In this document: positions 1 to 24,884 of the stretch, piece by piece
How positions within the stretch are numbered: the stretch's first letter is position 1
How the letters are laid out: each line of letters opens with the position of its first letter
IMG/VR virus record: IMGVR_UViG_3300031999_000181
Coordinates: 1-24,884 of that record
Direction: 5' to 3' (one strand)
Source: a virus
Length of the DNA: 24,884 nt
Position numbers and translations under genes: made by a program
The notes under the pieces: model-generated
Databases searched by the model: none
What the model was told of the DNA's origin: nothing
Seen by the model: only the letters and a program-made list of their open reading frames with translations

Positions 1-1
1 T

Positions 2-253
2 GCTTCAGCAGCAGGAAGAGTAATATTAGCTAAAAGAGAAGGTGGGTATGGTAATTTAGTTGAAATAGATTCGGGTAATGGTATAGTTACTAAGTTTGGG
101 CATTTGAATAGTATTTTGGTTTCTGTAAATCAAATAGTAGAACAAGGAGAGGTAATAGGAACGATTGGTAATACAGGAAATTCAACTGGTAATCATTTAC
201 ATTATGAGATTTTGAATAAGAATAAGAGTATGAATCCTTATATATTTTATTAA
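2..253 (+). CDS. M23 (LytM-type) peptidoglycan endopeptidase, C-terminal part only
   Basis: The gene enters from the left edge; 83 codons and a TAA stop are visible in frame 2. The fragment is the end of a peptidase M23 domain: a GYGNLVEI strand, a GH(L) motif with H34 of the fragment, the VEQGEVIGTIGNTGNSTG turn, then the zinc-binding HxH in NHLHYEI (H65, H67). M23 enzymes are zinc metallopeptidases that cut peptide cross-bridges of peptidoglycan. The next gene is holin-like and starts on the last base of this stop, so a role as the lysis endolysin is likely. A virion-borne muralytic enzyme is the alternative, and the missing N-terminus (signal peptide, coiled coil) would help decide. The family call is firm; the role is inferred. 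Confidence 0.85.
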   Translation, partial: ASAAGRVILAKREGGYGNLVEIDSGNGIVTKFGHLNSILVSVNQIVEQGEVIGTIGNTGNSTGNHLHYEILNKNKSMNPYIFY

Positions 254-486
254 TGAATAAAAATAAAGATTTATATCAGAACATTCTGGGGACGGCAATA
301 GGAGTAATACTTGTGGTAATGCTTTATTTACTTTTTACAGTTACCATCCCACAGGATAATATGAATATATTGCTTTTAATAATTGGTGCTCTTATTAGTT
401 CCTTTACTACGGTGGTTCAGTATTACTTTGGATCGAGTAAAGGGTCAGCAGATAAGGATAAAATTATAAGAGATAAGGAGGACTAA
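253..486 (+). CDS. Small two-helix membrane protein, putative holin
   Basis: A 77-residue protein with a short charged N-terminus (MNKNKD), a first hydrophobic segment at about residues 11-32, a second at about 38-62, and a charged lysine/aspartate-rich tail. The second helix ends in VVQYYFGSSKGS, a pattern I associate with phage holin-like membrane proteins. Holins make holes in the inner membrane to release or activate the endolysin. Its ATG shares one base with the stop of the M23 peptidase gene (TAATG), and this pairing supports a lysis cassette. It lacks a visible Shine-Dalgarno site, consistent with coupling to the upstream gene. The role is inferred from size, topology and neighbours. 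Confidence 0.6.
   Translation: MNKNKDLYQNILGTAIGVILVVMLYLLFTVTIPQDNMNILLLIIGALISSFTTVVQYYFGSSKGSADKDKIIRDKED
475..482 (+). promoter_or_regulatory. Shine-Dalgarno site for the 40-codon gene
   Basis: AAGGAGGA lies inside the last codons of the holin-like gene and ends four bases before the ATG at 487. It is the main evidence that the short reading frame there is translated. Confidence 0.6.
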
Positions 487-609
487 ATGGAAAGGATGAA
501 ACATAGCGGTACTGATCTTGCTGAAGCCATGGATACGGAGAAAAAGTTGACAACCATAATTAAGCAATTCCTAGTAGAAGGACATGAAGTTTATTTAAAC
601 GTAGTATAA
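487..609 (+). CDS. 40-residue orphan protein
   Basis: The frame runs from ATG at 487 to TAA at 607-609 and encodes 40 residues, starting MERMKHSGTDLAEAMD and ending HEVYLNVV. It fills the gap between the holin-like gene and the portal gene almost exactly, leaving one spare base before the portal ATG. A full AAGGAGGA site precedes it at suitable spacing. I see no signal peptide or membrane helix, and the middle could form an amphipathic helix. I do not recognise a family. A small lysis accessory or head protein is possible but unsupported. The good ribosome site and tight packing make it a likely real gene. Confidence 0.5.
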   Translation: MERMKHSGTDLAEAMDTEKKLTTIIKQFLVEGHEVYLNVV

Positions 610-610
610 T

Positions 611-2122
611 ATGGAAAGACATAAAATTCCCGAAGGCAAATCCGCAGGAGCTAAGATTGCGAATTTACAAGTTCTCAATGAGATGGTAGGGCGAATGATG
701 CTAGCCACTCAGATGGGATTACAGTATGGAGGAGATCGAGATATATACCAGGCATTAGGATATAAAACTGAGTTAGTCTTTGAGGATTACTATAATAAAT
801 ATCTACGTCAGGATATAGCAAAAGCCATTATAGACCGTCCTATAAAGTCTACTTGGCAAGGTCCATTGCTTCTTTTAGAATCTCAACAAGCGGAGGATAC
901 GGAATTTGAAAAGGCGTGGATAGAACTAGATCGGGAATTGGGTATGAAGAGCCGATTTGCTAGAGTAGATAAGCTCACTAGTATAGGGAGATATGGATTA
1001 TTATTACTTGGATTGGATGACGTAAAGAAAACCGATGATTTTATCAAGCCTGTTTCTACTACGGGAGAAAAAGAATTGTTATATGTAAAATCATTTGGAG
1101 AAAAAACTGCGGGTTATGAAGGAATAGAATTTGAAATAGATCCAAGGAATCCCCGTTATGGACTGCCTAAGATATATACGCTTCAAATTCAGGACGTAGC
1201 TACTAAAAGTTTATCTACCATTAAAGTTCATCATACGAGAGTAATACACATTACTCAGGATAATTTGGAATCCGAAGTATTCGGTACGCCTACTTTGGAA
1301 GCCGTATTCAATCGTTTATACGATTTGGAGAAGTTAATAGGGGGAGATGCCGAAATGTTTTGGAGAGGTGCTCGCCCTGGTTATACGGGTAAGTTAGATC
1401 CAGAGTATAAAATGGACGAACAAACCAAAAAGGAGTTAAAGGAGCAGATTGATGAATACGAAAACAACCTGCGTAGGATACTTATAAACGAGGGAGTAGA
1501 CCTCCAAGCCCTGGCTCAACAAATCGCCGATCCATCAAATCACGTAGACGTGGTAATACAGATGATTTCCGCAGTTACAGGTATTCCGAAGAGGGTACTT
1601 ACAGGTAGCGAACGAGGAGAGCTTGCAAGTACGCAGGATACGTCAGAGTGGAAGGAATACGTACAGGCTCGTAGGGAAGATCACGCAGAGCCTCATATCG
1701 TGCGTCCTTTTATAGATCGTTTAATAGAATTAAAGTTATTGCCCGAACCTGCCGAAGATTACATGGTCAAGTGGTCTGAGTTATATTCTCAGAGCGAAAA
1801 ATCAAAAGTCGAGATCGGTAAAGGTCGGGCAAATGCATTGAGGGAATATACTTCCAATCCTATTGCTATGGAAGTTATTCCTCCCGATATATTCAATGAA
1901 TTCTTCCTTGGATTCGACGCAGAGCAAGTCACGCTGATTACTAAGATGCGGGATAATGCTATCTCGGAAGAGGAATTGAATAAAGCTATTATGGATATAG
2001 TTAATCCTCCACCTCCACCAGTAATGGCTCCTGCCCCTGGAAAATCTGGAAAAGCTCCTAATGGTAAACCCGTAGCTAAAACGAAACAATTCTCCAAAGG
2101 TACTACAAAAATACCCGCATGA
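611..2122 (+). CDS. Portal protein, DUF1073-type
   Basis: 503 residues, normal for a siphovirus portal. The dodecameric portal forms the DNA gate at one capsid vertex and is bound by terminase during packaging and by neck proteins afterwards. The sequence fits the DUF1073 portal type: an N-terminal segment with YQALGYKTELVFEDYYNKY leading into DIAKAIIDRPIKSTW, then GRYGLLLLGLDD (about 131-142), a mid region VIHITQDNLESEVFGTPTLE, and the helical stem-like segment with TGIPKRVLTGSERGELAST. The C-terminus is a proline-rich tail (PPPPPVMAPAPG) followed by basic residues, probably flexible. It overlaps the next gene by ATGA, the usual portal-to-Mu F order. No terminase gene is in the window. It has no strong Shine-Dalgarno site. 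Confidence 0.85.
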   Translation: MERHKIPEGKSAGAKIANLQVLNEMVGRMMLATQMGLQYGGDRDIYQALGYKTELVFEDYYNKYLRQDIAKAIIDRPIKSTWQGPLLLLESQQAEDTEFEKAWIELDRELGMKSRFARVDKLTSIGRYGLLLLGLDDVKKTDDFIKPVSTTGEKELLYVKSFGEKTAGYEGIEFEIDPRNPRYGLPKIYTLQIQDVATKSLSTIKVHHTRVIHITQDNLESEVFGTPTLEAVFNRLYDLEKLIGGDAEMFWRGARPGYTGKLDPEYKMDEQTKKELKEQIDEYENNLRRILINEGVDLQALAQQIADPSNHVDVVIQMISAVTGIPKRVLTGSERGELASTQDTSEWKEYVQARREDHAEPHIVRPFIDRLIELKLLPEPAEDYMVKWSELYSQSEKSKVEIGKGRANALREYTSNPIAMEVIPPDIFNEFFLGFDAEQVTLITKMRDNAISEEELNKAIMDIVNPPPPPVMAPAPGKSGKAPNGKPVAKTKQFSKGTTKIPA

Positions 2123-3060
2123 GTGAAGTAGCCACATATACCGAAAAGCAACGTAAGAACTATGATCCTACGCACACAACTATGTTACGGGATGCCTTTG
2201 CCCGTGATATGCGTATTCGGTTTAAGGAACTTATGTTAGTGGTTAAGAAATCGGTTGCGGATAACGATTGTTTTGGATTGAGTGAAAAGAAACATATAGT
2301 AGTTTTGCAAATGACACCCGCAGCATCTAACGCTTTCGCTTTCGCCCGTAGCGATGCTAAGTTGGAAGCCTTTATGAAATGGTTAAATAAACAGGTAGAG
2401 AATGGAATATTAACAGTAGAAGAGGCTACTCAGATAGGAACGGGGTTTGTTTCGTCTTGGACTAATAAATATTTAACTGATTCTTATAAACGTGGCATTA
2501 TACGAGCTAGGTATGAAATGCTTTTAGCAGGGTACGTCGTTCCTGCGATAGAAGAGAGTGGGGGAATTATGGCGGTAATGGGTTTACCTATGCACGTAGA
2601 CCGCTTGGGATTAATCTATACGAGAGCATATAACGAATTAAAAGGCGTGACAAATGCGATGGACCAAGCAATTAGTCGTATATTAGCCCAAGGATTAGCA
2701 GATGGAGACAATCCGATATTATTAGCAAGGAAATTAGTGGCTACAATTAATGGAGAGGGTTTGGGCGAATTAGGATTAACCGATTCTTTGGGGAGGTATA
2801 TATCACCTATGCGTAGAGCGGAAATGATCGCCCGTACGGAAACTATACGAGCACACCATCTAGCTACCATACAAGAATATCGTAACTGGGGAGTGTTGGG
2901 GATAAAAGTTAAGGGGGAGTGGAAAACCGCTGGAGACGAACGGGTATGCCCTTATTGTGAAAGTATGGAGGGACGAGTATTTACACTGGATGAAATAGAA
3001 CCTATGATACCAGCTCACCCTATGTGTCGGTGCATAGCATTACCATATATAGAAAATTAA
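2119..3060 (+). CDS. Head morphogenesis protein, phage Mu gpF-like
   Basis: 313 residues. The C-terminus carries the hallmark of the Mu F-like minor head protein family: a RAEMIARTETIRAHH helix, then KTAGDERVCPYC...EGRVF...IPAHPMCRC. Cysteines C277, C280, C303 and C305 with H300 form a plausible metal-binding cluster. Members are minor capsid components found next to the portal and needed for head assembly; their exact action is poorly defined. The ATGA overlap with the portal gene suggests translational coupling. The N-terminal 200 residues are largely helical and less distinctive. The family call is firm. Confidence 0.88.
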   Translation: MSEVATYTEKQRKNYDPTHTTMLRDAFARDMRIRFKELMLVVKKSVADNDCFGLSEKKHIVVLQMTPAASNAFAFARSDAKLEAFMKWLNKQVENGILTVEEATQIGTGFVSSWTNKYLTDSYKRGIIRARYEMLLAGYVVPAIEESGGIMAVMGLPMHVDRLGLIYTRAYNELKGVTNAMDQAISRILAQGLADGDNPILLARKLVATINGEGLGELGLTDSLGRYISPMRRAEMIARTETIRAHHLATIQEYRNWGVLGIKVKGEWKTAGDERVCPYCESMEGRVFTLDEIEPMIPAHPMCRCIALPYIEN

Positions 3061-3064
3061 AAAT

Positions 3065-3070
3065 AGGAGG
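3065..3070 (+). promoter_or_regulatory. Shine-Dalgarno site of the protease gene
   Basis: AGGAGG sits in the 18-base gap after the Mu F-like gene, eight bases before the ATG at 3079, and fixes that start. Confidence 0.7.
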
Positions 3071-3078
3071 ATAGAATT

Positions 3079-4692
3079 ATGCCATGGACAGTCAAAGATG
3101 TGGAAAGCCACAAAAAGGGACTTACCGATAAGCAAAAAAAGCAATGGGTAAGGATAGCCAATTCTGTATTGGCTAGGTGTATAGCCAAAGGAGGAACGGA
3201 CGAATCGTGTGCTCCAGAGGCTATTAAACAGGCTAACGGGGTAGTAAATGCTAATAGTACATATTCTATATACAAGAATAAACGGGTATTGGATTATGAG
3301 GTTAAATTAGCGGTACATCAGGAGAAACCCCACTTAGTTATCCCTGTAACTATGATCGTCGAAGGAGTATTAAACGGAAATCAAGGTCCACTGCTTCATT
3401 TAGCAGAAGAGTTTGGTCGTATTCCTGATGCATGGAATGGTATTCCTATCGTCATAGATCATCCAGAAGAAGGAGGGGTAGCGGTATCGGCAAATTCTCC
3501 AGAGATAATAGATAGTCGTACGGTGGGACGGGTATACAATACCAAACTATCAGAAAATAGTCTTAAGTCTGAGGCTTGGTTAGACGAAGAAAAGCTAAAC
3601 GAAATATCACCAGGGACTTTGGAAGAGATTAATGCTCGTAAGGCTATTGAGGTTAGTGTAGGCGTATTTACCGACAATGAAGATGCTGAAGGGGACTGGA
3701 ATGGTAAAGAGTATGCTCAAATAGCCCATAACCACCGTCCAGATCATCTTGCGATATTACCGAATGCTAAAGGAGCTTGTTCGGTAGAAGATGGATGTGG
3801 ATTAGGAGTTAATGAAGTTGAATTTACTTTTAAAGGAGATACTTTACTAGGAATCCTCAAGAAAGTAAATCGTTCAGGATATTCGGTAAGTAAAATAGGA
3901 GCTTTCCAAGAGGATGTCGAGGAAGAGGATGATGCTGATGAAGTAGGGTATAACTCCCTAATGCAAGCCGTTTATTCAGCCCTTAACTCTATGGGTAGCG
4001 AGGGACATTGGTATTATCTAGAGGAATGTTACTATGATTATCTGATCTATTCCGAAAGCGGAATGAAGACGGATAACAAAATGTATAAGCAGGGTTACGA
4101 GTTCAAAAGCGGGAAAATTGAGCTAACAGGAACTCCTGTCGAAGTCCACAAAGAAGTGGCATACGTGGTCAATAAGACTATGACCAGAAATAAAGTTAAT
4201 GTTAATTTAAAAAAGGAGGTTGAAATGGCAGAAAACTGCACCCCCTGCATTAAGAAGAAAGTCGATGAACTGATCGCAAACGGTCAGGGTAGATGGACGG
4301 AAAGTGACAGGGAATTTCTTCAGGCTTTGGACGAGAAAAGGTTGGATCAACTAGCTCCCGTGGTAAAAGAAGTCGAGAAGATTGTCGAAAAAGAAGTTCA
4401 GGTTAATGTGCTTTCAGAGGAAGATAGGAATGCTTTGGCTACCTATAAAGCTGAACAGAAAGCAAAACGTGAACAGTTGATTACTGATATACAGACCAAT
4501 ACTTCGGTAGAAATATGGCCTGTGGAAACTCTCAATGGTATGACCGATGACGTCCTAAAAAGACTTTTCGAGTCAACGAAAAAAGTAGAAGTTGGAGATT
4601 ATTCGCTAAACGGCGGTATGCCTGTAAATACCAATGCTGGTGGAATTGAGCCTCTGCTTCCTGCTGGAATGGAATTTGAAACAGCTAAATAA
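3079..4692 (+). CDS. Prohead protease (DUF2213) fused to capsid scaffold
   Basis: 537 residues in three parts. Residues 1-55 resemble a small ChaB-like module (MPWTVKDVESHKKGLTDKQK, then cysteines C35 and C45). Residues about 70-255 match the DUF2213 phage protease family, with candidate catalytic H128 in VIDHPEE and S193 in EVSVGVF, then the conserved NHRPDHLAILPNAKGACS stretch. Residues about 383-537 are charged and partly coiled coil (DEKRLDQLAPVVKEVEKIVEKE) and match the scaffold seen at the end of such proteins. The protease would clip scaffold and perhaps capsid protein during prohead maturation. It precedes the decoration and major capsid genes, as expected. The catalytic residues are my assignment by motif. 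Confidence 0.82.
   Translation: MPWTVKDVESHKKGLTDKQKKQWVRIANSVLARCIAKGGTDESCAPEAIKQANGVVNANSTYSIYKNKRVLDYEVKLAVHQEKPHLVIPVTMIVEGVLNGNQGPLLHLAEEFGRIPDAWNGIPIVIDHPEEGGVAVSANSPEIIDSRTVGRVYNTKLSENSLKSEAWLDEEKLNEISPGTLEEINARKAIEVSVGVFTDNEDAEGDWNGKEYAQIAHNHRPDHLAILPNAKGACSVEDGCGLGVNEVEFTFKGDTLLGILKKVNRSGYSVSKIGAFQEDVEEEDDADEVGYNSLMQAVYSALNSMGSEGHWYYLEECYYDYLIYSESGMKTDNKMYKQGYEFKSGKIELTGTPVEVHKEVAYVVNKTMTRNKVNVNLKKEVEMAENCTPCIKKKVDELIANGQGRWTESDREFLQALDEKRLDQLAPVVKEVEKIVEKEVQVNVLSEEDRNALATYKAEQKAKREQLITDIQTNTSVEIWPVETLNGMTDDVLKRLFESTKKVEVGDYSLNGGMPVNTNAGGIEPLLPAGMEFETAK
4213..4220 (+). promoter_or_regulatory. Internal Shine-Dalgarno site for the nested scaffold
   Basis: AAGGAGGT lies inside the protease frame, four bases before an in-frame ATG at 4225. 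It is as strong as the sites of the abundant structural genes nearby. Confidence 0.7.
4225..4692 (+). CDS. Nested in-frame scaffolding protein
   Basis: An independent start, Met383 of the protease, has its own AAGGAGGT site and would yield a 155-residue protein sharing the C-terminus of the protease. It begins MAENCTPCIKKKVDELIAN and continues into a strongly charged helical stretch, then a low-complexity end. Nested scaffolds made this way are known in lambda (C/Nu3) and Mu (I/Z). Many more scaffold than protease copies are needed per prohead, which an internal start would supply. The protein is probably degraded by the protease before DNA packaging. The start is seen in the sequence; the function follows from family knowledge and position before the capsid gene. 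Confidence 0.75.
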   Translation: MAENCTPCIKKKVDELIANGQGRWTESDREFLQALDEKRLDQLAPVVKEVEKIVEKEVQVNVLSEEDRNALATYKAEQKAKREQLITDIQTNTSVEIWPVETLNGMTDDVLKRLFESTKKVEVGDYSLNGGMPVNTNAGGIEPLLPAGMEFETAK

Positions 4693-4697
4693 GGAGG
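4691..4697 (+). promoter_or_regulatory. Shine-Dalgarno site of the decoration gene
   Basis: AAGGAGG overlaps the TAA stop of the protease/scaffold gene and lies seven bases before the ATG at 4705. Confidence 0.7.
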
Positions 4698-4704
4698 AAA
4701 GAAA

Positions 4705-5205
4705 ATGGCTTACAACACAATTAAACTGAAAAAGTACCTCGATGTAATCGAAGAGTACGCTGCTGCTGCTACCTTATATCCAGGAAATCTCTTGGAAATA
4801 ACTAGCGCAGGCACCGTGCAAAAGCATAGTGGAGCTGGTAAAACCGCTCCTTGCTTGTTTGCACTCGAAGATGCTCTGCAGGGCAAAACCATTGCGGATG
4901 CATATTCTGCTGGGGATAAAGTACAGGTATGGGTTGCTGTACCTGGTGAAATCGTTTATGCTCGGTTAGCCGATGAGGAAACCGTAGTCATAGGGGATTT
5001 TGTAGAATCTAATGGATCAGGACAGCTCCGCAAGGTAGCCCGTTCTGCTGAAAGTTGGGAATCTGCCGACTCACAGACTGCTAAATCGTTATACGATAAG
5101 CACGTTGTTGGTCAAGTACTTGCCGCCCTGGATACTACGTCACTGTCTACCGATGAGTCTGAGGCTCGTCCTACAGAACAGTTTGTAAAAATAAGGATTG
5201 TCTAA
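4705..5205 (+). CDS. Putative capsid decoration protein
   Basis: 166 residues, predicted mostly beta-strand, with no membrane segment or signal peptide. Sequence marks include YPGNLLEITSAGTVQKHSG, then AGDKVQVWVAVPGEIVYARLA and GDFVESNGSGQLRKV, a pattern found in small proteins encoded just before major capsid genes. Such proteins bind the outside of the mature shell and stabilise it. Strong Shine-Dalgarno site and higher GC than the sugar genes suit a protein made in many copies. It sits exactly between scaffold and capsid genes. The family is not certain; a head fibre base or other capsid accessory is the alternative. Confidence 0.6.
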   Translation: MAYNTIKLKKYLDVIEEYAAAATLYPGNLLEITSAGTVQKHSGAGKTAPCLFALEDALQGKTIADAYSAGDKVQVWVAVPGEIVYARLADEETVVIGDFVESNGSGQLRKVARSAESWESADSQTAKSLYDKHVVGQVLAALDTTSLSTDESEARPTEQFVKIRIV

Positions 5206-5224
5206 CGCTAAAAAGAGAATAGAA

Positions 5225-6358
5225 ATGGAAAATTTGAATGTAGATATTGTTGCGAATGGACAAGCCTTTGGAGATGTTGGTCATGTTTTACAGAACAACG
5301 GTAGACTTGATCTAGGTAAGATGCGTCCATTCTTGGCACAGGATAAGACTGGTAAATGGGGTGCCTATATGACCGTTTACCGTGGGGGCGATGTTAAGAA
5401 ACCTGCTAACTGGCAGACCGTTCCCCTGAACATCAACGCTGGAACTCTCCGTAGGGACGAGTGGAAAAAGCTTGATGATGCTGTTTACGAAGTTTCTCGT
5501 CAGAGACTTGGCGGATGGGATGATGTAATCTCTAAAGGTCTTGTTTATAATCTTGCTAACGGTATGGGAACAACCATGCTGGAATGGCATGATATAAGTG
5601 AGGGTGGAAACGCCGTAATGACGATGGATGGAGTAACGAGAGGTCTGAACGACCGTATTCAGTATAAGTATAACTATTTACCAATCCCGATAATTCATTC
5701 GGATTATGAGATTAACGCTAGGGAACTGGCTACCTCTCGTAATATGGGAAATGGTTTGGATACTACTATGGCAGAACGTGCTGCTCATAGGATTATGGAG
5801 TTCAAAGAAGATATGCTGTTTACTGATACTACTTATGCTTACGGGGAACTGGACGCTAGAAGTAGGAACAAGATTTACAGCTACTTGAACTTCCCTGATC
5901 GTAACACCGTTTCGATAGGAACGCATTGGGACGATCTGGATGTCGATTCAGAAGCCTCTACAGGTGGAAGTAAAATACTGGAGGATGTTTTCAAGATGAA
6001 ACAGGCTAGTATGAGTGCCTACCACTATGGTCCATGGACACTGTATATTCCGTCTGCTTACGAACTGGTCATAGATAGGGATTATGACAGGACTACTCCT
6101 GGCAAAACTATCCGTGAAAGAATGCTGCAGATAGCTGGTATTACTGCTATTAAAGTTATTGACAGGCTTCCTGCTAATAACGTACTTTTAGTACAGTTGA
6201 CCAGCGATGTAGTTCGTATCGTTCGTGGTATGGGTATGCAGAATATCGAGTGGAATACTGAAGGTAATATGATTACCAAATACAAAGTGATGACCATTGA
6301 AGTTCCTCAGTTACGTTCTGATCAGAACGGTAAGTGTGGTATTGTTCATATGGCATAA
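5225..6358 (+). CDS. Major capsid protein (HK97 fold)
   Basis: I start this at ATG 5225 (377 residues, MENLNVDIVANGQAF). The frame is open back to TTG 5198, but that start would overlap the previous gene, and the AAGGA before it is too close. The size, the place after scaffold and decoration genes, and the C-terminal half suit an HK97-fold major capsid protein. That half has an A-domain-like stretch (PWTLYIPSAYELVIDRDY), then IRERMLQIAGITAIKVIDRLP, and ends VPQLRSDQNGKCGIVH, resembling encapsulin-like phage capsid proteins. Hundreds of copies form the shell. High local GC (34 of 60 bases at 5401-5460) fits strong expression. A hairpin follows the stop. The role is firm; the subfamily is tentative. 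Confidence 0.8.
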   Translation: MENLNVDIVANGQAFGDVGHVLQNNGRLDLGKMRPFLAQDKTGKWGAYMTVYRGGDVKKPANWQTVPLNINAGTLRRDEWKKLDDAVYEVSRQRLGGWDDVISKGLVYNLANGMGTTMLEWHDISEGGNAVMTMDGVTRGLNDRIQYKYNYLPIPIIHSDYEINARELATSRNMGNGLDTTMAERAAHRIMEFKEDMLFTDTTYAYGELDARSRNKIYSYLNFPDRNTVSIGTHWDDLDVDSEASTGGSKILEDVFKMKQASMSAYHYGPWTLYIPSAYELVIDRDYDRTTPGKTIRERMLQIAGITAIKVIDRLPANNVLLVQLTSDVVRIVRGMGMQNIEWNTEGNMITKYKVMTIEVPQLRSDQNGKCGIVHMA

Positions 6359-6365
6359 ATAAAAT

Positions 6366-6380
6366 TGTCTAATCAAGACA
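6366..6380 (+). terminator. Hairpin after the major capsid gene
   Basis: TGTCT-AATCA-AGACA forms a five-base stem with a five-base loop, eight bases after the capsid stop, and is followed by a T-rich run (TTTCATTT). It is too weak for a classic terminator, but it may be an attenuator or mRNA end. It shares CTAATCAAG with the element after the tail tube gene. Confidence 0.3.
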
Positions 6381-6401
6381 TTTCATTTAAATTAAAAAAT
6401 T

Positions 6402-6752
6402 ATGGAAAGAAATAGTAGTGAAAGGATTCGTTGGAAAAAAATAGGAGGTGGTTCATTAACATTGCTTGGAAAGTTTATCAAACCTAATGATATATTTACC
6501 GCTTATCCTCATCAAATACCTAAACAATTCAGAGATGTTATTATACCTTTGGATGAAATTAGGGAGCAGTCAGTTCCTAAAGTAGAACCTATAAAAACTA
6601 CTTATAAAGTAGTTCCTAGAGGAGCTAGTAAATCTATGTTTGACGTAGTGAACGAGGCAGTTACTAATGAAGAAGGCATACCCAAACGTATTAACGATAA
6701 ACCTCTTACAAAAGAAGTGGCGGAACAACTTATTCAAGACTTGGCAAAATGA
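6402..6752 (+). CDS. Small virion-region protein of unknown function
   Basis: 116 residues. It starts MERNSSERIRWKKIGGGSLTL and contains GKFIKPNDIFTAYPHQIPKQFRDVIIPL, a compact beta-like module of a kind encoded just after capsid genes in several phages. The second half is lysine-rich and ends in a helix (LTKEVAEQLIQDLAK). There is no membrane segment. It has no Shine-Dalgarno site; its leader is an A/T run, like that of the tail chaperone gene. It overlaps the first sugar gene by ATGA, so it is either the last head gene or the first of the cassette. A head or connector accessory is possible, but I do not assign a function. Confidence 0.55.
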   Translation: MERNSSERIRWKKIGGGSLTLLGKFIKPNDIFTAYPHQIPKQFRDVIIPLDEIREQSVPKVEPIKTTYKVVPRGASKSMFDVVNEAVTNEEGIPKRINDKPLTKEVAEQLIQDLAK

Positions 6753-7450
6753 TATGGAGTGTCCCTAGAATGTGGGCAGGAGGAGATGTTTGGATACTTG
6801 GGGGAGGTCCATCAGTACCTAAACAATTTAGTATTCCCGAATCGTTGGTACATGCGGTTGTAGCAGGGACTTCTCCGCCAAGCGTCTATTCTCCTTATAT
6901 GTCTTTTTTACACGACAAACATGTTATAGGGATAAATGTAGCGTATTATATTGGAGATTGGATAGATATGGTATTTTTTGGGGATGGTTCTTTCTTTACA
7001 AAGCATAAAGATAATCTCGCTCGATTTCCTGGACTAAAAGTATCGTGTGATCCTAATTGTAATAAAATACCATGGATTAAATATCTAGTGAGAGATACTT
7101 CTCATCCCAAAGGAATTTCTATTAAAGCGGGAGCAGTTAGTTGGAATTGTAATAGTGGATCTGCAGCTATAAGTGTAGCTGTACAGGCAGGAGCAAAAAG
7201 AATTATACTTTTAGGTTTTGATATGAGTTTGGATAATAATATACAACATTGGCATAATATGTATGGGAAGCCTACTGATCCTAAGACGGTATCAAAATCA
7301 TTATTAACATTTGCTAGTCATTTATCGGGATTTCCTGTAATTGCACAAGATGCTAAGAGATTAGGAGTGGAAATTATAAATGCTTCTCCTAATAGTACTA
7401 TTCCACAATTTCCTAAGTTTTCTGTAAAGGAATTGATAAATAATACGTAA
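6749..7450 (+). CDS. DUF115/Maf-like glycosyltransferase
   Basis: 233 residues. An N-terminal nucleotide-sugar type loop is visible (VWILGGGPSV, about 14-23), then GINVAYYIGDWIDMVFFGDGSFF, and a conserved SGSAAISVAVQAGAKRIILLGFDM stretch at 136 onward, ending GVEIINASPNST. This pattern occurs in DUF115 proteins, including the Maf transferases that attach nonulosonic acids to flagellin serine/threonine, and is reminiscent of GT42-type sialyltransferases. If it acts similarly, it could join the first or a capping sugar to a protein. It is short compared with Maf proteins, so it would be only the catalytic core. It starts within the ATGA overlap with the previous gene and leads the cassette. Substrate is unknown. 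Confidence 0.6.
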   Translation: MIWSVPRMWAGGDVWILGGGPSVPKQFSIPESLVHAVVAGTSPPSVYSPYMSFLHDKHVIGINVAYYIGDWIDMVFFGDGSFFTKHKDNLARFPGLKVSCDPNCNKIPWIKYLVRDTSHPKGISIKAGAVSWNCNSGSAAISVAVQAGAKRIILLGFDMSLDNNIQHWHNMYGKPTDPKTVSKSLLTFASHLSGFPVIAQDAKRLGVEIINASPNSTIPQFPKFSVKELINNT

Positions 7451-8244
7451 TGAATACGATACGATTAATGGGTGGATTAGGTAATCAAATGTTTCAGTAT
7501 GCTTTAGGGAGAGTCCAGCAAGAACATGGTATAGAGGTTCTCTATGATCTTACCTGGTTTGATCGTGGAAGGATTCCTAAAAGATTATATACTTTAGATA
7601 AGTTTGAAATTAGTATATCTACTACATATAGAGGTAGGAATGGGTATCATAAATATGTAACGGATAAGAAAAAAGGTATATTAGACCTGGATTTACTTTT
7701 ATTGGATAATACTTATTTTGAAGGATATTGGCAATACTTAGCTTATTACAAGGATTATTTACCTATATTTGAGAAAGAATTTAGGGTTAAACCAGAGTTT
7801 TATTCTAAGGAATATATTTACTGGAGGGATCAAATTAAAACTCGTATTGAATCAGTAGCGATTCATGTACGTAGGGGAGATTACATAGGACATAATGGTT
7901 TTCACGAACTTCCTTTCTCTTATTATTTAGAGGCTTTGCAGAATACTCCAGGCAGTATATTTATATTTAGTGACGATATTCCTTGGTGTAAAGATACTTT
8001 TAAAGAAAGTTATTTTGATCGGGATGTAAATTTTGTACATTGTAAAGATTATTTGGATTTAGAATTAATGAGTTTTTGTAATCATAATATTATTTCTCAT
8101 AGTACATTTAGTTGGTGGTCGGCTATGCTAAATAGAAAGGATAATAAAAAAGTAGTTGCTCCCAAGTATTGGATTACCCTTGAAAAAGATAGAGCTACTT
8201 ACGATAGTAAACTTCACTATCCTGAGCAGTGGATTAAGATATAA
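7450..8244 (+). CDS. Alpha-1,2-fucosyltransferase, GT11 family
   Basis: 264 residues, close to the usual length for bacterial GT11. All hallmark motifs are present: GGLGNQMFQYA at 8-18, IHVRRGDY at 138-145 (the arginine-rich GDP-fucose site), and ISHSTFSWWSAML from about 215. GT11 enzymes move L-fucose from GDP-fucose to a galactose-type acceptor in alpha-1,2 linkage and act in the cytoplasm or on the inner membrane face. No GDP-fucose synthesis genes are nearby, so the donor would come from the host. The gene starts on the last base of the preceding stop. Base composition is very AT-rich (11 GC of 60 at 8041-8100). This is the most secure sugar gene here. Confidence 0.92.
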   Translation: MNTIRLMGGLGNQMFQYALGRVQQEHGIEVLYDLTWFDRGRIPKRLYTLDKFEISISTTYRGRNGYHKYVTDKKKGILDLDLLLLDNTYFEGYWQYLAYYKDYLPIFEKEFRVKPEFYSKEYIYWRDQIKTRIESVAIHVRRGDYIGHNGFHELPFSYYLEALQNTPGSIFIFSDDIPWCKDTFKESYFDRDVNFVHCKDYLDLELMSFCNHNIISHSTFSWWSAMLNRKDNKKVVAPKYWITLEKDRATYDSKLHYPEQWIKI

Positions 8245-8247
8245 GTA

Positions 8248-8997
8248 ATGTATGATATATTAATTACAGTAGCAGAAAAAGATTTTAACAAACTACGGTT
8301 TGTTATAAAATCTATTTATACTAATCTAGAAGGATTTAAAGACATTATAGTTATAGCAAACACTACTTTGCCCTATCGTTATCGTATATCTAGTATAAAG
8401 TACCTTACGGATAACGATATGTTTTACGTTGATCCCGCATTGTTTGAAGGCTACGCAATTAAAAGACGAGGTTGGTATATACAACAATTTATTAAACTCT
8501 TTCAACAAGTAACCTCTGATGAATATTTAGTAGTAGATGCCGACGTTTATTTCAATAGGAAGGTTGAAGTTATAAAGGATGGTATTCCTGTATTTTTATT
8601 AGGAAAGGAGCAATATCATAAACCTTATTTTATGTATACTGATATGATGTTTGGTTTTGATAGAGTTTATCCTTACTCGTTTATTAATGAGGTTATGTAT
8701 TTTAAACGGGAATATATAGAACATATGGTAGCTTCCAAAGAGATGAAAACGTCTGATTTTATAAAAGATTCTATTAATATTATAAATTTTATTAATCACC
8801 CTACTTCTAGTTTTTCTGAATATGAAACCTATGGTAATTATGTAACTAAGTATTTTCCAAACGCTTATACTTATCAGTATATAAAAACGCATTCCGTAGG
8901 AGTAAAACGTATTTGGGAAGAATTTGAAGTTCATCGTTTTATAAATAAGTTTGAAGGTCAGGATTATGATAAATTAGCTTTACATACATGGTTGTAG
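8248..8997 (+). CDS. GT-A type glycosyltransferase, DUF6492-like
   Basis: 249 residues. The N-terminus reads as a GT-A fold start (YDILITVAEKDFNKLRFVIKSI). A GWYIQQFIKLF motif (about 75-85) and the metal-binding DADVYF at 97-102 follow. This combination is typical of DUF6492 glycosyltransferases, which are found in polysaccharide clusters and use a metal-bound nucleotide sugar. The C-terminal part, with an HPTSSFSEYETYGNY stretch, fits the same family. The donor and acceptor cannot be read from sequence. It begins three bases after the fucosyltransferase stop and overlaps the next gene by ten bases. Confidence 0.75.
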   Translation: MYDILITVAEKDFNKLRFVIKSIYTNLEGFKDIIVIANTTLPYRYRISSIKYLTDNDMFYVDPALFEGYAIKRRGWYIQQFIKLFQQVTSDEYLVVDADVYFNRKVEVIKDGIPVFLLGKEQYHKPYFMYTDMMFGFDRVYPYSFINEVMYFKREYIEHMVASKEMKTSDFIKDSINIINFINHPTSSFSEYETYGNYVTKYFPNAYTYQYIKTHSVGVKRIWEEFEVHRFINKFEGQDYDKLALHTWL

Positions 8998-9878
8998 TAT
9001 TGTTTCATAGTGGTAGGGGAGCATTACCTGAATATCAGGAGAGTATGTTTAAACAACTACGGGTGTTTAATCCTACTATACCCGTGTATTTTTTAACAGA
9101 CACCGAATTTTTAAATGATCCTATGTTTGAGAAATATTCAATAAAAGTAATAGATAAGGAAGGTTATTATGGAGTCAAGGTAGATTCTTTAGAAAGAATG
9201 TATGGTAGGAAACCTAATGATTTTTGGATGATAACTACTACTAGGTTTATTTATATAGAAAATTTTATACGGGAACGAGGTTTGATAGATATATATCATT
9301 TTGAAAACGATGTTATGGTTTATTACGATATACAGACTTTACATAATATGTTTTCCGCTTTATATCCTAATTTAGCGATTACCGTTGGAGGACCAGATAA
9401 AGCTATAACTGGATTTATGTATATTAAGAATTATCAAGCACTATGGAGTATGACACATTTCTTTGTTAATTTATTACGTAGATATGGACTAAAGGCGACT
9501 AAAGCCAAGTTTGGTATGGATATGGTAAATGAGATGACTTTAATGAAAGTTTACCATACTATGTTTCCTAAAAGGATGCCTTCCTTACCTATCCTACCTT
9601 TTGGGGAATGGAGTAAAGCGTATTTTTATTTTGATTCTATTTTTGATCCTGCTTCGTATGGGATGTTTGTAGGAGGAAATGCTCAAGAGAAAACTCCTGG
9701 TTGTAAACCAAAGGATCATTACATAGGACAATTATTAATAGAACATCCAGAGTACGAAGTTATTTGGAAAGAGGACGAGGAAAAGAGAAAAATACCTTAT
9801 TTTAAGTATAATGGTAAAGAGGTTAAAATAAATAATTTGCATATACATTCTAAGAATTTACATTTATATTTAAGTTAA
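8988..9878 (+). CDS. Putative GT-A-like glycosyltransferase
   Basis: 296 residues. It opens with a strand-helix pattern suited to a GT-A Rossmann fold (VVVLFHSGRGALPEYQESM) and has a DXD-like motif in YHFENDVMVY (E106-N107-D108), where glycosyltransferases bind metal and nucleotide sugar. After that come a GFMYIKN segment and, near the end, NLHIHSKNLHLYLS. This arrangement resembles uncharacterised transferase-like proteins in surface polysaccharide loci. Ten-base overlap with the upstream transferase gene and a one-base TAATG junction downstream place it inside the same transcript. No substrate can be assigned. Confidence 0.55.
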   Translation: MVVVLFHSGRGALPEYQESMFKQLRVFNPTIPVYFLTDTEFLNDPMFEKYSIKVIDKEGYYGVKVDSLERMYGRKPNDFWMITTTRFIYIENFIRERGLIDIYHFENDVMVYYDIQTLHNMFSALYPNLAITVGGPDKAITGFMYIKNYQALWSMTHFFVNLLRRYGLKATKAKFGMDMVNEMTLMKVYHTMFPKRMPSLPILPFGEWSKAYFYFDSIFDPASYGMFVGGNAQEKTPGCKPKDHYIGQLLIEHPEYEVIWKEDEEKRKIPYFKYNGKEVKINNLHIHSKNLHLYLS

Positions 9879-10543
9879 TGGGTTCTTATTTGGAACATAC
9901 GTTTGTTAAGCATATAGATCAAAAATCTATTAATACTATAATAGAATGTGGTAGTAGAGATTGTTTGGATGCTATTGCTATGAATGAGTTTTATGTTCCT
10001 AATATTATATATGCCTTTGAATGTAATCCAGAATCTATATACGTTTGTAAAGAAAATATTAAAGGTATAAAAAACATTAAGTTAATTACCAAAGCGGTAC
10101 ACAAAGATAATGGTAAAGTCGTTTTTTTCCCTACGGATATGGAAGCCTCTTTGGATAAGAATATAGGAGCATCTTCTTTACTTTGGCATAGGGATAATGA
10201 GAAAGAATTCAAGCAGAAAAGAATTGAGGTAGAAGGTATTCGATTAGATACTTTTATGGAAAAGCGTAATATATCTAAAGTAGATTTACTATGTATGGAT
10301 CTTCAGGGAGCGGAATATTTAGCGATAGAAGGGTTGGGAAAACGAATTAAGGATGTGCATTATCTTATTACTGAAGTAGCTTTTCGTAGTTTCTACCACA
10401 AGGATAAATTAGCGGAGGATATTGTACGGTTATTGGATCATAGAGGATTTAAGTTTATATCTTCTAATCATGATATAAATAGTCATAGCGGATTTGGAGA
10501 TGCTTTATTTTTAAATAAAAATTATGGATTGGATACAAGGTGA
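9878..10543 (+). CDS. FkbM-family methyltransferase
   Basis: 221 residues, normal for the family. The SAM-binding glycine motif is IIECGSRDCLDAI (21-33), the ribose-binding acidic motif is YAFECNPES (45-52), and the FkbM signature MDLQGAEYLAIEGLG sits from 140. FkbM enzymes are SAM-dependent O-methyltransferases, and in sugar clusters they methylate hydroxyls of glycan residues. Methylation could cap the chain or hide it from glycosidases. The start shares one base with the previous stop, and the end overlaps the next gene by twenty bases. The family is well supported; the sugar target is inferred from the neighbours. Confidence 0.85.
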   Translation: MGSYLEHTFVKHIDQKSINTIIECGSRDCLDAIAMNEFYVPNIIYAFECNPESIYVCKENIKGIKNIKLITKAVHKDNGKVVFFPTDMEASLDKNIGASSLLWHRDNEKEFKQKRIEVEGIRLDTFMEKRNISKVDLLCMDLQGAEYLAIEGLGKRIKDVHYLITEVAFRSFYHKDKLAEDIVRLLDHRGFKFISSNHDINSHSGFGDALFLNKNYGLDTR

Positions 10544-11249
10544 ACGGTTTATAGGATTGGCGGACAATAAGAAAATTTTCTATTGCCATACATACGACGT
10601 ACCTGGATTTTTACATCACCCACCAAAAGATGAATTTATTCTTATCTCCCATAATGGGGATCATTGTATTCATATTGGTTATAAAGTACCTAATAATTTA
10701 ATACATTGGTTCGCTCAGAATGTTAATCGCTCCCATCCTAAAATAGAATCTATTCCTATTGGTTTAGAGAATAACAAATGGTTCCCTAATCTAAAGAAAA
10801 GAGAGAAGATGGAAGCGAAGTTACGTACAAATAAGCACTTTCATAATCTTGTCTATATGTGTCATACAATAGATACTAATTTTAAAGAGCGAAAAGTTTT
10901 ATATGAAATGTTCGATGAAACCCCTTGGATTACAACCCATAGGAAGGAATTTTTTGATGATTATTTGGATAATTTATATAATCATACCTTTATGATTAGT
11001 CCCGCTGGTAATGGTTTAGATACGGTAAGAACTTGGGAATGTTTATATATGGGAACCTATCCTATCGAGAAACGGAATATTAATAATCAATTTTATACTG
11101 ATCTTCCAATATGTTTTGTAGATAATTGGGAGGAGATAACTGAAGAATTTTTAGATAACTGGTTGGTAGAAAATGCTAATAAAGAATGGAATATGGATAA
11201 AATATATTTTGAATATTGGAAAAATAAAATTTTAAATTATGATAAATGA
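10524..11249 (+). CDS. Exostosin/GT47-like glycosyltransferase
   Basis: 241 residues. The key feature is SPAGNGLDTVRTWECLYMG (159-177), a motif of GT-B type transferases related to exostosin and similar families, where this loop and the following glutamate contact the nucleotide sugar. Before it lies IGLENNKWFPNLKKREK, then NLVYMCHTIDTNFKERK, matching the linker strand order in such proteins. The protein is short, so probably only a reduced catalytic core is present. It overlaps the FkbM gene by twenty bases and the next gene by eleven. Donor and acceptor are unknown. A GT10-like relationship is the main alternative. Confidence 0.6.
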   Translation: MDWIQGERFIGLADNKKIFYCHTYDVPGFLHHPPKDEFILISHNGDHCIHIGYKVPNNLIHWFAQNVNRSHPKIESIPIGLENNKWFPNLKKREKMEAKLRTNKHFHNLVYMCHTIDTNFKERKVLYEMFDETPWITTHRKEFFDDYLDNLYNHTFMISPAGNGLDTVRTWECLYMGTYPIEKRNINNQFYTDLPICFVDNWEEITEEFLDNWLVENANKEWNMDKIYFEYWKNKILNYDK

Positions 11250-11838
11250 TCGTTATTTAAGGTACGTACAAGAACCGTATAAATTATCCTACATTTCTTA
11301 TATGAAAGGAGAACCTATTCATGCTTATAGTTCTCACCAACCTGTATTAATTCATATGTTAAATACTATTACCGAAGGGGATGTATTAGAATTTGGTATG
11401 GGTCATCATAGTACTCCTATCATGCATATTATTTGTACTATGCAAGATCGTAGTTTATTGAGTATAGATACAGATAAAATATGGTTTCGTAAATTTACTC
11501 GTTATATCTATGGGAAGCATACTGCAATGCATATAAATAAAAATGTACTTCTAGAACCATATCACGAATTTTATAAAGGAAAATATTCTATTATTTTTGT
11601 AGATGGAGCACCGGCAGAGATACGTCAACCTTTTATTGATGAGGTTCAGAACATAACGGATTATTTAATTGTTCACGATTCCGAGAGTATACCAAACGGA
11701 GTAGACGATGCATACCATTATAACTTCTCTATGTTTAAACATGTATTACATTTTAAAGGAGGACTTGCCCCTGGAACATCGGTACTTTCTAATTTAGATA
11801 AAATTGATGAGCGAATATTGGAAGTTTTTAAACAATGA
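11239..11838 (+). CDS. Rossmann-fold, methyltransferase-like protein
   Basis: 199 residues. A VLEFGMGHHSTPIMH segment (49-63) looks like motif I of class I SAM-dependent methyltransferases. It is followed by LLSIDTDKIW, which could be the acidic motif II, and IIFVDGAPAEIRQPFI, a typical motif IV strand ending in DG. The order and spacing suit a small methyltransferase, although the H56-H57 substitution after the glycine motif is unusual. Family assignment (Methyltransf_24-like) is tentative. In this cluster a second glycan O-methyltransferase is the natural guess. It overlaps both neighbours (11 bases upstream, ATGA downstream). Confidence 0.55.
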   Translation: MINDRYLRYVQEPYKLSYISYMKGEPIHAYSSHQPVLIHMLNTITEGDVLEFGMGHHSTPIMHIICTMQDRSLLSIDTDKIWFRKFTRYIYGKHTAMHINKNVLLEPYHEFYKGKYSIIFVDGAPAEIRQPFIDEVQNITDYLIVHDSESIPNGVDDAYHYNFSMFKHVLHFKGGLAPGTSVLSNLDKIDERILEVFKQ

Positions 11839-13109
11839 ATGAGCAAAGGACAATAGTATTGGTTTTACGTAGCGGAGGTGATTTTTCATTTCAGGACGTA
11901 GAACTTATTGTTGGGCATATCATTTCTAAATGGAGATCAAAAATACTTCCCCGAATTATTTGTTTATGGGATCAAGCTTCTATGGAATACGATTTAGGGA
12001 ATATACATTTAATTCCGCTTATTAACAATTTACCAGGAACGTGGGCTAGAATACAGTTGTACAGTCCTGAAATGGAAAAATATCGTCCTTTTCTATACGT
12101 AGATTTAGATACGGCTATTATACAATCTCTAGAAAATATATTTGATTTAATTACAGATCCAACTCAATTTATTACTTTGGAAGACTTTTGGCAAAAAGGT
12201 AAATTAGCAACTCCTTTAGTTTGGTTCCCTGTTAATTGTGCTAAGATAACGAAAGTTTATACTGCGTTTAGAAAGCCAGAAGGATTTCGTATGGATTACT
12301 TTTTACAAAAGCATATTAAGGCTGATAGGTTTTGGCAACAAATGACTAATTTTATAATTGATTTTAAATCAAATAAGAATGATTTGTTAATGGATTTACC
12401 TAAAGATACAATATTGGTATGTTTTCACGGTAAACCTCGTATCTATACGGCAGCAGGATATATACCTTGGGTTCGTATTTACGTAGGAACAAATTACGTT
12501 GCACCTACACTTGCTAATAAGGTTACGGTAATAATACCCTATAAAATAGATCGAGGATGGCTTAAAGACGCTGTAAACAGTGTTCCTAAAGGAGTTCAAC
12601 TTTTAATAAGTCAGGGAGAGGGTAATTGGCCAGAGAATTTTAATAAGGTTTGGGCTCAAGTAGAAGGTGAATATATTCGTTGGTTACACGAGGATGATAT
12701 GTTGACTTCTAATAGTATATCCGATTCGGTGAATGCTATGGATGATCGAGACGTAGATTTTATACACGGCAATGCTATTGAAATATATCAAGGTACCAAT
12801 AGAAGGAAATTTTGGAGGCCACGAACTCCTTATCCTACTGTAAAGGATATGCTTCAGAGAAATAGATTACATAGTGCTACTATGATGTATCGTAAAAGCG
12901 TATTTGATAAAGTAGGGTTATTAGATGAAACATTGACCCTTTCGGAAGAATATGAATTTAATATTCGTTGTTTAAAAGCAGGATTAAAGTTAGGTTATTG
13001 TGATTCTTTTTTAGCGTATTATCGTAGGCACGCACAACAGAAAGTACGACTATTAAAAAAACTAGATATATTAAAAGAGCATAATTTACTTTTAAAGCGA
13101 TACGTATGA
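11835..13109 (+). CDS. Two-domain glycosyltransferase: GT8-like plus GT2
   Basis: 424 residues in two transferase-like halves. Residues 1-225 include TWARIQLYSPEM and the DXD motif YVDLDTA (D90, D92), as in GT8-type proteins or related nucleotide-diphospho-sugar transferases. From N228 a second domain starts NKVTVIIPYK, contains WLHEDDML (E286-D287-D288), and ends with EEYEFNIRCLKAG and an AYYRRH motif, all typical of GT2. Each half probably adds a sugar, so a single polypeptide could lay down a disaccharide unit. Both metal-binding motifs look intact. ATGA overlaps join it to both neighbours. Sugar types cannot be told. Confidence 0.8.
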   Translation: MNEQRTIVLVLRSGGDFSFQDVELIVGHIISKWRSKILPRIICLWDQASMEYDLGNIHLIPLINNLPGTWARIQLYSPEMEKYRPFLYVDLDTAIIQSLENIFDLITDPTQFITLEDFWQKGKLATPLVWFPVNCAKITKVYTAFRKPEGFRMDYFLQKHIKADRFWQQMTNFIIDFKSNKNDLLMDLPKDTILVCFHGKPRIYTAAGYIPWVRIYVGTNYVAPTLANKVTVIIPYKIDRGWLKDAVNSVPKGVQLLISQGEGNWPENFNKVWAQVEGEYIRWLHEDDMLTSNSISDSVNAMDDRDVDFIHGNAIEIYQGTNRRKFWRPRTPYPTVKDMLQRNRLHSATMMYRKSVFDKVGLLDETLTLSEEYEFNIRCLKAGLKLGYCDSFLAYYRRHAQQKVRLLKKLDILKEHNLLLKRYV

Positions 13110-13834
13110 CAGATAAATTACCTATATTAGTAACTGGTTGTGCCAGAAGTGGAACTAGCTCCATCGCAGGAATAATTAATATATGTGGTGCTTTTGGAGG
13201 AAATATGGCCGTGGGGAAAAGTAATAGTCGGGGAATGTTTGAAAATAGTAGAATTAGAAATACTTTGGTAAAACCTTATTTATTACGTATGGGAGCTGAT
13301 CCAGAAGGGCAATATCCTTTACCCTTTTCTATTTCTATTCCTACTATTTGGAAGCAAGAAGTAGATCAAATTATAATAAGTGAAGGCTATAAGGGGGGTG
13401 ATTGGATGTATAAGGACACCCGAATGGGTCTTATGTGGAAAGTATGGAATTATGCTTATCCTAATGCGAAATGGGTTATCGTACGTAGGCGTACGGGAGA
13501 TGTAATACAATCATGTATTAAAACAGGTTTTATGAAAGCCTTTAAGAATCAGGATAATTTAAAAGCAATAAATTTAGATTCAGAAGAAAAGGCGTGGTTA
13601 TGGTGGATTCACGAATACGAAAAACGGTTTACCGAGATGGTAATGGAAGGGGTGAATAGTAAAATTGTTTGGCCAGAGCGTATGATAGATGGAGATTTTA
13701 GGCAATTATATGAACTTATAGAGTGGTTAGGGTTAAAATGGAATCCTGAAGCTATGACACTTATTGAATCTTTATTATGGGGAAATAAACAAAAAAGAAA
13801 GGAGGCTACATATGGCACGGGTAACGTCGGATGA
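13106..13834 (+). CDS. PAPS-dependent sulfotransferase-like protein
   Basis: 242 residues. The N-terminal TGCARSGTSSIA (10-21) matches the 5'-phosphosulfate binding loop of sulfotransferases. WVIVRRRTGDVIQSC from W123 gives the 3'-phosphate site, with R128 and S136 at the expected eight-residue spacing. Such enzymes transfer sulfate from PAPS to sugar or protein hydroxyls. As last gene of the sugar cassette it may sulfate the finished glycan. No PAPS-making genes are present, so supply would depend on the host. A P-loop kinase is less likely because the loop is GxARSGTS rather than GxxxxGKS. Its C-terminal codons overlap the next gene by 23 bases and contain that gene's ribosome site. Confidence 0.72.
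   Translation: MTDKLPILVTGCARSGTSSIAGIINICGAFGGNMAVGKSNSRGMFENSRIRNTLVKPYLLRMGADPEGQYPLPFSISIPTIWKQEVDQIIISEGYKGGDWMYKDTRMGLMWKVWNYAYPNAKWVIVRRRTGDVIQSCIKTGFMKAFKNQDNLKAINLDSEEKAWLWWIHEYEKRFTEMVMEGVNSKIVWPERMIDGDFRQLYELIEWLGLKWNPEAMTLIESLLWGNKQKRKEATYGTGNVG
13798..13805 (+). promoter_or_regulatory. Shine-Dalgarno site of the first neck gene
   Basis: AAAGGAGG lies inside the sulfotransferase frame, six bases before the ATG at 13812, and shows that translation begins there rather than at the upstream TTG 13764. Confidence 0.7.
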
Positions 13835-14192
13835 AGTAAAGGAAATTCTAAAGAGTTCTGCTTTAACGGGAGATCAGATTGACCCGTTTATACTAGGAGC
13901 GCATCTATATGTTAATAAAGTATATGCAGATGATACCTCTATGGGAAAAACCCTATTAAGGGAAATAGAGAGATGGTTTACGGCACATATGATAGCTAGT
14001 AGCATAGAACGTACCACTACTGACGAAAAGATAGGGGATGCTGCGGTTATTTATACGGGTAAGTTTGGAGAGGGTTTGAAATCTACACCGTATGGACAAA
14101 TGGTATTACAACTAGATGTTTCGGGACTAATGTCTAGAGCTACGGGTAAACAACCAGCAAATATAACGGCTATAACAAGCTTTGACGAATGA
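13812..14192 (+). CDS. Putative head-tail connector protein
   Basis: 126 residues from ATG 13812 (MARVTSDEVKEIL). It is mostly helical: an N-terminal DEVKEIL helix, a helix in DPFILGAHLYVNKVY, then LLREIERWFTAHMIASS. Small helical proteins in this position often join the portal ring to the neck (gp6- or DUF4054-like), and the sequence fits that type without a decisive motif. It is the first virion gene after the sugar cassette and overlaps the sulfotransferase by 23 bases and the next gene by ATGA. The strong ribosome site restores efficient translation here. Role inferred from size, fold and order. Confidence 0.6.
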   Translation: MARVTSDEVKEILKSSALTGDQIDPFILGAHLYVNKVYADDTSMGKTLLREIERWFTAHMIASSIERTTTDEKIGDAAVIYTGKFGEGLKSTPYGQMVLQLDVSGLMSRATGKQPANITAITSFDE

Positions 14193-14602
14193 GTATAGGA
14201 ACTTTTATAAACGGAGCATGTACCCAAAGAGCGGTCTATTGGGGAAGTCCAGTGGATGACGGGTACGGAGGGAGAACCTACGCTGATCCTGTAGAGATCG
14301 CTTGTCGTTGGGAGGATGTGGTTCAAATATCGGGAACCATTACTGCCGTTCAATTAGTAGGTTTTACCGAAGTGTCTAGAGCGGTGGTATTTGTTACTCA
14401 GGACGTAGATGAGAATGGGATAATATATAATGGTACTTTAGAATCCCTGTCTGCGTATATGGGAAGTGATGGGGAACTAGTTCCCGCAGACGTTCCCGAC
14501 ACGGCTAATATTCATATTATAAAGCGATTTTATAAAGTCCCTGCGTTAGGTTCGACCACTGAGTTTTTACGGAAAGCGTTTTTAACACCTTGGCTATCAT
14601 GA
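14189..14602 (+). CDS. Putative head closure (stopper-like) protein
   Basis: 137 residues, predicted beta-rich. It includes RAVYWGSPVDDGYGGRTYADPVEIACRWED and ends with HIIKRFYKVPALGSTTEFLRKAFL. Small beta-barrel proteins following the connector are usually stoppers that close the portal channel after packaging. The CRWEDV strand with preceding GYGGRTYADP is a feature I associate with such neck proteins. ATGA overlaps on both sides give a coupled neck set. It could instead be another neck component; I see no decisive motif. Confidence 0.5.
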   Translation: MSIGTFINGACTQRAVYWGSPVDDGYGGRTYADPVEIACRWEDVVQISGTITAVQLVGFTEVSRAVVFVTQDVDENGIIYNGTLESLSAYMGSDGELVPADVPDTANIHIIKRFYKVPALGSTTEFLRKAFLTPWLS

Positions 14603-15144
14603 GAATAGTAGGAGTAAGAGGCATAGAAAAGGTAATGAGAGGTCTTAATAGAGAGCTACGGACTTTCAAGTATGTCTCTGTAGCAGGACTGGTAAAGGCT
14701 ACAGCAGTAATTCGTAACGCTACTGAAAGCCAACCACCCCTTACTCCTGTAGATATAGGAAACTTGAAAGCTAGTTGGTTAGTGGTTACTTCTAGAGGAG
14801 ATATTAGAGTAGGGCGTAGTCCTGCTTTTAAAGCTGCTCGCAGAAAAAGAAAAGGAGAAGGTAGACCTAGAAAAGTGGATATAGAAGCATTACGTAGGAA
14901 TCATACTATGACTATAACTAATGCACAATCGAAAGCTATGTCATATGGATACCCTGCCGTTACGTTCGGGTATAGTGCTAACTACGCTTCCATAGTACAC
15001 GATAAGCAGGGAGTAGCTCATTGGAGTAGAGCAGGTTCTGGAGAGCAATGGTTCTTACGGGCTTTGGAACGGAATAAAGGATTGATGCTAAGTAAGATAG
15101 CGAATTCAAGTAGAATACCAAAAAGGAGAGGATCAAATAAATGA
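14599..15144 (+). CDS. HK97 gp10-like tail-completion protein
   Basis: 181 residues from the ATG at 14599, which overlaps the previous stop as ATGA (the frame is open back to TTG 14590). It has features of HK97 gp10-like neck proteins: TPVDIGNLKASW in the middle and NYASIVHDKQG near the C-terminus, and it is basic (a RKRKGEGRPRKVD loop). These proteins form the ring connecting the neck to the tail, or complete the tail top. The following gene is tail terminator-like, the normal order. The lysine/arginine-rich loop is longer than in the smallest members. Confidence 0.7.
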   Translation: MRIVGVRGIEKVMRGLNRELRTFKYVSVAGLVKATAVIRNATESQPPLTPVDIGNLKASWLVVTSRGDIRVGRSPAFKAARRKRKGEGRPRKVDIEALRRNHTMTITNAQSKAMSYGYPAVTFGYSANYASIVHDKQGVAHWSRAGSGEQWFLRALERNKGLMLSKIANSSRIPKRRGSNK

Positions 15145-15563
15145 ACGCACCTTCAGTAGATATAGCAGCGATGCTTACCGCCGATTCTAGTTTAAATCTA
15201 GTAATCGCTACGAATATGTTCATAGGAAAAGAACCCGTAGCACCTCATAATAGTATCACTATATTAGATATGGAAGGTCGTGCCCCTCAACTTACATACG
15301 CTGGACAAGGGGAGGCGTATTATTATCCCTTGATACAAATCCGAGTACGAAATAAAGATTATCGTACTGGATGGAATTTAACACATAATATAATGGAATC
15401 GTTACACGGTCGTGCAGGCGAAACGTGGAATGATGCTTTATATACAGTTATCTACTGTTCTGGTGGACCCGCTCTACTGGATTGGGATGATAACGAATTG
15501 GTAACTTTTATTGTTAATTTTAACTTACAGAGGCGTCCAAGTACGGATTCTTCTGGTAATTAA
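15141..15563 (+). CDS. Tail terminator-like protein
   Basis: 140 residues, mixed alpha/beta. It has a helix in SVDIAAMLTADSS, strands around NSITILDMEG and YPLIQIRVRNKDYRTGWN, and a helix in NLTHNIMESLHG. This fits the small tail terminator group (minor capsid PF12691-like) that stops tail tube growth and binds the neck. It lies directly before the tail tube gene, as expected. Its final residues are PSTDSSGN, a DSSG motif also seen at the tail tube terminus. ATGA overlap with the upstream gene. Family assignment is tentative. Confidence 0.55.
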   Translation: MNAPSVDIAAMLTADSSLNLVIATNMFIGKEPVAPHNSITILDMEGRAPQLTYAGQGEAYYYPLIQIRVRNKDYRTGWNLTHNIMESLHGRAGETWNDALYTVIYCSGGPALLDWDDNELVTFIVNFNLQRRPSTDSSGN

Positions 15564-15565
15564 AA

Positions 15566-15573
15566 AAGGAGGT
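15566..15573 (+). promoter_or_regulatory. Shine-Dalgarno site of the tail tube gene
   Basis: AAGGAGGT, six bases before the ATG at 15580, chooses this start over the longer open frame that begins upstream inside the terminator-like gene. Confidence 0.75.
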
Positions 15574-15579
15574 AAGATT

Positions 15580-15999
15580 ATGGCAAGTTTGGCAGTGTCT
15601 GGTGTAGGTAGTCAATTTCTAAAGGGATCTGCTGCGTTAGCGGAGATTACTAATATCACTGGACCATCTATGACTAGGGATTTCATCGATGTTACATCGT
15701 TGGATTCTGAAGATGGCTACCGAGAGTTTATTACGGGATTTAGAGATGCGGGAACGATCTCTCTTAATATGAACTTTACGGAAGACAGTTATGCGGTAAT
15801 AAAATTGGACTTTGAAAGTCCTGTTGCACAGACCTACTCGGTTATATTAGGTAATTTGGAAAATACTACCTTTACGTTCCAGGGTTTGGTCACAGAATGT
15901 CCTTTAACTATTCCTGTGGATGATAAAATATCCGTGGATGTAACTATCAAAATTACTGGAAAGGTAACTATGGTAGGTGTGGATAGTTCTGGTTCGTAA
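15580..15999 (+). CDS. Major tail tube protein
   Basis: 139 residues from ATG 15580. The stretch GPSMTRDFIDVTSLDSEDGYREFITGF followed by RDAGTISLNMNF is typical of siphovirus tail tube proteins of the lambda gpV type, as is the beta-rich remainder. The tube is a stack of hexameric rings through which DNA passes. It follows a strong Shine-Dalgarno site and is followed by the chaperone pair and the tape measure, the standard order. No sheath protein is present, supporting a non-contractile tail. The last residues are VDSSGS, a likely exposed tail end. Confidence 0.82.
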   Translation: MASLAVSGVGSQFLKGSAALAEITNITGPSMTRDFIDVTSLDSEDGYREFITGFRDAGTISLNMNFTEDSYAVIKLDFESPVAQTYSVILGNLENTTFTFQGLVTECPLTIPVDDKISVDVTIKITGKVTMVGVDSSGS

Positions 16000-16009
16000 T
16001 TTTTTCAAA

Positions 16010-16030
16010 CCTAATCAAGGATTTTTTTTA
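16010..16030 (+). terminator. Weak hairpin with T-run after the tail tube gene
   Basis: CCT-AATCA-AGG, extendable by A-T pairs after one mismatch, is followed by ATTTTTTTTA. It carries the same CTAATCAAG core as the hairpin after the capsid gene. A partial terminator or mRNA 3' end is possible; stem strength is low. Confidence 0.35.
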
Positions 16031-16057
16031 TTATAAACAATTAAATACAAACTAATC

Positions 16058-16483
16058 ATGGGAAATTTTTTAGATCGTGCAAAACTTTTGCAAAAAGAAG
16101 AAATTAAAATCTTAAAGGTAGATTTACCGAGTGGAGATTTTGTTTATGTACGGCAGATGTCTGGACGGGAACGGGATCAATTCGAGCAGTCCTTACTGAA
16201 ATCAGTAAAGAACGCTAAAGGGGAAACAACTTTTGAACAATCATTAGATGATTTTAGGGCAAAATTAGCCGTAGCATCTCTTTGTGATGAACAAGGAAAT
16301 TATCTTTTAGTCGCTAGGGATATTCCAATGTTGAGTCAGAATATGACGGCTACTTCGTTGGATAAGATTGTAACGGAATCTCAGAAACTTAATAGTATAT
16401 CAGAAACGGATAAGGAGAATTTAGTAAAAAACTCCGTAGCCGACCAAGTCGGCAATTCCAATTCCGTCTCTGCAGAGAATTAG
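16058..16483 (+). CDS. Tail assembly chaperone, short form (gpG-like)
   Basis: 141 residues. It starts MGNFLDRAKLLQKEEIK and continues to VDLPSGDFVYVRQMSGRERDQFEQ, the style of small tail chaperones that coat the tape measure and guide tube polymerisation. The tail end of the frame, after a slippery site at 16426-16432, is serine- and asparagine-rich and is bypassed in the longer product. It has no Shine-Dalgarno site; the leader is A/T-rich. Its place between tail tube and tape measure is the normal gpG position. Confidence 0.75.
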   Translation: MGNFLDRAKLLQKEEIKILKVDLPSGDFVYVRQMSGRERDQFEQSLLKSVKNAKGETTFEQSLDDFRAKLAVASLCDEQGNYLLVARDIPMLSQNMTATSLDKIVTESQKLNSISETDKENLVKNSVADQVGNSNSVSAEN

Positions 16484-16878
16484 GTGTAGAGCATCCTGAT
16501 CGCCTAATAGACGATCAGATAGAGGTTTACCATATTTTTAGTATTCCTTTTATGTGGAAAAAGAAAAAAGGGCTAACTATGGATCAACTCTTAGAATGGG
16601 AAGCGTATGATAGATTAGATCCAATAGGTACTTGGAGGGAGGATTTTAGGATGGCTTGTTTAGCATCTGTGATATCAAATTTGGCGATAAGGATTAATAC
16701 CAAGAATGGTAAATTAACCAACATTGGAGATTTTATGCCTAATTGGGATCAGGGTGATAAGTCCTCTGAGCAAAAACAAACTCCAGACCAGATGAAAAAA
16801 GTACTTCTAGACATAGCTAATTCCATAAATAAGAAGATTGAAAGTAAAGAGCGTAAAAAACCTAATACCAATAAGTGA
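16058..16878 (+). CDS. Tail assembly chaperone, frameshifted long form (gpGT-like)
   Basis: A -1 frameshift at 16426-16432 would fuse the first 125 residues of the gpG-like protein to 148 residues read from 16432 to the TGA at 16876-16878, making 273 residues. The extension carries LCRELGVEHPDRLIDDQ, then MDQLLEWEAYDRLDPIGTWREDFRMA, which matches the T-domain signature of lambda-like chaperones. The extension frame is open from 16414, overlaps the gpG stop, and lacks a credible own start (ATG 16552 has no ribosome site and would drop conserved sequence). In lambda, gpGT recruits tail tube protein to the tape measure. Frameshift inferred; signals described separately. Confidence 0.75.
16412..16453 (+). 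promoter_or_regulatory. Programmed -1 frameshift signal of the chaperone pair
   Basis: Three parts are visible in order. AAGGAG (16412-16417) is an internal Shine-Dalgarno-like stimulator eight bases upstream. A-AAA-AAC (16426-16432) is a slippery heptamer in the zero frame of the upstream gene. After a six-base spacer, GCCGAC/GTCGGC (16439-16444 and 16448-16453) forms a perfect six-base-pair stem with loop CAA. This is the arrangement known from E. coli dnaX. It is a read-off of the sequence; efficiency is unknown. Confidence 0.75.
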
Positions 16879-19800
16879 TGGCTGACATAGGTACTTTGAC
16901 AGTTACGTTAGCAGTGGATGATAAGGGACTTATGGCTGCTAGAATATCCTTGATGAATCTAAATAAAAGTATTCAGGGTACTTCAAAAAAGGCTGCTGAT
17001 CTGGCTACTCGTATGCAAACAATGGGTCGTCGTATGATGAACTTTTATAGTTTCGGTTATCGAGCGACTATGATGCTAACCGTTCCTTTGATATTGGCGG
17101 GTAGGGCAGCTTTCAAATTAGCGAAGGACTTCGATGCAGCGATGAATAAAATTGTAGGTTTAGTAGGGATTGCTAGAGAGGAGATGGAGAAATGGAAAGG
17201 GGAGATTTTAACAATGGCTCCTGTAGTAGGTAGATCTCCTAAAGAGCTTGCCGATGCTTTATATTTTGTTACCTCTGCTGGTTTTAAATCATCGGAGGCT
17301 CTTAAGATAGTTCAACAATCAGCTATGGCTGCAGCAGCAGGTCTAGGAGAAACTTCCGATATTGCACAGGTAGTTACCTCTGCTATGAATGCTTATAGAA
17401 AAGAGGGACTAACTGCTGCAAGGTCAGTCGATATTCTCGTAGCAGCCGTTCGAGAAGGTAAAGCGGAAGCACCCGGATTCGCCTCTGCTATTGGTCAGGT
17501 AATTCCTATCGCTGCAGAGCTAGGAGTTTCTTTCGATCAGGTAGCAGGAGCGATGGCTTCCATGACCTTGACGGGTTCTAGTGCAGCCAACGCAGCAGTA
17601 TATTTAAAGGGTATACTCAATGTACTTATAGATCCAGCTACGGAAACAGAGACTTTATTACGTAAAATGGGAACATCGGCAAACCACTTACGTAATACTC
17701 TCAAAGGGCAAGGACTTATGGCTACCCTTCAGGAGATACGGGTACTAACCGAGAAATGGGGAACTAGTATTGCCGGACGGGTATTTCCCAATATCCGAGC
17801 TTTAATAGGTTATTTATCTTTGACGGGAGAGAATCTAGAGTATAATATGGGTGTAATGGCACGGGTTAAGAACTCCTATGGTGATGCAGCAGTAGCTTTT
17901 AAAGAGGCAGGACAGTCTATACAACAGCGTTGGAATGTAGCCGTAGCGAAAGGACAGGTCGCAACAATCACTTTAGGTAAAGCTATTTCTAATACACTTT
18001 TACCTATGTTTGAATGGTTAATGAAACTTGTTGCTAGAGTAGGCAAGAGTTTTGATAATTTATCTGAATCCTCTAAAAGACTTATTGTTGTATTTGGAGG
18101 AATCCTAGCCGTACTGGGACCATTGAATTTAGCTTTTGCTTTCCTAGTAGGGAATATCTTACCAGGAATTATTCGTGGGTTTGATAAAATAAGTATAGGG
18201 ATAAAAAGAGTTAAAAATTTATTTGCGGGAATGACTCTGGCTAAATTAGGAGTTTGGGGGTTAATTGCCGCAGCGATTGTGGGTATAGGTATTGCTCTTT
18301 CTAAATCCAAAAATAGATTAAATGATTTCCAAGTAGCGGAAAAGAAAGTCAATGGTACTTTATTAGAGGAAGCAGTAGCTCTAAATTATATTTTCAATAG
18401 GGCAAAACAAACTACACAAGGTACCATAGAACGTAAGAATGCTATTCAAGATATTAATTCCCGATATGGAGAGTACTTACCCAATTTACTTAAAGAGAAA
18501 AGTTCATTAGAAGATATTGCCTCTGCACAAGAGAAAGTTTCAAGATATATGTCTGGTAAAATAAGAATGGAAGGATATATAGAGGCTTTACAGGGTAAGT
18601 ATAAGGAGAGTGCGGAAGTCTTTACCAAACAAATGGGAGATTTTGCTAGCGTCATACAAAAGACGTATAAGGCAGAAGGTCTTTCCGATTTTATTCAGGA
18701 ATTATACGATAGGTTAGATACTGTTGTAGAGCAAGGAGGAGGTACTCTTAATAAAAATTCCAAATTATTAGCTCATGAATCCGTGGACATTTGGAATAAG
18801 TGGGTAAAAGGAATTTATGAAGCTACAGGAGATATTACATACAGTTGGGATGCTTTTTATAAAAGTCTAAAAAAAGTAGGCATGGTACGTGCGGAGGCTA
18901 GTCCTATTATAGCTTTAATGAATGCGGAGATAGAAGCAGCTCGTAAACGTACAGAGGAATTAGAGAAAATAAAAGCAGCACAAGCAGATGCAGAGTATGA
19001 AGATCCAATATTACAGAAATGGCGTTTAGACATCCCTACGGAATTAAAAGAAATTGCAGAGAAAGTTAAATACCAAGGAGGGTATTATGATGATGTATCG
19101 GAGAGAATCCAGTTATGGGTAGGACATTTGGAAGAGGCTAATATTCGCATAGCCCAAATAAAAGATAGTACGGATTATTTAGATAAACGAGCTTTGGTAG
19201 AAATTAATAATAGAGCCAAAGAGTTTGCAGCTAATATATTAGATGTAAAAACAGAGGCATTCGTACGGCAAGTAAAGTTTATAGACGAGCAAGCTAAATT
19301 AATGGGTAATGCATTTGAATACAGTGCCGCAAAGTTAGCTTTGGTTGTAGAATACTTGGATGAATTCAAGAAAGGATTGAATACTACAGGAGGGGCAATA
19401 AATTATTTGGGTATGACTGGAAAGTTTTTATATGCATACTTACAAGTGTTAGAAGAATTTTTTAAGCAATTTACTTTAGAAAAGATAGTAGAAGAAACTG
19501 AGAAGGCGTCAGTAGAATGGATAAATATGCAAAAAGTTTCTGGTAATTTAACGTATTCATTAGAAGAATTAAATGTAAGAATATCTGGGCAGAAAAAATA
19601 TTTAGCTCAACTTAGTATTTTCTATGCTTTAGGAGCTGTTTCTATGGCTAAGTATAGAGAAGAAGCTGAAAAGTTATATCAATTAGAAAGTACTCAAAAT
19701 TTAACTACTGCTCAACAGAGTTTACAAACTATTAAAGATATGGCAACTGCCATTGGACCACTAACCGATGGAATGGAAGAATATAGTGCTGTATTGTCCG

Positions 19801-20390
19801 TAGTAAAGCAAAGACTAGAATTTTTATCTGTAAATAGACAAACAGAGACAGAAGAATTTAAACAGTTAACAGCGCAATATCGTGCTCTTCTTATAGGGGA
19901 ACAAGTAGCTAATAGGGTATCAGAGGCTATGGGAAATATGTTTGATGTAATTACGGATGGTACTTTAACGGCACAAGAGCGTATGAAGGCAATGGGAGAA
20001 GTTATCCATAAAGCAATAATATCACTTTTGCGAGATATTTTAGTAGCTATAACTAAGGCACTTATTCTTAAGGCGGTAATGAGTGCTGTATTTCCTGAGT
20101 ATGGGGCTACGATGGGAGGAGGAGGAATAGGAGGTATTATAGGAGCAATATTTGGAGGAAAAATGCCGGTTGCTCCTGAATTTGCTAAAGGTGGGGTAGT
20201 GCCTCCTGGATACCCAAATGATACATACCAAGCACGACTTACCTCAGGGGAAACTATCTTACCGAAGGGGTTTAATATGGGTCAATTATCTCGTCAAACA
20301 ATAGAGTTTGAACCCGTAGAGATCGTAATTAAGGATAATACTTTAACAGGATTTTTGCGTAAGGCAACCAAGAAAAATAGTATATACTAA
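16878..20390 (+). CDS. Tail tape measure protein (TP901-1 type)
   Basis: 1170 residues from the ATG at 16878, which overlaps the chaperone stop (TGATG; a GTG at 16875 is a less likely start). The N-terminal half has the tape measure domain (PhageMin_Tail) around residues 70-280, including GFKSSEALKIVQQ and GETSDIAQVVTSAMNAY. Two hydrophobic segments lie at about 400-435 and 457-475, probably inserting in the membrane at DNA entry. Long alpha-helical coiled stretches follow, and the C-terminus ends with AKGGVVPPGYPNDTYQARLTSGE, a usual feature of tape measures. Length sets tail length, here about 170-180 nm by the usual 0.15 nm per residue. No lytic domain was noticed. Confidence 0.9.
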   Translation: MADIGTLTVTLAVDDKGLMAARISLMNLNKSIQGTSKKAADLATRMQTMGRRMMNFYSFGYRATMMLTVPLILAGRAAFKLAKDFDAAMNKIVGLVGIAREEMEKWKGEILTMAPVVGRSPKELADALYFVTSAGFKSSEALKIVQQSAMAAAAGLGETSDIAQVVTSAMNAYRKEGLTAARSVDILVAAVREGKAEAPGFASAIGQVIPIAAELGVSFDQVAGAMASMTLTGSSAANAAVYLKGILNVLIDPATETETLLRKMGTSANHLRNTLKGQGLMATLQEIRVLTEKWGTSIAGRVFPNIRALIGYLSLTGENLEYNMGVMARVKNSYGDAAVAFKEAGQSIQQRWNVAVAKGQVATITLGKAISNTLLPMFEWLMKLVARVGKSFDNLSESSKRLIVVFGGILAVLGPLNLAFAFLVGNILPGIIRGFDKISIGIKRVKNLFAGMTLAKLGVWGLIAAAIVGIGIALSKSKNRLNDFQVAEKKVNGTLLEEAVALNYIFNRAKQTTQGTIERKNAIQDINSRYGEYLPNLLKEKSSLEDIASAQEKVSRYMSGKIRMEGYIEALQGKYKESAEVFTKQMGDFASVIQKTYKAEGLSDFIQELYDRLDTVVEQGGGTLNKNSKLLAHESVDIWNKWVKGIYEATGDITYSWDAFYKSLKKVGMVRAEASPIIALMNAEIEAARKRTEELEKIKAAQADAEYEDPILQKWRLDIPTELKEIAEKVKYQGGYYDDVSERIQLWVGHLEEANIRIAQIKDSTDYLDKRALVEINNRAKEFAANILDVKTEAFVRQVKFIDEQAKLMGNAFEYSAAKLALVVEYLDEFKKGLNTTGGAINYLGMTGKFLYAYLQVLEEFFKQFTLEKIVEETEKASVEWINMQKVSGNLTYSLEELNVRISGQKKYLAQLSIFYALGAVSMAKYREEAEKLYQLESTQNLTTAQQSLQTIKDMATAIGPLTDGMEEYSAVLSVVKQRLEFLSVNRQTETEEFKQLTAQYRALLIGEQVANRVSEAMGNMFDVITDGTLTAQERMKAMGEVIHKAIISLLRDILVAITKALILKAVMSAVFPEYGATMGGGGIGGIIGAIFGGKMPVAPEFAKGGVVPPGYPNDTYQARLTSGETILPKGFNMGQLSRQTIEFEPVEIVIKDNTLTGFLRKATKKNSIY

Positions 20391-23095
20391 TGGAATACGG
20401 ACTCAAATATCAATCGGATTTTTACAACATTTATGGTAAACTTGTTTCAGTACAAATTGCCAAAATGGATTATGGAGTAGGCGTTACTCAATTACGTACC
20501 CAATCCGTGGAGATAGAGGTAAATTATCAGGATGAGAATACTCCTATCATTGGTACGGGAGCCAAGGTAAATATTATAAATACAGGGGCATTTGATTCCT
20601 TGGAAGATTTATTAACCTCTACTGAAAAACAATTTAAGTGTTCTATTTTTTATGATAGTCTTTTGGTATTCCAGGGATTCTCTATTTGTGATTTAAACGA
20701 ACAGCAATTCCTACCTTGGTCAAATATTACTTTACAATTCACCGACTATTTGCATCGTATGGAGAGTGATCTACTGGATTGTTTATCTGCCGTAGGAGAG
20801 AGTACCTGTATTATGGAAATGATACAGGAGATGGTTACAAAAATAGATTTAGCTTGTGATTTGTATGTTAATTCTACTTTGTTTGAAACCACTATGGCAC
20901 AGGGAGCCAGTGATACTTTTGTAGAACAGACGTATGGACAGAATAATATGTTTTTTAGTGATACTATTTCTTATGACAATACATATGATGCTATAAATAA
21001 AATACTAAAATCTTTTGGGGCTCATTTATATTTTGCAGACAGTGGTAAATTAATATTAGAACGGTATGATGATGCTACTCGTGATGGGGATTGGGTGTTG
21101 TTTGATGATATGTTTGCAAGTGCCATAGCTACCGGAGTAGCTACTCCAAGTTTAAAACAAGAATATAATAAACAAGATGGGGATTTTAAATATACTGAGT
21201 CCAGTCAGGTAGTAGAGTATGATAGTGGATTAAAGAAGTTAATCTTACAATTAAAGGATAAACAGTTTGATACTTTTATATTTAATGATTTTAAGATACC
21301 TATGCTTACCACTGCACCTGGGATTTATTTCCCTTCCGCTGGATCCTTAGCATTAAGGACATGGTATACTAATTCTGAAAATACCATTTTTAGAATAGGT
21401 AATTCTTTTCGTGGAATAGGGAAATATATTTTCTGGAAACATCCAGAGGATGGAACACTTGAATTTTCTGGATTGCATTATTGTTTTAATTTTACCTTTA
21501 ATCTTCCTGAAAATTATGTGGCAAGCCCTGATTTTGTAGAAAAGGTAACTACAGAATTGACCATATCTTTTACGCAGTCAGGTATGAGAAGTCTATCTAA
21601 TATAGCAACAATAGTTACGGCTTTTCATTTGATGGTTAATGAAGGAGATTATGCTGGTTATTATATAGGAGAACTTACGGATCCTCAGGGTAATATATTT
21701 TGGGGATTATCCGCTACACCGATTGCCATTAGAAATGATTTTGATGTAAGTGTTAATGGTAATAAAGATAATGTTTGGTCAATTAGTGAAAATATAAATT
21801 TAACTGATCCTGTTATGGTCCAAATTATACCTGGGGTTGATGGTTGGCAACAATTACCAAGTCTATGGGATCAATTAGGACAACCAACTAAGATGTCTTT
21901 TATAATTAGTTTCTTCCCAAGTTTGGCTATTTCAAAAGAGGACAGTTTTTGGTGGGAGCCTAATAATATTATAGGGGATGTTCAGGCAGGTATTACCCAA
22001 CAAAGTATTCTTAATAAATTAACATACTACATAAATGCTGATTTCGTTAAGACAGAGACGTTAGATATGGAGTTCTTTGACTTATCTAATGAAAATTTTG
22101 CTAACGGCTTAGAAATGTTAGGTGACTCTGCTGGAGCCGAACATATAAAAACTCAATTATGGTTGTCTGCGGCACAGGCTGGATTAGAGCCTATACCATT
22201 GATGGATATTTTTGCCCGTTATAAATTTGGTAACTATTGTAAGACCTTACATAAGTTAAAAGGAAAGATAATGCATGATGGGTATCTTAAACCTTTCTCT
22301 GTATTATCTGATGACAATTTAATAATTGAAGGAAAGATACTTAAATTTTTATTACATGGTTACATTTGGGATTTAAACAATGGCACGTTTAATATAGAAG
22401 CCGTTGAATATACAGAGGAAGTAAACTCTGTTCCTGTTGAGGATAGTTCTGGAGCACCAAGTGAAGAAGAACCGCCAGTTACTTATTATGTAGAAGTAGT
22501 ACCTACTGAATTATATTGGGAGTATGATGAAACAGATACCAAGAGTTTTACGGTACTTACTAATATGCCACGTTGGTATATTTGTACAAGAAGCTATTAT
22601 GAAGATTATGCAATATCTGTATGGGATGGAGCAGAACAGGTATTAGATGGTGTATTTACTTCAGGGATGGCTGTTCACGTAGCTCCATTAGGGACTAATA
22701 CAGGGGATGTTAATTTGAATGGTTATATTCTTATTGCCAACGAAGCTGATTTACAGATGGTTAATGGAACGGTAATAGTTACTCAGGGATATGAAGGAGT
22801 TAATGATCCACCAGTAGTTAATGGATTTGTAGGAGATGATAGTTTTGTGTTATCCCAATTTGATAGTGTATTAGAAACCTTAAGTACCGGTCTATGGATT
22901 CAATGGACTCCTACGGGATATGTAGGTTCAGATTGGACTGTGTACATAACGGTTACAAGAGGAGGCACTACGGTAGCGACAGCTCAATATCCACATAATT
23001 ATAATGGGATAATAAGAGAAATGTGGATTACAATTAATGAACTTGCTGTGGCAGGAGCAACTTATCAGGTATGTTTTGACACAAGTTTAGCCTAA
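20390..23095 (+). CDS. Large tail-tip protein with BACON-like domain
   Basis: 901 residues. The N-terminal region (about 1-130) with TQSVEIEVNYQDENTPIIGTGAKVNI and LVFQGFSICDLNEQQFLPWSNI resembles distal-tail/hub proteins after the tape measure. The middle has no recognisable motif. A linker EDSSGAPSEEEPP (684-696) leads into a BACON-like beta domain at about 698-802 (VVPTELYWEY, SFTVLTNMPRWYI, ending VIVTQGYEG). The final 95 residues form another beta-rich domain that I do not recognise. BACON domains are found mainly in Bacteroidota proteins and have been linked to carbohydrate or mucin binding, though that role is unsettled. The gene shares one base with the tape measure stop. Confidence 0.7.
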   Translation: MEYGLKYQSDFYNIYGKLVSVQIAKMDYGVGVTQLRTQSVEIEVNYQDENTPIIGTGAKVNIINTGAFDSLEDLLTSTEKQFKCSIFYDSLLVFQGFSICDLNEQQFLPWSNITLQFTDYLHRMESDLLDCLSAVGESTCIMEMIQEMVTKIDLACDLYVNSTLFETTMAQGASDTFVEQTYGQNNMFFSDTISYDNTYDAINKILKSFGAHLYFADSGKLILERYDDATRDGDWVLFDDMFASAIATGVATPSLKQEYNKQDGDFKYTESSQVVEYDSGLKKLILQLKDKQFDTFIFNDFKIPMLTTAPGIYFPSAGSLALRTWYTNSENTIFRIGNSFRGIGKYIFWKHPEDGTLEFSGLHYCFNFTFNLPENYVASPDFVEKVTTELTISFTQSGMRSLSNIATIVTAFHLMVNEGDYAGYYIGELTDPQGNIFWGLSATPIAIRNDFDVSVNGNKDNVWSISENINLTDPVMVQIIPGVDGWQQLPSLWDQLGQPTKMSFIISFFPSLAISKEDSFWWEPNNIIGDVQAGITQQSILNKLTYYINADFVKTETLDMEFFDLSNENFANGLEMLGDSAGAEHIKTQLWLSAAQAGLEPIPLMDIFARYKFGNYCKTLHKLKGKIMHDGYLKPFSVLSDDNLIIEGKILKFLLHGYIWDLNNGTFNIEAVEYTEEVNSVPVEDSSGAPSEEEPPVTYYVEVVPTELYWEYDETDTKSFTVLTNMPRWYICTRSYYEDYAISVWDGAEQVLDGVFTSGMAVHVAPLGTNTGDVNLNGYILIANEADLQMVNGTVIVTQGYEGVNDPPVVNGFVGDDSFVLSQFDSVLETLSTGLWIQWTPTGYVGSDWTVYITVTRGGTTVATAQYPHNYNGIIREMWITINELAVAGATYQVCFDTSLA

Positions 23096-23101
23096 CGAGA
23101 T

Positions 23102-24884
23102 ATGGGAACACCTATTTTTAAAATCAGTGAGTATGTAAATTGGAATAATCCAAGTGCTATCTTTTCTGGTGGTTATGGAGGAGGAGTAGGAGGTGGTACA
23201 GAAGTAGACCTTTCCAATTACTATACAAAAATAGATTTGCAGACACCTGGATTGTCTCAAGTTAATTTTGCAAATATTGTAGATGCTTACCACAATGATT
23301 TGTTAGGGTTACAAGGAGGACTTGAATATTCAGATAGTGCTCCACCTGATAGTGATGACAGTTCAGGCGTACCTGATGTAATTCATGAGTTTTATCATTT
23401 GAGTGCCGCTGATTATACTCGTCTCATCAATTTGTCTTTCATAGATTCAATCGTAGAGAATTCAGATTTTACAGTTCATCTTGATGGTGATGTCTTTAAC
23501 CCAGGTACCAATATGTACTACGGTACCGATCTTACTGGAGTTAAAGGTTGGCACCCATCAGGAACTGGTGATAATTACATACAATCAATTACAAAAGACT
23601 TTGTGATGACAGAAGTATCCATAACTATATCAGATAATTTTGAAGCATATACAGCAGGTCAGTTAGTAGGAAAAGGCCCCTGGTATGGTAATGGTATAGG
23701 AATAGAAGTATATGATGATATTTTATTAGGTAAAACGATAGGATGGAATGGAGAAGGAGAGTCTTATTATGCTATTTTAGATTTAGTAGATTTAGTTGAA
23801 ACTGCTGGTTTTGACTTTTCATTTGAAATAGTAGTTATGTCCACCAGTAACACTAATTTGATATATATAGGGAATTCAACTTATTTTGAGTTCTATTGTG
23901 TGGGATCTACCTATGGGGCTTATCTGTATATATATACTGAAAATAGTAATTACACAATTTGGAAGGATCCAAAATACGTGGCAGGAGATGTTGTAATGAT
24001 ACGTAGAAGAGGTCTGAATATTACTATGTATAAGAATGGGGTAATTGATACTGACTGGTATGAACAATCTTCTGGAGATGGTTCTGGAGATGCCGGTGAA
24101 TTTGTATTAGGTTCTGATTTTAATTGGGATGGTGATAATCGATTATGGCTTGGTATGTATGATTATACGGTAAGACTGGATAATTTTAGCATATCTTATA
24201 ACATAGGGGAAATAGCATTGGTTGACGGGGTGCACCTTGTTAATGATGAAGATAATCCAGGTAATCAGTATTATTATGGTACTGATGCAAGTGGAACGAA
24301 AGGTTGGTACGATTTACCTTCAGATAGTTTGTGGGAAGAAGATAGTTTAGGAGACCTTAGTCCTATTACTGTTGGAGCAGGGATAACTGTTGATGGTATT
24401 ACCATAAAAAATAATTTAATCCAATCTGATACATCTCTTACCCTGAGAGGCAGTAATGAAATAATACAAAGTCCTGGGTATGCGTATGCTGGTCCAATTT
24501 ATTTATCATCAGGAGCTGGTGAGATAGCATATAAGAACCTCTATTTTGGTGATAGTGATTTTGATCAAACAACATTCTATATTGGAACAGAAGGAATTGA
24601 GAGTACTGTTAATTTATTAGTTATGCCCAAAGGTTATGGTACCATTACTCTACAGGCAGGCACAGGTGGGATAATGATGGGAGGTACTACTGGTAATAAT
24701 AATTATATAGAAATTATAAACGGATTACGACCTGCAGATAGTGGTCTTACTCAGGTAGTAATGTATGATGAAATGAATTATAGATTATATTATGGAGATG
24801 GAGGAGGGATTGGTGGAGGCGGTGGGGGAACAACTACCAAAAGTATACGTATTGCCCTTCAGGATTTATTATGGATTCCAGGAG
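23102..24884 (+). CDS. Tail fibre / receptor-binding protein with lectin-like domain, incomplete
   Basis: Open from ATG 23102 to the right edge: 594 codons without a stop. An anchor-like start is followed by a glycine-rich hinge (GGYGGGVGGG) and VDLSNYYTKIDLQTPG. Two copies of a YYGTDxxGxKGW motif (about residues 139-151 and 390-402) flank a beta-rich region (about 165-370) that resembles a concanavalin/LamG-like lectin domain, with MYKNGV and ENSNYTIW. A second glycine run (GGGIGGGGGG) occurs near the edge. The C-terminal tip, likely the receptor-binding part, lies outside the window. The layout fits a tail fibre of Bacteroidota phages. Confidence 0.7.
   Translation, partial: MGTPIFKISEYVNWNNPSAIFSGGYGGGVGGGTEVDLSNYYTKIDLQTPGLSQVNFANIVDAYHNDLLGLQGGLEYSDSAPPDSDDSSGVPDVIHEFYHLSAADYTRLINLSFIDSIVENSDFTVHLDGDVFNPGTNMYYGTDLTGVKGWHPSGTGDNYIQSITKDFVMTEVSITISDNFEAYTAGQLVGKGPWYGNGIGIEVYDDILLGKTIGWNGEGESYYAILDLVDLVETAGFDFSFEIVVMSTSNTNLIYIGNSTYFEFYCVGSTYGAYLYIYTENSNYTIWKDPKYVAGDVVMIRRRGLNITMYKNGVIDTDWYEQSSGDGSGDAGEFVLGSDFNWDGDNRLWLGMYDYTVRLDNFSISYNIGEIALVDGVHLVNDEDNPGNQYYYGTDASGTKGWYDLPSDSLWEEDSLGDLSPITVGAGITVDGITIKNNLIQSDTSLTLRGSNEIIQSPGYAYAGPIYLSSGAGEIAYKNLYFGDSDFDQTTFYIGTEGIESTVNLLVMPKGYGTITLQAGTGGIMMGGTTGNNNYIEIINGLRPADSGLTQVVMYDEMNYRLYYGDGGGIGGGGGGTTTKSIRIALQDLLWIPG

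Follow-up and report, generated by a model that had tools for sequence, protein, structure and literature searches.

An exchangeable gene cassette beside the capsid gene of uncultivated tailed phages most likely directs glycosylation of the virion

In the chlorovirus PBCV-1, virus-encoded and largely soluble glycosyltransferases (GTs) build a fucose-containing N-glycan on the capsid protein Vp54. The GT114 enzyme A075L, on which this family was founded, adds xylose to fucose, SAM methyltransferases (A064R domain 3 and A061L) cap the glycan, and mutations in these genes give antigenic classes (PMC11571054, PMC9614988). Among tailed phages, virion glycosylation is documented in a few mycobacteriophages with few enzymes; glycans are reportedly carried on capsid and tail-tube subunits (Freeman 2023, as cited in PMC12619734 and PMC12691614), natural capsid glycosylation can impair recognition by antibodies (PMC12619734, PMC12691614), and the F1 phage Maravista carries two putative GTs (PMC11256854). 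In bacteria, soluble cytoplasmic transferases act on flagellin as an assembling structural protein: Maf enzymes O-glycosylate its Ser/Thr residues with nonulosonic acids (PMC11339370), and FlmG uses a separate substrate-binding domain beside its GT domain (PMC7591256). The pmgO-pmgQ region of phage P1 encodes related proteins that are dispensable in the laboratory. Here we analyzed a 24,884-nt stretch of an uncultivated tailed phage (IMG/VR record IMGVR_UViG_3300031999_000181, positions 1 to 24,884; hereafter the window), which carries between its capsid and neck genes a compact cassette including a GT114 member and a predicted Maf-like enzyme. A DNA search found no near-matches among isolated phages.

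A preliminary description had reported nine overlapping genes for glycan building between the capsid region and the first neck gene, and this observation is confirmed. Nine plus-strand ORFs (g1 to g9) occupy positions 6749-13834, with neighbors overlapping by 1-20 nt, except for g2 and g3, which are 3 nt apart. They are flanked on the left by the major capsid gene (5198-6358, plus strand; phrog_771, E 3e-20) and on the right by the first connector gene (13812-14192, plus strand; phrog_302, E 0.003), whose AGGAGG site and start lie inside the end of g9. However, the unit starts one gene earlier than described, at a plus-strand ORF of 116 residues (6402-6752; hereafter the small ORF), which overlaps g1 by 4 nt. 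Along the cassette, the GC content falls from 0.40-0.44 to about 0.29-0.33. Donor-sugar synthesis genes are absent from this cassette, as had been stated, but some relatives carry GDP-L-fucose synthase or GDP-mannose dehydratase in theirs.

Comparison of the window with the relative L001 revealed that the flanking genes are 98%-100% identical in DNA, whereas everything from the small ORF to g9 is only 74%-84% identical, with dS of 0.6-1.5 and dN/dS of 0.08-0.21. The identity drops after about position 6320, placing the recombination breakpoint in or just after the 3' end of the capsid gene, and returns to over 99% after about position 13,790. The whole cassette was exchanged, and each enzyme is under purifying selection. 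The nine genes are not a chance of gene calling, as all of them are 71%-84% identical to L001 with dN/dS of 0.08-0.21, and the same order recurs at 43%-63% identity, without g7, in a further relative (L138). In 60 of 60 distinct relatives, the capsid gene is followed by the small ORF and g1, with 45 of the gaps being 4-nt or 1-nt overlaps, whereas the genes between g1 and g9 vary; the small ORF is next to g1 in 59 of 60. With g1 as bait, 76 of 76 loci have the small ORF and 74 of 76 the capsid gene. Shine-Dalgarno sites were found in 19 of 359 cassette genes versus 314 of 623 virion genes, as expected for low-copy enzymes. Inside the cassette, promoter-like sites were no more frequent than in shuffled sequences (37 versus 48.7), and terminators were fewer.

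The assigned roles were then tested gene by gene. The product of g1 (6749-7450) is DUF115/Maf-like by predicted fold: its AF2 model (pLDDT 92.6) superimposes on Maf (5mu5) with a VIA Z of 15.0 and on Cst-I (2p2v) with 12.5, and a Foldseek search retrieved Cst-II at E 1e-4. It matches phrog_4603 (E 5e-31), the family of P1 PmgO, but its sequence match to known families is weak, the only curated profile found being MptE-like at E 0.002, below cut-off. We thus refer to it as Maf/GT42-like by fold and not as a family member. g2 (7450-8244) encodes a GT11 fucosyltransferase (PF01531, E 2e-20; 73.8 bits versus a gathering score of 23.9). g3 (8248-8997) and g4 (8988-9878) encode probable GT-A glycosyltransferases, called on motifs only: g3 matches DUF6492 just below cut-off (E 1e-4), with a DxD at residues 97-99 conserved in 13 of 15 homologs and E-x-D in the other two, whereas g4 has no match in Pfam, PHROG, PDB or any other library tried, but keeps an E-N-D at 106-108 in 16 of 16 and is found only together with g3 (7/7 versus 0/31). 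g5 (9878-10543) encodes an FkbM methyltransferase (PF05050, E 3e-19; TIGR01444, also above cut-off).

The product of g6 (10524-11249) belongs to GT114, with a phmmer E of 1.2e-38 over 55-240 and a profile E of 5e-59 to 8avq/8q8i/8asa. The catalytic base Asp73 and the phosphate-binding Arg158 and Arg208 of A075L align to D46, R123 and R169, which are invariant in 27 of 27 sequences, as are E172 and G164; the positions of the sugar-contacting Asp73 and Gly203 are kept. In contrast, Thr112 of the A075L acceptor pocket, which is specific to the substrate of A075L and not needed for family membership, aligns to E82 (Glu in 26 of 27), and His122, the other rhamnose contact, falls in a poorly aligned stretch, so g6 may use another acceptor. 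GT114 genes occur only in cassettes with GT11 (14/15 versus 0/23, p 1.6e-9), and GDP-fucose synthase only in cassettes with GT11 (5/5, p 0.019), although shared descent among the relatives weakens these p-values.

g7 (11239-11838) encodes a class I SAM methyltransferase-like protein, whose profile weakly matches the O-methyltransferase 3ntv (E 0.012), with E51, G53, G55 and D122 invariant in 13 of 13. g8 (11835-13109) encodes a two-domain glycosyltransferase, composed of a phrog_1962 domain and a GT2 domain, with D90-x-D92 and E286-D-D288 conserved in 28-29 of 29. The product of g9 (13106-13834) belongs to the sulfotransferase superfamily: 43 of 44 homologs match Sulfotransfer_3 (best E 1.6e-10), although the window copy alone is below cut-off, and the TPST1 profile gives an E of 0.003. 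Residues corresponding to the 5' phosphosulfate loop (R14 and G16, 44/44), the catalytic Lys (K103, 43/44) and the 3' phosphate Arg and Ser (R128 and S136, 44/44, aligned with those of TPST1) are kept. As for the small ORF, a PDB sequence search and a Foldseek search with its predicted model (pLDDT 78, pTM 0.40) found no known fold. Its N-terminal domain is fused to enzyme polypeptides in six relatives (L100, L101, L103, L110, L114 and L125). All ten cassette proteins of the window (the small ORF product and g1 to g9) are predicted to be soluble, and no polytopic membrane protein (flippase, polymerase or ligase) was found in 366 ORFs of 44 cassettes.

These results enable us to propose, with fair confidence, a putative cytoplasmic protein-glycosylation pathway, expressed late with the virion genes, which builds an oligosaccharide on one of the structural proteins of the phage. 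In this model, the small ORF product would dock the enzymes on that protein, and g1 would place the first sugar from a host nucleotide sugar. Afterwards, g2 would add fucose and g6 a pentose, probably xylose, to the fucose, whereas g3, g4 and g8 would extend or branch the chain; finally, g5 and g7 would methylate and g9 would sulfate the outer sugars. Lacking donor-sugar genes, this cassette would depend on GDP-fucose and a pentose donor from the host. The gene order, the selection and exchange, the family memberships, the conservation of key residues, the absence of polytopic membrane proteins and the coupling of GT114 with GT11 are established by the present analysis. In contrast, the presence of a glycan on the virion, its acceptor, the order of addition, the sugars and the donor and transfer specificity of g6, the docking role of the small ORF and the benefit to the phage are inferred from sequence and enzyme family alone, as the virus is known only from metagenomes. 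The interpretation offered in the preliminary description is therefore only partly supported. Its proposal that the phage decorates its own particle is now the best-supported reading, whereas its suggestion of gut-mucin mimicry is unsupported: no evidence of a gut origin was found, a literature search for the IMG dataset numbers having returned nothing, and the sugars rest on enzyme family only. Its boundary of nine genes also misses the small ORF, which co-segregates with the cassette.

Alternative readings were also weighed. It remains possible, though doubtful, that the virion is glycosylated in the same way but the small ORF protein is itself the acceptor, as a decorated minor head protein, given that it is the universal partner of g1, directly follows the capsid gene and is co-exchanged with the cassette. 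However, it is not Ser/Thr-rich (8.7%) and lacks the Shine-Dalgarno sites of abundant virion proteins (none in the window and 3 of 37 among its homologs, versus 65 of 71 for the capsid and 70 of 72 for the decoration protein), and the fusion of its N-terminal domain to enzymes fits docking better. Remodeling of the host cell surface during infection, for serotype conversion or superinfection exclusion, by cytoplasmic enzymes acting on host precursors appears unlikely. Phage GTs can change the host serotype (PMC12619734), and GT11, FkbM and sulfotransferases also occur in bacterial surface polysaccharide pathways, but the absence of any membrane-spanning GT, flippase, polymerase or ligase among the 366 cassette ORFs sets these cassettes apart from gtr-type serotype-converting ones and makes a lipid-carried host surface glycan unlikely. 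The position inside the capsid-neck operon in all relatives also argues against this reading. Moreover, the capsid relative was found in only 1 of about 85,000 prokaryote species genomes, making a lysogenic benefit unlikely; that single hit lies in a Spirochaetota MAG contig, and one binned viral contig is weak evidence for a host.

We consider the two remaining readings very unlikely. Virus-encoded GTs can modify DNA (Pyle 2024, cited in PMC12619734), which raises the possibility that the enzymes glycosylate phage DNA bases to evade restriction. However, no gene of the thymidylate synthase/hydroxymethylase family was found in 14 large relatives of 58-78 kb, in a search whose control was detected in 9 genomes; a TET/JBP search was uninformative because its control was not detected. 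In addition, g1, g6 and g9 resemble protein- or glycan-modifying enzymes, and the genes sit with virion genes. A low-GC passenger of little effect that merely happens to be inserted here would be consistent with the lower GC than the flanks in 42 of 44 relatives, with the existence of minimal variants (relatives L102, L118 and L126) and with the dispensability of pmgO and pmgQ in P1, but not with the purifying selection on all nine genes or the retention of the small ORF and g1 in every relative. The capsids of L102-type minimal phages and full-cassette relatives are 93%-96% identical.

This uncultivated phage group, with 270 capsid relatives in one scan, seems built around virion glycosylation, with a fixed slot beside the capsid gene, an invariant two-gene core and an exchangeable enzyme set. 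If so, phages have a serotype-like surface variable that could affect adsorption, persistence, neutralization or predation. A bolder reading, about as likely as not, is a family-wide coat-switching system, in which a fixed docking protein and a Maf-like initiator stay beside the capsid gene while the glycan-building enzymes are swapped as a block, such that phages with near-identical capsid genes carry different sugar coats. The proposed pathway would also link phage and giant-virus capsid glycosylation through GT114, and yield enzymes for fucose-pentose and sulfated glycan synthesis.

Compared with the PBCV-1 pathway, whose genes are dispersed in a giant virus of algae, the present genes form a compact cassette in a tailed phage of a prokaryote, with a Maf/GT42-like first enzyme and a sulfotransferase-like last enzyme, and with an acceptor that is only inferred. 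In contrast to the two putative GTs of Maravista, nine enzymes including methyl- and sulfotransferases are found here, at one fixed locus across a diverse uncultivated group. The proposed role of the small ORF is reminiscent of the substrate-binding domain of FlmG, although the small-ORF domain is not a TPR domain. In phage P1, PmgO is a homolog of g1 (E 1e-15) and PmgQ matches the g8 profile (E 8e-19), but that region is not beside capsid genes, has no small ORF and has no GT11, GT114 or sulfotransferase annotated.

The viral record of 24,884 bases derives from a tailed phage, with portal, head morphogenesis, protease/scaffold-like, decoration and major capsid genes, followed, after the cassette, by connector, tail and tape-measure-like genes. 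Nine plus-strand ORFs, designated g1 to g9 in order, fill positions 6749-13834. Neighboring ORFs overlap by 1-20 nt, except for a 3-nt gap between g2 and g3, and the connector gene starts inside the end of g9 together with its AGGAGG site. Moreover, the GC content of this region drops to about 0.29-0.33. Thus, the nine-gene cassette noted in the preliminary description is confirmed, although the unit starts earlier than described.

Comparison with L001, a near-identical phage, defined the borders of this unit. The capsid and upstream structural genes and the first two neck genes of the two phages are 98-100% identical in DNA. However, between the 3' end of the capsid gene (about 6320-6400) and the 3' end of g9 (about 13,790), gene identity falls to 74-84% with dS of 0.6-1.5. 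The dN/dS is 0.08-0.21 for all nine genes and 0.12 for a small ORF at 6402-6752. The simplest reading is an exchange of the whole block, small ORF included, by recombination in the flanking genes. A second contig (L006/L130) carries the version of the window at 99.96% identity from 10,196 on. This is the only clean whole-block exchange found among near-identical pairs. Separately from the cassette exchange, a second tract divergent from L001 (15141-16350) begins in the n4/tail-tube genes, with the tail tube at 88% amino-acid identity and dS of 0.72, and the gene at 14590-15144 has dN above dS (0.030 versus 0.022), though on few changes.

To see how widely this locus is distributed, we scanned with the capsid alignment (270 relatives, 80 kept), with g8 (47) and with g1 (531, 80 kept). 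Of 60 distinct capsid loci with enough downstream sequence, 60 have the small ORF and 60 have g1; the two are adjacent in 59, most often overlapping by 4 nt (34) or 1 nt (11). With g1 as the bait, 76 of 76 loci have the small ORF and 74 of 76 have the capsid gene in reach, the other two contigs ending there. A genome search counted one TGA stop inside five of the 14 g1 matches (records of the relatives L046, L036, L075, L052 and L038), whereas ORF calls gave open g1 frames there; these stops are probably match edges. In 44 complete cassettes the interval spans 1.0-10.8 kb (median 6.7), and GC is below that of the flanks in 42 of 44. The relative L102 has only the small ORF and g1 before the connector, although its capsid is 93-96% identical to relatives with larger cassettes. 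Pairwise distances to the capsid correlate at 0.70 for the portal, 0.64 for the small ORF and 0.48 for g1, but only at 0.27, 0.19, 0.09 and 0.00 for g2, g6, g9 and g8, respectively: the small ORF and g1 travel with the virion genes, and the rest is exchanged. More distant capsid relatives among isolates (Brevundimonas MaInes, Halorubrum Hardycor1 and Klebsiella KpV2811) lack the cassette and the small ORF in the region examined. The isolated, culturable Pseudomonas phage IME307 (L136, 7992-9935) has a g1-like gene plus a methyltransferase-annotated gene in the capsid-neck region, making it a possible laboratory model. The only capsid relative in a prokaryote genome set (L138) is binned as Spirochaetota, yet a signal peptide ending in LMAQ in it (3543-3989) looks Bacteroidota-like, by impression only, which leaves the host unresolved.

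The enzymes were assigned from profiles, predicted structure and conserved residues. A confident predicted model of g1 (pLDDT 92.6) matches the Maf flagellin glycosyltransferase (Z 15.0) and the Cst-I/II GT42 sialyltransferases (Z about 12), and g1 is a distant homologue of PmgO of phage P1 (profile E 1e-15). g2 is GT11, and g5 is FkbM. g6 belongs to GT114, founded by A075L, the xylosyltransferase of the PBCV-1 capsid glycan. Asp73, Arg158, Arg208, Glu211 and Gly203 of A075L correspond to D46, R123, R169, E172 and G164 of g6, which are invariant in 27 sequences. However, Thr112, which contacts rhamnose in A075L, aligns to Glu, so the acceptor probably differs. g8 joins a phrog_1962 domain to a GT2 domain, whereas g7 is class I methyltransferase-like, based on a weak match plus motifs. 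g3 and g4 have conserved DxD/END motifs but no strong family. g4 (8988-9878) represents a conserved protein family (16 aligned members with an invariant E-N-D, always with g3 in this group) without a match in Pfam, PHROGs, NCBIfam or PDB sequences, and is probably an undescribed glycosyltransferase family. For g9, 43 of 44 homologues match Sulfotransfer_3, and the residues that bind PAPS in tyrosylprotein sulfotransferase are invariant or nearly so.

Gene content further suggests a coherent pathway. In 38 complete cassettes found with the capsid bait, GT114 (g6) occurs in 14 of 15 that have GT11 and in 0 of 23 that lack it (p 1.6e-9), although other genes lie between them. GDP-L-fucose synthase-like genes occur in five cassettes, all with GT11 (p 0.019). 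Shared descent makes these p-values optimistic, but unrelated phages (e.g., L147, L178, L194 and L208) also cluster GT114 with GT11 and with g3, g4 and g5 homologues. This pattern fits a fucose-then-pentose step, with the actual sugars being inferred.

We next asked where the putative glycan goes. None of the ten window proteins has a strongly hydrophobic segment, and no ORF among the 366 ORFs of 44 cassettes is polytopic, so export by a lipid carrier is unlikely. SD-like sites precede 314 of 623 virion genes (capsid 65/71, decoration 70/72, tail tube 56/59) but only 19 of 359 cassette genes and 3 of 37 small ORFs, indicating that the enzymes and the small ORF product are probably made in small amounts within the same operon. 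The N-terminal domain of the small ORF is fused to longer, enzyme-like polypeptides in six relatives (L100, L101, L103, L110, L114 and L125); in L110 it is joined to a g1-like and an FkbM-like domain. Very long fused polypeptides of 705-1108 residues (L110 3084-5375, L101 12180-14297, L091 3585-6911 and L100 13097-15928) join several glycan-modifying domains, some with the small-ORF domain. We read this domain as a docking module, comparable in logic to the substrate-binding domain of FlmG (PMC7591256), although the small ORF product may instead be the acceptor.

Taken together, glycosylation of the phage's own virion is the reading that we favor with fair confidence. A change of the host surface appears unlikely, and modification of DNA very unlikely. 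Fourteen large relatives have no thymidylate synthase/hydroxymethylase gene, which speaks against DNA hypermodification. Within virion self-glycosylation, it remains possible, but doubtful, that the small ORF product is the acceptor rather than the adaptor. The arrangement of the locus, its exchange and the conservation of key residues are shown by the sequences, whereas the step from gene to glycan, the sugars and the docking role are inferred. The interpretation in the preliminary description is partly supported: decoration of the particle is the favored reading, but mimicry of gut mucin is not supported by anything found.

In the literature searched, we found no paper combining FkbM, sulfotransferase, glycosyltransferase, phage and virion, nor a relevant one on GT114 in phages. 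Among known systems, PBCV-1 builds its capsid glycan with its own enzymes, including A075L and methyl caps, and changes in these enzymes define antigenic classes (PMC9614988). Mycobacteriophage virions are reported to carry glycans that affect antibody recognition (Freeman 2023, as described in citing papers). Homologues of g1 and g8 also lie close together in unrelated phages, namely phage P1 (L139; pmgO and pmgQ, 3593-4252 and 5441-6148) and Citrobacter phage phiNP (L141, 5983-7806). In P1 these are called putative morphogenetic genes, and pmgO and pmgQ are dispensable for plaque formation (PMC10695390), which fits an optional coat.

Follow-up and report, generated by a model that had tools for sequence, protein, structure and literature searches.

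A predicted −1 frameshift signal with two stimulators in the tail assembly chaperone gene of an uncultivated tailed phage

Between the genes for the major tail protein and the tape measure protein, this virus carries two overlapping reading frames, the second of which encodes a T-like domain and lacks a start codon of its own. How, then, is the T domain translated? The window (the whole analysed stretch of 24,884 nucleotides) was searched for the elements of a recoding signal, and these were followed through related phages.

Gene arrangement and elements of the signal

The 0-frame gene (16058-16483, plus strand) encodes a gpG-like tail assembly chaperone of 141 aa (phrog_344, E 4e-13); its match to Phage_TAC_13 was weak and below cutoff. 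Upstream lie a tail terminator gene and the gene for the major tail tube protein (15580-15999, plus strand; Phage_TTP_11/12, phrog_158), and downstream is the gene for the tape measure protein (16881-20390, plus strand; phrog_991, E 7e-45; PhageMin_Tail, E 6e-25). This is the place of G/GT in lambda-like tails. The T domain (16432-16878, plus strand; PF06223, Phage_tail_T, Minor tail protein T, E 3.8e-16) lies in the −1 frame, which begins directly past a stop at 16411, stays open until the stop at 16876-16878 and contains no ATG, GTG or TTG before 16552. A −1 shift near the end of the gpG-like gene, by which alone the T domain would be reached, gives a 273-aa fusion of the gpG-like protein with Phage_tail_T ending at 16878, and the fusion shares its first 125 aa, as far as the slip site, with the short form. 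The first-pass annotation had proposed such a fusion, and both the family matches and the frame agree with it. A sequence search of G and T against solved structures returned no match.

The elements of the signal are all on the plus strand. The sequence AAGGAG (16412-16417), just past the −1 frame stop, resembles a Shine-Dalgarno (SD) sequence and is read as the Lys-Glu codons AAG GAG. It stands 8 nt before the slippery heptamer A AAA AAC (16426-16432), whose 0-frame codons are AAA (16427-16429) and AAC (16430-16432). A spacer of 6 nt (16433-16438) leads to a hairpin (16439-16453) with a perfect 6-bp stem, GCCGAC (16439-16444) with GTCGGC (16448-16453), and a 3-nt loop, CAA (16445-16447); its folding energy is −9.8 kcal/mol (z = −4.6 relative to shuffles). 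The 0-frame stop TAG (16481-16483), 16 codons past the heptamer, closes the short form, and this distance is the same in 35 of 65 relatives. The positions and frame given by the first-pass annotation for these elements were exact to the base. SD-like sequences 6-17 nt before the motif are reported to be stimulatory in E. coli, a range that includes the 8 nt seen here (PMC4066793). Both strands of the window contain 284 heptamers of the form X XXY YYZ; five have an upstream SD and one a stem, and only that at 16426-16432 has the two together.

Conservation and selection at the site

Scans of IMG/VR with G as the query returned 56 loci, and a profile scan yielded at least 496 relatives, from which 80 were retained. 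An in-frame heptamer and a long −1 frame were found in 163 of the 166 loci with G. A closer inspection of the three exceptions reveals that one is a contig ending before the site (L058), and that the others, Rhodococcus phage REQ1 and L066, are distant (28-37% identical) and lack a standard heptamer. Hence no near relative keeps the gene pair without a slippery site, an outcome that would have spoken against the first-pass annotation. The counts were redone leaving out loci fetched by a motif-containing pattern, with the same outcome. Among 88 distinct sites gathered without the motif, 81 read A AAA AAC, five G GGA AAC, one G GGT TTC and one A AAA AAT; the five G GGA AAC sites are from Streptomyces phages, at the homologous place. 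Around the slip site, synonymous variation is depressed; over most of the gene it is near background, the exceptions being the start of the gene and a small number of individual codons. In some relatives (L034:4001-4419 and L062:4001-4413) a 0-frame TGA directly follows the heptamer, so that G ends at the slip site; a stop likewise follows directly in phage Loki and Moraxella phage Mcat9 (TAA).

Sixty-five lineages, less than 80% identical in G, were aligned without gaps from the SD-like element to T, the spacer being of constant length. The covariation and tree change counts still take in four lineages found by the motif pattern, and the tree used for change counts was built without the signal region. 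The stem positions are paired in 86.2% of alignment cells, compared with 72.5% after shuffling, and the covariation score of 0.298 exceeds the 0.067 (sd 0.013) of shuffled alignments, none of 500 shuffles reaching it. Arg-Pro-x-Arg is encoded in the T frame across the stem, and two of the stem's pairs, 16440:16452 and 16443:16449, join third codon positions of that frame. The former pair takes CG, GC and TA with at least 15 changes between Watson-Crick types on the tree, and the latter GC, AT, TA and CG with at least 22. When T-frame codons were resampled synonymously, a mean of 2.50 stem pairs was obtained (the maximum of 2000 means being 3.03) against 5.03 observed, and 33 of the 61 lineages have a perfect stem where 0.2 would be expected. 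Moreover, the stem arginines use CGN in 63/65 and 62/65 lineages (background 43%), and the serine at 16447-16449 uses AGY in 30/30 (background 45%). On the strength of the covariation, the excess over resampling and the biased Arg and Ser codons, we conclude from this alignment that the stem is under selection as RNA and does not simply follow from the protein sequence.

The SD-like element is likewise kept beyond what codon use predicts: of the 52 lineages that encode Lys-Glu at this place, 38 use AAG GAG, where 6.7 would be expected, and the 8-nt register before the heptamer is kept in most relatives. The first-pass annotation had named conservation of the three parts in related phages as a check, and heptamer, covarying stem and AAGGAG all come through it. 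About a quarter of the lineages (15/65) have no good stem and about a third (23/65) no AGGAG, so judging by these losses the family does not strictly require either stimulator. The missing stems probably also explain why RNAalifold predicted no consensus structure from all 65 sequences. In one subgroup (L060, L056, L059) T reads RPER instead of RPSR and most of the stem is lost; the Glu codon sets A opposite C at 16444:16448, so that stem and protein sequence are tied. Linked loss of the two stimulators appeared likely by eye and was dropped, joint loss across relatives being non-significant (odds ratio 2.7, p = 0.17). Repeated changes were counted on the tree, at least 10 in stem strength and at least 12 in the SD.

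A short palindrome, TCTCTGCAGAGA, is present at 16467-16478, and the first-pass annotation had suggested that it may add structure. This found no support: its positions pair in 61.9% of cells across relatives (60.9% shuffled) and the covariation score is 0.136 (0.121 shuffled), which is no covariation beyond shuffles. It falls in codons of the conserved stretch RLCRELG and is best read as coding sequence.

Alternative explanations and proposed mechanism

Three other explanations of the T frame or its flanking elements were considered. AAGGAG would in isolation be a good SD, and could serve as the ribosome binding site for T made separately by internal initiation. However, in all 65 relatives the T frame lacks a start codon from its upstream stop as far as the slip site, so internal initiation cannot supply the conserved T start, and a later start would drop the conserved stretch RPxR.F.FRL; we consider this explanation highly improbable. 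Equally improbable is slippage of RNA polymerase, rather than the ribosome, on the run of six A that precedes the frame change. Polymerase slippage usually occurs on longer runs, the Streptomyces phages have G GGA AAC in place of the A run, and the selection seen both on the stem, 6 nt past the heptamer, and on the SD-like element, 8 nt ahead of it, fits a ribosomal event.

It could also be argued that the slippery site is real but that conservation of Lys-Glu and Arg-Pro-x-Arg residues brings the SD and stem along with it. These residues are indeed conserved, and one or other stimulator is absent from some relatives. Against this stand the many independent compensatory changes in the stem, its number of pairs relative to synonymous resampling and the excess of AAGGAG over codon use, and we regard it as very unlikely. 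Taken together, gene order, protein families, the startless T frame, the heptamer, the codon choice in the SD and the compensated stem point to a programmed −1 ribosomal frameshift of the lambda G/GT type with two stimulators. This is also what the first-pass annotation had read here, and we hold it to be very probably correct.

We infer from these parts that ribosomes slip here at some level, that the SD and stem promote pausing, and that both products act as chaperones. Most ribosomes would finish gpG at the stop ending at 16483. A minority would pause with AAA in the P site and AAC in the A site, the anti-SD of 16S rRNA pairing with AAGGAG behind the paused ribosome and the hairpin ahead blocking mRNA entry; the tRNAs would then move back by one base to pair with AAA AAA, after which reading in the T frame would yield the G-T fusion. 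If lambda is a guide, the T part would recruit the tail tube protein, the G part would bind the tape measure protein, and the G:GT ratio would matter for tail assembly. Strong SDs precede the window genes at 3079, 4705, 13812, 15141 and 15580, and since several of the phage's own genes carry them, the host ribosome probably uses anti-SD pairing. The heptamer itself is reported to be functional in E. coli, where A AAA AAG is the stronger motif (PMC4066793).

Comparison with known frameshift signals

The G/GT tail assembly chaperone frameshift of phage lambda was reportedly described by Levin in 1993 and by Xu in 2004, and is covered in a review (PMC5009743). It resembles the locus here in gene order, in two products from one start, in a −1 shift near the G end and in having a T domain of the type described by the Pfam model Minor tail protein T. 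Lambda differs in its heptamer, G GGA AAG, and in having neither an SD nor a strong stem seen adjoining it, whereas A AAA AAC in the window has both; the signal is thus more elaborate than that of lambda and unusually complete. The first-pass annotation had likened it to E. coli dnaX, and the likeness holds for the layout, with an upstream SD-like element, an A6-based heptamer and a stem-loop about 6 nt downstream. It does not extend to the heptamer (A AAA AAG in dnaX), the SD spacing (about 10 nt in dnaX, 8 nt here) or the stem, which at 6 bp is short, unlike that of dnaX. Nor does it extend to location and product: dnaX stops one codon after shifting (PMC5009743) and its product is shorter, whereas here the shift lies at the end of a tail gene and lengthens the product. 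IS911, of the IS3-family transposases, also has an SD-like GGAG and a stem-loop by its heptamer and a longer fusion product (PMC4066793, PMC5009743), but the proteins are unrelated and the IS911 structure is more elaborate, with a three-way junction. The frameshift is therefore a well-supported case of the known lambda G/GT kind, with stimulators like those of dnaX and IS911.

Wide conservation of G/GT frameshifting has been described for long-tailed phages (PMC5009743), and tests on a GeneTack cluster of phage tail chaperones yielded 6-7% (PMC3711429). Acinetobacter phage Loki and Caulobacter phage phiCbK, the latter compared by its slip site, likewise have A AAA AAC in the tail chaperone gene (PMC5313236, PMC3556154); in Loki an 8-bp stem lies downstream and no SD-like element precedes the site. 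Moraxella phage Mcat10 has a stem only and no SD, and in phiSASD1 the homologous place shows an SD-like sequence but no good stem. In Mcat10, a distant T relative (L089:800-900), A AAA AAC is followed by a spacer of about 5 nt and the hairpin GCCGAC-AAAA-GTCGGC, the stem sequence being the same as in the window. Nine gene clusters with both predicted stimulators have been listed (PMC4066793). No description of both conserved stimulators in a tail chaperone gene was found in the open-access papers searched, and no priority is claimed.

The locus offers a bacterial −1 frameshift site with a stem that many independent compensatory changes support and an SD-like element maintained far beyond what codon usage would give. 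Relatives that have both stimulators, a single one or neither form a natural panel for how stimulators set the G:GT ratio; among them, L044 has no stem, L065 a weak SD, and L040 neither a stem nor a close SD. Tentatively, a large group of uncultivated siphophages may carry this dual-stimulator signal in the tail chaperone gene, with changes in stem and SD perhaps tuning G:GT to tail length or host, a reading we hold to be plausible though somewhat doubtful. For annotation, T in this large phage group should be given as a fusion product and not as a separate gene from 16552.

Matches to metagenome-assembled genomes fell in three bins from three unrelated phyla (Firmicutes, Melioribacter, Gallionellaceae), and no host is claimed from them. 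SD use within the window is mixed: several structural genes have AGGAGG-type sequences, while AT-rich leaders that lack an SD precede the gpG-like gene and a block of genes for glycan and transfer enzymes. This block, of about 7 kb (6749-13834), lies between the capsid and tail genes and contains family 11 and family 2 glycosyltransferases, an FkbM methyltransferase and a sulfotransferase-like gene, which suggests glycosylation of the virion or the host surface. As its leaders are SD-less and AT-rich, in contrast to the AGGAGG-type structural genes, the block may come from a different source.
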